A DNA stretch of 64,000 nucleotides from assembly GCF_013167955.1 (NCBI RefSeq), contig NZ_BLWF01000002.1, positions 413,185-477,184 of the forward strand, read 5' to 3'. This document shows positions 1-64,000 of this stretch, piece by piece; the first letter of the stretch is position 1, and the number at the start of each line of letters is the position of its first letter. The position numbers and the translations under genes are program-made. This DNA comes from Thermanaeromonas sp. C210. GTDB lineage: Bacteria; Bacillota; DSM-521; Neomoorellales; Neomoorellaceae. Below the pieces are notes generated by a model that saw nothing but the letters and a program-made list of their open reading frames with translations, had not been told where the DNA came from and searched no databases.

Positions 1-1
1 C

Positions 2-1177
2 CCCGTGGTAGCTGACTATATCCAGGACGGGATCCAGCGGGCCTACCAAGAAAACGGTGCTTGCGTCATCCTTGAGCTTAGCACGCCCGGCGGCCTTTAC
101 GCGACAACCCAGAAAATTGTAGAAAGCATATTGAACTCCCGGGTGCCCGTAGTGGTATATGTGTCCCCCGCAGGGGCCTGGGCGGGTTCCGCCGGCACTT
201 TTATTACCATAGCCGCCCATGTGGCCGCCATGGCGCCCGGCAGCCGTATCGGCGCCGCCCATCCGGTGGCCATGGACAACGACAGCGGGCTCTCGGATAC
301 CCAAAAGCAGAAAATGGCCCAGGATGCCGCCGCCTGGGTACGGAGTATTGCCCAATGGAGGGGGCGGGACCCCTCCCAGGCTGAACTGGCCGTTCTGGAA
401 AGCAAATCCTTTACCGACGGCGAGGCCATCCAGGCCAAGCTGGTGGACCTCCGGGCCTCCGACCGGGCCGAACTTTTGGCCCAGCTCCAGGGGCGGAAGG
501 TTAGCATGGTGGACGGCCGCGAGGTTGACCTGAATGTGGCCGGCCTCCCCGTGCGGGAAATACCAATGAGTTCAGTTCAACGGCTGCTGTTCGGGATAAG
601 CGACCCCAATATCGCTTACATCCTCATGAGCATCGGCACTATCGGGCTCTTGGCCGAACTATACAACCCCGGCGCCGTATTTCCGGGAGTTGCAGGCGGG
701 ATCAGCCTGGTTCTCGGCCTTTACGCCCTGGGCACCCTCAATGCCCAGTTGAGCGGTCTGGTCCTGCTCCTTCTGGGTCTGGGGCTCCTGGCAGCTGAAG
801 TTTTTGTGGTCAGCCACGGCCTCTTGGCGGCCGGAGGGCTGGTATCCTTCATATTGGGCTCCCTCATGCTTTTCAGCGGAGGACCCCCTGCCTTCCGCGT
901 GAGCCTGAGCCTCATACTTCTTACTGCCCTGACTATGGTAGGATTTGTGACCTTTCTTTTAGGTGCCGTAGTCAAAGCCCAGCGTCGCCCGGCGGTAACC
1001 GGAAAGGAAAGCCTGGCCGGTACGATAGGCGTGGCCTTGACGGATTTGAAACCCGAGGGCTTCCTGCTGGTAGAAGGAGAACGGTGGAAGGCCGAAAGTG
1101 AAGAGCCGATAGAAGCCGGCGAGAAGGTGAAGATTATCGGCGTAGAGGGGTTAAAACTAAAGGTAAAAAAGCTTTAA
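2..1177 (+). CDS. nfeD: NfeD-family membrane serine protease (5' partial)
   Basis: The reading frame is open to the left edge, so the N-terminus and any signal peptide are missing. The first ~200 residues are a ClpP/SppA-type protease fold: LSTPGG near residue 25 and WAGSAGTF near residue 60, the latter carrying the likely catalytic Ser. About four hydrophobic segments follow (residues ~205-330), then a C-terminal NfeD OB-type domain beginning near TGKESLAG. This is the long NfeD form, which in characterised archaeal members cleaves hydrophobic C-termini of slipins. The next gene is a slipin 22 bases downstream, the usual pairing. Function in membrane-microdomain maintenance is inferred from family and pairing. 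Confidence 0.9.
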
Positions 1178-1199
1178 CGAAAGGAGAGGTGTCACCAGC

Positions 1200-1952
1200 G
1201 TGGAGAATCTCATCACCCTTATAGCCCTGGTAGTAGTAATTGCCAGCATCCTTTCCTCGGCTATACGGGTCGTCCAGGAGTACGAGCGCGGCGTGATCTT
1301 CCGCCTCGGGCGCTATGTAGGAGTAAGGGGACCCGGCCTGTTTTTCCTGATACCCTTCATCGAGCGCATGCAGAAGGTCGACCTGCGGGTAGTAACCATG
1401 GACGTTCCCACCCAGGAGGCCATTACCAAGGATAATGTTACCGTAAAGGTTAATGCCGTGGTTTACTTCCGGGTCGTAGACCCTGCCAACGCGGTCATTA
1501 GAGTTGTAAACCACATAACGGCCACTTCCCAGCTGGCCCAGACCACCCTGCGCAGCGTCCTCGGTCAGTCGGATCTCGATGAGCTCCTCTCCCAACGGGA
1601 ACAGATCAACCAGCGGCTCCAGCAGATTATTGATGAGGGCACCGAGCCCTGGGGAGTTAAGGTGACCCAGGTGGAAATCAGGGATGTGGAGCTGCCCCAG
1701 ACCATGCAGAGGGCTATGGCCGCCCAGGCCGAAGCCGAGCGCGATCGGCGGGCCAAGATCATCCATGCCGACGGTGAATATCAGGCGGCCGAAAAGCTCG
1801 CCCAAGCGGCCCGGATCATCTCTTCCGAGCCCGCTTCCCTCCAGCTGCGCTACCTGCAAACCCTCACCGAAATTGCCTCGGACAAGAGCAATATTATAGT
1901 GTTTCCCGTTCCCGTGGAGTTCTTCCAGCAACTATGGAACCGAGATAAATGA
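1200..1952 (+). CDS. Slipin / stomatin-like SPFH (band 7) protein
   Basis: A 250-residue protein with one N-terminal membrane segment (residues ~3-22) followed by an SPFH domain. The motifs [21 protein letters not shown] and [11 protein letters not shown] are diagnostic of slipins. A charged helical stretch with [14 protein letters not shown] near residues 180-195 is the usual oligomerisation region. The start is GTG at 1200, preceded by AAAGGAGAGG. It lies directly behind nfeD, its presumed protease partner, and is followed by a strong terminator, so the two genes probably form a transcription unit. It likely scaffolds membrane microdomains; this is family knowledge rather than something visible in the sequence. 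Confidence 0.93.
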
Positions 1953-1969
1953 AGGGCCCCTCAACCCCC

Positions 1970-1999
1970 GCCCCCGGCCACAGGCCGGGGGCTTTGTCT
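1970..1999 (+). terminator. Intrinsic terminator after nfeD-slipin
   Basis: A 10-bp perfect stem (1970-1979 with 1983-1992, GCCCCCGGCC/GGCCGGGGGC) with a 3-base loop is followed by TTTGTCTTG. It lies 18 bases after the slipin stop and separates it from the rpsF promoter. Confidence 0.8.
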
Positions 2000-2023
2000 T
2001 GCCGCACAACGGAAAAGGAGCCC

Positions 2024-2052
2024 TTGTCTGCGGGGAGAGGGTATGCTATAAT
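2024..2052 (+). promoter_or_regulatory. Sigma-A promoter of the rpsF operon
   Basis: TTGTCT at 2024-2029 and TATAAT at 2047-2052 are 17 bases apart. The -10 box is extended by TGC directly upstream. It sits ~80 bases before rpsF and after a terminator, as expected for the main promoter of rpsF-ssb-rpsR. Confidence 0.75.
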
Positions 2053-2129
2053 ACACCGGAAAAATGCTTCCCTGCTCCACCCGGAGGGGTGGGGCCGATC
2101 CAGTCCACAGGGAGGAGGTGTGGTTAGGC

Positions 2130-2426
2130 ATGCGCAGTTACGAGGCCCTGTTTGTAATTAGACCCGACCTGGACGCCGAACAAACCCAGGCAGTGATAGA
2201 CAAATTCACCAACCTGATCACCGACAACGGAGGAGAAGTGGTCCAGGTAGACAAATGGGGCAAGAAGCGGTTGGCCTATGAGGTGCGGAAGTTCCGCGAG
2301 GGTTACTATGTCTTGCTGCAGTTTAAGGGGCCAGCAGCCGTTGCCCAGGAATTGGAACGGGTCTTTAAGATAACCGATGAGGTTATCCGCTACCTTATAA
2401 CCCGCCTAGAGGAAAAAGCGAGCTAG
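2130..2426 (+). CDS. rpsF: 30S ribosomal protein S6
   Basis: A 98-residue S6 protein. The N-terminus MRSYEALFVIRPDL and the internal KWGKKRLAYEV stretch are typical of the family, which binds 16S rRNA as a heterodimer with S18. The frame is open further upstream, but ATG at 2130 is chosen because GGAGGAGGTG lies 9 bases before it and it gives the canonical length. First gene of the conserved rpsF-ssb-rpsR operon, which explains co-supply of S6 and S18. Confidence 0.97.
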   Translation: MRSYEALFVIRPDLDAEQTQAVIDKFTNLITDNGGEVVQVDKWGKKRLAYEVRKFREGYYVLLQFKGPAAVAQELERVFKITDEVIRYLITRLEEKAS

Positions 2427-2486
2427 CCCCGGCCGGGACCGGCCTGCAGGGAGTAAGGATCTTTCTTACAAGGTGGGGATAGAGCT

Positions 2487-2909
2487 ATGTTAAACCGGGT
2501 GATACTCATCGGCCGCCTGGTGAGGGACCCAGAGCTGCGCTATACGCCCAGTGGGGTGCCGGTAGCCAATTTCACCCTGGCGGTGGACCGCCCCTACCTC
2601 AACCAGCAGGGCGAGCGGGGCACGGACTTTATTCGCATTGCCCTGTGGCGTAAGCTGGCAGAAACCTGTGCCAACCATCTGGGCAAAGGGCGGCTGGTAG
2701 CCGTGGAAGGGCGCCTGCAGGTAAGATCTTATGAGACCCCTGAGGGCCAGAGGCGTCAGGTCACCGAGGTGGTGGCCGAAGATGTGCGGTTCTTAGACTG
2801 GCCCAAAGACCGGACCACCGGTTCCGGCAATGAGGAGATGGGTGATTTCCCTGATCTGGGAGATCTGGGTACGGAAATCGAAATGGGGGACGACGAGCTT
2901 CCCTTTTAA
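2487..2909 (+). CDS. ssb: Single-stranded DNA-binding protein
   Basis: A 140-residue SSB with an N-terminal OB fold (residues ~1-105: [18 protein letters not shown], then [12 protein letters not shown]). A short acidic linker follows, ending in the tip DDELPF, the conserved peptide that docks repair and replication partners. AAGGTGGGGA lies upstream of ATG at 2487. Located between rpsF and rpsR as in most Firmicutes. Residues 105-140 are shorter than the glycine-rich linkers of enterobacterial SSB, which is normal for this lineage. Confidence 0.97.
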
Positions 2910-2931
2910 TTTAAAAGGAGAGTGAAGGAAT

Positions 2932-3159
2932 TTGGCGCGGGATCGGAAGCGCGGCCGGAAGCGCGTCTGCAGTTTCTGTGTAGATAAAATCGATTACATC
3001 GATTACAAAGATGTAAACCGCCTGCGTAAGTACATGAGCGAGCGGGGCAAGATTATACCCCGGAGGATTTCGGGTAACTGCGCCCGCCACCAGCGGCAGC
3101 TTACGAGGGCCATCAAGAGGGCGCGGATGGTGGCTCTGTTGCCCTTCACTGCAGAATAA
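2932..3159 (+). CDS. rpsR: 30S ribosomal protein S18
   Basis: A 75-residue basic protein with VCSFC near residues 12-16, [18 protein letters not shown] and the C-terminal [18 protein letters not shown], diagnostic of S18. The start codon is TTG at 2932, with AAAAGGAGAG 11-20 bases upstream; no ATG or GTG in the frame would keep the basic N-terminus. The CxxC pair suggests a zinc-binding form of S18. It forms a heterodimer with S6 on the 30S platform. Confidence 0.96.
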
Positions 3160-3370
3160 AGGGTCCTGAAAGGATTAGCCGTTAGGGTGCTTCCGGGGGG
3201 GAACGAGCCCACCGCGCAATACGCCCGGCCCGCCGGGGACGGGCTCCCCGCCCGGTGAGTCCTCCGGAGGGCACCGCAGTCACCATGGAGGGGGCCAGCC
3301 AAAAAGCTCCCTCTTTCATTATCCAAGGCTATCTAAAGATAAATCCCAGGTGGGAAGCGAGGAGATGGCA

Positions 3371-4351
3371 GTGAGCCAGCGGGAAAGTACTACGGCCCTG
3401 GCCGAAGGAGCCTTGATGGCCGCCCTTGCGGCCGGGCTGGCTCTGGTGGGCCTTTTCTTGCCCCCCTTACAGCTCTTCACTAACCTGATCTGGACGCTTC
3501 CCATCACCGTCCTCATAGTGCGCCGGGACTTGCGTACGGGAATCATGGCCGCCTTCGTTGCCGGGCTGCTGGTGGGGCTGCTGGGAGGGGTGCCGCGGGC
3601 TTTCTTGCTTTTTACCCAATTTGCGGCCGTCGGCCTCCTGTACGGTTACCTTTTTAAACAGGGAACGGCTCCCGGGCGTATGGTGTTGGCCGGTACCCTG
3701 GTAGCCTTAATATCCCTCCTCTGTTCCCTGGGGTTCTCCTTTTATTTGGCCGGCTGGTCCCCCGCCCGGCTGGCGGCCGACCTCGAACAGATGCCGGAGC
3801 ATGTCCTGGAAATGTATCGGCGGTCGGGGGTATTGGAGCAAATGGCCCGGGAAGGAGTGACGCCGGAGGAGCTCCACGGCTACCTGGAGAACATGGTGGA
3901 CTATCTAAAGCGCCTCTTGCCAGCCATACTGGCCACCGTGGCGCTGTTCACGGCCTTTATCAATTATCTGGTAGCCGAAACTGTCCTGCGAAGGCTAAGC
4001 CTTACCGAGCAGAGGCTGCCGCCCTTTCGTCACTGGCAGCTCCCCTGGTACACCCTCTGGGGGGTTATCGCCGGTCTGGGTCTGAGCCTGCTGGGGGACT
4101 ACGAGGAAGTGACCTGGCTCAAAACCCTGGGTCTCAACATTCTTTACCTCTATCTCCCCCTGGTTTTGGGCAACGGCCTGGCCGTCGTCAGCTTTTTCGC
4201 CCACCGTTTCAGGTGGTCGTGGTTCCTCAAGGCGGCCTTCCTTATGATCTTTTTAATCAATATACCCCTCGGCCTCCTGGTGGTACTGGGCCTGGGGCTC
4301 TTCGATCCCTTCTTGGGGTGGCGCAAGCCCCGGGAGGCGGGAAGCCCTTGA
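3371..4351 (+). CDS. DUF2232 (YybS-type) integral membrane protein
   Basis: About 326 residues with roughly eight hydrophobic segments. N-terminal helices (LMAALAAGLALVGLFLPP, TGIMAAFVAGLLVGLLGG) and C-terminal ones (YTLWGVIAGLGLSLLG, AAFLMIFLINIPLGLLVVLG) flank a soluble loop around residues 130-190. Its place between rpsR and rplI is the usual one for yybS (DUF2232), a family of unknown function. GTG at 3371 is preferred because GAGGAG lies 6 bases upstream; GTG 3350 and ATG 3365 are alternatives in frame. A substrate-binding-subunit-like transporter role has been suggested for related folds, but nothing in the sequence fixes a substrate. Confidence 0.85.
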   Translation: MSQRESTTALAEGALMAALAAGLALVGLFLPPLQLFTNLIWTLPITVLIVRRDLRTGIMAAFVAGLLVGLLGGVPRAFLLFTQFAAVGLLYGYLFKQGTAPGRMVLAGTLVALISLLCSLGFSFYLAGWSPARLAADLEQMPEHVLEMYRRSGVLEQMAREGVTPEELHGYLENMVDYLKRLLPAILATVALFTAFINYLVAETVLRRLSLTEQRLPPFRHWQLPWYTLWGVIAGLGLSLLGDYEEVTWLKTLGLNILYLYLPLVLGNGLAVVSFFAHRFRWSWFLKAAFLMIFLINIPLGLLVVLGLGLFDPFLGWRKPREAGSP

Positions 4352-4398
4352 GGCGGGATCGGCAATTACTATTTCTATAATTAAGGGGGTAAGACCCG

Positions 4399-4851
4399 GT
4401 GAAGGTTATTTTGACCACCGACGTACCCAAGCTAGGCGCCAAGGGAAGCGTAGTAGAAGTTTCCGACGGTTATGCTCGTAATTACCTCTTTCCCCGCCAG
4501 CTGGCGGTTCCGGCTACCAAGGGCCGCTTGGAGGAACTTTCCCGAGTTAAGGCCCAGGAGGAGATAAAAAGGCAGAAAGAAAGGGAAGAAGCCCAGAGGG
4601 TGGCCCGTCAGCTGGAGGGGAGTACGGTCACGGTAACGGCCCGGGCTGGAGAAGGGGGCAAGCTTTTTGGTTCGGTTACCAATAAAGAAATAGCCCTGGA
4701 GATAGAAAACACCTTTCATATCAAGGTGGATAGGCGTAAAATTGAACTGGAGGAGCCCATCAGAATGCTGGGTTCCTATCCGGTGGTACTGCGCCTGCAT
4801 CCCGAGGTGCAGGCCAAAGTACTGGTACAGGTAGTGGCAGAAAGGAGTTAA
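4399..4851 (+). CDS. rplI: 50S ribosomal protein L9
   Basis: 150 residues with the diagnostic N-terminal L9 domain MKVILTTDVPKLGAKGSVV followed by DGYARNYLFPRQLA. Then comes the long connecting helix (residues ~45-75, rich in K, E, Q and R) and the C-terminal rRNA-binding domain with GKLFGSVTNKEIA. GTG start at 4399 after AAGGGGGTAAGA. It is followed after only 6 bases by lonC, whose Shine-Dalgarno AAGGAG lies inside the last codons of rplI, so the two are translationally close. Confidence 0.97.
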   Translation: MKVILTTDVPKLGAKGSVVEVSDGYARNYLFPRQLAVPATKGRLEELSRVKAQEEIKRQKEREEAQRVARQLEGSTVTVTARAGEGGKLFGSVTNKEIALEIENTFHIKVDRRKIELEEPIRMLGSYPVVLRLHPEVQAKVLVQVVAERS

Positions 4852-4857
4852 GACCCA

Positions 4858-6756
4858 ATGCCCCGGAGAGCTAAAGTAGCTCTTTTTAAAGATGAAGGCG
4901 ATTTTCTATCCCGGCAGGTCAGCGCCCTGTACGGTATTCTGGCCGATATTTACGGAACGGATAAGCTGGTGCTCAAGGCCAGCAAGCTGGAGGCGCTGGA
5001 TTATCTCCAATCGGATAAACTCTCGGAGCGGGTTCTGGCCCTCCAGAAGCTGGTTTACGAAGACCCCACCATCGATACGGCGCCTCCCTTGGAGGCCATC
5101 CCCCAAATCCTAAACGAAATCCAGGAAGAGCTGGCGGATTTCATAGCCCGCCGGTCGGTGGAAGACAACCTGGAACGCCGGGTGGCCGAAAGGATGCAGG
5201 AGCGCCACGAGGAATACCTGCAGGAAATCCGTATGCAGATCCTGCGGGAAAACGCAGGGCCGGAAAATGCCCACACCCTTAAGAAACTGGCAATTCTGGA
5301 AAAGATGGAACAGACCAGGCTGGCCCGCTCGGCCATGGAAGTCTTAAGGCCCCAAAGCCTGGAGGAGATTGTGGGCCAGGAGCGGGCCGTGCGGTCCCTC
5401 CTGGCCAAACTGGTATCCCCCTTTCCCCAGCATATCCTAATTTACGGGCCTCCTGGAGTGGGCAAGACGACGGCCGCCCGGCTGGCCCTGGAGGAAGCCA
5501 AGAAGATCAAAGGCTCGCCCTTTAAGGCCGATGCCCCCTTCATCGAGGTCAACGGCGCCACCCTGCGCTGGGATCCCCGGGAGGTAACCAACCCTCTTTT
5601 GGGCTCGGTCCACGACCCCATCTATCAGGGGGCCCGGCGGGATCTGGCCGAGAGCGGCGTGCCGGAGCCGAAGCTGGGACTGGTAACCGAAGCCCATGGG
5701 GGGGTCCTGTTCATAGACGAGATAGGCGAAATGGACCCCCTTTTGCTGAACAAGCTCCTTAAGGTTCTGGAGGACAAGCGGGTAACCTTCGATTCCTCTT
5801 ATTACGATCCGGCCGATGAAAACGTGCCCCAATATATAAGAAAGCTCTTCGAGGAAGGGGCGCCGGCGGATTTCGTCCTCATCGGGGCCACGACCTGCGA
5901 TCCCGAGGAGCTGAGCCCCGCCCTGCGCTCGCGGTGTGCCGAAGTATATTTCGAGCCCCTAACCCCGGCGCAGATCGAAACCATCGTGCGGGAGGCGGCC
6001 GCCAGGCTGGGGGTAAAGCTGGAGCCCGCGGTTCCCTCCCTCATTGCCGAATACACCATAGAAGGCCGGAAGGCCGTTAGCCTCCTGGCCGATGCGTACG
6101 GTCTGGCCCTCTACCAGCAGTATCAAAAGAGGGGCCGGCGCCGCCGGCTCATTACCGTGCAGCATATCCTGGAGGTCGCCCAGACGGCCCGCCTGACCCC
6201 CTTCATCACCGCCAGGGCCCAGGATGAGCCGGAGATCGGCCGAGTTTTCGGCCTGGCCGTGGCCGGTTTTGTGGGTTCGGTGCTGGAGGTAGAGGCCGTA
6301 GCCTTCCCGGCCCGGGAGCCGGGCAAGGGCAATATCCGCTTTAATGAGACTGCCGGGAGTATGGCCCGGGACTCGGTGTTCAATGCGGCCGCCGTCTTTC
6401 GCTTGCTCACCGGGGAAGACCTGAGCGACTACGACGTCCACGTGAACGTGGTCGGCGGGGGTAACATCGACGGTCCTTCGGCAGGGTTGGCCGTGTGTGC
6501 GGCCATCATCAGCGCCATCCAGGGCCGTGCGGTACGGCAGGATGTGGCCGTAACCGGCGAAATCTCCATCCAGGGTAAAGTAAAACCCGTAGGGGGAATT
6601 GTGGAAAAAATTTACGGTGCCCGTCAGGCCGGCATGCGTTATGTTATTCTTCCCGAGGCCAATGCCGCCGAGGTTCCGGGGGATCTGCCGGGCATCCAAG
6701 TGATACCGGTAGCCACCGTAGCCCAGGCTTTGGAACATTTGTTGGTGAAAGAATAG
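4858..6756 (+). CDS. lonC: LonC-type ATP-dependent protease
   Basis: 632 residues. A helical N-terminal region rich in charged residues (1-150) is followed by an AAA+ module with Walker A GPPGVGKTT near residues 197-205 and Walker B VLFIDEIGEM. A C-terminal Lon protease domain carries the catalytic dyad Ser541 in GNIDGPSAGLAV and Lys584 in GGIVEKIYGA; their 43-residue spacing equals that of E. coli Lon (679/722). It lacks the classical N-terminal LON domain, which fits the LonC subfamily known from thermophiles. Some LonC proteins degrade unfolded protein without ATP, so ATPase dependence should not be assumed. Lies between rplI and dnaB, a conserved spot in thermophilic Firmicutes. Confidence 0.9.
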   Translation: MPRRAKVALFKDEGDFLSRQVSALYGILADIYGTDKLVLKASKLEALDYLQSDKLSERVLALQKLVYEDPTIDTAPPLEAIPQILNEIQEELADFIARRSVEDNLERRVAERMQERHEEYLQEIRMQILRENAGPENAHTLKKLAILEKMEQTRLARSAMEVLRPQSLEEIVGQERAVRSLLAKLVSPFPQHILIYGPPGVGKTTAARLALEEAKKIKGSPFKADAPFIEVNGATLRWDPREVTNPLLGSVHDPIYQGARRDLAESGVPEPKLGLVTEAHGGVLFIDEIGEMDPLLLNKLLKVLEDKRVTFDSSYYDPADENVPQYIRKLFEEGAPADFVLIGATTCDPEELSPALRSRCAEVYFEPLTPAQIETIVREAAARLGVKLEPAVPSLIAEYTIEGRKAVSLLADAYGLALYQQYQKRGRRRRLITVQHILEVAQTARLTPFITARAQDEPEIGRVFGLAVAGFVGSVLEVEAVAFPAREPGKGNIRFNETAGSMARDSVFNAAAVFRLLTGEDLSDYDVHVNVVGGGNIDGPSAGLAVCAAIISAIQGRAVRQDVAVTGEISIQGKVKPVGGIVEKIYGARQAGMRYVILPEANAAEVPGDLPGIQVIPVATVAQALEHLLVKE

Positions 6757-6770
6757 GGGCGGTGAAGTCT

Positions 6771-8105
6771 ATGCAGGAGCTTGCGGAGCGGCTCCCCCCC
6801 CACAGTCTGGAGGCGGAGCAATCCGTCCTGGGCGCCATTCTCCTCGACCGGGAGGCTCTGCTCACGGCTGCCGAAATCCTCCGGATGGAGGACTTCTACC
6901 GCGAAGCTCACCGCGTCATTTACCGGACCATCCTGGACCTGGAATCCAGGGGCGAAGTGGTCGACCTCTTAACGGTAACCGAGGAATTGAAGCGCAGGGG
7001 TGAGCTGGAGGCCGTGGGAGGGGCCTCCTACCTTGCCCAGCTTACCACGGTAGTTCCCAGTGTAGCCAATGCCGGCCACTACGCCCGCATTGTCTCCCAG
7101 AAGGCCGCCCTCCGGCAGCTAATCCAGGCGGCTACCCGTATCGCCGAAAGGGCTTATGAGGAGGAGGGGGAAGTCGGGGAAATCGTGGATGAAGCCGAAA
7201 GGCTTATCCTGGAGGTGGCCGCCGGCCGGTACCGGGACGGTTTTGTAAACATCAAGCAGGTCCTCCTCCAAACCTTTGAACACCTGGAGCGGCTGGCCTC
7301 CCACAAAGGAGAGGTTACCGGTCTACCCACCTTTACGGATTTAGACCGACTACTCTCCGGCCTGCAGCCCTCCGACCTCATCATTTGCGCGGCCCGGCCG
7401 GGCATGGGCAAGACCTCCTTCTGCCTTAATATTGCCCAGAAGGTGGCCCTCCAGCAGAAGGTGCCGGTGGCCATCTTTAGCCTGGAGATGTCCAAGGACC
7501 AGGTGGTGCAGCGGATGCTGGCCGCCGAAGCCATGGTAGAACAGCACCGCCTCCGCACCGGCTTCCTGAAGGAAGAGGATTGGGCCCGCCTGGTGAACGC
7601 GGCCAGCCTCCTTGCGGAGGCGCCCATTTACATAGACGACACGCCGGCCATCACGGCCATGGAAGTCCGGGCCAAGGCCCGCCGGTTGCAGGCCGAATGC
7701 GGGTTGGGGCTGGTAGTCATCGATTACCTCCAGCTCATGCAGGCCCACCGCCGGGTGGACAGCCGCCAGCAGGAAATCGCCCTCATCTCCCGGGCCCTCA
7801 AAGCCCTGGCCCGGGAACTGAACGTGCCGGTCCTGGTATTATCCCAGCTGAACCGCGGCGTGGAGCAGCGGCAGGACAAGCGGCCGGTTATGGCCGATCT
7901 TTTGGAGAGCGGGGCCATTGAAGCCGACGCCGATGTGATCATTTTCCTCTACCGCCCCCAGTACTACGACCCCGATACTGACAAGAAGGGTATTGCCGAA
8001 GTCATCGTGGCCAAGCATCGCAACGGCCCCGTGGGAACCGTGGAAATGGCCTTCCTGCCCGAATTTACCAAGTTTGTGGACCTGGCCCCCGAGCCGGAGC
8101 CTTAA
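6771..8105 (+). CDS. dnaB: Replicative DNA helicase DnaB
   Basis: 444 residues. The N-terminal helical domain begins PHSLEAEQSVLGAILLD and binds primase. The RecA-type ATPase has ARPGMGKTS near residues 206-214, Walker B-like LVVIDYLQLM, and the arginine-finger region near KHRNGPVG. Hexameric 5'-3' helicase of the replisome. ATG at 6771 is preferred over GTG 6762 because GGGCGGTG lies 7 bases upstream. The name follows E. coli; in Bacillus the same gene is dnaC. Ends the rpsF-rplI-dnaB block, which is commonly close to the replication origin. No insertion or intein is present. Confidence 0.96.
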   Translation: MQELAERLPPHSLEAEQSVLGAILLDREALLTAAEILRMEDFYREAHRVIYRTILDLESRGEVVDLLTVTEELKRRGELEAVGGASYLAQLTTVVPSVANAGHYARIVSQKAALRQLIQAATRIAERAYEEEGEVGEIVDEAERLILEVAAGRYRDGFVNIKQVLLQTFEHLERLASHKGEVTGLPTFTDLDRLLSGLQPSDLIICAARPGMGKTSFCLNIAQKVALQQKVPVAIFSLEMSKDQVVQRMLAAEAMVEQHRLRTGFLKEEDWARLVNAASLLAEAPIYIDDTPAITAMEVRAKARRLQAECGLGLVVIDYLQLMQAHRRVDSRQQEIALISRALKALARELNVPVLVLSQLNRGVEQRQDKRPVMADLLESGAIEADADVIIFLYRPQYYDPDTDKKGIAEVIVAKHRNGPVGTVEMAFLPEFTKFVDLAPEPEP

Positions 8106-8283
8106 GGAAGGCGGAACCGGCCCTGCTTCCCCGGCTCCCGAAGCCCTGACAGGATGGGGCCTCTGCCTTGGACCCAAGGCTTAAAAGTTGGAATAACTCG
8201 GCAGGATCTTCCGCGGACGTGGCGAATAAATATATCACCTCTGCATACTAATAATAACTATTACTAACAAGGAGAGGAAGGGC

Positions 8284-9006
8284 ATGGGCGACGCCATCTT
8301 TTTGCAGAAATCGGGGATTTTAGGGGTGGGCATTGTAGCGCAATGTGGGTTCCTTACCCCCCAACAGCTCATGGGCCTGGCCCGGCTGGCCCAGGAGCTG
8401 GAATGTAAAGCCTGCAAACTAACCACCCGGCAGACGTTGATTTTCCTTATTCCCGAGGAAAAACTCCCGGTCCTGCGGGAAGGGGTGGAAAGCCTGGGTC
8501 TTAGGGTAGGTGTTTTCGGCGAAACAGTGCGGAACGTCAAGGCCTGTGCAGGCAGCTCTGAGCTGTGCCAGCGCTCCCTCTCCGACGTTTTTGCGTTGGC
8601 CGGCATTCTGCAGGATCGGTTTATGAATCGCCCGGTGCCCAACGATTTTAAGATTTCGGTAGCCGGCTGCCACCGAGGTTGCACCGAGCCCTTCTGCGCC
8701 GACTTCGGGGTGGTGGCTACCGGGGAAGATTCCTTCAGTATCTACATAGGCGGCCGGGGGGCCAGCCGGAAACCCATCCACGGCCGGCTGCTGGCGGAGA
8801 AGGTAAATGGAGAAGGGGTTCTGGCCATCCTGGAACATGTTCTCGTCCGTTACAACGAACTGGCCCAGCCCAAGGAAAGGCTCTGCCACACCATCCAGCG
8901 AGCGGGGTGGGAACCCTTCGAGCCACCGGCCGACATGCTGGCTTCGTTCCAGCCGCAAGAAGAAGAGAGCGACTTTCTCCACTTCTTAAACCAAACTACG
9001 CGGTAA
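8284..9006 (+). CDS. Small nitrite/sulfite-reductase-like siroheme [4Fe-4S] protein
   Basis: 240 residues. An N-terminal ferredoxin-like half-domain (residues ~1-75) is followed by a segment like the siroheme/[4Fe-4S] domain of sulfite and nitrite reductases. The cluster Cys are in CAGSSELC and CHRGC, with an additional Cys in TEPFC. The first pair is spaced CX6C rather than the usual CX5C. The length is under half that of a full two-repeat assimilatory enzyme, as in small archaeal and clostridial siroheme proteins. ATG at 8284 follows AAGGAGAGGAAGGGC. A Cys-rich gene follows after 15 bases. The physiological substrate cannot be told from sequence. Confidence 0.75.
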   Translation: MGDAIFLQKSGILGVGIVAQCGFLTPQQLMGLARLAQELECKACKLTTRQTLIFLIPEEKLPVLREGVESLGLRVGVFGETVRNVKACAGSSELCQRSLSDVFALAGILQDRFMNRPVPNDFKISVAGCHRGCTEPFCADFGVVATGEDSFSIYIGGRGASRKPIHGRLLAEKVNGEGVLAILEHVLVRYNELAQPKERLCHTIQRAGWEPFEPPADMLASFQPQEEESDFLHFLNQTTR

Positions 9007-9021
9007 AGGCGGTGAACACCT

Positions 9022-9483
9022 TTGACAGTCAGGAGCGTAAACCTGGAAACCATCCGCCGGGCGGTGGATAAGTGCTGCAAGACAGTAGAAGAATGCGGTA
9101 GTTGTGATAAGGCCCGCTGCCTTATAGGATTCACCCAGACTGTCCTGGACTATGCGCAGGCCAAAAACACCTGGCACATTCCCCAGGGACACACCTTCAT
9201 TCCGGAAGACGACCTCCGCCTTTATTACCAGGAGGACCTGCTGGAAACTTTAAGTGAAATACTCCTCCAGTGCCATAGCTGCCAGGATAACCACGAAGAA
9301 GACTGTGTTATCAGCATCAGCCGGCGGGCCATGGAGCGGGCCCTCTTCGGGGAGTATATGCCCTTCACGGGAAGTATCGCTGCCTACCTCCTCCAGGTGG
9401 CCCGCCAGGAACCGGCCCTGGGAGAAAAGCTGGCGTCCCTTTACCAGCAAAAGAAAAAGGCCGCGTCTTCCGACGGCCCCTGA
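9022..9483 (+). CDS. Cysteine-rich protein of unknown function
   Basis: 153 residues, not recognised. The N-terminal third has a dense Cys cluster (KCCKTVEECGSCDKARC, residues ~17-33) and the middle another (QCHSC and EEDC, ~85-97), enough ligands for one or two metal centres. The rest is helical, with no signal peptide. TTG at 9022 is preceded by AAGGCGGTG 7 bases upstream. The 15-base gap to the siroheme-protein gene suggests co-translation and a shared role, perhaps as electron carrier or maturation factor; that is inference from position only. Confidence 0.65.
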   Translation: MTVRSVNLETIRRAVDKCCKTVEECGSCDKARCLIGFTQTVLDYAQAKNTWHIPQGHTFIPEDDLRLYYQEDLLETLSEILLQCHSCQDNHEEDCVISISRRAMERALFGEYMPFTGSIAAYLLQVARQEPALGEKLASLYQQKKKAASSDGP

Positions 9484-9770
9484 ACAGCCCCCCGGGCTCC
9501 GGCCCCGGGGCATCTTCCCTGCCCGGGCGGCAGCCTGCACCATGCTCCTCCCCCAAAAACCCGCCGTCCCCGGGCAGGGCCTCGGGCTCTTTGGCAAAGC
9601 TTCGAGGGCTTCCCCGCAAGGGCGTGGTATCTCCCCCAGGCCAGGCTTCGGTCGATCTTCATGTCCCTGGAGGGGGCGACCGGCCGGCGGGGTGAGGCCG
9701 GAACCATCCCCCTTCGGAGCGCGGCCTCCAGGGCTAGCACCCGACGTCCTTCCGCCGGAGCCGGGCGGGA

Positions 9771-10070
9771 TTACCCCCCTGCCGCCGGAGGTAGAATAAG
9801 CACCGTATCCCCGGGGTTTACCGGGGTGGCAAGTCCCTGCAGGAAGCGAACATCGCGGCCTTCTACGAATACTCGTATGAAGCTTTTAAGGTCTCCCGTT
9901 TCCGGGGCTATTATCTTTTCCCTTACGTCCCTGCCGGTGAGCTCCCGGACGGCTTCCAAAACATTCATAACCGTGGCCTTTGCAGGGACGGATACCGTAA
10001 GCTCACTGGTACCCAGGAACTGGGCCAGGTCTAAAATAGTGCTAACCTTTACCTCCATCCTCTCCTCCAT
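9771..10070 (-). CDS. MoaD/ThiS-family beta-grasp sulfur-carrier-like protein
   Basis: 99 residues ending in PPAAGG. The terminal Gly-Gly is the hallmark of MoaD/ThiS sulfur carriers, which are adenylated by an E1-like enzyme and then thiocarboxylated. The internal FVEGRDVRFLQGLATPVNPGDTVLILPP is the usual C-terminal strand-loop-strand. About 15 residues longer at the N-terminus than minimal MoaD. ATG at 10070 follows GGGGGTGGTGGC; ATG at 10058 is an alternative. No moaE, thiG or E1 gene is adjacent, so molybdopterin, thiamine or tungsten-cofactor use cannot be separated. The many molybdoenzymes in the window make MoaD plausible. Confidence 0.78.
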   Translation of the reverse strand: MEERMEVKVSTILDLAQFLGTSELTVSVPAKATVMNVLEAVRELTGRDVREKIIAPETGDLKSFIRVFVEGRDVRFLQGLATPVNPGDTVLILPPAAGG

Positions 10071-10184
10071 GCCACCACCCCCGGAACTGATGAAATTAAT
10101 CTAACCTTTTTACATTTCCAGAGTAACCCTCTCCCCGGAGAAAGTCAAGGCTAACTCCCGGGTACCGGGGATGGAGGAGTTGCG

Positions 10185-10382
10185 CTATTTACTAACACCC
10201 TTGCCTTCCAGCAACCCTTTGGCTTCCTGGTAGTCCAGGCCCCCCAAACGGGCTACTACCACCGTCAGTAAAGTAACCGACTTCTGCAGCTCCTTTATTA
10301 GAGGCTCCATGCGGACCAGGAGGTAAAAGGCCATGACCATGGGAAAGCCAACATTTCCCACCTGGGTCCATAGGTCCTCCAT
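10185..10382 (-). CDS. YvrJ family small membrane protein
   Basis: 65 residues: a short amphipathic N-terminus (MEDLWTQVGNVGFP), one membrane helix (~12-24) and a basic/helical C-terminus. This matches the YvrJ family, found in sigma-factor loci and phage-like elements of Firmicutes, function unknown. It is the last of three small genes read in the order DUF1659, DUF2922, YvrJ, a recurrent trio. A holin-like role has been proposed for the family but is not demonstrated. Confidence 0.85.
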   Translation of the reverse strand: MEDLWTQVGNVGFPMVMAFYLLVRMEPLIKELQKSVTLLTVVVARLGGLDYQEAKGLLEGKGVSK

Positions 10383-10526
10383 TTAACGATTCCCCCCCTC
10401 CTGCGGGCACGCTCCCCAGGGATGCCCCCAGTTGGGGTGGCCGGCGTTTCTCTTCACCTGCCGGCCACCCCAACGCGGGAGTTGAGCCAAGGGCCGGGAA
10501 CCACAGGTCAGCCCGGCCGTATACCC

Positions 10527-10748
10527 CTAGACGGAGATAAGATCCACGGTTTCCCTGCTCACCAGCCGGGCCCCGGCCACGGCCACCAGGTCCCCGCCGG
10601 GGGAGGTGAAGACGTTGCGGGCCACAATAAGCTCCATAGCCGCCCTCACCTCATCGGCTGTGATGTCGGACCGCGGTTCCTGGACGGTCAGGACGGTGCG
10701 GCGACCGGCAGCATTTTGGAAGACGAGCTCCAACCGCCTGGTCATCAT
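10527..10748 (-). CDS. DUF2922 family protein
   Basis: 73 residues beginning MMTRRLELVFQNAAGRR and containing VPPE-like diverged PRSDITADEVRAAM and a C-terminal LVSRETVDLISV. The pattern is that of DUF2922, a small soluble family of unknown function found in Firmicutes. The upstream DUF1659 gene ends 23 bases before it, so the two are probably co-transcribed. Confidence 0.85.
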   Translation of the reverse strand: MMTRRLELVFQNAAGRRTVLTVQEPRSDITADEVRAAMELIVARNVFTSPGGDLVAVAGARLVSRETVDLISV

Positions 10749-10771
10749 GGTCTAATCCCCCCTCCTGCTTT

Positions 10772-10993
10772 TTAGGCCGACAAGCTGCTCTCCTGTACGC
10801 GGTTGACGGAGACCACCGGATAAGCCTGCAGGGCAGCCAGGGCCTGGGCCACGTCCCAGAGGTCCTGGTCGGCAGCCTCCGGTTTTACGCGGTTGAAAGT
10901 CCTCCACCGGTAAACCGGCTCGCCCGCGGAATTGGTCCCGACCTGCACCTGCAGCCGCAGGGATGCCCCTACAGGCGTCGCCACTACTGCCAT
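10772..10993 (-). CDS. DUF1659 family protein
   Basis: 73 residues, predicted beta-rich: ASLRLQVQVGTNSAGEPVY followed by a helix (ADQDLWDVAQALAALQ) and the C-terminal VVSVNRVQESSLSA. It fits DUF1659, which is almost always beside DUF2922 and YvrJ. ATG at 10993 follows GGGGGGTGGCAAA. First gene of the trio; function unknown. Confidence 0.85.
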   Translation of the reverse strand: MAVVATPVGASLRLQVQVGTNSAGEPVYRWRTFNRVKPEAADQDLWDVAQALAALQAYPVVSVNRVQESSLSA

Positions 10994-11325
10994 TTTGCCA
11001 CCCCCCTTCTGGTCTGGAGTCTACCAGGAGGGGAGGCAGCGGTCGAATTTGCCTTTCCCGACGAAGCGAAGATGAACCTCCTTCCCTTGCTCCCGGTCCG
11101 GCAACCGGACGGCGTGAAGGCGGTATGGAAGACCCGGCCCGGGCCTTCAGGCCGGCAAAACCCAAAATCTGAGCCCGGCGTAAACTGCCCGAGGGCCCGG
11201 AGGGCCTACATAATCCGACAAGTTTTATGCTCTTTTTATGCTAGAATACTTTTTGTTGTATGGATCCTGTATTAAGTCAAGCACATGATCTTAAAAATAC
11301 TTTTTGGTCGAAAGGGAAGCCTGAT
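10994..11325. other. Divergent intergenic region with an extended -10 promoter
   Basis: 332 bases between the DUF1659 gene (-) and the CGGC gene (+). It is GC-rich to about 11200, then AT-rich. TGCTAGAAT at 11239-11247 is an extended -10 box facing right, with no good -35. No coding sequence is supported. GGCCCGGGCC and similar self-complementary tracts near 11133-11155 may form a hairpin. Confidence 0.4.
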
Positions 11326-11781
11326 ATGGCCCGCGTAGGAATTATTGCCTGCCGCCACTATTGGTACCACGGTTGCCCGGGGTTCCAGTCCCATATCCTC
11401 TGTTTTCTGGCCCAATTGGAACAAAAAGGTCCCCTGGGCCGGCTGCGGAAAGGGCGCATCGTGAGCCTGCGCCCGTGTCCCGGCTGTCCCGGAGACCGGA
11501 TCACCGAACTGGCCGCCGATATGCTCGCCCAGGACAACGTCCAGGTGTTCGCCCTGGCTTCCTGCCTTTTCCTGGCCGGCCACTGCCCCGAGGCCGTACA
11601 ACTGGGCAAAAAAATAGAGGCCGCCTTCGGGCGCCCCGTATTGATGGGTACCTATATCGCCGCCGATAAGGCCGTAGGCTGCCGCTCCGTCCGGCGAGCC
11701 CTCCCGGGCATACCCAGCGTACCGGAATGTCTTCGCCAGCTGGGCAATTTAAGTTACTGGTGTTCCCTCCCCTCGGGATAA
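11326..11781 (+). CDS. CGGC-domain putative metal-binding protein
   Basis: 151 residues starting MARVGIIACRHYWYHGCPG. The motif CPGCPGDR near residues 50-57 and further Cys in ALASCLF and GHC match the CGGC domain, a small Rossmann-like family of archaea and anaerobic bacteria thought to bind metal. ATG 11326 is preferred to the in-frame upstream ATG 11260 because family members begin at this strand. Its last 33 bases overlap the convergent DUF951 gene. No operon partner on this strand. Confidence 0.75.
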   Translation: MARVGIIACRHYWYHGCPGFQSHILCFLAQLEQKGPLGRLRKGRIVSLRPCPGCPGDRITELAADMLAQDNVQVFALASCLFLAGHCPEAVQLGKKIEAAFGRPVLMGTYIAADKAVGCRSVRRALPGIPSVPECLRQLGNLSYWCSLPSG

Positions 11782-11949
11782 CACCCTCTTGATGCTCTTC
11801 TCTACTTTGGTCCTGGGGAGTAGAACCAGCCGGCCGCAGCCCAGGCACCGGAGCCGGAAATCCATACCCGTCCGCAGGATCTCCCAGCGGCTGCTGCCAC
11901 AGGGGTGGGTTTTGCGCATTTCTACAATGTCTCCCAGGTGAAGGTCCAC
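11749..11949 (-). CDS. DUF951 family protein
   Basis: 66 residues: LGDIVEMRKTHPCGSSRWEILRTG, then FRLRCLGCGRLVLLPRTKVEK. The pattern, with CxxC and the HPCGS motif, is that of DUF951, a small SH3-like zinc-binding family near parB or ychF in many Firmicutes; function unknown. Converges on and overlaps the CGGC gene by 33 bases. Confidence 0.88.
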   Translation of the reverse strand: MDLHLGDIVEMRKTHPCGSSRWEILRTGMDFRLRCLGCGRLVLLPRTKVEKSIKRVLSRGEGTPVT

Positions 11950-12098
11950 CGCTTCTTAGCCTCCTTGAGATGCCCCGTACCGACGCCCTCAGGGCCGCCG
12001 TCCAGCGCGCGGGCACGAGGGGTACTCTCTCCTCGCCCTTCAAGGACCTTTAACGGCGTCCACCCATCACCGGAACAGGCCCTTTCTATCCAGAGGAG

Positions 12099-12965
12099 CT
12101 AAACGGGCCCCTGACCCACGGCCTTCAGGGCCGCTTCCGCGGAAATACGCACTTCCCAGGCAGGATCGTCCCGGGCCTTCTCCAAGACATGACGGGCCTC
12201 CCTGCACCGCAGGCGCCCCAAGGAAAGGGCGGCCGCCGCCCGCACCTTAGGCTCGGGATCCCCTAGGGCCGGCAAGAGATAGCCTGCGGCCTCCCTTAGC
12301 CCCGTATCTCCAAGGGCCTGGGCGGCCGCCGCCCGCAGGGCAGGCGAGGAGGCCTGCAGGCCTTCTCCCAGCACCGGCAGGACCTCGGCCTCGCCGAGGT
12401 TACCCAGAATCTCGACGGCCCGCACCGCCACTTCCTCCGGGCCGGTCCGGACGGACGGCAGCAAATAGGGTATGCTCTGCCGGCCAAAGGCGGCCATAAC
12501 CTGGGCCACGCGGGCCGGGGGAATGCGCTGGGGCTCGGCCAGGGCCAGGGCTAAAGGTTCCAGGCAGCGGGGATCCTTAAGGGAAGCGAGAGCCGCAGCT
12601 GCAGCCATCTGAACCCCTTCTTCCCCGTCGGCCAGGGCCTCCAGAAGCAGGGCCACGGCGCCGTCTACCTGCAAGACCCCCAGTATCTCCGCCGCCAGGG
12701 CCCGCTCCTTAGCCCCGCCGCCCTTTAGCATCTGGAGCCACTCCCCTACCCAGTCCTTCCCGCAGGCCAGAGCCTTGACTTCCCGCCGCACTTCCGGTCC
12801 GAGGCGGGGCCAGCACTCCAGAATAACCCGGGCCCCCTCCCCGGCTCCCAGTTTAGCCAGGGCTTTCCTCAAGGAGGAAGGAAGCCTTCCCCTGCAGCGG
12901 CAGAGTTTTTCTATCAATCCCCTTGGGTCCTTTTCCCGGCCCTTGCGCCACCAGCCCCTGAGCAA
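12099..12965 (-). CDS. HEAT-repeat protein
   Basis: 288 residues made mostly of tandem HEAT/PBS-lyase type repeats of ~31 residues from about residue 85 to the end, e.g. AVALLLEALADGEEGVQMAAAAALASL, APALRAAAAQALGD-like and KVRAAAALSLGRL stretches. No catalytic motif, signal peptide or membrane segment; likely a protein-binding scaffold. TTG start at 12965 after AGGAGGATGGGCC. Follows yedF by 11 bases in the panB-cvpA-peptidase-yedF run, so probably co-transcribed; the partner is unknown. Confidence 0.82.
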   Translation of the reverse strand: MLRGWWRKGREKDPRGLIEKLCRCRGRLPSSLRKALAKLGAGEGARVILECWPRLGPEVRREVKALACGKDWVGEWLQMLKGGGAKERALAAEILGVLQVDGAVALLLEALADGEEGVQMAAAAALASLKDPRCLEPLALALAEPQRIPPARVAQVMAAFGRQSIPYLLPSVRTGPEEVAVRAVEILGNLGEAEVLPVLGEGLQASSPALRAAAAQALGDTGLREAAGYLLPALGDPEPKVRAAAALSLGRLRCREARHVLEKARDDPAWEVRISAEAALKAVGQGPV

Positions 12966-12976
12966 GGCCCATCCTC

Positions 12977-13570
12977 CTATAGGGTGATGACCTTTTCGGC
13001 AGCCATAAGGTGTTCGACGATGGTATACATGTTGGTAATGGAACCCACGCAGAGCTTTTCCTTAAGGCGGTAATAGTCCAGGCAGGTACCGCAGACCAGT
13101 ATTTCAAGGCCCCTCCGTTCCAGGGCCATTAGACTGGCCAGGGCCGGGGAGCCCTCGCAACACAGCTTAACCCCGCTGTTGATGAAGAGGAGGCGCCGCG
13201 GAATAACTTCTCCTTCGCTCAGGGTATAAAGAAAATTGCGCATGAGGACTTCGCCCAACTCCCGGGTTCCCTGGCCGAGGGCATCGGTGCTGATCAAGAC
13301 CACCTGCCCCGGGGCTACACAGAGCTGGGTGCCGGGCAGCCCTTCTTTGCGGATGTGGATGTAGTAATCCGAACCCCGCTCCTCCACTTCCACGGCGCAG
13401 TCCAGGCTGCGGGCCAGTTTCACCACGTTGTCCCGCGCCACTTCATTGTCCACGATGGTGACGACTTCCCCGGCTTCCTTCAGCCCTTCCAGGGCCTTCT
13501 TGGTATGAATAACCGGCTGGGGGCAGGGCAGCCCGCGGGCATCCACCTTGGTTTCCACTTTTCTCCCCAC
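12977..13570 (-). CDS. yedF: YedF, selenium-metabolism sulfurtransferase-like protein
   Basis: 197 residues with two modules. Residues 1-75 are a TusA-like domain with VDARGLPCPQPVIHTKKAL, whose CPxP Cys is the sulfur/selenium carrier site. Residues ~90-197 are a DsrE-like domain with NSGVKLCCEGSPAL and CGTCLDYY. This arrangement defines the YedF family often near selD. No selD or selenoprotein gene is visible here, so a selenium role is family-based. GTG at 13570 (or the in-frame GTG at 13558) is the start. Confidence 0.9.
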   Translation of the reverse strand: MGRKVETKVDARGLPCPQPVIHTKKALEGLKEAGEVVTIVDNEVARDNVVKLARSLDCAVEVEERGSDYYIHIRKEGLPGTQLCVAPGQVVLISTDALGQGTRELGEVLMRNFLYTLSEGEVIPRRLLFINSGVKLCCEGSPALASLMALERRGLEILVCGTCLDYYRLKEKLCVGSITNMYTIVEHLMAAEKVITL

Positions 13571-13651
13571 CTTTTGCCAACTTTATTGCCCCGGTACGAA
13601 CTATTGAATATTCGACATGAACCGCTCCTTTACCTGCCTGGCCTGACGGCC

Positions 13652-15067
13652 CTAACTGCCCAGGAAGGCACCGTAAGCCCGGTAGGCCATGTAGACATCC
13701 ACTTTACTGCTTATTTCCAGGGGAGCATGCATAGACAAGAGGGCCGGACCGCAGTCTGCCACTTCCAACCCGAAATAGGCCAGGTACTTGGCGATGGTTC
13801 CCCCGCCGCCCAGGTCCACCTTGCCGAGCTCGCCACTCTGCCAGATCACCCCGGCGTTGTTGAAAATAGCCCGCAGTTCGGCCATAAATTCCGCGCTGGC
13901 ATCGTTGGCCTCGTACTTGCCCCGGGAGCCGGAGTACTTATTGAGGACCACGCCGTAACCCAGGCGAGAGGCGTTGCGCTTATCGAAGACGTTTTCATAG
14001 GTGGGATCCAGGCCGGCCGTCACATCCGCCGAAATGGCCTTGGATGCCGCCAGGATGCGCCCAACACTTAAGAGGTCAGGGTAGCCGGCCCGGGCGGCCA
14101 GCTCGGCCACCACGTGTTCCAGGAGCCGTGACTGGGCACCGGTATTACCGGTACTCCCGATCTCTTCCTTGTCTACCAGGAGCACCAGGGCCGTATGCTG
14201 GGGATAAGGCAGGTCCATGAGGGCCTGGAGGGCGGCGTAAGCACAAACCCGGTCGTCCTGGCCGTACCCCGCAATCATACTGCGGTCCAGACCCAAATCC
14301 CGGGCCGGACCGGCCGGTACCAGCTCCAGTTCGGCCACTATGAAATCCTCCTCTGTAAGGCCGTAGTTCTGGTGGAGGAGCTGCAGGATGGCCAGCCGCA
14401 CCTTTTCTTTAACTTCTTCGTCAGGATAGGGTATGTTACCGACCACCAGGTTCAAATCCTCGCCGGCCACGGCTTCTTCCATAGCCTTTTTCATCTGTTC
14501 TTTGGCCAGGTGGGGGAGCAGGTCGCTGATGCTGAAAACGGGATCCCCAGGATCTTCGCCTATGATGATTTCCCGCCTGCTCCCGTCCCGCAGGATCACC
14601 ACCCCGTGGAGGGCCAGGGGTAGGGCCGTCCACTGATATTTTTTAATGCCCCCGTAATAGTGGGTCTTGAACAGCGCCAGACCTCCCTGCTCGTACAGGG
14701 GCATGGGCTTGAGATCCAGGCGCGGGGCATCGATATGGGCTCCCACCAGGCGCACTCCCCGGTCAAGGGGGGCCTGCCCCACAACCCCCAGCACGGCCAC
14801 TTTATGCCGCCATTCCAAGAAGAACTTGGTGCCGGGCGCCAGGCCGCGGCCGGAAGGAAGGCCGGCCAGGGGGGCATACCCCTTCTGTCGGGCGACCTCA
14901 ACGGCCAGGCGGGCGGCCTCCCGCTCGGTCTTGGCCCGGCTCAAAAAGGCCTTATAGCCCTCACAGAAATTAAATACCGCCTCCCTCTCTCCCGGCGCCA
15001 GCCTTTCCCAGGCGCTCTTTTCCGGCAGGGCCAGCTTGGCCTGTAGCTGCTTACCTTCTCCGGCCAT
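13652..15067 (-). CDS. M18 family aspartyl aminopeptidase
   Basis: 471 residues, a cytosolic zinc aminopeptidase that removes N-terminal Asp/Glu. Metal and catalytic motifs are in the expected order: VGAHIDAPRLDLKPMPLY near residue 100-117, LVDKEEIGSTGNTGAQS near 300, and the C-terminal SMHAPLEISSKVDVYMAYRAY. ATG at 15067 follows TAGGAGGCGATAGTC. Twelve bases separate it from cvpA upstream. Length and motifs are complete. Confidence 0.93.
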   Translation of the reverse strand: MAGEGKQLQAKLALPEKSAWERLAPGEREAVFNFCEGYKAFLSRAKTEREAARLAVEVARQKGYAPLAGLPSGRGLAPGTKFFLEWRHKVAVLGVVGQAPLDRGVRLVGAHIDAPRLDLKPMPLYEQGGLALFKTHYYGGIKKYQWTALPLALHGVVILRDGSRREIIIGEDPGDPVFSISDLLPHLAKEQMKKAMEEAVAGEDLNLVVGNIPYPDEEVKEKVRLAILQLLHQNYGLTEEDFIVAELELVPAGPARDLGLDRSMIAGYGQDDRVCAYAALQALMDLPYPQHTALVLLVDKEEIGSTGNTGAQSRLLEHVVAELAARAGYPDLLSVGRILAASKAISADVTAGLDPTYENVFDKRNASRLGYGVVLNKYSGSRGKYEANDASAEFMAELRAIFNNAGVIWQSGELGKVDLGGGGTIAKYLAYFGLEVADCGPALLSMHAPLEISSKVDVYMAYRAYGAFLGS

Positions 15068-15079
15068 GACTATCGCCTC

Positions 15080-15796
15080 CTAGAATAAGTTATGCACCAA
15101 TCCTTCCAGCCAGTAGAACATCCCGAGGAGGGGCGGTGCCAGCTGGGAACCGTACAACTGGCGGGTCAGGGGAACTCCCAAGGGCAACCGGTCCAGGAAT
15201 CCCCTCTGCAGCCCCCATTCGACAGCACCTAAAAAAAGGGAAAGGTAGAGGGCATGGGTGCTGAGGCCCAGGGCGGAACCCAAAAGGCGGCTGGGCCAGC
15301 CGAAGGGTGTAAAGGCTATCCCCCGGCTCAAGATATATCCGCTGCGGCGTACCAGCCAGAGGCTTGCGTAGAACAGAAGAATCAGGGCCAGTAGCTTTAC
15401 GGCCCCCAGCACCAGCTGCCCGGCCAGGACCTCTCCCAGGGTCATTCCCCTTTCCCCGGACTGGAGCATGGAATTGAGGAGGCCGGCCTTCCAGGCCGCC
15501 GGTAAAGGCCAGCCTCCCACCAGGGAGTCCATTTGCTGCACCGACTGGACGCTAAAATCCTGTTGGAGGACCAACCGGGGGAGGGGCAGGTAGGCGGCCA
15601 GCCACTTTCCCCCCCTTTCCGCCAGCTGCCACTGGCGGTCGACCAGGGTGGCCAGGGGGCCGGCCAAGTTTAAAGCCACCAGAAAGCCGACCACGTAACC
15701 CATGAGCCCGGCCGCCAGGTTGATGAGGCCCTGGCGGTAACCATGCCACGCGCCCCAGGCCAGTATCAGCAGCAGAATCCAGTCCAGGTAATTCAT
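15080..15796 (-). CDS. cvpA: CvpA family membrane protein
   Basis: 238 residues with four or five membrane segments: N-terminal NYLDWILLLILAWGAWHGY, then LAAGLMGYVVGFLVALNL, VLGAVKLLALILLFYASLWL and STHALYLSLFLGAVEW. The N-terminal pattern is that of CvpA (colicin V production) proteins. ATG at 15796 overlaps the panB stop in TGATG, so it is translationally coupled. The gene is longer than minimal CvpA because of an extended central loop. Biochemical function is unknown. Confidence 0.82.
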   Translation of the reverse strand: MNYLDWILLLILAWGAWHGYRQGLINLAAGLMGYVVGFLVALNLAGPLATLVDRQWQLAERGGKWLAAYLPLPRLVLQQDFSVQSVQQMDSLVGGWPLPAAWKAGLLNSMLQSGERGMTLGEVLAGQLVLGAVKLLALILLFYASLWLVRRSGYILSRGIAFTPFGWPSRLLGSALGLSTHALYLSLFLGAVEWGLQRGFLDRLPLGVPLTRQLYGSQLAPPLLGMFYWLEGLVHNLF

Positions 15797-16599
15797 CAAT
15801 AGGAATGTTCCTCCCCGGGGAAAATACCCTGCCGCACCTCTTGGCAGTATTGTTGCAGGGCCGCCACTATTTCCTCCCCTAAACGGGCGTAACGCTTGAC
15901 AAATTTTGGCTGGAAGCGGTCAAAGAGCCCCAGCACATCATGATACACCAGCACCTGGCCGTCACAATGGGGACCGGCGCCTATACCGATGGTGGGTATG
16001 CGGAGGCGCTCAGTAATGGTGCGGGCAAGGTTAGCCGGTACACACTCTAGCACCACAGCGAAGGCTCCTGCCTCCTGCAAAAGCTCTGCTTCCTCTATGA
16101 GGCGCCTGGCCGTTTCTTCATCCCGACCCTGGACGCGGAACCCCCCTAGCTGGTTAGCAGCCTGGGGAGTAAGGCCCAAGTGGCCCATAACCGGGATGCC
16201 GGCCTCCACTATGGCTTCAACCTTTTCCACTACCGGCCGGCCTCCTTCCAGCTTTACGGCCTCTGCCCCTCCCTCCTGCACCAGCCGGCCGGCATTGCGC
16301 ACGGCTTCAGCCACGCTGACCTGATAGGAGAGAAAAGGCAGATCGGCTACGACCAGGGCTGCAAGCCGGGCCCGGGTTACAGCTTTGGTATGGTGTACCA
16401 TATCGTCCATAGTGACGGGGAGGGTGCTTTCATAGCCCAGCACCACCATTCCTACGGAGTCTCCCACCAAGATAACGTCTATCCCGGCCCGATCGGCCGT
16501 TAAGGCCGAGGGATAATCATAGGCCGTGAGCATGGTTATCTTTTCGCCGCGTTCCTTCATTTCCCTGAGCTTAAGGACGGTTATCTTTTTGCCCGCCAC
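15796..16599 (-). CDS. panB: 3-methyl-2-oxobutanoate hydroxymethyltransferase
   Basis: 267 residues, the first committed step of pantothenate/CoA synthesis: transfer of a hydroxymethyl group from methylene-THF to ketoisovalerate. Diagnostic motifs are [30 protein letters not shown] near the N-terminus (Mg-binding Asp), GHLGLTPQ and [20 protein letters not shown] at 16599 follows GGGGGATAAGCT. A TATAAT -10 box lies at 16633-16638 on this strand, beside the preceding terminator. panC and panD are not adjacent. Confidence 0.96.
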
Positions 16600-16639
16600 A
16601 GCTTATCCCCCTTTCTGGATTAACCTACCACCATTATAA

Positions 16640-16664
16640 CAAGAAAATCCCCGCGGCGGGGATT
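16640..16664 (-). terminator. Intrinsic terminator, minus strand
   Basis: An 8-bp stem (AATCCCCG at 16646-16653 with CGGGGATT at 16657-16664) is followed on the minus strand by TTTTCTTG. It would end transcription arriving from the DUF441 side, and it sits immediately before the likely -10 box of panB. Confidence 0.6.
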
Positions 16665-16976
16665 CCCTTGGTTCTTCCACCTGGTCGGGGAATTCTGGCG
16701 GAGCTGTCCGGGGGTGGGGAGTGGTGGTGGGCTGGGGACTTTCCCGGGGCCCTTCCGGAGGTTCGATCCGGTTATACAGAAAAGGCACCCCCTCACGCTG
16801 GACTATATTGAGCTTTATTTGAGCAGGAGCCTGGGGTTGCCCCCGATCCTTAATTATTATTCCCTGTCACCGGCAAAGGTTATGCAGCCCGGCTCCACTC
16901 TTATAACCCTTCCGCCTCCTCCACGGACCGCCACCCCTGCCGGCGGGGCAGGATATAAGCCGGCGTCTACCGCCCT
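16665..16976. other. Intergenic region between DUF441 gene and panB
   Basis: 312 bases with no supportable gene. The only reading frames are short and proline-rich with no Shine-Dalgarno site. An AT-rich patch with GGACTATATTGAGC lies near 16800 and a GCCGGC-flanked imperfect palindrome near 16940-16965. I see no recognisable RNA or operator. Confidence 0.4.
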
Positions 16977-17432
16977 TCACTTCAGGTAGGCGACGAGCTG
17001 GACCAGCAGGGCCGCAATGCCACCCGCCATGAGGGGCCCTACGGGGATACCGCCGAAAAAGGCCACCCCGATGATGGAGCCCAGGACCATACCGACCATC
17101 ATCTGGGGATAACGCTGGAGGAGCTCCAAGCCCTGATAATTCATATGGGTGGCGATAACCCCGCTCAAAAGGGCGATAATCCCGTTGGAACTAATAAAGG
17201 ATTTCAATATCTCGGCCGCCGAAACCCGGCCGGAACTGAAGGGTATGAGGACGGAGACGACGAGACAGATAAGACCGACCTCCAGGGCCCGGCGCTCTAA
17301 GAGGGGAAAAAACCGCTGGAGGTTGGTAAACTGCAGCAGTAGCAAAACGGCCGACGCCGCGGCAATAATGTTCGAACGGCCGATGATGCCGAGGAGCATG
17401 ATGAGCAGCAGGAGCAGGGTGGACGAGTTCAT
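16977..17432 (-). CDS. DUF441 family membrane protein
   Basis: 151 residues, four to five membrane helices: MNSSTLLLLLIMLLGIIG, IIAAASAVLLLLQF, LEVGLICLVVSVLIPF and a glycine-rich C-terminal pair (MVGMVLGSIIGVAFFGGIPVGPLMAGGIAALLV). GIPVGPL and NGIIALLSG are characteristic of DUF441 (YtwI). Start ATG 17432 follows GAGGGGAGTTCCC. Function unknown. Apparently a single-gene unit ended by the hairpin at 16646-16664. Confidence 0.88.
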   Translation of the reverse strand: MNSSTLLLLLIMLLGIIGRSNIIAAASAVLLLLQFTNLQRFFPLLERRALEVGLICLVVSVLIPFSSGRVSAAEILKSFISSNGIIALLSGVIATHMNYQGLELLQRYPQMMVGMVLGSIIGVAFFGGIPVGPLMAGGIAALLVQLVAYLK

Positions 17433-17511
17433 GGGAACTCCCCTCTAATACGTTTCACTGCATTTATATGCTAACCTGCCGCTCGAATAGTCCCCGGCAA
17501 GGGGCGCCCCT

Positions 17512-18231
17512 TCAGCGGTATGTTTTGATCAAACCCCCGTTGTAGGAGGGGACCGTTGACAACAGCCCGATGCGGCTGCTGTAATCCAGGTCCGCTTCAA
17601 AGCCCAACTCCAGCAACTGCCGCCCGTGCAGGCTGCCGCGTATGATCCCGGCCACGTCCCCTTTATAAAGCCCGTAAAGCTCCAAGGCCGCCCGGGCCCC
17701 GTCCCGCAGGGAATAATTACCCCTTTGCCGGAGTTCATCGATCAGGAGGCCGGCGGTCAAGAAATCTTCCAGGGAAAAACGATCCCTGGTCCCGGCACAG
17801 AGGATACTTACATCCCCTTCAACCTCGGCGGCGGCCGCGGCTACCGCGGGAGCGTTGACCACGGCGGCCAAAAAGATAACCCGGGCCGGTGCCGCCCTTT
17901 TGATGGCCCTGGTGCCGTTGGTAGTGGTCATGATAATCCTTTTCCCGCCCACCACTTCGGCCGTATATTCCAGGGGAGAGTTGCCCAGGTCAAAGCCGGG
18001 GATCTTTACTCCTCCCCTTTCGCCGCCCAGGAGTACCCGGTCGTCCTCCAGCCTTTCCCGCATTTCAATGGCTTCTTCCGGAGTGAGAACCGGTATGATT
18101 TCCAGGCAACCCGCTTCCAGGGCCGTAGCAATGGTAGTGGTAGCCCGCAGGGTATCCACCACCAGGACTACCTTGCCCGCTAATCCGTCATCTGTAGCGC
18201 TGTTGATGGTGCTGAAAACATCGATTTCCAA
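17512..18231 (-). CDS. comB: 2-phosphosulfolactate phosphatase (ComB family)
   Basis: 239 residues. Converts phosphosulfolactate to sulfolactate. Characteristic segments are VLVVDTLRATTTIATALEAG (Mg/phosphate site), LGGERGG, DLGNSPLEY and TTTNGTRAI. The frame is open 55 codons further, but TTG at 18231 is chosen: GGTGGAGGGG lies 5 bases upstream and the protein then begins LEIDVFST like its relatives. Lies 169 bases behind comA with a 13-bp hairpin between. In B. subtilis the homologous yitC/yitD pair makes sulfolactate for spores. A coenzyme M role is an alternative, but no other CoM gene is visible. Confidence 0.88.
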   Translation of the reverse strand: MEIDVFSTINSATDDGLAGKVVLVVDTLRATTTIATALEAGCLEIIPVLTPEEAIEMRERLEDDRVLLGGERGGVKIPGFDLGNSPLEYTAEVVGGKRIIMTTTNGTRAIKRAAPARVIFLAAVVNAPAVAAAAAEVEGDVSILCAGTRDRFSLEDFLTAGLLIDELRQRGNYSLRDGARAALELYGLYKGDVAGIIRGSLHGRQLLELGFEADLDYSSRIGLLSTVPSYNGGLIKTYR

Positions 18232-18323
18232 AGGAACCCCTCCACCGATTAAGGCGCGATACAAGGCTTGCGCCCTGCCGGCGCGGCGCCGGAAGTCCTT
18301 TCTACTCCCCAAGGTCTTCTCGG

Positions 18324-18354
18324 GCCTGCATCCCGGGAAGGGATGCAGGCCCTG
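18324..18354 (-). other. 13-bp perfect hairpin between comA and comB
   Basis: GGGCCTGCATCCC at 18324-18336 pairs perfectly with 18342-18354 around a 5-base loop. There is no U-tract on either strand, so it is not a standard terminator. It could act as an mRNA processing or stability element that separates comA and comB levels. Confidence 0.5.
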
Positions 18355-18400
18355 AGGGGAATATATTTCTCCACCGCCGCACCTGATTCCTGCCAAACCC

Positions 18401-19219
18401 TCAAGAAATTGCCGCCCTCAAGGTGGCCCGCAGGGTATCACCCCTGAGGCCCACCCGTAAGGCCTCCAGGGCCAGCACGTCCTGGGGATGAACGTTACCC
18501 AGGTTAACATTGGGACCAAAGCGCAGGATCAATTCCTGTTGCTGCTGTTTTAAGGGTGCTTCCCAGATAATATCTTCCAGGCGTTCAATTCCCGCTGCCA
18601 TGGCCTCCAGCTCATCCCATTTGATGGCGCCGGCATCGTCGTAGATAACCACCCCTTTCCCGGACTCCCGGCCTTCCACAATCACCTTATACGCCCCGTC
18701 CTGCAGGTCCTGGCGTATCTGCTCCAGGATGGCCGTTTCCTCTACCCGGTCCCTGGGATCCTTCTTCCCCACCTCGCTTATTACGCCCAGGCCCAGCTCC
18801 AGGGCATGGTGAATGGCTTGCCGGCGTACCTCCGGGCTCATGGTTATGGTGCCGTCGGAAACTTCCACAAAAGTATAGCCCATCTCCCGAGCCGTCTTGA
18901 GATAAAGTTCCAGCTTCCCCTGGAGCACGGCCACCTCTAGGAAGGTCCCGCCCGGAAAGATGTCGACGCCGTAAGAACGGACCATGCTGATTTTTTCCTT
19001 CAGGATGTCGGCCGGGTAAAACACGGAGGTGCCGAAGCCGAGTTTTATGAAGTCAATATAAGGTGCCGCTACCCGCAGCAAATCCTGAACCTGGGCCAGG
19101 CCCATCCCCTTGTCGATAACCATGGTCAAACCTTGCCGCCGCGGCTTTTGCAGGCGCCCCTGGAGGGGAAAATCCAGAATCTCCTGCCAACTGCCCCCGC
19201 CGAAATCTCCCTTTTGCAT
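18401..19219 (-). CDS. comA: Phosphosulfolactate synthase (ComA family)
   Basis: 272 residues, a TIM-barrel enzyme adding sulfite to phosphoenolpyruvate. Seen: MVIDKGMGLAQVQDLL near residue 33, IDFIKLGFGTS, VDIFPGGTFLEVA, FVEVSDGTI and VIVEGRESGKGVVIYD, all conserved in ComA/YitD. ATG at 19219 follows GAGGGAGGCG with 9-base spacing; upstream in-frame codons to 19423 look non-coding. Together with comB it forms the first two steps to sulfolactate, compatible with a spore former. Confidence 0.9.
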   Translation of the reverse strand: MQKGDFGGGSWQEILDFPLQGRLQKPRRQGLTMVIDKGMGLAQVQDLLRVAAPYIDFIKLGFGTSVFYPADILKEKISMVRSYGVDIFPGGTFLEVAVLQGKLELYLKTAREMGYTFVEVSDGTITMSPEVRRQAIHHALELGLGVISEVGKKDPRDRVEETAILEQIRQDLQDGAYKVIVEGRESGKGVVIYDDAGAIKWDELEAMAAGIERLEDIIWEAPLKQQQQELILRFGPNVNLGNVHPQDVLALEALRVGLRGDTLRATLRAAIS

Positions 19220-19458
19220 GCCGACTGTCGCCTCCCTCAAAGGTGCTGTATTTTGTTCCCCTGTTACTTTATTCTGCGAAGGCCTGAAGGGAAACAGGAG
19301 AGAGGCGCCCAGGAGTACCGATTCTGCCAAGAGCCAGGCTTGCCGGGCTGACGGGAAAAAATACCAAAGAGAAAGCTCCGGGGCCCTTAAGCCGCCGGGG
19401 ATAACAAAGGAAAGTCCGGACAAAAATAGAAGCAGTGAACTAAACGAGGTGATGTGGC

Positions 19459-20682
19459 TTGCAGGCTTCCATGCGGCTACCCTTCGCCGTCCTGTGCGCC
19501 GTTCCCTTTATTATGGTCCTGGGCAATTCCATGCTGGTACCCCTCTTGCCCGCCATGAAAGAGGCTATGGGGGTAAGTCTCTTTCAAGTGAGCCTTTTCA
19601 TCACCGCCTTTTCCCTCCCGGCAGGCTTCGTCATCCCCTTTGCCGGGTTTTTATCCGACCGCTTCGGCCGCCGGGTAATCATGTCCCCCGCCCTCGTCCT
19701 TTATGGGGCCGGCGGGCTCCTGGCCGGCCTGGCCGCCACCTTCCTCGCCCAGCCCTACTACTTCATCCTGGGCAGCCGGGTACTCCAAGGCATAGGAGCG
19801 GGTGGAACTTACCAACTGGCCATGGCCCTGGTAGGGGACATCTTCCAGAGTAAAGAGCGGGCCAAAGCCCTGGGCACCCTGGAAGCCTCCAACGGCCTGG
19901 GTAAAGTCATCAGCCCCATAGCCGGTTCCCTTCTAGGTCTCCTGGCCTGGTTTGCTCCCTTCTACGCCTATGGTCTGCTGGCCATCCCCATCGGGATAGC
20001 CGTCTGGCTGGTGGTACGCGAGCCCCGGCAGGGAAAGGAAGAACCCCAGAGCCTGGCAGCCTACCTGGCCAGCCTTAAAGAGATCTTCCGGCAGAGGGGC
20101 CTGGGCCTTCTCGCCTGCTTTCTGGCCGGAATGGCGGTGCTTTTTATTTTATTCGGGGTTTTGAGCTTGGTGGCGGATTCCCTGGAAGCTACTTATAACT
20201 TTCACGGTTTAACGGTGGGCCTCCTCATCGCCATCCCGGTAGGGGCCATGGCCCTATCCTCTTACCTCTCGGGCAGCTACCTCCAGAAAAAGGGAGGGCA
20301 TCTCCTCAAAGGGACCGCCGTGGCCGGCCTGGCCCTGGTGGCCGCCTCCCTGTTTATTATGGCCTTCCGGCCGTCCGTCTATATTCTCTTCGGAGCCCTC
20401 ACCCTCTTAGGCCTGGGTACCGGGGCCGTACTGCCGGCGGTAAACACCCTCATAACCAGCGCGGCTTCCGCTTCCGAGCGCGGGGGCATTACCTGCCTGT
20501 ACGGCTCCATGCGCTTCTTCGGCGTGGCCTTGGGGCCCCCGGCCTTCGGGATGGCCGTGAAGTGGGGTATCCCCTCCCTTTACGTCCTGGCCGCCGCCCT
20601 GGTGGTGGGCATTGCCCTGCTGAGCGCTTTTACCGTCCGGATCCAGAAAATGCTGCCTCCGGAGCTCTTGGCCCGAAATTAA
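19459..20682 (+). CDS. Major facilitator superfamily drug-type exporter
   Basis: 407 residues with 12 membrane segments. The motif GFLSDRFGRRVIM after helix 2 is MFS motif A, and VLQGIGAGGTYQLAMALVGDIF is the helix 4-5 region of DHA1-type exporters. The central loop (~190-210) carries REPRQGKEEPQ. The start is TTG 19459 with GAGGTGA 6 bases upstream; ATG 19471 is an alternative. The only plus-strand gene between 12 and 58 kb, and convergent with phoU. Substrate unknown; bacillibactin/tetracycline-type drug efflux is the family default. Confidence 0.88.
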   Translation: MQASMRLPFAVLCAVPFIMVLGNSMLVPLLPAMKEAMGVSLFQVSLFITAFSLPAGFVIPFAGFLSDRFGRRVIMSPALVLYGAGGLLAGLAATFLAQPYYFILGSRVLQGIGAGGTYQLAMALVGDIFQSKERAKALGTLEASNGLGKVISPIAGSLLGLLAWFAPFYAYGLLAIPIGIAVWLVVREPRQGKEEPQSLAAYLASLKEIFRQRGLGLLACFLAGMAVLFILFGVLSLVADSLEATYNFHGLTVGLLIAIPVGAMALSSYLSGSYLQKKGGHLLKGTAVAGLALVAASLFIMAFRPSVYILFGALTLLGLGTGAVLPAVNTLITSAASASERGGITCLYGSMRFFGVALGPPAFGMAVKWGIPSLYVLAAALVVGIALLSAFTVRIQKMLPPELLARN

Positions 20683-20702
20683 AAAAGCGGGTTTTTACCC
20701 GC
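20681..20702 (-). terminator. Intrinsic terminator after pstB-phoU
   Basis: GCGGGT/ACCCGC (20687-20692 with 20697-20702), loop TTTT, followed on the minus strand by six U residues. It sits immediately next to the phoU stop and in the gap to the convergent MFS gene. Confidence 0.8.
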
Positions 20703-21419
20703 CTAATCGTTTAACTCTTTACGCTCCCCTGTTTCCAGGTAAATGGCTTCCTCCGCAATGTTAGTGGCGTGGTCGGCAATACGCTCCAGATAGCGGCTCA
20801 CAAACAGAAGGTAGGTCGCCTGGCCGATGGTCTTGGGGTCCTCCATCATGAAGACCAGGAGTTCCCGGAAGATCTGATTATGCAGGTGGTCCACCTGGTC
20901 ATCCTCCCGGGCCACGGTATAGGCCAGGTCCACATCCCCGTGCACGTAAGCATCCAGAGACTGTTTGACCATGTTCTGGGCCAGTTCGGCCATGCGGGGA
21001 ATATCGATCAAGGGCTTGATCAGGGGCTGACCGGTCTCGATAATCCGCTTGGCTACCCGGGCGATATCCACCGAATAGTCAGCAATCCGCTCTAAATCTG
21101 TAATGATCTTGAACCCTGCGGCAATTTTACGCAGGTCCTTGGCCATGGGCTGCTGGGTAGCGATGAGTTTCAGGCACTGGTTTTCGATCTGGAGTTCCAG
21201 GTCATCCACGACTTTATCGCCCTCAATGACCTCATCGGCTATTTTAGCGTCCAGCTTGGCCAGACTGTCCACCGCCTTAGCTATCACCTGCTCCACAATG
21301 CTACCCATGCGCAAAATCTCCTGTTGGAGATATTCTAAAGACTGGTGAAAGCCCTGCCGGGTAAGGCCTGCCATAAACTGTTCGCCCCCTATGCTTTCTC
21401 CATGCTTATTGGTATCCAT
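20703..21419 (-). CDS. phoU: Phosphate-signalling protein PhoU
   Basis: 238 residues composed of two three-helix PhoU repeats (residues ~20-115 and ~125-220), with metal-binding motifs EGDKVVDDLELQIE and ERIADYSVDIA in the first half and EDDQVDHLHNQIF and RYLERIADHATNIAE in the second. It links the Pst transporter to PhoR and modulates phosphate uptake. ATG 21419 after GAGGGGGTGAAATATA. Follows pstB by 70 bases, downstream of a PHO box. pstSCA are absent from this window. Confidence 0.95.
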   Translation of the reverse strand: MDTNKHGESIGGEQFMAGLTRQGFHQSLEYLQQEILRMGSIVEQVIAKAVDSLAKLDAKIADEVIEGDKVVDDLELQIENQCLKLIATQQPMAKDLRKIAAGFKIITDLERIADYSVDIARVAKRIIETGQPLIKPLIDIPRMAELAQNMVKQSLDAYVHGDVDLAYTVAREDDQVDHLHNQIFRELLVFMMEDPKTIGQATYLLFVSRYLERIADHATNIAEEAIYLETGERKELND

Positions 21420-21489
21420 TATATTTCACCCCCTCTCGGTTGTCACCGTCCAGCTTTTATGAATATTGTATACTTTGTCCTCGCCTATC

Positions 21490-22248
21490 TTACCCGAAAC
21501 GGCCGGTAATATAATCCTCCGTCCGCTGGTCCCGCGGCCTGGTGAAAATAATGGCCGTTTCATCGCACTCCACTATCTCCCCGTTCAAGAAAAAGGCCGT
21601 GGTATCGGAGACCCGGGCGGCCTGCTGCATGTTATGGGTCACTATGACGATGGTATATCGCTCCTTCAAGGAGAGGACCAGTTCCTCAATTTTAAGGGTG
21701 GAAACCGGGTCCAGGGCCGAAGAGGGCTCATCCATGAGGATTACCTCCGGGTCCACCGCCAGGCACCGGGCAATGCAGAGCCGCTGCTGCTGCCCTCCGG
21801 ACAGGCCCAGGGCCGATTGCTGCAGACGATCGGCCACTTCATTCCACAGGGCCGCGGCCTTCAAGCTGCGCTCCACGATCTCATCGAGATCTTTTTTCTT
21901 TTTTATGCCGTGGATGCGGGGGCCGTAGGCCACATTATCGTAAACGGACATGGGAAAGGGATTCGGCCTTTGAAAAACCATGCCCACCCGTTTCCGCAGC
22001 CCGATCACGTCCACATCGGGATCGTAAATGTTCTTTTCATCCAGCAAAACTTCCCCCGACACGTGGCTGTCCTCTATCAGGTCGTTCAACCTGTTTAGGG
22101 TGCGCAGAAAAGTGGACTTACCGCACCCCGAAGGCCCGATCAACGCCGTAATACGGTGTTCTTCAATGGTGAGATTAATGTCTTTGAGGGCCCTGGTGCT
22201 GCCGTAATAAAAATTCAAATTCTTAACCCGTATCTTCGGCTTTCCCAT
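21490..22248 (-). CDS. pstB: Phosphate ABC transporter ATP-binding protein
   Basis: 252 residues, complete ABC ATPase: Walker [10 protein letters not shown] near residue 38, the Q-loop, signature [16 protein letters not shown], Walker [14 protein letters not shown] and the H-loop [25 protein letters not shown] and [19 protein letters not shown] are PstB-specific. Start ATG 22248 after GGGAGGCGAA. Its promoter carries four PHO repeats. The genes for PstS, PstC and PstA are not nearby, so they must lie elsewhere or be missing. Confidence 0.96.
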
Positions 22249-22313
22249 TTCGCCTCCCGACCCCTTGTTCCTTTTTATACCCGGTTTCCGGCCCTAATAT
22301 TCCTACTATAAAA

Positions 22314-22367
22314 ATTATAGACCGGCCCTATTAAGGCCGCGTTAGGCCCGGGTTAAGCCTGTGTTAA
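22314..22367 (-). promoter_or_regulatory. PHO box and promoter of pstB-phoU
   Basis: Read on the minus strand, four 11-base direct repeats lie head to tail: TTAACACAGGC (22357-22367), TTAACCCGGGC (22346-22356), CTAACGCGGCC (22335-22345) and TTAATAGGGCC (22324-22334). Four bases later comes TATAAT (22314-22319). There is no good -35, as expected of an activator-dependent promoter. The 11-base period and TTAAC core fit PhoP/PhoB binding. Confidence 0.75.
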
Positions 22368-22405
22368 AAGGAGCGGCGGCCGCAGGGAATCCCGGCCGCC
22401 GCTCC
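22362..22405 (-). terminator. Intrinsic terminator of fhs
   Basis: A 13-bp perfect stem (22370-22382 with 22393-22405, GGAGCGGCGGCCG) is followed on the minus strand by TTTTAACA. Its tail overlaps the first repeat of the pstB PHO box. Confidence 0.9.
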
Positions 22406-22426
22406 GGAGGTCGAGATCAGGCGGGC

Positions 22427-24109
22427 CTAGAACAAGCCGGTGATCACGCCGTTGGCATCAATATCGATGTTGCAGGCCGCCGGGCGTTTGGGCAATCCAG
22501 GCATGGTCATGATGGCGCCGGTAATGGGTACTATGAAGCCCGCGCCGGCGGACAGGCGCACCTCCCGGACGGTTATGGAGAAATTGCGCGGCCGACCCAG
22601 TTTGGTCATGTCATCGGACAGGGAATACTGGGTCTTGGCCATGACTACCGGCAGGTTGCCGTAGCCTATGGCCGTGAAGTTGGCAATGGCCTTTTCCGCC
22701 TCGGCAGTGTAGTTTACGCCGTCGGCGCCGTAAATTTCGGTGGCTATCTTGTGGATCTTGTCTTTAATGGGCAGGTCCAGCTCGTACAGGAAGCGGAAGT
22801 TGGAGGGCTTGGTTTCGATGGTCTTCAACACCTTCTGGGCCAGTTCGATACCGCCCGCACCTCCCTTGGCCCATACTTCCGACAGGGCCACCTCGGCACC
22901 GGCCCTGGTGCAGAGATCGTAGAGGAGGTTGAGCTCCCGCTCGGTATCGGTCGGGAAGGCGTTAATGGCCACTACGGCCGGTACACCGAATTTGCCCACA
23001 TTCTCAATGTGCTTCTCCAGGTTGGCAAAGCCGGCCTCCAGGGCCGCCAGGTTTTCCTGGGCCAGGTCGGATTTGGGAACCCCGCCGTGCATCTTGAGGG
23101 CCCGGACGGTGGCCACAATCACCGCCACGTCGGGTTTTAGGCCGCCATAGCGGCATTTGACGTCGAAGAACTTCTCCGCCCCCAGGTCGGCACCGAAGCC
23201 TGCTTCCGTCACTACGTAGTCGGCCAGTTTAAGGGCTGTCTTGGTGGCCGTGATGCTGTTGCACCCGTGGGCTATGTTGGCAAAGGGGCCGCCGTGGACG
23301 AAGGCCGGGGTGTTCTCCAGGGTCTGCACCAGATTGGGCTTAATGGCGTCTTTCATGAGGAGGGCCATAGCTCCCTGGGCTTCCAGGTCGCCGGCCGTTA
23401 CCGGCCTGCCGTCATAGGTATATCCTACTACTATGCGGCGGAACCGCTCCTTTAGATCCATCAGGTCGCTCGCCAGGCAGAGGCAGGCCATAACTTCGGA
23501 AGCCACGGAAATATCAAAGCCGGTTTCCCGCGGCACGCCGTTGGCCTTGCCGCCCAGGCCGATGACGGTGTAGCGCAGGGCCCGGTCGTTCAAGTCGATA
23601 ACCCGCCGCCAGGTAATGGTCCGGGGATCGAGGCCCAGCTCGTTGCCCTGCTGGAGGTGATTGTCCACCATGGCCGCCAGCAGGTTATGGGCATAGGTCA
23701 CGGCATGGATGTCGCCGGTGAAGTGGAGGTTGATGTCTTCCATGGGCACTACCTGGGCGTATCCGCCCCCGGCCGCCCCTCCCTTGATGCCGAAGCTGGG
23801 CCCCAGGGAGGGCTCCCGCAGGCAGACCATGACCTTTTTGCCCAGCCGGGCCAGGCCGTCGGTTAAACCTACGCTGGTAGTGGTCTTGCCTTCACCGGCC
23901 GGCGTAGGGGTAATGGCGGTGACCAGGATCAGCTTGCCGTCGGGCTTATCCTGCAACCGGCGGTATACATTGAGGGAGATTTTGGCCTTGTATTTGCCGT
24001 ACAGCTCCACCTCGTCTTCCTCAATGCCTAAATCCCGGGCCAGTTCCATGGCGGGCTTCATTTTAGCCCTCTGGGCGATCTCGATGTCCGTAGGGATGCG
24101 AGTGGACAA
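22427..24109 (-). CDS. fhs: Formate-tetrahydrofolate ligase
   Basis: 560 residues. Makes 10-formyl-THF from formate, THF and ATP, the entry step of the methyl branch of the Wood-Ljungdahl pathway in acetogens. The P-loop is [13 protein letters not shown] (residues ~67-79); [31 protein letters not shown] and the C-terminus [17 protein letters not shown] are conserved. Recalled similarity to the Moorella enzyme is very high and underlies the lineage suggestion. The start is TTG 24109 with AAAGGAGTG upstream. Monocistronic between an AT-rich leader and a strong terminator; no other pathway gene is in the window. Confidence 0.97.
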
Positions 24110-24254
24110 GGGAAGAACACTCCTTTCTGTAACTTTTAAATTAGATATATAAGAGCCCGTCCTCCTGGAGAAATTATTTCGCCATTTCTTGATTTGTTCC
24201 TTCCGGAAGCTTAAATAAGGACCATAAAAGTTAAATTAAATTTAAAGTAGAACC

Positions 24255-25088
24255 TTAAATTAATTCCAGACTAAAATCCAGGGCAGGAGGGCTGTGGGTC
24301 AAAGCCCCTACGGAGATGAAATCGACCCCGGTGGCGGCCACCGCAGCTACCGTCTCGAGGGAAATCCCCCCCGAAGCTTCCACCAGCGCTCGGCCCCGGA
24401 TCATTTCCACCGCCTCGGCCATCTCCTCCAGGGACATATTATCCAGCATAATGAGATCCACCCCGGCCTCCAGGGCTTCGGCCACCTGGTCCAGGTTCTC
24501 CACTTCTACTTCGATCTTGGCGGTAAGGGGTATGCAGGTCCGCACTTTCTCCACCGCCCGGCGAAGGCCCCCCGCGCCGCGGATGTGGTTGTCTTTGAGG
24601 AGGACGGCATCTCCCAGATTAAAGCGGTGGTTGGTGCCGCCGCCCATACGCACAGCATATTTGTCCAGGGCCCTCAGCCCCGGGACGGTTTTGCGGGTGT
24701 CGCAGATTCTTGCCTTATAGGGCTTTACGCGCTCTACATAACGTGCCGTTAAAGACGCAATGCCGGAGAGGCGCTGGAGGAAATTGAGGGCCACCCTCTC
24801 GCCACCCAGGATGCCCAGCAGGGGACCTTCTACCCAGGCCACGGTCTGACCCGGCGCAACCCTGCTCCCTTCTTCCACCAGGGGGGTGAGACTGCAGCCC
24901 GGCGGGGCCATCCGGAAAACCATTTCGGCCACCGGCAGCCCGGCTATGAGTCCTTCCTGGCGGGCAATAATTTCTGCCCGGCCCCGATCTTCGACGCCGA
25001 ACAGGGCGGCACTGGTCAAATCGCCGTCGCCCAAATCTTCCTCCAGGGCCCGGGCCACTATCTCCTTGACGGCCAACATATTCAGCAC
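24255..25088 (-). CDS. nadC: Nicotinate-nucleotide pyrophosphorylase (carboxylating)
   Basis: 277 residues. Converts quinolinate and PRPP to nicotinate mononucleotide. Motifs: EEDLGDGDLTSAALFG near the N-terminus, RICDTRKTVPGLRALDKYAVRMGGGTNHRFNLGDAVLLKDNH (PRPP/quinolinate site) and IMLDNMSLE. GTG at 25088 is preferred because GGAGGAGG lies 9 bases upstream; ATG 25079 is an alternative. Third gene of nadA-nadB-nadC, 26 bases behind nadB. Confidence 0.96.
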   Translation of the reverse strand: MLNMLAVKEIVARALEEDLGDGDLTSAALFGVEDRGRAEIIARQEGLIAGLPVAEMVFRMAPPGCSLTPLVEEGSRVAPGQTVAWVEGPLLGILGGERVALNFLQRLSGIASLTARYVERVKPYKARICDTRKTVPGLRALDKYAVRMGGGTNHRFNLGDAVLLKDNHIRGAGGLRRAVEKVRTCIPLTAKIEVEVENLDQVAEALEAGVDLIMLDNMSLEEMAEAVEMIRGRALVEASGGISLETVAAVAATGVDFISVGALTHSPPALDFSLELI

Positions 25089-25114
25089 CCTTTCCTACCT
25101 CCTCCGGAAAACCC

Positions 25115-26743
25115 TTACCGGTCCTCAGCAGGGGGACGTGCCGGGAGTTCCCGGGGTTCTCGCCCCCAGGCCAGGACCAGGTGTTTGGCGTACGCAGGGT
25201 TCGGGGCCGGGAAGTCGCTCCGGAAATGGGCCCCACGGCTCTCCCGGCGCCAGGTTGCCGCCGTCACCATGAGGCCGGCCAACAGCAGCATATTATGGCT
25301 TTCCGCCTCCCGGCGCTCCGGAGCCTCCCGGGCCAGCCGGGACCAGCACGCCTCAAGCTTGGAGGCAGCTTCCTTAAGCCCCTCGGCCTCCCGCACCAGT
25401 CCCACCCGCGCCGCCATAATTTCCCGCAGCTCCGCGACCGCGGCATCCTCGGTGGGAGTGCCTCCCTCGCGCAGTTCCCTGTACTGTAAGGGAGGACAGG
25501 GGGGGCGGTTGAGCTTGCGGTCCAGCAGTTCCCTGGCTATCCGTCCCCCGAAAACTACCCCTTCCAGGAGGGAATTGCTCCCCAGGCGATTGGCGCCGTG
25601 GACGCCGGTGCAGGCCACCTCCCCGCAGGCATAAAGGCCTTCCAGGCTGGTACGGCCGCTCAAGTCGGTGCGCACCCCGCCCATGAAATAATGGGCTGCC
25701 GGTGCCACCGGCAACCAGTCCCGCGCGGGGTCCAGGCCGGCCCGGCGGCAGGTAGCCACCACGGTAGGAAAGCGGCGTTCCAGCCACGCCGGGTCCAGGT
25801 GGCGGAGGTCCAGATAAACCCACCGCTCCCCGGTGCGCGCCATTTCCCGCACTATGGCCCGGGCTACTACGTCCCGCGGCGCCAGCTCCGCCCGGGGATG
25901 GTAAGCGGGCATAAACCGCTCCCCCCTTCCGTTGCGCAGGACGGCCCCTTCCCCGCGGACCGCTTCGGTTATCAAGAGGCCCGCCGCCTGGGGGTGGGCC
26001 AGGGCCGTGGGGTGGAACTGGTAAAACTCCAGGTCCACTACTTCTGCTCCGGCCCTGTAGGCCATGGCCACGCCGTCCCCGGTGGCCCCGGCCGTATTAG
26101 TGGTTACCGGATAAAGGCCTCCGGCCCCACCGCTGGCCAGCACGGTGGCGGCCGCCAGGATGGCCGCCGGGGACCCGTCCGGCCGCAATACCAGGGCCCC
26201 GAAGCACCGGCCCTCCTCGGCCAGGAGGTCCAGGGCCATGGTTTGCGGCAGGATATAGAGGCCTTCGCAGGCCCTGGCCCTGGCGAACAGGCCCTGCCAG
26301 ATGACGGCGCCTGTAGCATCTCCCCCGGCATGGAGGATGCGCCGCCGGCTGTGGGCCCCTTCCCTGCCCAGGGCCAGGCGGCCCTCTTCGCGGTCGAAGG
26401 CTATACCCCACTCCAGGAGCTCCCGAATCCGCTCCGGGCCCTCTTCCGCCAGCACCCTGGCGGCCGCAGGATTGCCCAGTCCCGCGCCGGCTGCCAGGGT
26501 GTCCTCCACGTGCAGCTCTACGGAATCTTCCTCGTCCATGACGGCCGCAATGTCACCCTGGGCCAGATAAGTACAACAATCCTCCGGGCGTTCCTTGGTG
26601 ATTAATATAATCCGGTAGCGGGGCGCCAGCTTCAGGGCGGTGAAGAGTCCGGCTATACCGCTCCCTATGATAAGGACGTCCGCCCGGAGGCAGGGGAGGT
26701 CGGCTAAACTAAAATTTACCAGGTAGCGGGGTACCGGTTGCAT
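25115..26743 (-). CDS. nadB: L-aspartate oxidase
   Basis: 542 residues, FAD enzyme making iminoaspartate for quinolinate synthesis, using fumarate or other acceptors in anaerobes. FAD-binding GSGIAG near residues 27-32, and the substrate loop QFHPTALAHPQAAGLLITEAVRGEGA and GRTSLEGLYACGEVACTGVHGANRLGSNSLLE are diagnostic. ATG 26743 lies 3 bases after the nadA stop. C-terminal helical domain complete. Confidence 0.96.
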   Translation of the reverse strand: MQPVPRYLVNFSLADLPCLRADVLIIGSGIAGLFTALKLAPRYRIILITKERPEDCCTYLAQGDIAAVMDEEDSVELHVEDTLAAGAGLGNPAAARVLAEEGPERIRELLEWGIAFDREEGRLALGREGAHSRRRILHAGGDATGAVIWQGLFARARACEGLYILPQTMALDLLAEEGRCFGALVLRPDGSPAAILAAATVLASGGAGGLYPVTTNTAGATGDGVAMAYRAGAEVVDLEFYQFHPTALAHPQAAGLLITEAVRGEGAVLRNGRGERFMPAYHPRAELAPRDVVARAIVREMARTGERWVYLDLRHLDPAWLERRFPTVVATCRRAGLDPARDWLPVAPAAHYFMGGVRTDLSGRTSLEGLYACGEVACTGVHGANRLGSNSLLEGVVFGGRIARELLDRKLNRPPCPPLQYRELREGGTPTEDAAVAELREIMAARVGLVREAEGLKEAASKLEACWSRLAREAPERREAESHNMLLLAGLMVTAATWRRESRGAHFRSDFPAPNPAYAKHLVLAWGREPRELPARPPAEDR

Positions 26744-26746
26744 AAC

Positions 26747-27649
26747 TCACACCGCTTTCAACATGCGCTCCAGGGCTCCATAGGCCCGGCTTCGCACCGG
26801 TTCGGGCACCTTAACGACCGGCTTCATTTCCCTCAAGCACTGGGCTATCTTGGCCAGGCTCGTCAGCTTCATATTGGGGCAGATCAACCCCGGGGAGAGG
26901 AGGTAAAACTTCTTACCCGGATTCTCCGCCTCCAGGCGGTGGATTATACCCATTTCCGTGCCGATAAGGAACTCCCGGTCAAGGCTTTCGCGGGCGAATC
27001 GGAGGATGCCCCCGGTGCTCCCCACAAAGTCGGCGGCCTCCACCACCTCGGGCCGGCACTCGGGGTGAACGAGGACCTTGGCCTCGGGATGGGCCGCCTT
27101 GGCTTCCTCGACCTCTTCCGGGGTAACCCGGCAGTGGGTAAGGCAGGAGCCCTCCCACGGGATAATCTCCTTATCGGTAAAGCGGGACACATAGTGGGCC
27201 AGATTCCGATCGGGCACAAATAGGACGCGGCGGTGGGGCAGGGACTGCACCACCTTTAGGGCGTTGCTGGAAGTGCAGCAGATGTCGCTTTCCGCCTTGA
27301 CCTCGGCCGGAGAATTGACGTAGCATACCACCGCGGCATCGGGGTACCGTTCCCGGGCCCGCCGCAAGCCTTCGGCATCGACGGTGTCGGCCAGGGGGCA
27401 GCCGGCAAAGGGATCGGGCAGCAGGATGGTCTTCTCCGGGGCCAGGATGCTCGCGCTCTCGGCCATGAAGCGCACCCCAGCCAGGACGATAACCCGGGCC
27501 GGAGTGGTGGCGGCCATGCGGCTCAAGGCCAGGGAGTCGCCCACAAAATCGGCGATGTCCTGCACCGCGTTCGGCTGGTAGTTGTGGGCGAGGATTACGG
27601 CTCCCCGCTCCCTTTTAAGCTCCTCGATTTCCTTAACCAGTTCCTCCAT
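26747..27649 (-). CDS. nadA: Quinolinate synthase
   Basis: 300 residues. Condenses iminoaspartate with DHAP on a [4Fe-4S] cluster. Seen: ILAHNYQPNAVQDIADFVGDS at the N-terminus, Cys-containing CYVNSPAEVKAESDICCTSSNA, VHPECRPEV and the C-terminal LICPNMKLTS. The frame is open 18 codons further to 27703, but that region holds the -10 box (TATAAT) and operator, so ATG 27649 after AGGGGAGAAGG is the start. First gene of the NiaR-type operon nadABC. Confidence 0.95.
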   Translation of the reverse strand: MEELVKEIEELKRERGAVILAHNYQPNAVQDIADFVGDSLALSRMAATTPARVIVLAGVRFMAESASILAPEKTILLPDPFAGCPLADTVDAEGLRRARERYPDAAVVCYVNSPAEVKAESDICCTSSNALKVVQSLPHRRVLFVPDRNLAHYVSRFTDKEIIPWEGSCLTHCRVTPEEVEEAKAAHPEAKVLVHPECRPEVVEAADFVGSTGGILRFARESLDREFLIGTEMGIIHRLEAENPGKKFYLLSPGLICPNMKLTSLAKIAQCLREMKPVVKVPEPVRSRAYGALERMLKAV

Positions 27650-27672
27650 CCTTCTCCCCTTCCTCCTGGGTA

Positions 27673-27730
27673 AAGACAGCTGTCTTGTCATGTTTAAGCC
27701 CATTATAAGACTGCCACCTCAGCCCGTCAA
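27673..27730 (-). promoter_or_regulatory. nadABC promoter and putative NiaR operator
   Basis: On the minus strand TTGACG (27725-27730) and TATAAT (27702-27707) are 17 bases apart. Just downstream of the expected start point lies the perfect 14-base palindrome AAGACAGCTGTCTT (27673-27686), flanked by a TGAC half-site. The position is suited to repression. The adjacent niaR gene makes NiaR the obvious ligand. Confidence 0.75.
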
Positions 27731-27750
27731 CGGTACCTTGTTTACCTTCT

Positions 27751-28260
27751 TCACCCTAAAAGGATTCCTGCTTCCAGCAACTCCCTCTCCATGGCCTCCA
27801 GGGTGGCCTCGTCGGGGGCCACTACCGTGTGCAGATGCACCCCGCTGCCCGTCAGGGTGTACAAGGGGTTAGCGCCGCTCTTCTTCAGTTTATTTATGAA
27901 TTCATACACTTCCCGGCGGGAAGAGAGCATGAGGTAGCCCCGCAGCTCCCCGTAAAGGGGGTGCTCGACCACCACGTCCATTACCTTACCCCCGTTATCC
28001 ACCATGATGAGGAGTTCCCTTTCCAGACCCTCCAGGTCGTGCCGGCAGGCGAAGGTCCGCCGGCAGCCCTCCTCCCGGAGGGGCAGAACATAGCCCTGGG
28101 GGGTAGCCAGGACCTCGCTTCCCCGGGCCCTCAATATGGCCACATCCTGAACGATTACCTGCCGGCTGACCCCCAGCCAGCGGGCGAGCTGGGCTCCGGT
28201 GACGGGTTGCCCCCGGCCCAAGATGGCCAGGATCTTTTCCCTTCTTTCCGCTGCCTTCAT
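27751..28260 (-). CDS. niaR: NiaR (YrxA) niacin-responsive repressor
   Basis: 169 residues. An N-terminal winged helix-turn-helix (residues ~1-65: ERREKILAILGRGQPVTGAQLARWLGVSRQVIVQDVAILR) is followed by a 3H domain with three conserved His-bearing motifs (RHDLEGLERELLIMVDNGG, VEHPLYGELRGYL and GSGVHLHTVVAP). NiaR binds niacin and represses NAD synthesis and uptake genes in Firmicutes. ATG 28260 follows GGAGGACCGCT. The frame opens further upstream without support. Its stop lies only 21 bases before the nadA promoter -35 box. Confidence 0.93.
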   Translation of the reverse strand: MKAAERREKILAILGRGQPVTGAQLARWLGVSRQVIVQDVAILRARGSEVLATPQGYVLPLREEGCRRTFACRHDLEGLERELLIMVDNGGKVMDVVVEHPLYGELRGYLMLSSRREVYEFINKLKKSGANPLYTLTGSGVHLHTVVAPDEATLEAMERELLEAGILLG

Positions 28261-28760
28261 AGCGGTCCTCCATAGCAATAAATATCGGCGGTGCGGCCGG
28301 CATAAGTGTAACAAACTCCGGCCTTCTTTTCCAGGCCTTTCACCGCTGGGGTATATACCCCCCTTCGATGACCTGCCCCTTGGGCTTGAGCTCCTTCAAG
28401 CTTTCCCGGGCCAAACTATTACTCGGCCTCAAAAGCTTACGGAGGGGTTCCCGCTCCAGTGGGCGTCCTCGACGCCGGAGCCAGTATCGGGCCTTCCGTC
28501 CTCCCACGCCTCTGCTTTCTCCTCCTCAAGTTTGGCTGTCCCTCCGGTTTAGCAGTCCCGCCGCCAAGCCCAAAGGGGGCCTTGTCGGCAAGGCCTTGTC
28601 GGCAAGGGCGGGAGATAATGGGTTTGTGTCGGGGAAACATATTCCTTCCAGTTACCGGCAACCGGAGGGGATGCTCCTATAACGTCGGCAGGCCCCGCGC
28701 ATAACGCGGGGCTTGCCGACGTTCCTCGGGCCGGTCGACCGGGCCGGCCCTGGGCCGCTA
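28261..28760. other. Non-coding region with palindromes and a tandem repeat
   Basis: 500 bases with no supportable gene. It holds: a perfect palindrome GGGGTATATACCCC (28348-28361), a possible operator ~90 bases before niaR; a perfect tandem 14-mer CCTTGTCGGCAAGG (28580-28607); and a strong hairpin (28681-28723) whose outer arms are AACGTCGGCA/TGCCGACGTT and inner arms CCCCGCG/CGCGGGG. The hairpin is 38 bases past the end of the stalk-domain gene and could end its mRNA, though it lacks a U-tract. Confidence 0.55.
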
Positions 28761-29708
28761 TTAGTTTACGACCACCAGATGGCTTTTGCCGTAATACTCC
28801 ACCCTGGCCTTTAGCTGCTCGCTCACAAACCGCAGGGGTACCAGCATCCGCCCTTCCCGCACCACGGCGGGAGCATCCAGGGAAACGGCGGCACCGTTAA
28901 CTCTGGCCTGCCGGCTGCCTATTTCTAGCCTTATGGTGAGGCCGTGGCTTTCAAGGGTTACCACCCCGTTCTCGTAGGAAATGCGGGCCCCCAGGGCTTC
29001 GCCCAGCCGGCGCAGGGGGACCAGGACGCGTCCCCCTTCCACGCGGGGTTCCACCTCAAAAACCATCGGTTTGCCGCGGAAGAATACCTTGACCTTCAGG
29101 TCGCCCAGGAGGGCGCAAGCTTCGTCCAGCTCCTGGTAGGCCTCATCATCGTCGGGAATTTGGGCCAAAACGGCCAGCAGGACGGTCCTGGCCTTATCGG
29201 CCCGGCCTGCTTTAAGGTAGAGCTCTACCAGCTGCTTCTTGGCCTTTGCCCGTCCGAGGTCGTCCAGGCTGTCGTCCTCTTCCAGGGCCTCCTCCAGCCC
29301 TTGGGTAATCTCGGCCAGTTCTTCGCGGTCCTGCCATTGGGCCAGGAGCTCTTTGGCCTCATAGACCGCCTCGGCTACACTCCTGCCCTCCAGCTTGGCC
29401 TGCAGGGCCGCCCTGGCCACCGGATTTCTTACATGCTGCAGGGCATTCTCGATTCCCCGGTAGACATGTCCGGCCACGCTGCGGGGATGCTCCTTAACTT
29501 GCCCTGTCTTCTTTCCTCCCCGGCCCTCCCGTTCCTGTTCCTGCTCCTGCTGGAGTTCCCGCTCTTGCTCCCTTTCCTCGTCCTGCTCCTGGACCTGCAC
29601 CTGATATGTAGCTTTGGGACGGGACGTCTGGGCCCAGGCCGGCAGGACCGCCCACAGGCAAAACAGCAGACCCAGCATCACTGCCGCGTAGGCCTTTCCT
29701 TTACCCAT
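28761..29708 (-). CDS. Secreted copper-amine-oxidase N-domain (stalk) protein
   Basis: 315 residues. A signal peptide (AAVMLGLLFCLWAVLPAWAQ, cleavage after residue ~26) is followed by a strongly charged Q/E/R-rich stretch (residues ~38-65, repeated EQ and ER). A helical segment with TPR-like character comes next (~75-205), then two copies of the stalk-domain beta unit at the C-terminus: VLVPLRRLGEALGARISYENG and MLVPLRFVSEQLKARVEYYG. This domain is common in surface proteins of thermophilic Firmicutes; no enzymatic function is expected. Stands alone with long GC-rich flanks. Confidence 0.85.
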   Translation of the reverse strand: MGKGKAYAAVMLGLLFCLWAVLPAWAQTSRPKATYQVQVQEQDEEREQERELQQEQEQEREGRGGKKTGQVKEHPRSVAGHVYRGIENALQHVRNPVARAALQAKLEGRSVAEAVYEAKELLAQWQDREELAEITQGLEEALEEDDSLDDLGRAKAKKQLVELYLKAGRADKARTVLLAVLAQIPDDDEAYQELDEACALLGDLKVKVFFRGKPMVFEVEPRVEGGRVLVPLRRLGEALGARISYENGVVTLESHGLTIRLEIGSRQARVNGAAVSLDAPAVVREGRMLVPLRFVSEQLKARVEYYGKSHLVVVN

Positions 29709-30142
29709 AGAACAACCCCCCGATACTTTGGTAGTGTCGGTGCTTCCGGACTATCGCCCCCGGGGCGCGGCTTCGGACCCCGCCCGGTCCCTGCGGGCGG
29801 CATATCCGGCCGCCGCAAAGGCTTATCCCTTCGCGGCCCGCCGCCTATCCTTCGCCCGGGTGTCGTTGCCGCCCCGGATGGAACCCCCCGCACGGAGCCC
29901 CCTGGGCGCCGCCGGGCCGGCCCAGAAGCCAGGGGGCTTGCCCGCGGTTTTTGCCGGGCCGGCCCGGGAGAGGCAGCCCCTCCGGAAGTACACGGGTTCG
30001 GACCCGGTTTCACCGACCGGCTCGGGACCGGTGCCTAAAGGGGCCCTAAGCCGGTCCCCTGGGAATTTCCCCTTGTTGCGGAAGCACCTTCCAGGCGTCT
30101 ACTAATATATTCGGGGCCGGGCCGCACCTTTGGGGGGTAGGT
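29709..30142. other. GC-rich intergenic region with many short inverted repeats
   Basis: 434 bases between the stalk-domain gene and mtnA. Very GC-rich, with repeated GGGCCGGCCC and GGACCGG type self-complementary words. The longest reading frames show proline/arginine-biased translations with no Shine-Dalgarno site. No promoter, RNA or gene recognised. Confidence 0.35.
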
Positions 30143-31201
30143 TTACCCTCTCCCTTCGCCCCTCAGCACCCGGGGGATGTTCTCGGTATAGGGCGGCCTG
30201 ATTACGCCCTTCTCCGTAATTATAGCCGTAACGTAGGTGTGAGGGGTTACGTCAAAGGCCGGGTTAAAGACGTGGATCCCCTCGGGAGCCGTCCTTCTTC
30301 CTCCCCAGCACCTGACTTCTTCGGGATCCCGCTCTTCGATGGGTATCTCACCACCATGGGACAGGCTCAAATCAAAGGTGGAACTGGGGGCCGCCACATA
30401 GAAGGGCAGGCCGTGCTCGCGGGCCAGGATGGCCACGCCGTAGGTACCGATCTTGTTGGCCACATCGCCGTTGGCCGCAATGCGGTCGGCCCCTACGATT
30501 ACCGCCTGGACCCAGCCCTTCTGCATAACTACCGCCGCCATGTTATCGGTAATAAGGGTAACCGGGATGCCCGCCTCCTTTAGCTCCCAGGCCGTAAGCC
30601 GCGCCCCCTGGAGCAGGGGCCTGGTTTCATCCACAAAAACCCGCAGGACCTTGTCTTCCCCGGCCAAGTAGTAAACCGGGGCCAGGGCCGTGCCGTACCT
30701 GGCCGTCGCCAGGGTACCGGCATTACAGTGGGTTAGGACCGCTTCGGCCCGGCGCAAAAGCTCGGCACCGTTCCGCCCTATGGCCCGGCACATGGCCTCG
30801 TCCTCTTCCTGAATGGCCAGGGCCTCCTTTAAAACCACTTCCTTCAGCTCGTCAACCTCCTGGTATTCGGAGGCCGCCACCCTCTCCTGGATCCTCGCCA
30901 GGGCCCAGAAAAGGTTTACGGCCGTAGGCCGGGAAGTGGCCAAGTAATCGGCAGCCGCCTTAAGCTCAGCCAAGAAACTCCCTTTATCCCGGGCCCGGGA
31001 ATCCTTTACCCCCAGATAAAGGCCGAAGGCAGCGGCAATCCCGATGGCCGGAGCACCCCTAACCTTAAGCTGTTTAATGGCCTCCCACATTTCGCGGATG
31101 TTCTGGGGCCGGATAACCACCAGCTCTTCCGGCAGCTTCGTCTGGTCGATGATTTCTACTCCGCCGTCCCTCCACACAATAGGCGCTACAGGCCGGTACA
31201 T
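30143..31201 (-). CDS. mtnA: S-methyl-5-thioribose-1-phosphate isomerase
   Basis: 352 residues, methionine-salvage isomerase of the eIF2B-like fold. Catalytic Cys in VLTHCNAGTLATA and catalytic Asp in VIVGADRIAANGDVANKIGT are present; RPTAVNLFWAL and FNPAFDVTPHTYVTAIITEKG are typical. ATG 31201 follows GGAGGAGGTTCGTC. Lies 16 bases behind an EamA transporter, possibly co-transcribed. No other salvage gene (mtnK, mtnB) is adjacent. Archaeal relatives can use ribose-1,5-bisphosphate instead, but the segment lengths here match MtnA. Confidence 0.93.
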   Translation of the reverse strand: MYRPVAPIVWRDGGVEIIDQTKLPEELVVIRPQNIREMWEAIKQLKVRGAPAIGIAAAFGLYLGVKDSRARDKGSFLAELKAAADYLATSRPTAVNLFWALARIQERVAASEYQEVDELKEVVLKEALAIQEEDEAMCRAIGRNGAELLRRAEAVLTHCNAGTLATARYGTALAPVYYLAGEDKVLRVFVDETRPLLQGARLTAWELKEAGIPVTLITDNMAAVVMQKGWVQAVIVGADRIAANGDVANKIGTYGVAILAREHGLPFYVAAPSSTFDLSLSHGGEIPIEERDPEEVRCWGGRRTAPEGIHVFNPAFDVTPHTYVTAIITEKGVIRPPYTENIPRVLRGEGRG

Positions 31202-31217
31202 GACGAACCTCCTCCCC

Positions 31218-32204
31218 TTACTTTGGTAACCGCTTTTCCCCGAAAATCCCGTCCGGTCTCCCCTGGCCGCCAGCTTCCCCGGCCCCCTCCCTCCGGGACT
31301 CCATACCCTGGGCCTTGTATTCGGCCACCTGTTGCCGGGCCACTCCGGCGAGGATCAGGGCTCCCCCCAGTAACTGGCTGGGATAAAGCCTCTCGTTTAA
31401 GAGCAGGTAGCCCAGCACGGCGGTGACTACCGGCTCCAGGGTTAAAATGATGGCCGCCCGGGAGGCTCCGATATATACCAGCCCCCGGCACAGGGTTTCC
31501 GAGGCGACCACCGTGCATACCAGGGCCAGGACCAGCACGGCCCCCACCACCTCAGCGTTCAGGGGCACCCGGAATTGGTTGCTCAACAGGGCAACCGGCA
31601 GAAAGAGAACAGCCAGGACTAAAGTGAGGTAGGCATTAAACACCCTGGTCTCTACCCGTCTTAACAGCTCGGTCTGGCCCACCATAAAGATGCTGTTGGC
31701 CACGGCCGCCAGGCAGGCGGCTACGGCCCCGCCCATATGCAGCCGGCCCGCCGGGAGGCCCAGGGTGATGACCAGCCCCGCCGACGCGAGGACCAGAGCT
31801 TCCATTTTTGCCCGGGTGAGGGGTTCCCGTAAGAAGACGGCCGCCAACAGGGTGACCAGCACCGGGTAGATATAAAACAAAAGGATGGCCAGGGATGCGG
31901 GTATATGCTGAAAGGCATAAAAAAGCAGCACCACCGTCATGCCGTGCCCGCCCACGGCCAGGGCCGCCAGCCGTCCCAGGGTTCCCAGGCCAATTTTCCA
32001 CCGGCCCCCGAACCAGGCCAGGCTGGCCCAAAAGATCAGGGCCGCCAACGGGAACCGCAGGGCCAAGACCGCCAGGGAACTGGCCCCGCCGGCAAAGGCA
32101 AACTTGGCGGCAATACCTTCCATTCCCAGGGAAGCCGCCGCGATGGTAACCAAAAACAAGCCCCAGAACTCTCCGGCGCCTCTTCTCCCTCTTTCCAACC
32201 CCAC
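31218..32204 (-). CDS. EamA/DMT family transporter
   Basis: 328 residues with ten membrane segments in two EamA repeats. The first ends with PASLAILLFYIYPVLVTLLAAVFLREPLTRAKM and the second with GASRAAIILTLEPVVTAVLGYLLLNERLYPSQLLGGALILAGV, the classical helix 4-5 signature of drug/metabolite exporters. GTG 32204 is preceded by AGGAGGATGA. Substrate unknown. Hydrophilic C-terminal tail of ~35 residues. Confidence 0.88.
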   Translation of the reverse strand: MGLERGRRGAGEFWGLFLVTIAAASLGMEGIAAKFAFAGGASSLAVLALRFPLAALIFWASLAWFGGRWKIGLGTLGRLAALAVGGHGMTVVLLFYAFQHIPASLAILLFYIYPVLVTLLAAVFLREPLTRAKMEALVLASAGLVITLGLPAGRLHMGGAVAACLAAVANSIFMVGQTELLRRVETRVFNAYLTLVLAVLFLPVALLSNQFRVPLNAEVVGAVLVLALVCTVVASETLCRGLVYIGASRAAIILTLEPVVTAVLGYLLLNERLYPSQLLGGALILAGVARQQVAEYKAQGMESRREGAGEAGGQGRPDGIFGEKRLPK

Positions 32205-32274
32205 TCATCCTCCTGCTTACCCGGCCGCCGGTGCCGAGGACGGCCCCCGGCCCCCTGCGGCCGGCGGAGCGCCC

Positions 32275-34068
32275 CTACCCGGGGATCTCCAGCACCGTCA
32301 AGTACTCCCCGGAAAGAACATCCACAATTTTAACGGCTATCCTTTGCCCCGGCCTTACGGGACCCACCCGGTAAACCCCTTGGGCAGTTTCCCGGCCCTG
32401 GGGCACATCCAGGAGGGAGGGCCGCAGCACCCGGCCGTCGTAATCGGGATCGATGAGCACCGCCTCCACCGTCCGGCGCCAGTCCACCGGCCCCGCCGAC
32501 CCCTCTCCACCCCGGAGCTCCCGCCACAGATGGGGTAGGTGGAAGCGGCGGATTTCGACGACCGCATGGTCTCCCTCCCGGCGGAGGGTAACCTCGGCTT
32601 CCGCGGCTTTTGGGAGCGTCCCGCGGGGATGGGCCCCGCCGGCCGCGGTGGTTTCCCAGCCCTCCACGGCGGTGTCTGGCGCGGCCGGGGCAGCTCCTAC
32701 GTCTTCCCTGGCGCTTATCCCGTTTAAGTCTATCACTTTAACCCGTTTCCCGTCCAGGCCGTCGTCGCATAAGGAGCCCACCACCTCTTTAGCCTCCCCG
32801 GCGTTCCCGACTTCTGGGGAAGGCCGGACCCGGAAGACGGCGAAGGACGGGTAGGCTTTGGCCCGGGGCTCGTCCTGCCCCGGGCCGCTTAACAGGGATA
32901 GGAGCCTCTTGACCGTAGTGTGGACGGCCCCCAGGTTTACATCGCTCCCTATCCACCGCCGTCCCAGCTTCTGGGCCACAAAGAGGGTAGTGCCCGAGCC
33001 GCAGAAGAAATCGGCCACCAGGTCCCCCGGTTCGGTGGCCGCACGGAGGATGCGCTCCAGGAGCCCCTCGCTCTTCTCCGTGGGATAGCCCGTACGGCGG
33101 CCGTAGGCGGGTATGTCCAGCCAATTGGTGTCGCAGGGAACCTCGTCCTTAGGCTCCACCCAGTACTCCGGCCTGCCCGTCCGGGGGTTGGGCCGCAGGA
33201 ACTCCAGCCGGCGGCCCGTCCTTTCCCAGTATTCTTCCAGAGTCATCTTGTCGGCCCAGTATCTTAGATACTCCTCATAGTTGGCCGCCGCCCGGTAGGC
33301 CCGCGCTTTGTTCCACTTCCACTGGCCGCGGGTGGGAACGTGGCCGAAAAGCTCGTAACGCATGGTGGGCCGGTCCTGGTCGTTGAAAAAGCCCGTCCAC
33401 CTGCCCCGGCGCTGGCGGTGGGTGCTTTCCTTGACCGGCGCCCGGTAGCGGGCGGCAGGCGTCTTGGAATACCATAAAAGGCTGTCCGTGGCCACGTTAA
33501 GCATGGCCACCTCGTCAAACTGGTTCTGGAGGTTCTTGGTGGCCCGCCGGACCACGATTTCGTTCCGGAAGTTTTCGGGCCCGAAGATCTCATCCAAAAG
33601 GACCTTAACATAATGGCTCCGCCGGTAGTCCAGGTGGACATAAAGGGAACCCTCCGGCGCCAGGAGCTCTCGCATGAGCTGCAGCCTCTCGTAGATAAAC
33701 TGCAGGTAGCCCTCGTCGGCCCAGACGTCACTGTACTGCTTCTGTTCCACCACCGGGGGCGTCAGCCCGGAGGCCTGTCCTTTAAGCTTTACCTTCTTGG
33801 AGTATTCGGCTCCTGAAGCAAAGGGGGGGTCTATGTAAATGAGTTTTATCTGCTCCCGGAACTCCTCCAGGAGGCGGCCCATAACCTGCAAGTTGTCGCC
33901 CCAGTAGAGGCGGTTGACCCACCCGTCCCGGCCGGGCTCCCCGTACTGCTCTTTAAGCTCGATAACGCCGCACCGCGCCTTTCCCAGGGGACGCTTGCCC
34001 CGCCAGGTGAGCACGGGCCGGCCCGGTAGGGGCTCCTGCCCGGCCGACGGCGTGCCCTTTTCCTCCAC
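32275..34068 (-). CDS. Type III Mod-like DNA methyltransferase (orphan)
   Basis: 597 residues. Motif IV YIDPPFASG (DPPF at residues ~80-83) precedes motif I DFFCGSGTT (~353-361), the order of beta-class N6-adenine/N4-cytosine methylases as in type III Mod. The segment between them (~180-330) should contain the target-recognition domain. A ~230-residue C-terminal extension after the SAM motif is unlike the compact Mod proteins. GTG 34068 is chosen because AAGGAGGT lies upstream; the frame extends 26 codons further. No Res helicase or nuclease gene is nearby, so it looks like an orphan or lone methylase. Confidence 0.85.
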   Translation of the reverse strand: MEEKGTPSAGQEPLPGRPVLTWRGKRPLGKARCGVIELKEQYGEPGRDGWVNRLYWGDNLQVMGRLLEEFREQIKLIYIDPPFASGAEYSKKVKLKGQASGLTPPVVEQKQYSDVWADEGYLQFIYERLQLMRELLAPEGSLYVHLDYRRSHYVKVLLDEIFGPENFRNEIVVRRATKNLQNQFDEVAMLNVATDSLLWYSKTPAARYRAPVKESTHRQRRGRWTGFFNDQDRPTMRYELFGHVPTRGQWKWNKARAYRAAANYEEYLRYWADKMTLEEYWERTGRRLEFLRPNPRTGRPEYWVEPKDEVPCDTNWLDIPAYGRRTGYPTEKSEGLLERILRAATEPGDLVADFFCGSGTTLFVAQKLGRRWIGSDVNLGAVHTTVKRLLSLLSGPGQDEPRAKAYPSFAVFRVRPSPEVGNAGEAKEVVGSLCDDGLDGKRVKVIDLNGISAREDVGAAPAAPDTAVEGWETTAAGGAHPRGTLPKAAEAEVTLRREGDHAVVEIRRFHLPHLWRELRGGEGSAGPVDWRRTVEAVLIDPDYDGRVLRPSLLDVPQGRETAQGVYRVGPVRPGQRIAVKIVDVLSGEYLTVLEIPG

Positions 34069-34199
34069 CCCGCTTACCTCCTTCTCCTCCACCCTTCTGC
34101 GGCTCACCCCTCTCCCCGCGGCCCGCCCCGAAAGGAACGGGGCCAAAGGATAATATTCGCCGGGACAGCGGCCGTACCCTGCCGGTCCACGGCCGCCCC

Positions 34200-36491
34200 T
34201 CAGGCTCCCGCCCCGGGAGCCCCTGGCAGTCTTAACGAACCTTCCACCCTTCTCCCGTTAAGGTAGAGGGTCTTTATCCCCTCCCGGCTCCGCAGGACCA
34301 CCCGGAATTCCGCCTGGCCCCGGGGGAAACCGCCGTAGAGCTTCTCCCAGTGCAGGTGCAGTTCTTCCCCGGCCAGGTTATAGCTCAGCTTATACAGGTT
34401 GTACACGCCCTTCTTATAGTCCAGGGAACAGCCGTCGTCTTCGTAGTAAAGGTATTCGCCCCGGGCACCTCCCGGGAAGATATGGAACTCCACCCGGCCC
34501 GGGATCTCGCCCGTATGCCTCACCGCCTCCCCCACCAGGGGAAGGACGGACCCGGCCTTGACAAAAAGGGGCATTTTCTCCAAGGGGGCCTCCGCCAGGT
34601 GGTACCGCCCCCCTTCCAAGGGCCGGCCCGACCACCAGTCCAGCCAGGTGCCGGCGGGCAAATACACGGCCCTCACCGTCCTCCCCGGTTCGCATACCGG
34701 CGCCGCCAGCAGGCTCTCCCCGAGCATTACTTCGTCAAAGAGGAGGTGCACGTTCTCGTCCCCTTCATACTCCCATACCAGGGGCCTTAAGACCGGCCAC
34801 CCGTAGCGGGCCGAGCGGTAAAATAAGTTGTAAATATAAGGGAGGAGGGTGTACCTAAGCTTTATATACTCCCGGCATATGGCCTCACACCGCTCCCCGA
34901 AGGCCCAGGGCTCCTGGGGGGCCGTATCTACTTCACTGTGGTTGCGGCAGAAGGGATAAAGGATCCCCGCCTGGGTCCACCTTATCAGGAGTTCTTCGCC
35001 GACATCCCCGGCAAATCCTCCTAGGTCCGCGCCGGCGAAGGCCACCCCGGACAGGCCCAAATTTAAGAGCATGGGCAGGGACATCCTGAGATGCTCCCAG
35101 TGGCTCCTGTTATCCCCCGTCCACAGAGCGGCGTAGCGCTGGATGCCGGAAAAACCCGAGCGGGTCAGTATAAAGGGCCTCTCCCCGGGCCGGTACTTGA
35201 GCAGCCCTTCCCGGGTGGCCATGGCCATATGGAGGGCATAAACATTGCGGAACTCCTCATGGACCACCCGGCGGCCGTCCCGGTTGTGGATTAAGTGGGC
35301 CGGCATGACTTTGCCCGGGGCATCCAGCACCGTGGGCTCGTTCATATCGTTCCATATGCCGTCAATGCCCGAAGCCACCAGCTCGCCGTGCAAATCCGCC
35401 CACCAGGCCCTGACCCTGCCCTGGGCAAAATCCGGAAAGCAGGTACGGCCCGGCCAGACCTCTCCCGTGTAGACAAGGCCGTTCTCATCGGTGACAAAGT
35501 ATCCCCTCTTCAGGCCCTCCCGGAAAACGGAATAATCTTTATCCACCTTAACCCCCGGATCGACAATGGCCACTACCCTAAACCCCATCCCTTTGAGGGT
35601 CTCCGCCATGCCCCGGGGATCGGGGAACCTTTCCCGGTCGAAGGTAAACACCCGGAACCCGTCCATGTAGTGGATGTCCAGGTAGACGGCGTCGCAGGGG
35701 ATGCCCCTCCGCCGGAACTCCCGGGCAATTTCCAGCACCCTCTCCTGGGGGTAGTAGCTGTAACGGCTCTGGTGGTAGCCCAGGGCCCACAGGGGCGGAA
35801 GCTCCATCCTCCCCGTAAGGAGCGTGTACCTTTCCACCACCTCCCGGAGGGAAGGGCCGTAAAGGAAGAAGAAGTTCAGGGGGCCCTTCTCGCAGCCGAA
35901 GGCCGCGGTATGGACCTCCGTTTTGCCCAGGTCGAAGAAGGTGGGAAAGGTGTTGTCCAGGTATACGCCGTAGGACCCGCCGGGCGCCACGCCTATGTAT
36001 AGGGGGAAGCTGGCGTACATGGTGTCCGCCCCTTCGTTATAGGCCTCGTAGCAGTCGGCGTTCCACATGGTATATCTACGGCCCCTCTTGTCCAGGAACC
36101 CCGTCTTCTCCCCTAACCCGTAAAAATGCTCTTCCCGGCGGATGGCAAAGGACCATCTCTTCTCCTTCCCGTGGATGACCAGCCCCCGGCCCTGCAGGGC
36201 GAAGCCCCGGCCGTCGCCCAGCTCGAGGCCGAGGTTCTCTTTCTCCACTTTTATGTATAAGGCGCCCGTCAAGAAAAGAAGGTGGTCGGACTCCTCTTCC
36301 ACCTGCACCTGCGGCGCCTGCGGTCGGAGTACCACGGCCGGGCTAAGGGCCTCCTCGCCTTCTCCCGGCAGGCAGAGGGCGATGTTTACGATCCCGGGGG
36401 CCCAAACTCGGATTGCCACCCGGTAATCCCCGCCCGTTAGGAGCACACCGTCTTTACCCTTCTCCCAAGAGATGACCCTTCCGGAGCCCAT
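34200..36491 (-). CDS. GH31 family alpha-glucosidase
   Basis: 763 residues. An N-terminal beta domain (to ~230) is followed by the (beta/alpha)8 barrel. The nucleophile Asp382 lies in GIWNDMNEP and the likely acid/base Asp460 in WTGDNRSHWEHL; the C-terminal beta domains have AGTWLDWWSGRPLEGG. Retaining exo-hydrolase of alpha-glucosides or alpha-xylosides; substrate preference is not readable. No signal peptide, so cytoplasmic. Followed by the methylase gene 131 bases downstream. No sugar transporter adjacent. Confidence 0.93.
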   Translation of the reverse strand: MGSGRVISWEKGKDGVLLTGGDYRVAIRVWAPGIVNIALCLPGEGEEALSPAVVLRPQAPQVQVEEESDHLLFLTGALYIKVEKENLGLELGDGRGFALQGRGLVIHGKEKRWSFAIRREEHFYGLGEKTGFLDKRGRRYTMWNADCYEAYNEGADTMYASFPLYIGVAPGGSYGVYLDNTFPTFFDLGKTEVHTAAFGCEKGPLNFFFLYGPSLREVVERYTLLTGRMELPPLWALGYHQSRYSYYPQERVLEIAREFRRRGIPCDAVYLDIHYMDGFRVFTFDRERFPDPRGMAETLKGMGFRVVAIVDPGVKVDKDYSVFREGLKRGYFVTDENGLVYTGEVWPGRTCFPDFAQGRVRAWWADLHGELVASGIDGIWNDMNEPTVLDAPGKVMPAHLIHNRDGRRVVHEEFRNVYALHMAMATREGLLKYRPGERPFILTRSGFSGIQRYAALWTGDNRSHWEHLRMSLPMLLNLGLSGVAFAGADLGGFAGDVGEELLIRWTQAGILYPFCRNHSEVDTAPQEPWAFGERCEAICREYIKLRYTLLPYIYNLFYRSARYGWPVLRPLVWEYEGDENVHLLFDEVMLGESLLAAPVCEPGRTVRAVYLPAGTWLDWWSGRPLEGGRYHLAEAPLEKMPLFVKAGSVLPLVGEAVRHTGEIPGRVEFHIFPGGARGEYLYYEDDGCSLDYKKGVYNLYKLSYNLAGEELHLHWEKLYGGFPRGQAEFRVVLRSREGIKTLYLNGRRVEGSLRLPGAPGAGA

Positions 36492-36613
36492 AGGAAATTC
36501 CCTGTGTCCCTCCCTGCAGCAAGGTCTTCGTATATTTTATGCCCCGGCCCCCTTTCTTACCCCGGCAATTCCTCTTACGAGGAGCGGGACTTGGGTTCAG
36601 GGGAGCCAGGCAC

Positions 36614-36648
36614 GAAAAAAACGCCTCCCAGGGCGAACTCGAGGCGTT
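36614..36648 (-). terminator. Intrinsic terminator after the flavin-reductase unit
   Basis: AACGCCTC (36620-36627) pairs with GAGGCGTT (36641-36648), and the minus strand continues with a run of U residues. It ends the transcription unit 38854-36708 and separates it from the GH31 gene. Confidence 0.8.
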
Positions 36649-36707
36649 CCTTTCGGGCCGGTGGCCTGCCGGGGCCGGCCCGCAGGGGAGGGGCTCCCCG
36701 TTGATCT

Positions 36708-36902
36708 TCAAGGGGTTTTGGGGGAGCCGGTCTTGAGGCCGCGGAGGAACTTCTCCCTTTCGGCCGCAATGCCCTCGGTCCGGCGCAGCACACCGCGGAC
36801 GAACTCCTGCCGCCAGCTCTCCGTTTCTCCGCCGTACCTTTCGGCCTCCGGCCACCGGTCTTCTCCATCTCGTCGGGCACCGGGCTTGTCTTTCTCCAGC
36901 AC
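36708..36902 (-). CDS. Small hypothetical protein downstream of the flavin reductase
   Basis: 64 residues, highly charged (many R, E, K), unrecognised, with no membrane segment. GTG at 36902 has an excellent AAAGGAGG five to six bases upstream, 21 bases beyond the stop of the flavin reductase, and the terminator follows at 36648. The position and RBS argue that it is translated. Composition (RWPEAERYGGETESWRQEF) resembles an alpha-helical adaptor. Function unknown. Confidence 0.5.
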   Translation of the reverse strand: MLEKDKPGARRDGEDRWPEAERYGGETESWRQEFVRGVLRRTEGIAAEREKFLRGLKTGSPKTP

Positions 36903-36922
36903 AGGCAACCTCCTTTTCCCCT

Positions 36923-38854
36923 TTATATCTGGTGGGCTACCCGCACGGCTTCGTGGATGGCTTCGGTGATCCGGCGGGGTTTAAGGGCATCCCCGATTAC
37001 GAAGTAGTCTATTCCCGACCCCTCCAACTCCCGGGCCAGGGTATCCTCGGGCTGGGAACCCACGGCCGCCACCACGGTGTCCGCTTCCAGGGCTTCTTCC
37101 CGGCCGTCCCGGTTGTATATCACCCGGCCGGCGTCTACGGCCGTTACCCGGGCTTCGGTTATCATCTTGACGCCCAGATCTTTCAGGCGTCCCAGGAGAA
37201 GGGGCGCCACCAAGGGGCCGATGTCGGATGCCACCTGGGGCAGCATTTCCAGGATGGTCACTTCATGGCCCTTGTGGGCCAGGTACTCGGCCGCTTCGCA
37301 GCCCACCAGGCCGCCGCCGATCACGGCCACCCGGCGGCCGATCCCGCCTCTTCCTGCAAGGACATCCCAGGAGCTCACCACATTCCCCCCACCGACACCT
37401 GGAATATTTAACGCTGCCGGCCGGGCGCCGGTGGCGATGATCACTACGTCGGGGTTTTCCCGGCGTATACCCTCCGGGGTGGCCTCAGTATGGAGCCGAA
37501 CCTCTATGTTGAGTTTGGCCATCTGGTCCGCCAGGTGTTGCCGGAATACGGCTATCTCGCCCTTCTGGGGCGCGGCGGCGGCCAGAGCAAGCTGGCCGCC
37601 CAGCTCTCCCCTCTTCTCCCACAGGGACACCCGGTGCCCCCTCAGGGCCGCCACCCGGGCCGCTTCCATGCCTGCCGGGCCACCTCCCACCACCAGGACC
37701 CTGCGGGGTTTCGTTGCCCGGTCCAGGGGAAATTCGCGTTCAAAACCCGTACGGCCGTTGACGGTGCACCCGACGGTATGGTCCAGGAACAGCTCGTGGA
37801 TGCAGGCCTGGCAGCAGGCAATGCAGCGCCGGACCTCATCCAGCCTGCCCTCCACAACCTTGCGGGGCATTTCCGGGTCCGTCAGGAGTTCCCGGCCGAA
37901 GGCTATAAGGTCGGCCTTGCCGGCGGCCAGGATGCCCTCGGCCACTTGCGGGTCGTTGATGCGCCCCACGGCTATAACCGGGATCTTCACCGCCGATTTG
38001 ATGCCCTGGGCCAGGTCGGCCAGGCATCCCTGGGGCAGGTACATGGGCTGGATAATCCAGAAGGCTGTTTCGTATACGCCAGCGGAAACATGAAGGGCGG
38101 CTATGCCCTCTTCTTCCAGGCTGCGGGCGAAGATTCTGGTCTCTTCCAGGGTCAGGCCCCCCGGCACCTTCTCATCGGCGCTAAGGCGGTAGAGGACGGG
38201 ATATTGGGCCCCTACGGCCTTGCGCACGGCCCGGACCACTTCCAGGGGAAAACGCATGCGGTTTTCCAGGGGGCCGCCGTACTCGTCGCGGCGTTTGTTG
38301 GAATAGGGCGAGAGGAATTGGTTTAAGAGGTAGCCGTGGGCGCCGTGGATTTCCACGGCGTCAAAGCCGGCCCTTTTGGCCCGCAGGGCGGCCGCGGCAA
38401 AGGCTTCCACCAGTTCCCTTATCTCCTCTCGGGTGAGCTCCCGGGGCGTTTCCCCCACCGTGGGGTCGGGGATGGGCGAAGGGGCCACAATGGGCTGCCC
38501 GGTCACCGCGGACCTGGTCTGCCGGCCGCCGTGGTAGAGCTGGACGGCGATCTTGGCGCCGTGGGCGTGGACGGCGTCTACCAGCCGGCGCAGGCCGGGT
38601 ATGAGGCGGTCGGAATAGATGCCGAGTTCGTTGGGGAAACCCTTCCCCGACGGGTGGACATAGGCGGCTTCCACGATGATCATGCCCACCCCGCCCCGGG
38701 CCCGTTCTGCATGGTAGGCCACCAGCCGGTCCGTTACCGAACCGTCGTGGTAGGCGTAGTTGGTTACCATGGGGGCCATGATCATTCTATTCTTGAGCTC
38801 CAGGGGGCCGATTTTAACGGGGCTCCCCAGCAAGGTCAGGGGCTGCACAGGCAT
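36923..38854 (-). CDS. Old-yellow-enzyme type NADH:flavin oxidoreductase (2,4-dienoyl-CoA reductase-like)
   Basis: 643 residues. N-terminal FMN TIM barrel (residues 1-~340, IHGAHGYLLNQFLSPYSNKRRDEYGG); a [4Fe-4S] site in CIACCQACIHELFLDHTVGC; then FAD- and NAD-binding Rossmann domains (VLVVGGGPAGMEAARVAA and VAVIGGGLVGCEAAEYLA). Same domain order as FadH, trimethylamine dehydrogenase and bile-acid BaiH reductases. It reduces an activated C=C bond, but the substrate cannot be assigned. ATG 38854 follows AAGGAGGTCA. Forms a unit with the small gene downstream. Confidence 0.92.
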   Translation of the reverse strand: MPVQPLTLLGSPVKIGPLELKNRMIMAPMVTNYAYHDGSVTDRLVAYHAERARGGVGMIIVEAAYVHPSGKGFPNELGIYSDRLIPGLRRLVDAVHAHGAKIAVQLYHGGRQTRSAVTGQPIVAPSPIPDPTVGETPRELTREEIRELVEAFAAAALRAKRAGFDAVEIHGAHGYLLNQFLSPYSNKRRDEYGGPLENRMRFPLEVVRAVRKAVGAQYPVLYRLSADEKVPGGLTLEETRIFARSLEEEGIAALHVSAGVYETAFWIIQPMYLPQGCLADLAQGIKSAVKIPVIAVGRINDPQVAEGILAAGKADLIAFGRELLTDPEMPRKVVEGRLDEVRRCIACCQACIHELFLDHTVGCTVNGRTGFEREFPLDRATKPRRVLVVGGGPAGMEAARVAALRGHRVSLWEKRGELGGQLALAAAAPQKGEIAVFRQHLADQMAKLNIEVRLHTEATPEGIRRENPDVVIIATGARPAALNIPGVGGGNVVSSWDVLAGRGGIGRRVAVIGGGLVGCEAAEYLAHKGHEVTILEMLPQVASDIGPLVAPLLLGRLKDLGVKMITEARVTAVDAGRVIYNRDGREEALEADTVVAAVGSQPEDTLARELEGSGIDYFVIGDALKPRRITEAIHEAVRVAHQI

Positions 38855-38998
38855 TGACCTCCTTAAAAGGTTTCTTTTCCCCCGTTATTATTTGCCGGGG
38901 AGCAGGACATTATTAGGAGAAGGGGGCCGCGCCGCCGGGGCCTCCCAAGGGATGGAAGGTGCAGGAGGGCCGCAGCGCGGCCGGCCTAAGGGGCGGGC

Positions 38999-39787
38999 TC
39001 AGGGTCGGGAAGGGTGCCCGGGGGCCGCGACGCGGTTGACCAGGCTCCCCAGCCCCGGGATCCTTATTTCGATCTCGTCTCCCACCTCCATGCTGCCCAC
39101 GCCTTCCGGGGTGCCGGTTAGAATGACGTCCCCCGGGAGCAAGGTCATAATCTGGGAGATAAAGCTCACCAGATAGGGGATGGGAAAAATTAGCTGGGAA
39201 GTGCGGCCGTCCTGCCTCAACCGGCCGTTAAGATACGCCTGGACGGGCAGGTCCGTAGGGTCCACACCGCGGACTATGTAGGGGCCTAAGGGCAAAAAGG
39301 TGTCGAAGGACTTGGCCCGGGTCCACTGGCCGTCCTTTTTCTGCAGGTCTCGGGCCGTAACATCGTTGGCAATGGTATAGCCGAAGATGTAGTCCCCGGC
39401 CTCCTCCTGGCTTACCCGGTGGCAGGTCCGGCCGATGACTACCGCCAGCTCGGCTTCGTAGTCCAGGCGCCCCACCATGGGCCAGAAAATAATGTCCTCC
39501 CCCGGCCCGATGACGCTGGTGGGGGGTTTAAGGAAGAGCACCGGTTCGGACGGGAGCTCTTGTTTCATTTCTGCCGCGTGGTTTTTATAATTCAGGCCTA
39601 CGCATACGGCCTTGCCGGGCCGGCAGGGCGCCAGGAGCCGGACCCCCTGGAGGGGAAAGGTCTCTCCTGTTTCCCGGGGCGCGGTAAAGGGGTCCCCTTC
39701 CAGGGCTACGATTATATCCCCCTCCACCCGGCCGTACAGGATCTGGTCCCGGTGGGCAAAACGTACGTATCTCTCCACTGCCGCCAT
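38999..39787 (-). CDS. Fumarylacetoacetate hydrolase family protein
   Basis: 262 residues. The metal-binding catalytic domain shows VCVGLNYKNHAAEM, DYEAELAVVIGR, VSQEEAGDYIFGYTIANDVTARDLQ and DVILTGTPEGVG, the usual FAH-family set. Members are hydrolases, isomerases or decarboxylases of dicarbonyl acids in aromatic and amino-acid catabolism. ATG 39787 or 39799 (AAGGAGG upstream). Just downstream of a PucR regulator and upstream of an OYE reductase; the three may form a catabolic unit. Confidence 0.9.
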   Translation of the reverse strand: MAAVERYVRFAHRDQILYGRVEGDIIVALEGDPFTAPRETGETFPLQGVRLLAPCRPGKAVCVGLNYKNHAAEMKQELPSEPVLFLKPPTSVIGPGEDIIFWPMVGRLDYEAELAVVIGRTCHRVSQEEAGDYIFGYTIANDVTARDLQKKDGQWTRAKSFDTFLPLGPYIVRGVDPTDLPVQAYLNGRLRQDGRTSQLIFPIPYLVSFISQIMTLLPGDVILTGTPEGVGSMEVGDEIEIRIPGLGSLVNRVAAPGHPSRP

Positions 39788-39998
39788 GTTTTTTGCCATC
39801 CTCCTTAGCCGTGCAGCCGGTGCTGCCCGGAAGTGTTTTTATTTTGGACCGCAACCCCTCGCCGGCGGCCGGGTTGAGGCCCGGCCCGTACCCACTTTTT
39901 AGCCGGGCGCGATTTGGCTCCCCCTCGCTTACGAGCTTAATCACCCCCGCCAAAACAGGGGATACATCAGGCCAAACGGGGTACGGCTGCTCCGCCCC

Positions 39999-41201
39999 TT
40001 AAAGCCTTTCGAGGATTACCTTGGCCTGCAGGGCGGCATAAAGATTCAAGAGGGTATTGATGTCCCGCAGATTCACCCCGAGGAGCTCCTCTACTTTCCG
40101 CAGCCGGTAGCGCAGGGTATTAACGTGGATGTAGAGCCTTTCCGCCGTTAAGGCGTAGTCCGCCGAGGAGCGGATGAACTCCACCAGGGTGGGCAGCAGG
40201 TTGGTGTTGTGCTGCCGGTCGTACTCCTCCACAGGGCCGAGAACGTCTTCGTAAAAGTCGGCCAGCTCCTGCTCCCCCTGGTTTAAGAAAAACCGCAGGG
40301 CGCCCAACTCGTCGAAAAAGGTGATGCCAGCTCCCGGGTAAAGGAAGCGGCCCACATGGAGGGCCAGTTTGGCCTCCTGATAGGCCCGGTAAAGCTGGTC
40401 CGGGGAAGCATAAAAGCGCCCCACGCCGGCCACGAGGTCCCGGCGGGGCAGGCACCGTCCGATCTCCCCCGTCACCCTTTCCCAGAACTTCCGGAGCCAG
40501 GCCTTGGCCTCCCCCGGGCTGCCGGAGGGGTGAGGCAGGAGGAGGATAAGCTGTTCGCTCCGGTCGGCCATAATGGCCTGGGGGCATTCCCGGGAGACTA
40601 CCCGCCCCACGAGCTGGCGGAGGCGCTCCATGGCGGCGGAAAACCCGGCCTCGGGAGGTTCCCGATACTCTAACACCACCAGGGCCTGGGGCCGGGACAG
40701 GTCCCATCCCCACAGTTGGGCCCGGGTGATAATGGCTTCCCGGCTCGGCAGGTTGTTGTAAAGGATATCCTGGATGAATTCGTTGCGAAAGCGCCTTTCC
40801 GCTTCTTGATGGGCCCGCAGGCGGGAAAGCTCCACCAGGGCCGCCCGGGAAGCCGCCCGCAGGTACTCCCGGTATCCTTCATCCCGCGTGCCCAGGAGGA
40901 CCAGGTAGCCCCAGAGCTCTTGGTGTCCGATGGCCGCCGTCAAAAAGTCGACCTGCTTCCCTTGGACGGACAGGGTACCGGCGAAGAATTCTTCTCCCTC
41001 CGTCCCCCGCCACACCTCGCACGGGAGGATATCTTCCTCCCAGAGGTCCTCCGTACCGGGGGGAAAGGAGGAGGCCAGAACCCTGAAGGCCACATCCATT
41101 ATGAGGCAGGGCTGCCCGGTCTCCTCCCTTAGAATCCTGGTAACGGAGGCAAGCCCCTCGCCGGCTGCGGCTGCTTCCAGGAAGCGACGCCAGATTTGCA
41201 T
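39999..41201 (-). CDS. PucR/CdaR-family transcriptional regulator
   Basis: 400 residues. A GAF-like N-terminal sensor region (~1-120), a GGDEF-like middle region with PEAGFSAAMERLRQLVGR, and the C-terminal PucR helix-turn-helix YALTAERLYIHVNTLRYRLRKVEELLGVNLRD (residues ~350-385) with a hydrophobic leucine-rich tail. PucR and CdaR proteins activate catabolic genes in response to an organic acid. The FAH gene follows it on the same strand 211 bases away, so it is the best candidate target, but the molybdoenzyme genes on the other side are possible. Confidence 0.88.
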   Translation of the reverse strand: MQIWRRFLEAAAAGEGLASVTRILREETGQPCLIMDVAFRVLASSFPPGTEDLWEEDILPCEVWRGTEGEEFFAGTLSVQGKQVDFLTAAIGHQELWGYLVLLGTRDEGYREYLRAASRAALVELSRLRAHQEAERRFRNEFIQDILYNNLPSREAIITRAQLWGWDLSRPQALVVLEYREPPEAGFSAAMERLRQLVGRVVSRECPQAIMADRSEQLILLLPHPSGSPGEAKAWLRKFWERVTGEIGRCLPRRDLVAGVGRFYASPDQLYRAYQEAKLALHVGRFLYPGAGITFFDELGALRFFLNQGEQELADFYEDVLGPVEEYDRQHNTNLLPTLVEFIRSSADYALTAERLYIHVNTLRYRLRKVEELLGVNLRDINTLLNLYAALQAKVILERL

Positions 41202-41397
41202 AGGCGGTCTACTCCTCTGTCTAAAGGCTTAAACCTTAGCCCATATCCCCGGGAACCTGGGCCCGGAACATATCGGCAGCGCCGGTCCCCGGGCTTCTCC
41301 CCGCTTGCCGCACTCTCCCCGCCCCCGGTCGCCCTTGGGGGTAGCGGCCGGAGGTCGCCCCCAGGGGCCTGTAAAGCCCCGGAAGGGGTATCACCCA

Positions 41398-42006
41398 TCA
41401 CCCCGCGTCGGCCCGCCTGCGCCTCCCTTCCCCCTTATCCTCCCGCAGCCCGCCGGGACGCCGGGCAAAATACCGGCGGCCGGCGGGATTGATCTTGAAG
41501 CGGAGGCTGGGCCGGGTAAGGCTCACATCGCTCAGGCCGTACACCCACCTCTGCCAGACGCCCTCCCTTTCGGCCCTCAAATCCAGGAGATGCAGGGCTT
41601 TGACCGGACAGGCCTCTATACAGGCCGGCGAAAGGCCGGCGTCCAGCCGGTGGACGCACAGATCGCATTTGCCCGTCTTGCCGGTCAGGGGGTTGTAGCG
41701 GGGGGCCTGGAAGGGGCAGGCCCTGATGCAGGTGTTGCAGCCGTTGCAGCGCCCCGGGGAATGGAGGACCACCCCGTCCCGGCGCTTGGAGTACGCCCGC
41801 TGGGGGCAGACCCTGAAGCATTCCGGGTGCTCGCAGTGATTGCAGGCAAGGGAGAGGAAACAAAGCTGCAGAGTCCCCGCGACCTGCCTTTCCACCCGCT
41901 GCACCCGCCGGAAGGCCAGCACTCCTCCATGTTCATACCGGCAGGCCGTCTCGCAGGCGCGGCAGCCGGTGCACCGCGACAGGTCCAGCAGAAAACCCAG
42001 GGCCAT
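41398..42006 (-). CDS. Four-cluster ferredoxin subunit of molybdoenzyme A3
   Basis: 202 residues with sixteen Cys in four [4Fe-4S] motifs: CTGCRACETAC (start), CNHCEHPECFRVCP, CNGCNTCIRACP and CDLCVHRLDAGLSPACIEACP. This is the DmsB/PsrB-type electron-transfer subunit. ATG 42006 follows AAAGGGGGAGAGAG. The basic C-terminal tail (RRPGGLREDKGEGRRRR) is unusual. It follows its catalytic partner A3 by 13 bases. Unlike the DmsB at 45021 there is no membrane anchor gene next to it. Confidence 0.9.
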   Translation of the reverse strand: MALGFLLDLSRCTGCRACETACRYEHGGVLAFRRVQRVERQVAGTLQLCFLSLACNHCEHPECFRVCPQRAYSKRRDGVVLHSPGRCNGCNTCIRACPFQAPRYNPLTGKTGKCDLCVHRLDAGLSPACIEACPVKALHLLDLRAEREGVWQRWVYGLSDVSLTRPSLRFKINPAGRRYFARRPGGLREDKGEGRRRRADAG

Positions 42007-42019
42007 TCTCTCTCCCCCT

Positions 42020-44026
42020 TTAGAGGGGCTGCAGGTTAACAAAGGTGTCGTGGTACGCCACCCCCGGGCCACCGCAGGAAACGTGACCCATGTCCGTGGC
42101 CAGGGGCGGTACCAGGCTGTTGAGGTCGCCGTCCCTCCCCGGCTCTTGATAACACACCACACTGTCCCAGGGAACAACGGGACTTACGGCCAGGAGCACC
42201 CGGATCTCGCCCCACTCGTTGAAGATGCGCACCTTGCGGCCCGGCTGCCATCCCTTGGCCGCGGCCAGGTCCGGGTGCACCCAGGCCGTGAGGGGTGCCG
42301 GTTCCCTCGCCTCCCCGAACTGGGAGTTGATGCCCCCGGTGGTGTGGGGGGTGAGGAGGCGGTAGGGATAAAGGGAGGAACCGCGGGGAGCCGGCCGGAG
42401 CACGGGCAGGCCGGGCAATCCCCGCCGCCGGGCCTCCACAGAGTAGATATAGTATTTAATCTCCCGGGGCGCCGTCCACCCCTGTTTTAGGGGACGAGGG
42501 CCTTCCAGGAGCTCGCGAAAATGGCCGATGCCCAGGGCCTCGTAGACCCTGGGATTGAAGAGCCGGGCCAGCCATTCTTCCTCCGTCCGGTCCGCCGGGA
42601 AGGGGCGCAGGGCGGGGTCCAGCTCCCGTAAGGCCCGCACCAGGCCGGACACCACGGCAATTTCCGGCCGGGCTTCCCCGCGGGGAGGAAGGGCGGGCTG
42701 ATTAAGGCCTATCCAGTTGTGCCAGTAACTGGGCACCACATCCCAGGCCTCAAGGAACATGGCCGCCGGCAGGACCAGGTCGGCCATCCGGGCCGTCGGG
42801 GTAAGGAAATAGTCCACCACTACCACCAGTTCCATCTCCTGGAGGGCCCTGGCCAGCCCGTGGATATCGCTGTTCTGGCTCAGGGGATTGGCCCTGCTGA
42901 TAACGGCCATCTTTACGGGCGGGTCGTGGGCCCGGCGGAGGGCTCCGGCCAGGTCGTGGACCGGCAGCGCGCGGGGCTTCCGGCCCGCCGGTGCCCCTTC
43001 CACCGGCCGGGAGAACAGGGAGGTTTTATCATTGGCATAATACAGGCCTCCCGGCGGCGACAAGTTGCCGCTCAGGGCCACCAGGGCATGGATGGCCCGG
43101 ACGTTCTGACCGCCGTTGACGTGGCGCTGCAGGCCAAAGCCGATCCAGGTGGCCACCGGCCGGGGACCGGCATAAAGGTCGGCCAGCTCCCTGACGGCCC
43201 GGGGCTCTACCCCGCACAGGCCGGCCAGGTCTTCTACCGAAAGGTCCCGGAGATACGGCTCGAACTTCTCCCATCCCACCGCCTTACCGCGCAGGAAGGT
43301 TTTATCCAGGCGGTCCTCCTCCCAGAGGAGGCGCAGGACGGCCAGGGCAAGGGCCCCGTCGGTCCCCGGATTGAGCTGGATATAGCAGTCGGCGAGGGCC
43401 GCCGTGGCGGTGAAAAGGGGATCGATGACCGTAAGGCCGGCTCCCTTTTCCCGCGCCCGGTTAACGAACTCCATCTGCAAGGTGGCCGTCCAGGCGGGAT
43501 TGCCGCCCCAGATAACGATCTCCCCGGCTTCCGCCATGAGTTCCGGGTCCGCAGGAGGATAGCCGCCGAAGTCGTAGTAGGCTGCGTCCAAGCCCGCCCC
43601 CCAGCAGAGGGAACCGCCGGTGACGGTGACGTCTCCTAAAAAGTCGGCCAACCAATTCAGGCTCTGGCCTAAAAGGCCTAAATTGCCGGAATTGGTATAA
43701 AAAAGCACCGGCAGATAAGAACCGTACCGGGCTTTGAGGTCGGCCATCTTCCCGGCCATAAGCTCCAAGGCCCGGTCCCAGGTGGTACGCCGCCAGCTCC
43801 CGGTGCCCCGTCCCTGCTGGCGCAGGGGGTAAAGGAGGCGCCGGGGATGGTAGACCAGCTCCGGGTAGCTGTAGGCCAGGTGGCACATGCGGCCGTGGGA
43901 GTACCCGTGGGCCGCGTCGCCCCGGATCTCCCGGATCACTCCCCCTTCCACCAGGGAGAGGAGGCCGCACGCGTTATAGCAGTTCCGAGGGCAAACATGC
44001 CGGAAGATCTGTACCCTGTCCCCCAT
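42020..44026 (-). CDS. Cytoplasmic molybdopterin oxidoreductase (DMSO reductase family), A3
   Basis: 668 residues. [4Fe-4S] Cys at 12, 16, 20 and 48 (HVCPRNCYNACGLL, GRMCHL), then molybdopterin-binding and C-terminal domains (WVHPDLAAAKGW; PGVAYHDTFVNLQPL). There is no Tat signal, in contrast to both DmsA genes, so it should act in the cytoplasm. At the position equivalent to the Mo-ligating Ser in DmsA (in YYNTYS) this protein has GGSLCWGAGLD, aligning Asp, as in nitrate-reductase-like enzymes. Substrate unknown. ATG 44026 after GGGGGAGAAGGGACC. Confidence 0.88.
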   Translation of the reverse strand: MGDRVQIFRHVCPRNCYNACGLLSLVEGGVIREIRGDAAHGYSHGRMCHLAYSYPELVYHPRRLLYPLRQQGRGTGSWRRTTWDRALELMAGKMADLKARYGSYLPVLFYTNSGNLGLLGQSLNWLADFLGDVTVTGGSLCWGAGLDAAYYDFGGYPPADPELMAEAGEIVIWGGNPAWTATLQMEFVNRAREKGAGLTVIDPLFTATAALADCYIQLNPGTDGALALAVLRLLWEEDRLDKTFLRGKAVGWEKFEPYLRDLSVEDLAGLCGVEPRAVRELADLYAGPRPVATWIGFGLQRHVNGGQNVRAIHALVALSGNLSPPGGLYYANDKTSLFSRPVEGAPAGRKPRALPVHDLAGALRRAHDPPVKMAVISRANPLSQNSDIHGLARALQEMELVVVVDYFLTPTARMADLVLPAAMFLEAWDVVPSYWHNWIGLNQPALPPRGEARPEIAVVSGLVRALRELDPALRPFPADRTEEEWLARLFNPRVYEALGIGHFRELLEGPRPLKQGWTAPREIKYYIYSVEARRRGLPGLPVLRPAPRGSSLYPYRLLTPHTTGGINSQFGEAREPAPLTAWVHPDLAAAKGWQPGRKVRIFNEWGEIRVLLAVSPVVPWDSVVCYQEPGRDGDLNSLVPPLATDMGHVSCGGPGVAYHDTFVNLQPL

Positions 44027-44109
44027 GGTCCCTTCTCCCCCGGGCCCTCCTTCCCGCCGGGATTATCTTGGATGACAATTCGATGATAACATATTTAATC
44101 CCGCAAAGC

Positions 44110-44156
44110 AAAAAAGGCCGGGACCCCGCCGGACCTGGCGCTCGGGTTTCCCGGCC
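44110..44156 (-). terminator. Intrinsic terminator of the dms operon
   Basis: An 8-bp stem (44116-44123, GGCCGGGA, with 44149-44156, TCCCGGCC) and a long GC-rich loop are followed on the minus strand by six U residues at 44110-44115. It separates dmsC from gene A3. Confidence 0.8.
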
Positions 44157-44171
44157 CTCGAAGGTAAGGGG

Positions 44172-44999
44172 CTAAAAATGGCCTACCATTATATTTACAC
44201 CGGTGCTGTAGAAGAGGTAACGCAGGATGCCTTCGCCCAGGAGGCCGACGGCCAGGGCCAGGTACAGCATGCTCGCGGTCGCGCCGGCCTGGTCTCCGGC
44301 CTGCCCCCGGGACGCAAACCGCCCCAGCAGGGCCAGGCCGACGGCGGCCATCACCGCCGCCACTCCCAGACCCAGGGTCACGGCCGAACGGGCCAGGAGC
44401 TGGGCGCTGGCCTGGGCGGCGGGCTCCCCGGACATGAGGCTTACCAGGTAGGGGGGCAGGGCCAGCAGTTGCACTCCCACGCCGGCCAAGGCCGCCCATA
44501 CCGTCCAGGACGGAGCCGGGGCCAGGGCCATGTACAGGAGGCAGCCCAGCACCAGGCTGGTGGCGAAAAAGCTTACGTAGGTGTAGGCCGTCTGCCAGGC
44601 GGGCCGCACGGTGTGGGTATAGATGGATGCCATGCTGAAGACGGCGAGGATTCCGGCGGCCAGCATGATCCACCGCAGGGCCTTAGCCGCTCCTCCTCCC
44701 CCGGCCTTCAGTTCCAGATAGGCGATAATCACCCACAGGCCGGTATAGGCGGAGGCGAAGAGGATTTCGCGGCTGAGCCACGAACTGCCCACATTGGCGA
44801 TGGCGCGATAGGCACCCCAGGGACTCCCCAAGTGGCCCAGGGAAACGAGGAGGCTCAAGACCGCCAGGCCCCCAACAACGAGCAGGACGTTCTTCCGGGC
44901 CTTATCCTCGTTTACGCCGGCCAGGAGGTCTACGGCGAACAGCCCTACGCTGGCCTGGTTAAGCAGGGTAAACAGTACCAAAGTCCACTCCCGTTCCAT
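44172..44999 (-). CDS. dmsC: DMSO reductase membrane anchor DmsC
   Basis: 275 residues, eight membrane segments (e.g. LVLFTLLNQASVGLFAVDLL, NVLLVVGGLAVLSLLVSLGHLG, AYTYVSFFATSLVLGCLLYMAL). Matches DmsC, which oxidises menaquinol and passes electrons to DmsB. HLGSPWGAYRAIANVGSSWLSREILF is the conserved quinol-site region of the family. ATG 44999 follows GGAGGTTAGCTGCA. Last gene of dmsA1-dmsA2-dmsB-dmsC. Confidence 0.9.
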   Translation of the reverse strand: MEREWTLVLFTLLNQASVGLFAVDLLAGVNEDKARKNVLLVVGGLAVLSLLVSLGHLGSPWGAYRAIANVGSSWLSREILFASAYTGLWVIIAYLELKAGGGGAAKALRWIMLAAGILAVFSMASIYTHTVRPAWQTAYTYVSFFATSLVLGCLLYMALAPAPSWTVWAALAGVGVQLLALPPYLVSLMSGEPAAQASAQLLARSAVTLGLGVAAVMAAVGLALLGRFASRGQAGDQAGATASMLYLALAVGLLGEGILRYLFYSTGVNIMVGHF

Positions 45000-45020
45000 T
45001 GCAGCTAACCTCCTTGCCTG

Positions 45021-45602
45021 TTATTTGTCCACGGCGTGCCGGTGGGGGCTTATGAGCAGGGAAGGTTTGGTCAGCTTGGGGTCAGGCAGCCCTTTAATGG
45101 CGCTGGTCCCCCCGTACTTCCTGGCAAGTTCCTCCAGGTCGCCGGCATGAAGGGCCCTCATGGGGCAGGCGGCCACGCAGGCCGGCTCTTCTCCCTTCTC
45201 GACGAGATCGAGGCAGAAGTTGCACTTGCCCACCTTGCCCTTGCCCGGATCGTATTGGGGCGCGCCGTAGGGGCAGCTCCAGGTGCAGTAACGGCAGCCG
45301 ATGCATTTCCTTTCGTCCACCAGCACTACGCCGTCTTCGGGCCGTTTATACATGGCTCCGGTGGGACAGTTTTTTACGCACAGGGGGTCCTGGCAGTGGT
45401 TGCAGCTTATGGAGATCCAGTAGGCGTACACGTTGCCCCGGATGGCCTCCCCCACGCGGGTATATCCCCCGCCGGCTATTTCTTCCACCCGGCGCCAGCG
45501 CTGGCCTACCTCCAGGTCGTTCTTGTCTTTGCAGGCTATCTGGCAGGTGAAACAGCCGATGCATCGGTCCTGTTCAACATGGAAACCGACCTGTCCAGCC
45601 AT
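45021..45602 (-). CDS. dmsB: DMSO reductase iron-sulfur subunit DmsB
   Basis: 193 residues with four [4Fe-4S] motifs: CIGCFTCQIACKDKND, CNHCQDPLCVKNCPTGAM, CIGCRYCTWSCPYGAP and CNFCLDLVEKGEEPACVAACP. QVGFHVEQDRCIGC is the DmsB N-terminus. ATG 45602 follows CGGAGGAGGAGAGACC, 17 bases from the dmsA2 stop. It is the only DmsB in the operon, so both DmsA paralogues presumably use it, as no other iron-sulfur subunit is encoded between them. Confidence 0.95.
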   Translation of the reverse strand: MAGQVGFHVEQDRCIGCFTCQIACKDKNDLEVGQRWRRVEEIAGGGYTRVGEAIRGNVYAYWISISCNHCQDPLCVKNCPTGAMYKRPEDGVVLVDERKCIGCRYCTWSCPYGAPQYDPGKGKVGKCNFCLDLVEKGEEPACVAACPMRALHAGDLEELARKYGGTSAIKGLPDPKLTKPSLLISPHRHAVDK

Positions 45603-45619
45603 GGTCTCTCCTCCTCCGC

Positions 45620-48013
45620 TTATAGCTTAACGACTTCCACCAGATTGGTGTGCTGGGGATTCCCGCGGGCCAGGGGCGTGGGATGATACTTGGTCAGCAC
45701 GTTAATGCAGCCCCTGGTATCCACTCCATCGGGCCCCGGCGTCCACCAGGCTCCCTGGGGCAGGGCCACCACGCCCGGCATGATGCGGGGTGTGACCTTG
45801 GCGTAGGTGATGGTAGCCCCGCGGTCGTTGAACACCTTGACCCGGTCCCCGTTCTTGATGCCCCGCTTGGCGGCATCTTCGGGATTGATCCAGAGCTCCT
45901 GCCGGGCCGCTTCCTCCATCCAGGGCACGTTATCAAAGGTGGAATGGACCCGCCGCTTGTAATGGGGGCCTATGCACTGGAGGGGGTACTTTTCCCGCAG
46001 GGGATCCTCCGGCCCCTCCCAGGCGGGAACATACTTGGGTATGGCCGGTATTTCCTTCGGTTTGTTCATAGCCCATAGGCGAGGCGAAAAAATCTCAATC
46101 TTGCCCGACGGCGTCTTGAAGGGGTTGTTGACCGGATCTTCGATCTGCTTTTTGTAGGGGATGATGGGCTCTTTGGGCACCACTTTGTAGATGCCCCGCC
46201 GGCGGAACTCCTCGAAGGTGGGAAAGTCGGGGTTCGCCTTCCGGGTCTCCTCTACGATGTAGCGCAGCCAGTCTTCCTCGGTCTTGCCTTCGGTGTACCG
46301 GTCGCCGAAGCCCAGCCTCTTAGCCAGTTCGCTGCACACCCAGTAAACGCTGCGGCACTCATGGGGCGGATCTACTACCTTCTGGTAGTAAATGGCATAA
46401 CCTATGCCGGAGCCGAAGGTAACGATGTCTTCCCTTTCAAAATGGGTGACATCGGGCAGCAGGATGTCGGCGAACCGAGCGCTCGGGGTAAGGAAGACGT
46501 CGTGTACCACTATCAGCTCGCATTTGGTTTCATCGACGAGGATCTGGGCCGTACGGTTTACGTCAGCGTGCTGGTTTATCAGGGTATTGCTGGCATAATT
46601 CCAGACCACCTTGATGTCGGTGGGTAATCTGTCCACCCCCCGAACCCCGTCGGCCGCCGTGAGCTCATGACCCCGCTCTATGGCCTCCGTCCACATGAAA
46701 CACGGGATGGCCGCCTTGACGGGATTTTCTCCCGCCGGCATCCAGGCCACGGAAACCCCCTGCCCGCTGTAGTAGAGGCCGGGACCGCCGCCCTTGATGC
46801 CGATGTTGCCCGTCATGGCCGCCAGGACCGGCAGGCCCCTAACCGGCTGCTCGCCGTAGGCATGGCGCTGCCAGCCCCAGCCCTGGATCAGGCAGCAGGG
46901 CTTAATGGTGGCGATCTGCCGGGCCAGTTTGATGATGGTGTCCCGCGGAACGCCCGTGATGGCCTCGGCCCACTCCGGCGTCTTGGGAGTCTTATCTTCG
47001 CCCAGGCCCAGCACGTAGCTCTTATAGGAGTTACCGGGCGGCACGCCGGGGGGCATGTGCTCTTCGTCAAAGCCCAGGCAGTATTTGTCCAGGAAGGCCT
47101 GATCGTGGAGGTTTTCCATGATGATCACATAGGCCAGGGCCGCGAGCAAGGCGTTATCGGTAGTAGGCCGTATGGGGATCCACTCGTCGGCCACATTGGC
47201 CGCCGTGTCCGTGTACCGGGGATCCACTACGATTATCCGGGCCCCTTTTTCCTTGGCCTGGCGCAGGTAGTAATGGTAGTTGGCCCCGCCGAGCCGCGTT
47301 TCAGCGGTGTTGTCGGCGAAGAGAACGATGAGTTTGGAGTACAGCAGGTTGTCCGGGCTTACCCCTTCCACCGAGCCGTAGGTGTAGGGGGCGGTAAAGC
47401 TGTAGCAGGCTGTGCTGTAGGTGTTGTAATATTCCAGGAAGCCGCCGAACATATTGAAAAAGCGTTTCAGGGCCCCGCCAAAGGCCGGGGTTATCCACGC
47501 CTGGCTGATCTGGCCGTAGATACCGGTGGCGTAATTCAAATAAATGGCCTCGTTGCCGTAAGTGTCCCGTATCCTCGTCAATTCCCGGGCGATGGTGTCC
47601 AAGGCTTCCTCCCAGGATATGCGCTCGAACTTGCCCTCTCCCCGCTTGCCCACCCGTTTCATGGGATACTTCAGGCGGTCGGGGTGGTATAGGCGCTGGC
47701 GCTGGGCGCGGCCTCGCAGGCAGGCCCTGGCCTGGGGCAGCTCGGGGCTGTCGGGGCCTTCCTGGTCGGAGCTGAAGCGCACCACTACGTTATCCCTTAC
47801 GTGGGCCCGGAGGTAGCAACGGCCGCCGCAGTTGTGGACGCAGCTGGTGGGAATGATCTTTTCCTCGCTCTGGTCGGCGGCTTCGGCCCTCGGGACCCCG
47901 GTCAGGGGCGTTAGCCTCCCCAAAAGGGCCGCCCCGCCCGCCGCCGCGGCGCTCAGGCCCAGGAACTTGCGGCGGGGTAAGGGTTTTTGCCACAGGTGCT
48001 TCACATTCTCCAA
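45620..48013 (-). CDS. dmsA: DMSO reductase catalytic subunit, paralogue 2
   Basis: 797 residues. Tat signal PRRKFLGLSAAAAGGAALL at residues ~14-32, then [4Fe-4S] Cys in CVHNCGGRC. The Mo-ligand Ser is expected in YYNTYSTACYSF. Extended stretches agree with E. coli DmsA (DQAFLDKYC, KTPEWAEAITGVP, RVHSTFDNV, and C-terminal GCINVLTKYHPTPLARGNP). Exported, so reduction takes place outside the membrane. Substrate may be DMSO, TMAO or another N- or S-oxide. Paralogue of the gene just upstream. Starts at ATG 48013. Confidence 0.9.
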   Translation of the reverse strand: MENVKHLWQKPLPRRKFLGLSAAAAGGAALLGRLTPLTGVPRAEAADQSEEKIIPTSCVHNCGGRCYLRAHVRDNVVVRFSSDQEGPDSPELPQARACLRGRAQRQRLYHPDRLKYPMKRVGKRGEGKFERISWEEALDTIARELTRIRDTYGNEAIYLNYATGIYGQISQAWITPAFGGALKRFFNMFGGFLEYYNTYSTACYSFTAPYTYGSVEGVSPDNLLYSKLIVLFADNTAETRLGGANYHYYLRQAKEKGARIIVVDPRYTDTAANVADEWIPIRPTTDNALLAALAYVIIMENLHDQAFLDKYCLGFDEEHMPPGVPPGNSYKSYVLGLGEDKTPKTPEWAEAITGVPRDTIIKLARQIATIKPCCLIQGWGWQRHAYGEQPVRGLPVLAAMTGNIGIKGGGPGLYYSGQGVSVAWMPAGENPVKAAIPCFMWTEAIERGHELTAADGVRGVDRLPTDIKVVWNYASNTLINQHADVNRTAQILVDETKCELIVVHDVFLTPSARFADILLPDVTHFEREDIVTFGSGIGYAIYYQKVVDPPHECRSVYWVCSELAKRLGFGDRYTEGKTEEDWLRYIVEETRKANPDFPTFEEFRRRGIYKVVPKEPIIPYKKQIEDPVNNPFKTPSGKIEIFSPRLWAMNKPKEIPAIPKYVPAWEGPEDPLREKYPLQCIGPHYKRRVHSTFDNVPWMEEAARQELWINPEDAAKRGIKNGDRVKVFNDRGATITYAKVTPRIMPGVVALPQGAWWTPGPDGVDTRGCINVLTKYHPTPLARGNPQHTNLVEVVKL

Positions 48014-48131
48014 AAACTGACACCTCCCGCTCCTTTGGTGGTATATCCCCTTAACCTACTCCACGTTCTCCGGGTGACACCCCTTTCCCTCCGCCGGGGC
48101 TCCAGCCGGGCTGGCCTTCAACCCGGCGGAG

Positions 48132-50483
48132 CTATACCTTCGCCACTTCCACAAGGTTGGTATGCTGGGGATTGGCCTTGGCCAGGGGTGTGGGCCGGGA
48201 GCTGGTCAGCACGTTTATGCAGCCCCGCTGGTCCACCCCGTCGGGCCCGGGCGTCCACCAGGCTCCCTGGGGTATGGCCACCACTCCGGGCATAATGCGG
48301 GGGGTGACCTTAACGTTGATCATGAGGGCACCGCGGTCGTTGAACACCTTAACCCGGTCGCCGTCCTTAATGCCCCGGGGAGCAGCATCTTGGGGGTTCA
48401 TCCACATAACCTGGGGAGCCACTTCTTCCATCCAGGGCACGTTATCAAAGGTGGAGTGGGTGCGGCGGCGGTAATGCCAGCCGATGCACTGGAGGGGGTA
48501 TTTCTCCCGCAGGGAATCCTCCGGCCCCTCCCAGGCGGGGATGTATTTGGGCACCGCAGGTATCTCCCGGGGATTGTTCATCTCCCACAGCCGGGGGGAG
48601 AAGATCTCGATCTTGCCCGAAGGCGTGGGGAAGGGGTTGTTCTCCGGGTCCTCGATCTGTTCCTTGAAGGCGATGAAATTCTCGGGATAGGAGAACTTAT
48701 AGACACCCCGCTTCCTGAATTCTTCAAAGGACGGAAAGTCGGGGTGGTTCTTGCGGGTCTCCTCCACCACATACCGCAGCCAATCTTCCTCGCTCCGGCC
48801 CTCGGTAAACTCCTGCCCTAACCCCAGGCGCTCGGCCAGCATGCTAATCCACTCGTACTCGCTCTTGCACTCGTACATGCTGTCGATGGCCTTGTTCATG
48901 AACAGCACGTAGTCGCCCCAGCCCCAGGGAGTGCAGATATCGTTCCGCTCCATCCAGGTGTTGACCGGCAGCAGGATGTCGGCGAAGCGGGCGCTGGGAG
49001 TCATAAACTGCTCGCTCACCACGATAAATTCTACTTTCTTCTCGTCCCGCAGGATTTCGGCCGTGCGGTTGACATCGGCGTGCTGGTTGATGAGGGCGTT
49101 GCCCGCCAGGTTGAAAATAAGCTTAATGTTGGTGGGCAGACGGTCTACCCCCTGGACCCCGTCGGCCGGGCCCATTTCCACCCCCCTCACCGCGGCTTCC
49201 GTCCACAGGAAGCAGGGGATGGAGGCTTGCACTGGATTCTTGAGGCCGACGCTGCCTATCTTGGGACCCCGGCCGTATCCGGGATAGCCCATGGCGCCGG
49301 CAAACCCTCCGCTGCGGCCTATGTTGCCCGTCATGGCCGCCAGGACCGCAGCCCCCCGGGGCGGCTGCTCGCCGTAGGCATGGCGCTGGACGCCGAACCC
49401 GCAGATTAAGGCCGCCGGCTTTACAGTAGCGTATTCCCGCGCCAGCTGGATGATGGTTTCCTTGGGAACGCCGGTGATCCTCTCGGCCCACTCCGGCGTC
49501 TTGGGGGTTTTGTCCTCACCCAGGCCCAGGACGTAGGACTTGTAGGAGTTGCCGGGCGGCACACCCTCCGGCAGGTGTTCATCGTCAAAACCCAGGCAGT
49601 ACTTGTCGAGGAAGGCCTGGTCGTGGAGGCCTTCAGTGATCATAACGTAGGCCATGGCATCCATAAGGGCATTGTCCGTGGTAGGCCGGATGGGGATCCA
49701 CTGGTCGGCCAGGGCAATAACCGTGTCGGAGTACCGGGGATCGACAACTATAATGCGGGCCCCGGCTTCCTTGGCCCGGCGCAGGTAATATATGGTGTTG
49801 GTGCCGTGGATGGTCTCGGCCGGGTTGAAGCCCCACAGGATAATGAGCTTGGAGTTGACGAGGTCCTCCCGGCTGTTAGCCGCGTTCTGGTCGCCGAAGG
49901 TGTAATTTAGGGCCCAGGTAACGCAGGGATTGCTGTAGTTGTTGTAGTAGTTCAGGTATCCGCCGTAAAGGCTCAACAGCCGGCGGATGAGGTTGCCGCC
50001 CGAAAGGACCCCGGCGTTACCGGTGGCGTAATTGACGTAGATGGCCTCCGGCCCGTAGGTCTCTTTAATACGCCTTAGCTCCCGCGCAATGCTGTCGATG
50101 GCCTCGTCCCAGGTGATGCGCTCGAACTTCCCCTCGCCCCGCTCCCCGGTCCTCTTTAAAGGGAATTTCAGCCGGTCCGGGTGATAGAGGCGGTTGCGGT
50201 AGGCCCGGCCGCGCAGGCAGGCCCGCAGCTGGGGAGTCTCCGGCGTGTCGGGCTCGTCGTCGGTGGTGATGCGGGTTATAACGCCGTTGCGCACGTGGGC
50301 CTTCAATACACACCGCCCGCCGCAGTTGTGATTGCAGGCCGTGGGGACGATCTTTACTTCTTCCTCGGCCCCGGCAGGAGCGGCTCCCTTAAGCCCCCAA
50401 CCGGACCAGGACCCCGCGGCCAGAGCACTTGTTCCCCCGAGAACAATCCCGGCTTTAAGAAAGCTCCGGCGGGAAAGCTTCAT
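48132..50483 (-). CDS. dmsA: DMSO reductase catalytic subunit, paralogue 1
   Basis: 783 residues. Tat signal SRRSFLKAGIVLGGTSALAA at residues ~3-22, [4Fe-4S] Cys in CNHNCGGRCVLKAHV. The Mo-ligand Ser is expected in YYNNYSNPCVTW. C-terminus GCINVLTSSRPTPLAKANP as in DmsA. First gene of the operon; ATG 50483 after AGGAGAG. Differs from paralogue 2 at several substrate-channel positions around the Mo site (NPCVTWALNYTFGD versus TACYSFTAPYTYGS), suggesting a different oxidant. No TorD/DmsD chaperone gene adjoins. Confidence 0.9.
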   Translation of the reverse strand: MKLSRRSFLKAGIVLGGTSALAAGSWSGWGLKGAAPAGAEEEVKIVPTACNHNCGGRCVLKAHVRNGVITRITTDDEPDTPETPQLRACLRGRAYRNRLYHPDRLKFPLKRTGERGEGKFERITWDEAIDSIARELRRIKETYGPEAIYVNYATGNAGVLSGGNLIRRLLSLYGGYLNYYNNYSNPCVTWALNYTFGDQNAANSREDLVNSKLIILWGFNPAETIHGTNTIYYLRRAKEAGARIIVVDPRYSDTVIALADQWIPIRPTTDNALMDAMAYVMITEGLHDQAFLDKYCLGFDDEHLPEGVPPGNSYKSYVLGLGEDKTPKTPEWAERITGVPKETIIQLAREYATVKPAALICGFGVQRHAYGEQPPRGAAVLAAMTGNIGRSGGFAGAMGYPGYGRGPKIGSVGLKNPVQASIPCFLWTEAAVRGVEMGPADGVQGVDRLPTNIKLIFNLAGNALINQHADVNRTAEILRDEKKVEFIVVSEQFMTPSARFADILLPVNTWMERNDICTPWGWGDYVLFMNKAIDSMYECKSEYEWISMLAERLGLGQEFTEGRSEEDWLRYVVEETRKNHPDFPSFEEFRKRGVYKFSYPENFIAFKEQIEDPENNPFPTPSGKIEIFSPRLWEMNNPREIPAVPKYIPAWEGPEDSLREKYPLQCIGWHYRRRTHSTFDNVPWMEEVAPQVMWMNPQDAAPRGIKDGDRVKVFNDRGALMINVKVTPRIMPGVVAIPQGAWWTPGPDGVDQRGCINVLTSSRPTPLAKANPQHTNLVEVAKV

Positions 50484-50554
50484 CTCTCCTACCGTCCTTC
50501 GGTCTTGGTCCTTATTGATTCGTTTCCCGGCTTTATTCCTCCTTTGAACAAGCG

Positions 50555-50584
50555 ATTAAATCTAGGCCCCCTTTTGTTGTACAA
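50555..50584 (-). promoter_or_regulatory. Possible dms operon promoter
   Basis: Minus-strand TTGTAC (50579-50584) and TTTAAT (50555-50560) are 18 bases apart. The -35 overlaps the palindrome TTGTACAA (50577-50584). Located ~75-100 bases before dmsA1, the right distance for a leader. Only a moderate match. Confidence 0.35.
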
Positions 50585-50978
50585 AAATACAAATGGCCTC
50601 CGGTAAAGCGGGGATTCGTGGGTCCAAGAGAAAGCGGCAGGAAGATCGGCCGGAGCGCGGGAAAGGTACCACGAGGACGGGAAGGGGAGCGGGGTCCGCG
50701 CACCCGCCCATTGGCTTCCGGGTCCTGAGGGTTCCGGGGTCCGGTGAGGTAATTTCTCGTGAGGGAGGTGCCGGGGCCGGGCGGACGGCCGTTCTCTTGC
50801 GAAATTTACGGTGGAGGGGACAGAGGCTGCCAAAGCCCGGGCCCGCCAGGGATTGGTCCCGGGCTTTCAAGTCCGGACAGGACCTCCCTGCATGGGGGCG
50901 GGGATATAACCCGGGAAAGAGGATGGATGGAACCTTGGGGATGGAGAAGAAGGCAGGCCAATCTAACGGGCGAAGCCT
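50585..50978. other. GC-rich intergenic region upstream of the dms operon
   Basis: About 390 bases between the ndk terminator and the dms promoter. The open frames lack Shine-Dalgarno sites and have Arg/Gly/Pro-biased translations. CCCGGGC- and GGTCCCGGG-type self-complementary words occur near 50840-50880. No gene or RNA recognised. Confidence 0.35.
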
Positions 50979-51024
50979 AAAAAAACCGGGAGGCCGCTTC
51001 CCGACCCATGGAAGCGGCCTCCCG
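50979..51024 (-). terminator. Intrinsic terminator of ftsH-ndk
   Basis: A 15-bp perfect stem (50987-51001, CGGGAGGCCGCTTCC, with 51010-51024) is followed on the minus strand by seven U residues at 50979-50985. It closes the ftsH-ndk unit. Confidence 0.92.
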
Positions 51025-51088
51025 TTCCCTTTAGCCTTTAACCCTTCTTAACGTTCCCTACTTAACTCTTCGCCGAAGGCTCGGGGCC

Positions 51089-51502
51089 TTAAACCAGTTC
51101 CTCCGGCCGGAAGAAGAGGGCGATTTCCCTTTCGGCGTTGGCCGGCGAATCGGAGCCGTGGACTACGTTTTGCCCTGTCTCCAGGGCGTAGTCTCCCCGT
51201 ATGGTCCCGGGGGCGGCCTCCTGGGGGTTGGTGGCACCCATCATCTTGCGCCAACCGGCAATTACATTGGGGCCTTCCAGCACCATGGCCACCACCGGGC
51301 CGGCAGTTATATGCTCGATGAGCTCCCCGAAAAAGGGCTTATCCCGGTGCTCGGCGTAATGCTTTTCGGCCATCTCCCGCGAAAGGCGCAGCATCTTCAA
51401 GGCCACAATGCGGTAACCTTTGCCCTCGATGCGGCTTATAATTTCTCCCACCAGCCCGCGGGCTACCCCCTCGGGCTTGATCATGCTGAAGGTGCGTTCC
51501 AC
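51089..51502 (-). CDS. ndk: Nucleoside diphosphate kinase
   Basis: 137 residues. Phosphorylates NDPs from [42 protein letters not shown] and the active-site His in [21 protein letters not shown] are all present. GTG 51502 is chosen: AAAGGGG lies upstream with normal spacing and the start shares its G with the ftsH stop (TAGTG), so the two genes are coupled. The alternative ATG 51508 leaves no room for the Shine-Dalgarno site. Confidence 0.95.
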
Positions 51503-53460
51503 TACCATACCCCTTTCAAGCAGAATAGCTGGTACGTAAGCTTGAGCAGTAGATCTTTGGCGTTGTGGTCCGGATCGGTGGGTTTAATATTGATATTGAG
51601 CACCGGCGCCGCCGCAGTCGGGACCCGGCCCTCTTCCGGGCCGGCTTCGCGGCTGCGGTTGTATTCCTCGAGGATGGCCGTGAATTCCTCGGCCTCCAGG
51701 GTTTCCTTCTCCATCAGGGCCTTGGCCACCAGGTGCAGCTCTTCCATGTGGTCCTTCAGGATCTGCTCCGCCCGGTTGTAGCACTCATCAATAATGCGCC
51801 GGGCTTCCTTGTCGATGGAGAAGGCTACGGCTTCGCTGTAATTGCGGTCGCGGGCAATATCCCGTCCCAAGAAGACCGTCTCCTGCTTGCGGCCGAAGGT
51901 GAGGGGCCCCAGCTCCTCGGACATGCCGAATTCGGTGATCATTTTCCGCACCAGTTCGGTGGCCCGTTCTAGATCGTTCTGGGCCCCGGTGCTCACCTCG
52001 TTCAGCACCAGCTCTTCGGCCACCCGGCCGCCCAAGAGCATGGTGACCTGGTCGAGGATCTGGGACTTGGTCATATAGCGCCGGTCTTCCTTGGGCAACA
52101 GCAGGGTATATCCTCCGGCCCGGCCCCGGGGGATAATGGAAACTTTATGGAGGGGATCCGTATGGGGCAGGTAGTGCCCCAGCAGGGCATGGCCTGCCTC
52201 GTGGTAGGCCACCAGCCGCTTTTCGAATTCGCTGATCACCCTTGATTTCTTTTCCGGGCCGGCAATCACCCGCTCAATGGCCTCTTCCATCTCCTGCATG
52301 GAGATCTTCTTTTTGCCCCGCCGCGCGGCCAGCAAAGCAGCCTCGTTCACCATATTGGCCAGGTCGGCTCCCGTAAAGCCGGGGGTGCGCCGGGCCAGCA
52401 CGTCCAGATCCACATTGGCGTCCAGGGGCTTGCCCCGGACGTGGACTTTAAGGATCTCCTTCCGGCCGTTGATGTCCGGCACGTCGACCACAATCTGGCG
52501 GTCGAAGCGTCCCGGCCGCAAGAGGGCGGGATCCAGGATGTCCGGCCGGTTGGTAGCCGCAATGATGATAATTCCTTCATTGGGGCTGAAACCGTCCATC
52601 TCCACCAGGAGCTGGTTTAATGTCTGCTCCCGCTCGTCGTGGCCGCCTCCCAGCCCGGCCCCCCGCTGCCGGCCCACGGCGTCGATCTCGTCGATGAACA
52701 CTATACAGGGGGCGTTTTTCTTGGCCTGGTCGAAGAGGTCCCTGACCCGGGAGGCCCCCACACCCACAAACATTTCCACAAAGTCGGAGCCGCTGATGCT
52801 AAAAAAGGGCACTCCCGCCTCCCCGGCCACCGCGCGGGCCAGCAGAGTTTTGCCTGTGCCGGGGGGACCGTAGAGGAGAACCCCCTTGGGGATCCGCGCT
52901 CCCAGTTCGTTAAATTTGCGGGGGTTCTTGAGGAACTCCACTATTTCCTCCAGCTCTTCCTTTACCTCGTCGGCCCCGGCCACATCGGCAAAGGTGACCT
53001 TGCGCTTCTCATCCGGAGTGTGCAAGCGGGCCCTGCTCCGGCCGAACTGCATCACCCGGGAGCCCCCGCCCTGGGTCTGCTGCATCATGAATAGGACAAG
53101 GCCTACCAGTAAAAGGATGGGTAAGAAGGTGCCCAGAAGGTTGGTCCACCAGGGCGCCTCGGGGGCGGGCAGCATCTTGGTGGGCACGTTTTTGCTGGCC
53201 AGAAGGTCGATCAAGTTCTGGGAAGGCAGGGCATTCACGCTAAACTTGGTGCCGTCCTTCAGCGTCCCCGCTATCTTATATATATCCCTCTCCGGTGTAA
53301 TGGTTACTTCCTGAACCTGGCCCTGCTCCACCAGCTGGTAAAAGCGCGTAAAATCCAGCTCTTGCACCGTTCTTTCTACCGGTGATGATATTCTTAAAAT
53401 AGAAACAGCTAGCAGAACTATTAACAGGTATACGGCCAGGTTCTTAAAAATACGGTTCAA
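51502..53460 (-). CDS. ftsH: ATP-dependent zinc metalloprotease FtsH
   Basis: 652 residues. Two membrane segments (residues ~7-25 and ~108-126) flank an extracytoplasmic loop. Then AAA+ Walker A GPPGTGKT at 198-205, Walker B IVFIDEID ending at 260, the SRH region [18 protein letters not shown], and the zinc site HEAGH at 420-424. It degrades membrane and regulatory proteins. The C-terminal tail ([24 protein letters not shown]) is longer and more hydrophobic than usual after LNINIKP. Good promoter at 53509-53537; coupled to ndk. Separated from tilS by ~360 bases, where other Firmicutes often carry hpt. Confidence 0.96.
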
Positions 53461-53508
53461 AAGTTAGCCCTCCTCTCGCCCTGCCCCTGCATTCAATTTT
53501 AGGTATAT

Positions 53509-53537
53509 ATTTTAGCACAAGGGAAATATGATTGCAA
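53509..53537 (-). promoter_or_regulatory. Sigma-A promoter of ftsH
   Basis: Minus-strand TTGCAA (53532-53537) and TAAAAT (53509-53514) have 17-base spacing in an AT-rich patch, 49 bases before the ftsH start. Confidence 0.7.
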
Positions 53538-53816
53538 TTTCACCAGGGTCCGGACCATCCCTACTTTTCGGCCCGGTGTAGTTAGATCCCCGCTGGCACT
53601 CATGGCCGGCGGGAGCCGAACCGGCCGGCGCTTTCAGGCCTCCGGCGGGAACTAACAACCCTCAAAGCCGGCCCTTCCCGGTAGGCGTCGGCCGACCTGG
53701 GGGCTCCGCGGCCGCCTCTCCACGCTCCTCGTGAAGTCTATCACCTGCCGCGGCCCACTCCTCCAGGCCGGGCCTGTCCCGGAAAAAGGAGAATAACCCG
53801 GAGCTGCTACCGGCCC
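53538..53816. other. tilS-ftsH intergenic region, GC-rich
   Basis: About 280 bases upstream of the ftsH promoter with no supported gene. Several self-complementary words occur (GCCGGCGGGAGCC, CCGGCCGGCGC). No T-box sequence (GGTGGNACCGCG) or hpt gene could be found. Possible structured leader or terminator of tilS not resolved. Confidence 0.35.
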
Positions 53817-55202
53817 TTACCCCTCCTCGCCTTCCAGCACCAGGTGCAGGGCTTCCTTAGTGGCCGGGGTTATCTTATAGTTCTCGGCGATGCGCACCCC
53901 GGCCACCCATATAATATTTTTTCCTGCAGCAACCACCGGCAACCGTCGCCTCTCGGCGGCCGGAACCCCCGCATCCACAAAAAGGTCCTGCAGTTTCTTG
54001 CTTCCCTTCATACCCAGGGGGGAGAACCGGTCCCCCGGACGCCAATTGCGGACCACGAGGGGGCCCGCGATCCTTTCCCAATCCAGCCAAGCTTCATGAG
54101 GGGGGGCCACCACCCGCTCCGGCGGCGGAAGCACCTCGGCCCTTATAGCCCGTCCGATCTCGGGCAGGGAAGTGACGCCGGGAACCCGCAGGGGATAACT
54201 GAAAACCGGAGCTTCCCCGGCTCCGCGGCCGGGCCGGCCGAAACGGATCCGTCCCCCCTCAACCCGGACCTGCACGCCCTTAGGCAAGGTTAAGGCTCCG
54301 GTGCCCGCCCGTATGATCTCCCGCAGGGCCTCCACGTGTTCAAACTCCGCCCCGCCGCCCACCTCCACAGCCGCCGCCCTTAAGGCGCGGCGCTGGAGGG
54401 CGGGCGCCAGGCCCAAAAAGGCCTCCCGGTCCAGCAGGAGGGAGGCGGGTCCCCTTTCCAGCACTACCCGCGCCAGCCCCTGCCGGGCCAGGTCCTCCAA
54501 AAGTTCATTTTCTTCCGCTAAAAGGGCTGCCGTCCGTGCCAGGGCAGGTACAACGGCCGGATTGTACTGGCGGGCCAGAAGGGGCAGGAGCTCGTGGCGT
54601 ATTTTATTCCGGCGGTAGGCCGTGTCCCAATTGGTCCAGTCGCAGCAGGGCTGCAGGCCCTTTTCCCGGCAGTAGGCCTCGATTTCCGCCCGGCTCACGA
54701 AGAGCAAAGGCCGGATAATGCCTTCCCGGCAGGGTACCATGGCCTTGAGCCCCGCCAGGCCGCTGCCCCGCAGGAGATTGAGCAGCACCGTCTCCGCCTG
54801 GTCGTCGGCCTGGTGGCCTACGGCGATTTTCCGGGCCCCGACCCTGGCAGCCACCTCCCGCAAAAAGGCGTAGCGGACCTCCCGGGCCGCCTCTTCCACG
54901 GAAAGGCGGCATTCCTTCCGGTAGGCCCTCACATCACGGGCCTCCACCGTGGCGGGGAGCCCCAGGTCCTCCGCCAGGCGGGAAACAAAAGCCGCCTCCC
55001 GGGCGGCCGCTTCACCCCGTAAAAGGTGGTTAAGATGGGCTACGTGCAGGCTGACGCCGAACTCATCCCGGAGCTCCAGCAGGCAGTACAGGAGGGCCAG
55101 GGAGTCCGGGCCACCCGAAACCCCTACTACGACTTTGTCTCCCCTGTTCAGCAGGCCGTAGCGGCTTATGGTCCGGCGGACCTTGGCCAAAAACGACTCC
55201 AT
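53817..55202 (-). CDS. tilS: tRNA(Ile)-lysidine synthase
   Basis: 461 residues. The N-terminal ATP-pyrophosphatase domain has VVVGVSGGPDSLALLYCLLEL at residues ~24-44 and VGHQADDQAETVLLNLLRGSGLAGL. The middle and C-terminal substrate-binding domains (RVRWGD-like GRIRFGRPG, WRPGDRFSPLGMKGSKKLQDLFVDAGVP) complete the long form of the enzyme. It converts C34 of tRNA-Ile(CAU) to lysidine, essential for AUA decoding. Neighbour of spoIIE and ftsH as in B. subtilis. Confidence 0.95.
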   Translation of the reverse strand: MESFLAKVRRTISRYGLLNRGDKVVVGVSGGPDSLALLYCLLELRDEFGVSLHVAHLNHLLRGEAAAREAAFVSRLAEDLGLPATVEARDVRAYRKECRLSVEEAAREVRYAFLREVAARVGARKIAVGHQADDQAETVLLNLLRGSGLAGLKAMVPCREGIIRPLLFVSRAEIEAYCREKGLQPCCDWTNWDTAYRRNKIRHELLPLLARQYNPAVVPALARTAALLAEENELLEDLARQGLARVVLERGPASLLLDREAFLGLAPALQRRALRAAAVEVGGGAEFEHVEALREIIRAGTGALTLPKGVQVRVEGGRIRFGRPGRGAGEAPVFSYPLRVPGVTSLPEIGRAIRAEVLPPPERVVAPPHEAWLDWERIAGPLVVRNWRPGDRFSPLGMKGSKKLQDLFVDAGVPAAERRRLPVVAAGKNIIWVAGVRIAENYKITPATKEALHLVLEGEEG

Positions 55203-55298
55203 TCCCGGTTCTTTCCAAGATTATCTATTTTTATTTTGTATTTCGCCACGGGAGGCCGTTTTCCTGCTTTGGGGAAGCCATTTTACCCGTCCTCCTAC

Positions 55299-57347
55299 TT
55301 ACGTCCGGCCGACCTGCTCAAGGCGGGCTACGGCCACCAGCATATCGTCCGCCGGGCTGCCCCCGGCCAGGGCCACGGCCTGGTTTAGAAGGCGCTCGGC
55401 CAGCCTCTGGGGCTCGGACTCCGTTGCCCTTTTCAGGGCTGCTGCCACCCAGCGATCCTTTTCCGCCGGGTCGCGGTGGGCTTCCAGCACGCCGTCGCTA
55501 ACCATGACCAGTACATCCCCGGGCTGTATTTCTTCCCGGCTCACCTCGAGGGGAATGTCCTCCAGGATGCCCACGGGGAGGGACTGGGGCTTAATAGTCA
55601 GGACCCGCTGTCCCCTGACCAGAAAACCGGAGCAGGCCCCCAGCTTCGTAAATTCGGCCTGGCCCTGGTTAAGGTCCAGGACCGCCATGTCCAGGGTGGC
55701 AAAGCTTTCCCGGGGGGACCGCAGGAGGAGAACCATATTGACAAGGCGCAGGGCCAGCTCCCGGGAGAAGCCGGCGGCCAGCAGTTCCTTCACCAGCTCC
55801 ACAGCGGTGTGGCTGGTCCTCCGGGCCTCCCGGCCCGCACCCATGCCGTCGCTCAAGACCAGGAGATACCGGCCCTCTTCCAAGGGGGCGGCCAGGAAGG
55901 AATCCCCGCAGGTTAAGTCCTGCTGGCGGGCGCACGAGGTGTAGCCCACCTCTACCCTGAGGAAGGGCTCCTTTGCGGCAGCCTCGCCCGCCGCCGCAGT
56001 CTCCCGGAGGCTATCCTCCAGGAGGCTTCCCAGAGCTCTAAATTGGCGGGCCAGCAGGGGAGCCAGGCCCTGGGCGGCCTGTTCCGGCGTGAACTTCCGG
56101 GCCTGGGCTTCCAGGGCCGCCAGGAGCTCCCGGGCCCTGCCGCAGCGGCCCTGCAGCCAGCCGGGAAGATCGGCCGCCACCAGACCCGCCGTTCCCTTCC
56201 TCACCAGCAGGTCCTTGAGGGCAGACGTAAGCTTGTCCCCATCCAGTTCCCAACAAACTTTGTTGGCCGGGCACCCTTCGCATACCAGCCGGGCCACCTG
56301 ACGCACGGCGGCTCCCGCACTGCCGGTGCCGGCCTCAACGGCATTTTCCAGGCTTTCCCCGAGGAATTTAAGGGCGGCGGCCAGCCTCTGTGCCCGAGCT
56401 ACTGGAGGGCTCGCGGCGGATTCTGGCCCTTCTTTATTGAAAAAAGAGGTTGCGGGCTTGATCCATTTGGTCGGCCACAGGAGAACCACCAGCGCCACCA
56501 CGGCGCTCTCTTTCAAGGCCAAGTTGGCCCCCTGGGCTCCCAGGAAGTAACTCGAAAGGAGCAGGTGGGCTAGCATAAAGCCCCCCACCACGCCGAGCTT
56601 GCCCAGGCTGTGAAAGGCCCCGGCCGTCAACCCTACGAGGGCCAGGAGGCCGGCCAGGGCCGGAGCCGTCAGGCTGGTAAGGCTGGGAAGGAACCCGAGA
56701 ACGGCACCCATGGCCGCCCCGGACCCCGCACCTCCCACTATAGCGGCCGCCAGAATAAACAGCCTCCCCACTAGGCTCTGGAGGGACATACCGGCCACCT
56801 GCCACCCCTCCAGGCCTAAAAGGAGGCCCAGCGCAAAGAGGCCGAGGCCCAAAAGCCTCTCTTCCCGGTGCCGGCTCACCCCCGCCTCCAGCCACGCCAG
56901 GGCCAGGCCGCCGGCCAGGACCGCCTCAAAGAGGAGCAGGACCCAGCCGTAAAAGGAGGGGCCCAGGAAAGCCTGTCCAAGGCCGCGGATTAAAATGATC
57001 ACGGCCGTACCCAGGGCCGCTACGGCTATCCCCCTTTCCAGGCGGCGGGCCTGGGGCAGGGAAAGGGCGATCCCCAGGGCGACAAAGACGGCTAGGCGGA
57101 GGTAGGCCTCTATACCCGCTGCCACGCCGTACAGGCCCGCCCCGGCCGTTAGCACCGCCGGCCACAGGAGGCGGGGCCGGCGCCCCGCCAGGGCGATGAG
57201 GATTCCCGGACCGAAGGGCATAAGCTCCCCCAGCAGGGTGGCGCGGGTTAGGAGGAAAGTGGCCCCCAAAAGGCCCAGGCTGCCCAGCCACCCGCCCACC
57301 GCAACCCTCGACAAGCGCTGCGAACTCTCGGCCAATAGATACACCAC
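55299..57347 (-). CDS. spoIIE: Stage II sporulation protein E (SpoIIE)
   Basis: 682 residues. N-terminal membrane region of ~10 helices (1-~300), a central regulatory/FtsZ-binding segment (~310-450), and a C-terminal PP2C phosphatase with SDGMGAG, CGDSF, TLDMAVLDLN, SDGVLEAH and SPADDMLVAV. It dephosphorylates SpoIIAA to release sigma-F in the forespore. About 140 residues shorter than the B. subtilis protein, mainly in the N-terminal half. The start is GTG 57347 or 57344 after AAGGGG, or TTG 57335. Promoter with Spo0A-like boxes upstream. Confidence 0.93.
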   Translation of the reverse strand: MVYLLAESSQRLSRVAVGGWLGSLGLLGATFLLTRATLLGELMPFGPGILIALAGRRPRLLWPAVLTAGAGLYGVAAGIEAYLRLAVFVALGIALSLPQARRLERGIAVAALGTAVIILIRGLGQAFLGPSFYGWVLLLFEAVLAGGLALAWLEAGVSRHREERLLGLGLFALGLLLGLEGWQVAGMSLQSLVGRLFILAAAIVGGAGSGAAMGAVLGFLPSLTSLTAPALAGLLALVGLTAGAFHSLGKLGVVGGFMLAHLLLSSYFLGAQGANLALKESAVVALVVLLWPTKWIKPATSFFNKEGPESAASPPVARAQRLAAALKFLGESLENAVEAGTGSAGAAVRQVARLVCEGCPANKVCWELDGDKLTSALKDLLVRKGTAGLVAADLPGWLQGRCGRARELLAALEAQARKFTPEQAAQGLAPLLARQFRALGSLLEDSLRETAAAGEAAAKEPFLRVEVGYTSCARQQDLTCGDSFLAAPLEEGRYLLVLSDGMGAGREARRTSHTAVELVKELLAAGFSRELALRLVNMVLLLRSPRESFATLDMAVLDLNQGQAEFTKLGACSGFLVRGQRVLTIKPQSLPVGILEDIPLEVSREEIQPGDVLVMVSDGVLEAHRDPAEKDRWVAAALKRATESEPQRLAERLLNQAVALAGGSPADDMLVAVARLEQVGRT

Positions 57348-57367
57348 CCCTTACATTTCTGGTAAAA

Positions 57368-57434
57368 ATTATATCCCAGGCAGGGGGGCAATTCTTGTCG
57401 CCTCGAGGGAAGGAGGAGGAACAACATTTCGACA
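57368..57434 (-). promoter_or_regulatory. spoIIE promoter with Spo0A-like boxes
   Basis: Minus strand: TATAAT at 57368-57373. GCGACA at 57396-57401 forms a -35-like box 22 bases away, a spacing known for Spo0A-activated sigma-A promoters such as spoIIG and spoIIE. A perfect Spo0A box TGTCGAA lies at 57428-57434, and a second imperfect one, CTTGTCGCC, overlaps the -35 on the plus strand (57394-57402). Confidence 0.65.
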
Positions 57435-57956
57435 CGAAAGGGGGCGGGGAAGGCACACCCCCTCCGCGAGAGGGCCGCCGACTTAAACTGGGCCCGAAGG
57501 AAAAGGGATCCCCTCCCGTACAGGAGCCCGCGTCCGACAATCCTCCCCTTTTTCGGCCGGTCACGGCAAATTAAGAGCACGGAGCCCAGTTTCCCCGGCG
57601 GGGATAAAAGGCAATAAAAAATCCGGGCTCATACCCGGCCCTGGCGCATCCCACTTTTTGCGAGGAGGGTCCTGGGGGGACTTCAAAGGGAGCGAGCCTT
57701 CGCGGCTGGCCGACCTTGAGCTTCGGCCGAAAACGGAGGCGGCGAGGATAGGATGTCCAAGACCGGCCCATGGGCAAGGATGCCATGGCAGAAGGTCACC
57801 GTATATGCCCACCAACTGGAGTTGCCCCATCCAACAGGTCAAAGACGCTTAGTTAATTTAGCTCGTTGGATTGCAGTTTTTCAATTTACTTTACAGGCAA
57901 TTGTAAATCTAATAATATTGAGAGGAGAGCAACTTTACAAGTGGGGGTGATAAAAG
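57435..57956. other. Left flank of the accessory island
   Basis: About 520 bases without a clear gene. To 57840 it is GC-rich; from there it turns AT-rich. A 65-codon frame (57753-57950) ends 7 bases before the XRE pseudogene; its last 35 codons (LARWIAVFQFTLQAIVNLIIL) look membrane-like, but it has no clear Shine-Dalgarno site, so it is not called. The AT shift suggests imported DNA begins near 57840. Confidence 0.45.
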
Positions 57957-58285
57957 ATGTATCGAGAAATCATAGGCGATAGACCGAGAAATGCTAGAGA
58001 AGCTGCTGGACTTCAACAAAAAGAAGCTGCAGATAAGATTAGGAATTAGTAGTGCCCCACTGGGCAATATGATATGGAAAAATGCTCTAGTCCCAACTGG
58101 CTAGGTTAATGATCACCTTAACATATCTTGATATCTTGCAGAAGGCTTTCCCCGGCCTATTCCGGGGGCTGCCCTTCGGCCAAGACTATCTCCTGGGCGA
58201 AGGGGCGATGCTCGGCAAAACTGCGGTGCTGGACGTCGAGGAGCGGAGTAAACCTGACTGTATAGGGAATGCCTCCTATCTTTAG
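57957..58285 (+). pseudogene. Frameshifted XRE-family (Cro/C1-type HTH) regulator
   Basis: Three overlapping pieces in successive frames read as one XRE regulator. Frame 1 (57957-58049) gives RPRNAREAAGLQQKEAADK. A +1 shift near 58037 gives LGISSAPLGNMIWKNALVP. Another +1 shift near 58090 gives SQLARL and later FGQDYLLGEG (to 58285). This matches HTH helices 1-3 followed by the usual DYLLG motif. ATG 57957 has GGGGGTGATAAAAG upstream. The total would be ~105-110 residues, normal for a phage-type repressor. Non-functional as it stands. Confidence 0.72.
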
Positions 58286-58294
58286 GGTTTTTCA

Positions 58295-58316
58295 AAACCC
58301 CTCCTTGGGGGTGTTT
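58295..58316 (+). promoter_or_regulatory. RBS-sequestering hairpin before the SLATT gene
   Basis: AAACCCC (58295-58301), loop TCCTT, then GGGGGTGTTT (58307-58316). The right arm holds the Shine-Dalgarno GGGGGTG six bases before the GTG start at 58320, so folding would hide it. Confidence 0.5.
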
Positions 58317-58319
58317 AGC

Positions 58320-58790
58320 GTGACGGAAGAAGAATACATCGCTAAACGTCTGGACGACCAAATAGAGTGGTACGACAAGAAAAGCATGTGGAACCAAAAA
58401 TGGTACAAGCGGCTTAAGACGGCCGAGTTCGTCTTAGCAGCATCTGTGCCGGTATTGGTTGCTTTCGTTACCTATCATTGGTTCATAAAAGTGGCGATAG
58501 CGACGGCTGGCTCCGCCGTGGCGGTTATCTCGGCGGTGCACGGCCTCTATAACTTCCATGAAAACTGGATAGAGTACCGTTCTGTGTGCGAGGCTCTCAA
58601 GCGTGAAAAGCACCTGTACTTAACCAGAAGCGGCATATACACCGAGACAGAGAACCCGTTCTCCTTGCTAGTTGATAGGGTCGAGAGCATCATGGCCCGC
58701 GAGAACATCGCATGGGCGCAGGTACACCGTCAAAAGGTTTCGGTGCCCCAAAGGGCGGTGCTGGATAGGTCTTCATCCACCGGCTCGTAA
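58320..58790 (+). CDS. SLATT-domain (DUF4231-type) membrane protein
   Basis: 156 residues: a cytoplasmic helix (EEEYIAKRLDDQIEWYDKKS), two adjacent membrane helices (~35-52, ~55-76), then WIEYRSVCEALKREKHLYLTRSGIYTE, the conserved W-YR-CE-LK-E pattern, and a last helix. This is the SLATT/DUF4231 layout. Comparative-genomics work places SLATT proteins as predicted pore-forming effectors in nucleotide-signal and conflict systems. No cyclase or sensor gene is next to it. GTG 58320 is chosen by the Shine-Dalgarno site. The last ~20 residues overlap the opposite gene and may be a read-through tail. Confidence 0.75.
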   Translation: MTEEEYIAKRLDDQIEWYDKKSMWNQKWYKRLKTAEFVLAASVPVLVAFVTYHWFIKVAIATAGSAVAVISAVHGLYNFHENWIEYRSVCEALKREKHLYLTRSGIYTETENPFSLLVDRVESIMARENIAWAQVHRQKVSVPQRAVLDRSSSTGS

Positions 58791-59149
58791 ATTTTCTCAA
58801 AAATGGACGGTTTGCATGGGTACTGTTCACCGGTGACCCCGGTAATGATCCAGTCTCCGGGCTCAGCCCGGAGAGGGCCTTCCAAAGTGATAATAACTAA
58901 CTCCTTAGGCGTTTGAAATGCTTCTATTATCACAGGCTTCCTACGGTATTGGCCCGTGCCGTTAACTGGTTCGTAAGTCTTCTCAAATATATCAGGCTTG
59001 CATGGGTACTGCTTGCCGTCTACGCCCGTTATGATCCAGTCGCCCGGAGAAGCCAGAAGTGGGCCCTCCGTAGCCTGGACGACTATCTTTCTGTCAGTTT
59101 GGTAGGCTTCGACGACAACCGGTTTCTTGCGGAACTTGCGCTTGTTCAT
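58730..59149 (-). CDS. Tandem-duplicated phage-type PGDYG-like protein
   Basis: 139 residues made of two copies of the same ~58-residue unit: residues 5-62 (KFRKKPVVVEAYQT through DIFEKTYEPV) and 67-124 (QYRRKPVIIEAFQT through SIFEKIYEPV). Both contain GDWIITGV and QYPCKP. The single unit is common in phages and prophages; its function is unknown. ATG 59149 follows AAGGAGGATAACC, with TATACT as a possible -10. The end overlaps the SLATT gene by 61 bases. Confidence 0.78.
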   Translation of the reverse strand: MNKRKFRKKPVVVEAYQTDRKIVVQATEGPLLASPGDWIITGVDGKQYPCKPDIFEKTYEPVNGTGQYRRKPVIIEAFQTPKELVIITLEGPLRAEPGDWIITGVTGEQYPCKPSIFEKIYEPVDEDLSSTALWGTETF

Positions 59150-59239
59150 GGTTATCCTCCTTAACTTATAGTATAACACAGAACGGGAGGCCGTCGCCCA
59201 TAGCTATTGGATACAGACGTAAATAGCCGATTTTAGCCA

Positions 59240-59283
59240 TAAAATAAGCCTGCTTGGCGTCACCGGATTCGCCAAGCAGGCTT
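59240..59283 (-). terminator. Intrinsic terminator after the tRNA genes
   Basis: A 14-bp perfect stem (59246-59259, AAGCCTGCTTGGCG, with 59270-59283) is followed on the minus strand by ATTTTATGG. Ends the tRNA-Met/tRNA-Glu transcript. Confidence 0.85.
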
Positions 59284-59314
59284 CAGGCGTTGAAAAACCA
59301 GGTTTCTTGAGGTT

Positions 59315-59389
59315 TGGTGACCCGTGGGGGATTCGAACCCCCGATCCCGGCTTGAAAGACCGGTGTCTTAACCCCTTGACTAACGGGCC
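59315..59389 (-). tRNA. tRNA-Glu(TTC)
   Basis: 75 bases including an encoded CCA end. Acceptor arms GGCCCGT/ACGGGTC pair (one G-T). The anticodon loop CTTTCAA gives anticodon TTC, and the T-arm is GGGGGTTCGAATCCCCC. Follows tRNA-Met by 14 bases. Same pair and order as trnSL upstream of spoIIE in B. subtilis. Confidence 0.96.
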
Positions 59390-59403
59390 ATAAGCCATAA
59401 AAA

Positions 59404-59480
59404 TGGTAGCGGTGGTAGGACTCGAACCTACGACACAGCGGGTATGAACCGCTTGCTCTGACCAGCTGAGCTACACCGCC
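59404..59480 (-). tRNA. tRNA-Met(CAT), elongator
   Basis: 77 bases with encoded CCA. Begins GGCGGTGTAGCTCAGCTGG, as in elongator tRNA-Met of Bacillus; anticodon loop TTCATAC. The first acceptor pair is G-T, and it lacks the initiator-specific three G-C anticodon pairs in the usual form. First gene of the tRNA transcript. Confidence 0.95.
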
Positions 59481-59493
59481 ACCCGCGCTTATT

Positions 59494-59522
59494 ATTATGC
59501 CTAAAACCGGCCCCGTTGTCAA
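59494..59522 (-). promoter_or_regulatory. Promoter of tRNA-Met/tRNA-Glu
   Basis: Minus-strand TTGACA (59517-59522) and CATAAT (59494-59499) are exactly 17 bases apart and 14 bases before tRNA-Met. Strong consensus match. Confidence 0.85.
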
Positions 59523-59680
59523 GGGTCCAAAACCACGGCCAAGGCCCCCAATCCAAAGGGGCCGGGCGCCTGTAAAGGCCTCTTTAGACCTGGAGCGCCC
59601 CGGCGCCCTCGGGCCCCCTTGTAGCACGCCTTCACTTACACCGTCCACGCACGATACGCGAACCCGGCCACGCGGGGCGG

Positions 59681-60823
59681 CTAGGAGCCTCCGGGCGCCG
59701 GCTCCTCCTCCCAAGACCCGCCGCCGTCCGGCTCATCCGGCAGGACCCACAGGGAATCCTTCTTGAGGGAAACCTGTACCTCCGCCCCGGCCGCCAGCCC
59801 CATATCGCGGAAGACATAGCTGGGTATCTCCAGTTCCACAGTTTCTCCCGAACCGTCCAGGGTGAGGAACACCAGGTAACTGCCGTAACCGTCAAAAAGG
59901 CTGGATATCCGGGCCGGAAAGACATTGGCCTGCACCTTGGGCCGCAGGGGCTTCCCCTCCCGGATGATGACCACTTCCCGGGGGCTCAGGCCGAAGACCA
60001 CCTGCTGTCCTGCTCCCAGCCCCTCCCTCCAGGGCAGTTCACACACAAAACCGCGGGGGGTGCGGGCCACCAGGGACACACCGGGCTCGATATCCGTTAT
60101 GAGGCCCCTAAATACGTTGCGCCCGGCAAACAGCCGCGCCACTCCCAGAGTGGCCGGCCGGTAGTACACTTCTTCCGGCGTCCCGACCTGGTGAAGCTTC
60201 CCCCCCAGCATGACGCCCAGGTGATCGGCCAGCAGGAAGGCCTCTTGGAGGTCGTGGGTAACGTGAATGACGGTGGTCCCCAGCTTGTTGAATACTTCTC
60301 TAAGATAAAGGACTAGCTTGCGCCGTATAAAGCTGTCCAGGGCGGAAAAGGGCTCGTCCAGCAGGATAACCGAGGGTTCCACCAGCAGGGCCCGGGCGAG
60401 GGCCACCCGCTGCTTCTCCCCGCCGCTCAAATGAAGGGGGGATTTCCTTTCGAGCAAGTGTTCGATCTGGAGGAGCCCGGCCAGCTTCCGGGCCCTGTCC
60501 CGGGCCCGGTCGAGGGGCATTTTCCGGGCCCTGGCACCGAAGAGGATGTTATCCATGACCGACAAATGGGGAAACAGGGCCAAATTCTGCGGCAGATAGC
60601 CAATTTTCCTTTCCTCCGGCCGGGCCCGGGTTATATCGCGATCCTCCAGGATAATGGAACCCTTTTTTACGGCGTGGACCCCGCAGATGGTGTCCAAGAG
60701 CAGGGTTTTACCCGAACCCGAAGGGCCTACGATGACCAGGCACCGGCCCCGCTCCACTCTAAAGGATATATCTTGCAGCCGGAACCCCGGGACTTGCACT
60801 TCCACACCGGACAGGTACAGCAT
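59681..60823 (-). CDS. modC: Molybdate/tungstate ABC transporter ATPase
   Basis: 380 residues. Walker A GPSGSGKTLL near residue 33, signature LSGGEKQRVALARAL, Walker B VILLDEPFSALD, H-loop HVTHD. After ~230 comes a C-terminal regulatory beta domain (MOBE/TOBE-like, PKVQANVFPARISSLFDGYGSYLVF) that can sense oxyanion. Overlaps the permease stop by one base (60823). Molybdate versus tungstate cannot be told. Confidence 0.9.
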   Translation of the reverse strand: MLYLSGVEVQVPGFRLQDISFRVERGRCLVIVGPSGSGKTLLLDTICGVHAVKKGSIILEDRDITRARPEERKIGYLPQNLALFPHLSVMDNILFGARARKMPLDRARDRARKLAGLLQIEHLLERKSPLHLSGGEKQRVALARALLVEPSVILLDEPFSALDSFIRRKLVLYLREVFNKLGTTVIHVTHDLQEAFLLADHLGVMLGGKLHQVGTPEEVYYRPATLGVARLFAGRNVFRGLITDIEPGVSLVARTPRGFVCELPWREGLGAGQQVVFGLSPREVVIIREGKPLRPKVQANVFPARISSLFDGYGSYLVFLTLDGSGETVELEIPSYVFRDMGLAAGAEVQVSLKKDSLWVLPDEPDGGGSWEEEPAPGGS

Positions 60824-61617
60824 TAAAAGGCCGCTCTCCTCTCATTATCGAGATAGCGCAGCGAAAGTAACACCAGAAAGGAAACCAACAACAGGATCCA
60901 TATCAGGACCACGGCCTTTTCTATATTGGCGCTGGCCAGGTTCAGGTAGATGGCGATGGGCAGGGTTTCGGTTTTGAATTTGGTGGCCCCGGCCAGGGTG
61001 ACGGTAGCCCCGAATTCTCCCAGAGCCCGGGCCCAGGACAGGATAAAGGCGGAGAGAATCCCCTGCCGGGCCATGGGCAGGGTAACCCGCCAAAAGGCTC
61101 CCCCGCTGCTTTCGCCCAGAAGGCGGGCCGTCAGCTCATAATGGGTATCGATGGAATCGAAGACGGCTTTGATCAACCGTATGGCCAGGGCCAGGGTTAT
61201 GGTCGTCTGGGCCACGATGATACCCGCCGGGGTGAAAACGACGGGGATTAGGTGCTGCTGGATCCACAGGCCGACGGGTTGGTTGAAAAAAATCAACAGG
61301 AGGGCGCCCAGGGCGATGGGGGAAACTCCCGTCGGCAGGTCCAGTACGGTGTCCACCAGGATTTTCCCCCGGAAAGGACGGCGGGATAACAGATAGGCCA
61401 CGGGCGTGCCCAGGATTACGGCCAGGGAGGCGGACACCAGGGATGTTTTAAGGGAGAGGCCGAGGGCGAACTGTATCTCCTTGTCCTGCAAGCTCTCCAG
61501 TAGAATATCAGGCCTAACATACGGTATCTGGGCCAAAAACAAGAGTAAGAAGTAGGCCAGGACGATTCCCAAAAGGCCTGTAGTGGCCAGGTTGAAAGCA
61601 TCCTTTTTCTTCATCAC
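60823..61617 (-). CDS. modB: Molybdate/tungstate ABC transporter permease
   Basis: 264 residues, six membrane segments; the EAA loop, carrying ARLLGESSGGAFWRVTLPMARQGILSAFILSWARALGEFGATVTLAG, is diagnostic of ModB-type permeases. Operates with modC and modA. ATG 61617 lies 16 bases beyond the modA stop. Confidence 0.93.
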   Translation of the reverse strand: MMKKKDAFNLATTGLLGIVLAYFLLLFLAQIPYVRPDILLESLQDKEIQFALGLSLKTSLVSASLAVILGTPVAYLLSRRPFRGKILVDTVLDLPTGVSPIALGALLLIFFNQPVGLWIQQHLIPVVFTPAGIIVAQTTITLALAIRLIKAVFDSIDTHYELTARLLGESSGGAFWRVTLPMARQGILSAFILSWARALGEFGATVTLAGATKFKTETLPIAIYLNLASANIEKAVVLIWILLLVSFLVLLSLRYLDNERRAAF

Positions 61618-61632
61618 GGTTCCCTTGCCCCT

Positions 61633-62517
61633 TTACCAGGGGTTTTGGAGGCGGTACTCCCCGCCCACGGGGGCCTGGGGAGCCAGCCGGCGGGCTTCCT
61701 CCTCGGTGGTCAGGTAGCCCCATTTTTTAAAGACAGCCTTGCCTTCTTCAGAAGTAAGATAATCGATGAACTGCTGGGCCAAATCCCTCTGGGTGGAATA
61801 GCTGGAAACGGCCACCGGGATGTAGCCGATCCTGGACACCTTCTCCGGGGGCAGGTAGATGGTTTCGATTTTATCCGGATTCCAGGAAGCAAATACTTCC
61901 CAGCCCAGCACGGCGTCCACCTGTCCCAGGGCCACCAGGTTGGCCACCTTTTCGCAGCTTTCCACATAAGTAACGATGTTTTCCTTCACTTCGGAATCCA
62001 AGCCGGCCTTTTCCAAAATCTCCGCTCCGTAAAGGCCCACACAGACCGTGTCCGGCCGGGCCATACCTACCTTTACGCCGGGTTTGGCCAGATCTTCTAG
62101 GCCCTGAATGCCTTGGGGATTGCCTTTAGGAACGTTGATAGCGGGGACCAGGTAGACCACGATCCTCTCGGTTTCCGGCAGCACTACCCCTTCCTTTTTG
62201 GCCAGCTCCATGAAATCCGAGGAACCCGGCAGGTAAATATCCCCCTGCTTGCTCAATTTCATCTGGCTCAGGACCGCGCCCGACCCGCCGAAGGTGAGAG
62301 TCACCCTGGTGCCCGTCCTGGCTTCGAACCTGGCCGCGATCTCTTCCAGGGGAGGCTTGCTGGCCGACCCGGCAAACACCCTGATCTCCCGGGCGGTAGC
62401 CACCCCTTCCCCTCCCCTTTCCGGGCGGCCGGCGCAGCCGCCCAGCAGGGCGCTCGCCATTGCCATGGCCATTACCACCGCCGCCAGCATCCATAAGAAG
62501 TGCCGCCTGCCGCTCAA
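61633..62517 (-). CDS. modA: Molybdate/tungstate-binding lipoprotein
   Basis: 294 residues. Lipoprotein signal WMLAAVVMAMAMASALLGGC with lipid-attachment Cys near residue 27, then a type II periplasmic-binding fold starting REIRVFAGSASKPPLEEIAARFEARTG. LTFGGSGAVLSQMKLSKQGDIYLPGSSDFM contains the Ser/Thr anion-binding positions. The start is TTG 62517 because GGAGG stands six bases upstream; the 33-codon upstream extension runs through the leader RNA and is rejected. Confidence 0.92.
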   Translation of the reverse strand: MSGRRHFLWMLAAVVMAMAMASALLGGCAGRPERGGEGVATAREIRVFAGSASKPPLEEIAARFEARTGTRVTLTFGGSGAVLSQMKLSKQGDIYLPGSSDFMELAKKEGVVLPETERIVVYLVPAINVPKGNPQGIQGLEDLAKPGVKVGMARPDTVCVGLYGAEILEKAGLDSEVKENIVTYVESCEKVANLVALGQVDAVLGWEVFASWNPDKIETIYLPPEKVSRIGYIPVAVSSYSTQRDLAQQFIDYLTSEEGKAVFKKWGYLTTEEEARRLAPQAPVGGEYRLQNPW

Positions 62518-62645
62518 GGTTATCCTCCCCCTCAATCTTCCTAAAAGATAACCCCGGCTCGCAAAGGATGCCGGGGTCTGTTCCGCGTGGTCCAAACCTT
62601 TCTCCTTTCCGAGCAAGGGGAGGCATGCCCGTTTCCCGGCATACC
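62518..62645 (-). ncRNA. Candidate Moco-type riboswitch leader of modABC
   Basis: Minus strand: a closing helix P1 pairs ATGCCGGG (62635-62642) with the facing CCCCGGCAT (62568-62576). Inside lie ACGGGCATGCCTCCC and GGAAAGGAGAAAGG, which look like Moco-riboswitch segments from memory. The 3' strand of P1 can instead pair with GCCGGGG at 62552-62558, giving an alternative hairpin followed by TTATCTTTT. GGTTATC (62547-62553) can pair with GATAACC (62518-62524), next to the modA Shine-Dalgarno site. Class assignment is from recalled features only. Confidence 0.6.
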
Positions 62646-62889
62646 CCGTGGGCTATATTTTAGCCCAGGCCGGCTGGCCATAGATCTGACCCTTGCTTAA
62701 GGGCTCGTCCTTAGGCTCAACCGGCTCGGAGAAAGATATCAAATTTTGTCGGCTACTTCCACGTTCTTATCATACCCTATCGTATCCAGCCCGTCAAGGA
62801 TGCCCGGTGGTGCGCCCCTAAACTCGTATTTGCAGGTCGCATACCCGGGTACCCGCGTTTTTGCCGGCTCTTGACACGGGACACGGGCT

Positions 62890-63174
62890 TCATGTCCGGG
62901 TGCCTATTTTCGAACCGAACATCTGTCGGCTTCCGGTGGCGGAAACGGCGACTAACAGGCCGTTTAACAAATATAGCGGGATATCTCTGAACGAGAAATT
63001 ACCTGTAGCCAGGTTCGTTATTATAATAAGTGTTAAGGCGACGGTTAGAATTAGGCCGCGCATCGACCATCCCTTTAACCTTCCAATATTCTTGAGAAAC
63101 TCCACCACCAATAAAGTAGCCATAGCGGCTCCGGATAAGGTAGCGAGATCGGCGTAGGTAAATAAGCCCTCCAT
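62890..63174 (-). CDS. Small membrane protein, holin-like
   Basis: 94 residues with three hydrophobic segments: LATLSGAAMATLLVVEFL, MRGLILTVALTLIIITNLA and IPLYLLNGLLVAV. The N-terminal layout resembles phage holins and the YvrJ-related group. ATG 63174 has GGAAGGGGGGAAAGCC upstream, better than ATG 63192. Divergent from the riboswitch-controlled gene. Not assigned to a named family with confidence. Confidence 0.6.
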   Translation of the reverse strand: MEGLFTYADLATLSGAAMATLLVVEFLKNIGRLKGWSMRGLILTVALTLIIITNLATGNFSFRDIPLYLLNGLLVAVSATGSRQMFGSKIGTRT

Positions 63175-63389
63175 GGCTTTCCCCCCTTCCATGTAAACTG
63201 AGCCGGCCTCGGGCTCTCGAGTGAAATTCCTAAGGCTCGGTACCTTCTACTCCCTAAAGAGGGAAGAACTGCCCCTTTTAATAACCCAGTCGTCCGGAGG
63301 CCCTTCCTTCCAAACCCGAAACCGGGACGCCAGCCTGTCCCCAATTGATCGACGCACCAGTATGCTTATTATTCCAGATCAGTAACCAA
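63175..63389. other. Divergent intergenic region
   Basis: 215 bases between the holin-like gene and the riboswitch promoter. No supported coding region. It is moderately GC-rich to 63350 and AT-rich after. No operator recognised. Confidence 0.35.
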
Positions 63390-63418
63390 TTGCCATATCC
63401 TGACTTCTAGTATATAAT
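63390..63418 (+). promoter_or_regulatory. Sigma-A promoter of the c-di-GMP riboswitch gene
   Basis: TTGCCA (63390-63395) and TATAAT (63413-63418) are separated by 17 bases. It lies ~50 bases before the aptamer. Confidence 0.75.
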
Positions 63419-63471
63419 GGATGCGTAACTACAGAAGAAGGATATATTTGCTCCCCACAACCTAATAGTTC

Positions 63472-63558
63472 GAGTGCCAAAGGCAAACTTACCGAAAGGT
63501 GAGGACGCAAAGCCATAGGGTCTAAAGTACCAACTGGTACTATGACAGCCTGGCTGCC
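63472..63558 (+). ncRNA. Cyclic-di-GMP-I (GEMM) riboswitch aptamer
   Basis: Conserved core seen in order: GCCAAAGGCAAAC, a GAAA tetraloop in ACCGAAAGGT, GGACGCAAAGCC with the GEMM core ACGCAAAGCC, a second variable helix (GTACCAACTGGTAC) and the closing GACAGCCTGGCTGCC. Followed by a terminator hairpin and a gene on the same strand, so the arrangement is that of a transcriptional riboswitch. Confidence 0.92.
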
Positions 63559-63576
63559 ACTTGAAGCCCATTAAAC

Positions 63577-63608
63577 CTGCCCTCATCTTTGGGGCAGACT
63601 TTTTTGTC
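63577..63608 (+). terminator. Riboswitch expression-platform terminator
   Basis: CTGCCC (63577-63582) pairs with GGGCAG (63592-63597), loop TCATCTTTG, followed by ACTTTTTTGTC. It lies between the aptamer and the gene start at 63630, so c-di-GMP could control read-through. Confidence 0.8.
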
Positions 63609-63629
63609 TTCTGGGGAGGGCAAAACTTC

Positions 63630-63893
63630 ATGTCGAGAAAGGTTAAACTACGGGAGTTAATTATGAAGGCCCAAGCTGGTGACCAAGAAGCCCTCGCCGA
63701 GCTGATTCAGCGCTTTAGCCCGGTAATTAAGAAATACAGCCGCCGCCTAGGTTATGATTATGAGGAAGCACGCTCTGACTTGGTAGCCTGGATAGTAGAC
63801 GCCGTTCGCCGATACAAGCCCAAAACCCCGTGGGGAAGGAGCGAACTAGAGCAATACTTTTCAGAAAAGAATAATCGCGGAAAATCATCTTGA
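63630..63893 (+). CDS. Small sigma-70-like helix-turn-helix protein
   Basis: 87 residues, starting MSRKVKLRELIMKAQAGDQEALAELIQRF and continuing IKKYSRRLGYDYEEARSDLVAWIVDAVRRYKP. The N-terminal part resembles sigma region 2 (core-binding), as in small sigma-like regulators of conjugative elements and phages. No region 4 is present, so it is probably not a complete sigma factor. ATG 63630 with GGGGAGGG nine bases upstream; the frame begins at 63561 inside the riboswitch terminator, so this start is better. Controlled by the c-di-GMP-I riboswitch. Confidence 0.75.
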   Translation: MSRKVKLRELIMKAQAGDQEALAELIQRFSPVIKKYSRRLGYDYEEARSDLVAWIVDAVRRYKPKTPWGRSELEQYFSEKNNRGKSS

Positions 63894-64000
63894 CAGTTGG
63901 GTATGGGGGGTATTAACAGCCTCTTCTCCTTCTCTTTAATTATTGTAACGAGATATGTAGGTTAAAAGGAGGCGCAGAACTATGTCCCCCTAAGCCTGAA
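63894..64000 (+). other. Intergenic end of window with a strong RBS before a 3-codon ORF
   Basis: AAAAGGAGGCGCAGAACT precedes an ATG near 63982, which is followed by TCC CCC TAA, a three-codon frame. A TTGACA (63890-63895) and TATTAA (63911-63916) are 15 bases apart. The next gene probably starts just beyond the window, or a leader peptide is present. Confidence 0.4.

Follow-up and report, generated by a model that had tools for sequence, protein, structure and literature searches.

The 64,000-nucleotide stretch of DNA analysed here (the window) probably encodes a respiratory oxidoreductase of the DmsABC/YnfEFGH type in which two alternative catalytic heads, DmsA1 and DmsA2, would dock on the same DmsB. 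All four reading frames of the locus, which runs on the minus strand from 50483 to 44172 in the order dmsA1-dmsA2-dmsB-dmsC, are open. The first gene, dmsA1 (48132..50483; 783 aa, ATG start), encodes a DmsA of the Firmicutes/Sporomusa type and the second, dmsA2 (45620..48013; 797 aa), one of the Moorella type, for which the start codon is TTG and a good ribosome-binding site of the GGGAGG type lies directly 5'. Both products are Tat-exported Mo-bisMGD catalytic subunits and both score above the cut-off of the TIGR02166 dmsA_ynfE family (1062.6 bits for DmsA1 and 1071.6 bits for DmsA2; cut-off 777.7). DmsA1 carries the Pfam domains PF00384, PF04879 and PF01568, and a PDB search with this protein returned DMSO/TMAO reductases. 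Gaps of about 20 bases precede each of the two remaining genes, dmsB (45021..45602; 193 aa), encoding a four-cluster [4Fe-4S] electron-transfer subunit with 16 cysteines, and dmsC (44172..44999; 275 aa), encoding the predicted menaquinol-oxidising membrane anchor. DmsB reaches 264.2 bits against TIGR02951 dmsB (cut-off 214.1), has cluster-binding motif residues in common with E. coli DmsB and is 75-77% identical to Moorella-family DmsB. DmsC scores 84.2 bits against PF04976 (cut-off 22.3) and is 47-49% identical to the DmsC of relatives; a PDB search with it gave no match. Families, coordinates and motifs together confirm the original prediction of two complete Tat-exported DmsA genes in tandem, followed by one DmsB and one DmsC. 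The 118-bp gap between the two head genes (48014..48131, minus strand) holds a GC-rich hairpin whose fold is not clearly above chance (z = -1.71; 12 of 200 shuffles equally good), and no promoter or terminator match falls in this gap; numbers in the promoter and terminator scans were at chance level. The fold of the stretch 3' of dmsC lies within the shuffle range (z = -0.62).

Phylogenetic analysis points to separate origins for the two heads. In a tree of 30 DmsA-family proteins, DmsA2 groups with the DmsA of G014, a genome of the same family as the window (support 100/100; 86% identity), and DmsA1 groups with Sporomusa and with UBA7701_A1, a head from the Sporomusaceae MAG UBA7701 (100/99). 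The heads lie next to each other and are 66% identical, as might be expected of a recent tandem duplication that provides gene dosage or redundancy and no division of labour. However, DmsA1 is closer to Sporomusa, to UBA7701_A1 and to a third DmsA of the same genome, on contig C4, than it is to DmsA2, and a tree in which DmsA1 and DmsA2 were constrained as sisters was worse by 411 lnL units (p-AU = 1.9e-7). We thus consider this explanation extremely improbable; the tree test rejects a recent local duplication, and the heads may yet overlap in substrate. The heads are paralogues, as originally predicted, in the broad sense of the word but not as products of local tandem duplication. Rather, DmsA2 is the resident Moorella-family head, to which a DmsA1 from another DmsA lineage appears to have been joined, either by transfer or with loss in relatives. 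A search of other genomes from the class found no DmsA1-type head in them.

We also looked at gene conversion between the heads, which would have favoured the case for a shared arm but is not clearly supported. No identical run between dmsA1 and dmsA2 is longer than 29 nt, a length equal to the 95th percentile in synonymous shuffles. Their codon identity is in excess (z = 4.3), but other pairs reach as much (C4 versus G014, z = 5.7), and the one part that stands out in the conversion test is the stretch of the last 87 codons (z = 3.1). In regional trees the C-terminal domain is discordant, with the A1 head of UBA7701 joining the A2 type (0.984), and support for the placement of the window DmsA1 is low there.

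Both heads keep the residues expected of exported molybdoenzymes of this family. Twin-arginine motifs are found at the N-termini of DmsA1 (SRRSFLK) and DmsA2 (PRRKFLG), and the genome encodes TatC (232.8 bits). The four FS0 cysteines (CCCC) are kept in both proteins, as is the Mo-ligand serine, which lies in NNYSNPC in DmsA1 and in NTYSTAC in DmsA2, aligned with GDYSSAQ in E. coli. The residues flanking this serine therefore differ, as the original prediction held, and a further seven-residue stretch near it differs as well. It is plausible from these divergent residues that the two heads act on different S- or N-oxides, although the substrate of each head cannot be read from sequence. Neither head reaches the cut-offs of the YnfE and YnfF exception models, a result that is compatible with selenate activity. 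A preprint reports that DmsA paralogues of Salmonella have acquired sulfate reductase activity (PMC12636705), which counsels caution against presuming DMSO or TMAO as the substrate. The window DmsA1 has the standard CCCC/CLRGR set at FS0, whereas the C4 DmsA, Sporomusa and UBA7701_A1 have a glycine and CLRCR. We rejected this difference as a bar to sharing an arm: UBA7701 holds both FS0 types in one operon, so the FS0 motif does not decide docking.

Evidence for a shared arm comes from the rest of the genome and from its relatives. The genome (2.68 Mb in 19 contigs, 99.39% complete) belongs to the same family as G006, G011 and G014, which we label Moorella-like on the basis of gene content and of the published linked dms clusters of Moorella. 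No second DmsB above the TIGR02951 cut-off was found in the whole genome, for DmsA1 or for the C4 DmsA, and hence no separate DmsB for each head, the finding that would have told against the original prediction; a second copy could be missing from an assembly of 19 contigs and 99.39% completeness. Further, the DmsA pairs of G011 and G014 are 57% identical and their DmsB and DmsC are 100% and 98-100% identical, respectively; in E. coli, DmsB and YnfG are 94% identical versus 67% for DmsA and YnfE. The arm thus seems to stay constant while the heads diverge. In E. coli without ynfEF, a swapped-in head, srnA, is by itself enough to restore selenate reduction (PMC12724226). The predicted sharing of one DmsB-DmsC arm by two interchangeable heads is therefore well supported, by the lone DmsB above the cut-off and by the identical DmsB that serves 57%-alike DmsA in relatives, but it is not proven. 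Docking of DmsA1 on the window DmsB has to be assumed, because members of the DmsA1 clade usually have a DmsB of their own.

It is conceivable, if unlikely, that only DmsA2 works in the complex and that DmsA1 is a tolerated newcomer, poorly expressed or unable to dock. DmsA2 is the resident orthologue with a matching DmsB, DmsA1 has no counterpart in the other searched genomes of the class, and the small contribution of Salmonella YnfF to selenate reductase activity (PMC5203670) suggests that, in a pair of this kind, a head may contribute almost nothing. However, DmsA1 is intact, has all of its ligands and is under purifying selection, with a dN/dS of about 0.13 for DmsA1 and the C4 DmsA compared to 0.06 for DmsA2 and the G014 DmsA (NG86; dS is saturated in these estimates). 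The A1-A2 tandem has also been kept in UBA7701 despite the wide divergence of the two lineages. Another alternative is that DmsA1 partners an iron-sulfur and anchor pair encoded elsewhere, or is a soluble exported enzyme. The whole-genome search recovered two DmsC genes and at least 16 molybdopterin oxidoreductase (PF00384) genes, and the second DmsC, on contig C1, is accompanied by a distant catalytic gene and a DmsB-like ferredoxin gene of its own. This ferredoxin is only 44% identical to DmsB, falls short of the TIGR02951 cut-off (164.8 versus 214.1 bits) and overlaps its own catalytic gene by four bases, and dmsA1 lies 5' in the same gene run as dmsB and dmsC, all of which makes such a partnership decidedly improbable. 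Two heads on one DmsB remains our preferred reading.

The claim that no DmsD/TorD chaperone is present holds at the dms locus but not genome-wide. The chaperone gene search proposed with the original prediction found one TorD-family gene, the sole one of the genome, on contig C3 (C3:268509; PF02613, 123.7 bits), whose product shares 57% identity with the chaperone encoded in the dms cluster of G006. In G006 and G009 the cluster runs dmsA-B-C, ferredoxin, oxidoreductase pair, PucR regulator and TorD-family chaperone, and the dms cluster of G011 likewise ends with a chaperone gene. Of this cluster, the window retains the PucR gene and both genes of the oxidoreductase pair but neither the ferredoxin nor the chaperone gene. 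On C3, a gene for a ferredoxin 42% identical to the cluster ferredoxin of the relatives adjoins the chaperone gene, and because these two cluster members stand side by side there, the chaperone gene has most likely moved rather than been lost. E. coli DmsABC also depends on a DmsD encoded elsewhere (PMC12096835; PMC4464133). The absence of a neighbouring chaperone gene does not, then, imply the absence of a chaperone.

The original prediction omitted the retained oxidoreductase and ferredoxin pair, which lies directly downstream of the dms genes. The molybdopterin oxidoreductase gene (42020..44026, minus strand; PF00384, 123 bits) is outside the four-gene unit, has no Tat signal and is syntenic in relatives, where the G006 and G014 genes are 53% identical to it. 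Its partner, a DmsB-like ferredoxin gene (approximately 41398..42006, minus strand; PF13247), scores 121.4 bits against TIGR02951, below the cut-off, is 61% identical to the relatives' gene and has no anchor gene. The PucR-type gene (39999..41201, minus strand; PF13556 and PF17853), also syntenic in relatives (49-50% identity), is a candidate regulator.

The third DmsA, encoded on contig C4 with no adjoining B or C gene, shares 70% identity with DmsA1. Its body is of the A1 type, but over the first 30 residues it matches the signal of the G014 DmsA at 87% identity, compared with 40% for that of DmsA1, and the radical-SAM gene upstream of it shares 77% identity with the gene that precedes dmsA in G014. 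The C4 gene resembles a chimera that has stayed behind at a fragment of the ancestral dms locus, and the C3 chaperone would fit the signal of its product. We suggest only tentatively, and with more doubt than confidence, that a single DmsB-DmsC arm and a single chaperone serve all three divergent DmsA heads, and that bacteria of this family gain substrates by exchanging heads on an unchanged arm.

By analogy with E. coli DmsABC, DmsC would take electrons from menaquinol and DmsB would relay them along its four [4Fe-4S] clusters. DmsA1 and DmsA2 would each fold around Mo-bisMGD in the cytoplasm before export by Tat, and either could then dock on the same DmsB to act, outside the membrane, as the reductase of an S-, N- or oxyanion acceptor. 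Both heads, and likewise the orphan C4 DmsA, probably use the TorD/DmsD-family chaperone encoded on C3. In this scheme we infer the docking of both heads, the sharing of the chaperone and the difference in substrates. The DMSO reductase of M. thermoacetica is membrane-bound and receives electrons from menaquinone, and two of the three linked dms clusters in that organism rise in transcripts (PMC13391211), which makes separate regulation of the heads plausible.

A two-headed layout has already been named and studied by experiment as ynfEFGH (PMC5203670; PMC12724226). Like the window, the ynfEFGH-dmsD locus of E. coli and Salmonella (selenate/tellurate reductase) has two tandem TIGR02166 genes followed by DmsB-type and DmsC-type genes on one strand, Tat signals on both heads and a similar identity between heads (71% there versus 66% here). 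However, YnfE and YnfF form a sister pair (99/98) apart from DmsA1 and DmsA2, whereas the window heads come from two DmsA lineages; dmsD is adjacent there and the chaperone is on another contig here; and the Ynf heads are only about 50% identical to the window heads and are not orthologues of them. Since YnfE and YnfF are sisters elsewhere in the tree, the two-headed layout arose at least twice. That of the window was assembled independently of ynfEFGH in a Moorella-family bacterium, and the operon would work like ynfEF but does not descend from it.

The single-headed systems are close in other respects. E. coli dmsABC resembles the window in its DmsA, DmsB and DmsC families, in gene order and in relying on a DmsD from another locus, but has one head. 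The dms clusters of the Moorella family, including the three linked dmsBA clusters of M. thermoacetica, have orthologous DmsA2, DmsB and DmsC and the same downstream oxidoreductase pair and PucR regulator; unlike the window, each head there has its own B(-C) copy and A1-type heads were not found in the class genomes searched. A further match is the UBA7701 locus, where the order A1-A2-B-C recurs and each head is orthologous to that of the window. It differs in that a chaperone gene directly follows dmsC and neither head has a clear twin-arginine motif at its predicted start. Among about 80 further DmsA-homologue loci that were read, an adjacent DmsA pair before one B was found only in UBA7701 and in E. 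coli ynfEFGH; the phylum search scored two candidates per genome and several small contigs gave incomplete neighbourhoods, so this count is not a census.

The kind of system is therefore already known, and the window adds a further example of swappable respiratory enzyme heads. It represents a second, independent two-headed case, outside the Proteobacteria, and its heads belong to different lineages. Taken with the identical DmsB that serves 57%-alike DmsA in its relatives, it makes head swapping on a constant arm a testable rule.

Two dmsABC copies per genome were found in the Moorella-like relatives G011 (locus L158) and G014 (loci L159 and L160), and within each genome the copies share 100% identity in DmsB, 98-100% in DmsC and 57% in DmsA. 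We also identified a third DmsA in the Thermanaeromonas sp. C210 genome, on contig C4 (G000:C4:86698-89034, corresponding to L154:9693-12068), which lacks an accompanying DmsB or DmsC. This protein combines an A1-type body with a Moorella-type signal peptide, and its gene adjoins one for a radical-SAM protein, which relatives carry directly upstream of dmsA.

The C4 protein and other A1-clade DmsA (L021:9944-12349 and L023:9914-12268, among others) carry Gly at the first cysteine of the FS0 iron-sulfur site along with a new Cys in CLRCR, whereas dmsA1 of the window encodes CCCC/CLRGR. This pattern possibly represents a shifted cluster ligand. Many other DmsA have Gly or Ser at this position without a replacement Cys. 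Neither tandem head of the Sporomusaceae UBA7701 locus (L023:9914-14648) shows a clear twin-arginine motif at its predicted start, which may reflect either where the starts were placed or that export has been lost.

Finally, a molybdopterin oxidoreductase and a DmsB-like ferredoxin (window 41398-44026, minus strand), having neither Tat signal nor anchor, lie downstream of the dms genes. The Cys in the oxidoreductase motif GGSLCWGAG may be its metal ligand, and the pair is retained beside dmsABC in Moorella-like genomes and Sporomusa.

Follow-up and report, generated by a model that had tools for sequence, protein, structure and literature searches.

What does a c-di-GMP riboswitch control when the gene directly behind it encodes a sigma-like protein of only 87 residues? 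The question arises at positions 63390 to 63893 of the window, by which we mean the whole stretch of 64,000 nucleotides from Thermanaeromonas sp. C210 analysed here, and for which an earlier note had described a c-di-GMP aptamer, a terminator, and a clear gene order with a sigma-like target of 87 residues. These elements were confirmed, and the leader and its first gene are composed as follows:

63390..63418, + strand: sigma-A-like promoter of the riboswitch transcript (TTGCCA-17-TATAAT, 11 of 12 consensus matches)
63472..63561, + strand: c-di-GMP-I riboswitch aptamer (RF01051)
63495..63510, + strand: candidate antiterminator half, an aptamer segment (3' strand of P2 and the next bases) complementary to the left arm of the terminator (predicted duplex −14.7 kcal/mol, z −2.18 against shuffles)
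63577..63605, + strand: intrinsic terminator hairpin with T run (hairpin −11.4 kcal/mol)
63630..63893, + strand: sigma2 gene, 87 amino acids (P0002), the predicted front part of region 2 of a split sigma factor (HTH_16 match; relatives)

The aptamer, the only one of the c-di-GMP-I class identified in the window by cmscan, scored 79.9 bits against a gathering threshold of 35 (E-value of 4.2e-14 for the window), and its alignment meets all capital letters of the consensus with no pair flagged as non-standard. At the position that we take to determine ligand specificity (G20, with an A there presumably marking the cGAMP-binding variant), the aptamer has G and not A (AAAGGCAAAC aligned to consensus aGGCAAA). 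The terminator-like hairpin at 63577-63597 is followed by ACTTTTTTGT; promoter-like and terminator-like patterns are not rare in themselves, as 5 sites of each kind were counted in 1.5 kb against 1.4 and 2.2 expected, respectively. The genome contains seven c-di-GMP-I switches in all, and the other six, with reading frames identified by eye, precede a pilus gene (L004), chemotaxis receptors (L002 and L005), an HD-domain gene (L006), flgB-like flagellar genes (L007), and an unclear gene (L001). The split-sigma switch is thus the odd one of the seven in its target; the earlier note had contrasted that target with the motility, surface, and catabolic genes of the class. The passage of c-di-GMP information to a sigma factor is by itself less novel than the note had stated, with precedents in flgB/sigD of C. 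difficile and RsiG-WhiG of Streptomyces (a pair named in the title of structure 7lq4). The switch of the pilus gene (G000:C3:148873-148959) lies, by eye, within a pilus operon and is flanked by pilT-like and pilC-like genes.

Relatives of the sigma2 gene occupy 32 distinct loci, and 21 of these have a c-di-GMP-I or c-di-GMP-I-GGC aptamer 5' of the gene on its own strand. This recurrence excludes a chance juxtaposition in the window. These 32 loci have a recognisable first subunit and were obtained by merging duplicates and excluding the fragment L093; some of the 21 riboswitch loci are near copies of each other (L050 and L051; L049, L108, and L114), and no riboswitch was found nearby in L054, L056, L057, L092, L096, L105, L107, L109, L110, L111, and L113. 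Locus L137 has two c-di-GMP-I aptamers (6-79 and 916-1005; 40.3 and 81.4 bits) about 0.9 kb apart and 5' of the first sigma gene. A terminator-like hairpin was present between aptamer and first gene in all 19 of the riboswitch leaders searched (the 21 less L050 and L053, with no shuffled sequences as control). The best pairing partner of the terminator's left arm and loop was determined in 18 leaders: in 14 it is a common aptamer region, made up of the 3' strand of P2 and the bases beyond (overlapping positions 22-44), and in L052, L098, L099, and L103 it lies elsewhere; the scores are modest (mean z −1.0, positive in L095 and L097), and the leaders share ancestry. The aptamer needs this region for its folding. 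The switch is predicted to be OFF, with c-di-GMP favouring termination, because the ligand-bound aptamer would free the terminator's left arm. An ON switch, in which ligand binding prevents termination, is conceivable given that c-di-GMP-I switches of either sign exist, but we consider it doubtful, since in those 14 leaders the terminator arm pairs best with an aptamer region essential for folding, and termination should then be what the ligand promotes. Whether the switch is OFF or ON is among the most uncertain points of our analysis.

The protein behind the switch resembles region 2 of sigma factors, as the earlier note had proposed, but it would be only the front part of a sigma factor encoded by two genes, the second of which lies at the edge of the window:

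63964..63972, + strand: ribosome-binding site AAAAGGAGG of the sigma4 gene
63982..63993, + strand: start-stop element ATG TCC CCC TAA of the sigma4 gene, relative to which the conserved sigma4 frame is −1/+2
63984..64000, + strand: first bases of the sigma4 reading frame; the frame runs on past the window as far as C2:477611 of the genome

The sigma4 gene starts at the window edge, and its protein as analysed here (P0003; L003:2061-2453, equivalent to C2:477216-477608) lies past that edge and matches Sigma70_r4 with 42.5 bits against a cut-off of 24.1. P0002 matches Pfam HTH_16 with 36.8 bits against a cut-off of 22, and its matches to region 2 of several sigma-factor models are weak and below their cut-offs. 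Taken alone, the likeness of sigma2 to sigma factors is weak, and a search of the sigma2 profile against solved structures gave no convincing match (best sigma match with an E-value of 0.048). The two adjacent reading frames nevertheless jointly tile one sigma-70 model, TIGR02937 (165 positions), with P0002 covering positions 1-49 below the cut-off (13.5 bits, E-value of 0.041) and P0003 covering positions 64-165 above it (51.8 bits against 42.9); the sigma4 relative of L098 covers positions 50-165 with 49.7 bits, and PHROG 351 was also matched in two halves (487-554 and 625-728). These alignments place the split inside region 2, such that sigma4 would carry the remainder of region 2 together with region 4. 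In the AlphaFold model of sigma4 (mean pLDDT of 70.9), a long helix comes first and the region-4 domain is well predicted; the best match of the model in the PDB is S. aureus SigB in an RNA polymerase-promoter complex, with an E-value of 3.8e-4. The two products would presumably pair as subunits.

The gap between the sigma2 and sigma4 genes provides a candidate for how the second half is transcribed. When the gaps of the loci were aligned, they contained a conserved element similar to GGGKTATTAAAA-N13/14-CTCTTTATATRGTAG; we refer to it as P* (GGGTTATTAAAA-N14-CTCTTTA). A matrix was built from 26 sites, none of them from the window's genome (27 loci were entered, of which L099 gave no site, and L054, L055, L056, L058, and L097 were outside the training set), and was applied to the 127,906 positions of the window. 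The two best scores fall upstream of the sigma4 gene and, on the opposite strand, upstream of the divergent holin-like gene, and the next unrelated place scores 11.3 bits:

63905..63938, + strand: P* of the sigma4 gene (second best of 127,906 positions, 29.3 bits, site counted from 63907)
63248..63287, − strand: P* of the holin-like gene (best of 127,906 positions, 35.0 bits, site at 63287)
62890..63174, − strand: divergent holin-like gene, 94 amino acids from an ATG (63174) conserved in relatives (PHROG 1129, predicted fold)

Scanning of the window genome with a fixed-gap P* pattern allowing up to 3 mismatches gave one match, the holin site with 0 mismatches, and the reversed control also gave one; over seven genomes, the same pattern gave 22 matches compared with 8 in the reversed control. 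A shorter pattern gave 12 matches at 10 places (two doubled by overlap) in five of seven genomes, with 1 in the reversed control. One P* match, at G000:C4:374283, is antisense inside a gene and was taken as chance. Elsewhere in the family, P* is found before holin genes as well (L096, L097, and L112) and upstream of recombinase-side regions (L048, L049, L099, L103, L108, L119, and L127). On the recombinase side, at L048:4194(−), L119:1534(−), L127:1534(−), L049:6947(+), and L108:6577(+), P* is followed, in place of a start codon, by a conserved non-coding stretch, TTCTTTGACA..TTAGCGC..CACCGCCCGG.., which lies ahead of the recombinase-side genes; it is possibly an RNA or regulatory element, and an Rfam scan of the stretch in records L090, L106, and L108 gave no match.

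The holin-like gene had been noted before as lying near the switch, and its product is holin-like by PHROG and by predicted fold, though weakly so, but it is more than a neighbour, as it carries the conserved P* and has a counterpart in the same cluster in relatives. By sequence, the match of its product to PHROG 1129 is weak (E-value of 0.0047), and no match was found in Pfam or NCBIfam. Its predicted structure contains three helices (pLDDT of 69), for which the best viral match by Foldseek is a phage holin (E-value of 4.9e-3, TM-score of 0.68), with no match at an E-value of 0.001 or less. Relatives of the gene are present in the same locus in 18 of 33 cases (the 32 sigma2 loci and L112; those in L092 and L113 are only partial), and their placement varies from the interval between riboswitch and sigma2 gene (L048, L051, and L095) to 3' of the sigma genes (L102, L137, and L139) and the divergent arrangement of the window. 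In L056, a holin of the BhlA family (PF10960; 60.2 bits against 22.6) lies directly 3' of the sigma4 gene and is an unrelated holin in the same place. The window protein is therefore treated as a putative holin.

We propose, with a probability of roughly 0.7 for the explanation as a whole, that the locus encodes a riboswitch-gated two-gene sigma factor with P* feedback and holin-linked release. The c-di-GMP-I riboswitch would gate production of sigma2, the front of region 2, by transcription termination, and sigma4, with the rest of region 2 and region 4, would be transcribed from P*. The assembled sigma factor is presumably what recognises P*, which would create a positive feedback loop, and the same holoenzyme would transcribe the holin-like gene from its divergent P*. 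Next to the sigma pair, many relatives have a variable gene whose product is a leaderless cell-wall hydrolase or some other protein. A fall in c-di-GMP would relieve termination and arm the sigma factor, and the proteins would then be released through the holin by secretion or programmed lysis. This proposal refines the earlier interpretation, which is partly supported, by adding the second sigma gene and a presumed promoter motif of the system's own 5' of that gene and of the holin gene.

The two-gene sigma factor is rare and patchy in the phylum. At an E-value of 1e-22 or less, the sigma4 profile matched 13 of 398 genomes of the phylum, the genome of the window included; relatives of P0002 were found in 14 among 81 genomes at 0.001 or less, and in G000, G002, G019, G041, G048, G053, and G057 at 1e-12 or less. 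A scan of named genomes gave 27 loci, including those of Desulfofundulus thermobenzoicus, Thermosediminibacter litoriperuensis, Desulfotruncus arcticus, Pelotomaculum, Thermoanaerobacter thermocopriae (decayed), and several metagenome-assembled genomes (MAGs). Visibly decayed copies are L054, L093, L112, and L113; L112 contains two copies of P* with sigma4 (5876 and 8449) in one locus, both of which are broken. Such copies raise the alternative that an ordinary c-di-GMP-I switch precedes a sigma or phage remnant which has degenerated and lost its function, the split and the frame changes being decay, and this would also account for a sigma4 gene in the window that is out of frame with its own start and for the lack of an exoprotein gene directly 3' of it in this genome. 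We nevertheless regard decay as very unlikely, as the split, P*, and the +1 frame relation described below persist over deep branches, 18 of 19 sigma4 matches in the 398 genomes have no stop inside the match (a few are partial), and both P* sites have been kept as the two best of 127,906 positions in the window.

Under the proposed two-gene sigma factor, the start of the sigma4 gene calls for its own explanation. With ribosome site and start codon assigned by hand in 32 loci, the conserved sigma4 frame was found in +1 relative to the start, with an early stop, in 20, in frame in nine, and in −1/+2 in three (the window, L008; L102; and L113); L144 is +1 by eye, and L093, L109, and L140 fell outside the frame assignment. 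Each of the 20 +1 loci has a start (ATG in 18, GTG in L056, and ATT in L110), 3-5 further codons, and a stop, after which the conserved frame continues in +1. In 15 of the 20, a Thr codon (ACN) directly precedes the stop; the stop itself is UGA in 15 and is followed by C in 10, and the exact sequence UAC ACC UGA C occurs in five. Distances from start to conserved core in the +1 loci take seven values between 25 and 55 nt, all of them 1 mod 3. When 30 sigma4 proteins were placed on a tree, a single clade (84/84) united seven in-frame loci, L107 and L109 (the latter unsure) fell elsewhere, and the +1 loci filled the remaining deep branches; 10 of the 27 inner branches of this tree are weak.

Across the family, the frame change is probably a programmed frameshift, and in most relatives the sigma4 message would also need a +1 ribosomal shift 4-6 codons past the start, a second lock against leaky expression. 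The short reading frames could instead be leader peptides followed by re-initiation, with no frameshift site involved. They do carry good ribosome sites, and among the 22 loci that are not in frame, a start codon in the frame of sigma4 is available 5' of the core in five (L097, L099, L103, L110, and L140) and slightly inside the core in 12. We judge re-initiation quite unlikely all the same: in six of the 22 (L056, L102, L104, L105, L111, and L112) no ATG, GTG, or TTG exists in the sigma4 frame from the preceding stop to the conserved W, the inner starts come only after a conserved [ED][ED]AR, the relation is +1 in 20 of 23 start-stop loci, at seven distinct spacings, and the in-frame relatives have a comparable start distance. 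In the window itself, a programmed frameshift at ATG TCC CCC TAA would need to be −1 (or +2); the run of five C could slip, or the copy could be damaged, and the activity of this copy and the mechanism of frameshifting are also among the most uncertain points.

Several further ideas about the frame change were rejected. A suppressor or odd tRNA as agent was dropped because ordinary tRNAs are present in four of 21 loci scanned and none in the other 17, and non-AUG sigma4 starts were dropped after inspection by eye found no candidate common to the lineages. An apparent frameshift in an effector of L103, which seemed to have its in-frame counterpart in L099, was discarded, as the two frames diverge after a short stretch. 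A strict frameshift-cassette pattern gave 15 matches in the 398 genomes compared with 5 in the reversed control; three of the 15 are at sigma4 (G002, G019, and G129) and 12 are elsewhere, and we make no claim that the cassette is used more widely.

In 15 of 30 loci, the gene that comes first 3' of sigma4 on the forward strand encodes a leaderless protein, acting on the cell wall or of another kind; recombinase-side genes follow in five (L049, L098, L099, L103, and L108), and the remaining 10, the window included, have neither class or something else. Proteins encoded directly 3' of or near sigma4 include Amidase_3 (L051 and L112), Peptidase_M15_3 (L092), an Rv2525c-like glycoside hydrolase (L055), NAGPA (L052), and a 1326-residue SH3/PG-binding/M14/Ntox44 protein (L058); weak matches below cut-off to transglycosylase, glucosaminidase, and DPBB were obtained in L107, L113, and L095, and Pfam gave no match for some proteins directly after or near sigma4. 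The highest N-terminal hydropathy was 1.57 or less in all 19 slot or nearby proteins, compared with 2.75 and 2.77 in two Sec-like controls. By this measure the proteins lack a leader, which is what one would expect of cargo passing through a holin-like pore. No exoprotein gene directly follows sigma4 in the window genome, and the next gene on the + strand, about 0.8 kb on, encodes PG_binding_1 and YkuD domains. A pemK RNA (RF02913) lies 3' of the sigma genes in two loci, L099:7544-7638 and L103:5754-5831.

Resolvase/Recombinase or Phage_integrase genes lie close to the sigma genes in L048, L049, L051, L098, L099, L103, and L108, some of them downstream of P*, and in L104 phage tail-sheath domains (L104:1323-2729) occur after a gene for a 159-residue protein 3' of sigma4, a cluster possibly encoding a phage tail-like particle. 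The locus might then be cargo of a mobile element or of such a particle, serving excision or host lysis. That we rate as unlikely, given viral contigs without a sigma4 relative, only weak matches (31-40% identity) in two plasmid records (annotated as sigma-70 family) and two unannotated phage records, which also led us to reject a viral, plasmid, or phage origin, and a 14-kb stretch of the window genome that by eye contains no recombinase. Recombinase genes and the variable exoprotein slot of other loci could reflect cassette exchange. For the strongest form of our proposal, a holin-release circuit with three locks in which c-di-GMP controls one sigma half by termination, a conserved programmed frameshift in the first codons controls the other half, and the joined sigma factor activates its own promoter, the holin gene, and a swappable slot for leaderless cell-wall enzymes, we see even odds.

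How does the proposed circuit compare with known systems? The clostridial group-5 loci TcdR-TcdE and UviA-UviB, as described in PMC9527704, have a sigma factor and a holin flanking leaderless exported proteins and an endolysin, with the sigma factor presumably driving the neighbours, and UviB is given there as a BhlA-family holin. Many relatives of our locus likewise have sigma, holin-like gene, and leaderless cell-wall or exported proteins side by side (the window has sigma and holin only), and L056 shares the BhlA-family holin with UviB. Unlike these loci, ours has a sigma factor split in two genes, a c-di-GMP riboswitch, a frame change at the start of sigma4, and a −35-like box that reads GGGTTATTAAAA compared with their TTTACA, as stated in PMC4031146. 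A sigma factor made of two proteins is known from Bacillus subtilis SigO-RsoA, a natural AND gate according to PMC10028694. Sigma2-like and sigma4-like parts are on two proteins here too, but the RsoA model (NF041489) scored only 16.3 bits against a cut-off of 100, a separation made at the level of the family model. We know of no riboswitch, holin, or frameshift in SigO-RsoA. By the tests made, the locus belongs to neither system.

The aptamer is the same as that of the c-di-GMP-I switches on motility, pili, and chemotaxis genes, from which the switch here differs in that its target is a split sigma factor and, through P*, presumably the holin-like gene. The frame change can be set beside prfB, the gene of release factor 2, where a programmed +1 frameshift takes place at a slippery CUU codon just before the stop. 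As in prfB, an early in-frame stop precedes a gene continuing in +1 (20 of 32 loci; the window copy is −1), but the stop is only 4-6 codons from the start, and the codon before it is Thr in most cases and CUU in none. A literature search, for which most subscription papers were beyond reach, returned no c-di-GMP riboswitch with such a sigma and holin pair and no frameshifted sigma factor. If the reading with three locks is true, no earlier sigma factor is known to us to be made by programmed frameshifting.

If correct, the proposed circuit would give the second messenger of the motile/sessile switch a direct line to a dedicated sigma factor and to a device for release, in anaerobes whose holin-dependent secretion has been little studied. 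It would also provide a natural sigma factor whose assembly is controlled three times over, by termination of transcription, by the frame of translation, and by the pairing of its subunits. The P* motif and the start-stop elements are compact and amenable to laboratory testing.

The window also contains a riboswitch of the molybdenum/tungsten (Moco) class, at 62586-62743 on the − strand (78.8 bits). It lies upstream of genes that by eye encode an ABC-type substrate-binding protein, a permease, and an ATPase (61633-62616, 60823-61617, and 59681-60823, respectively, on the − strand).
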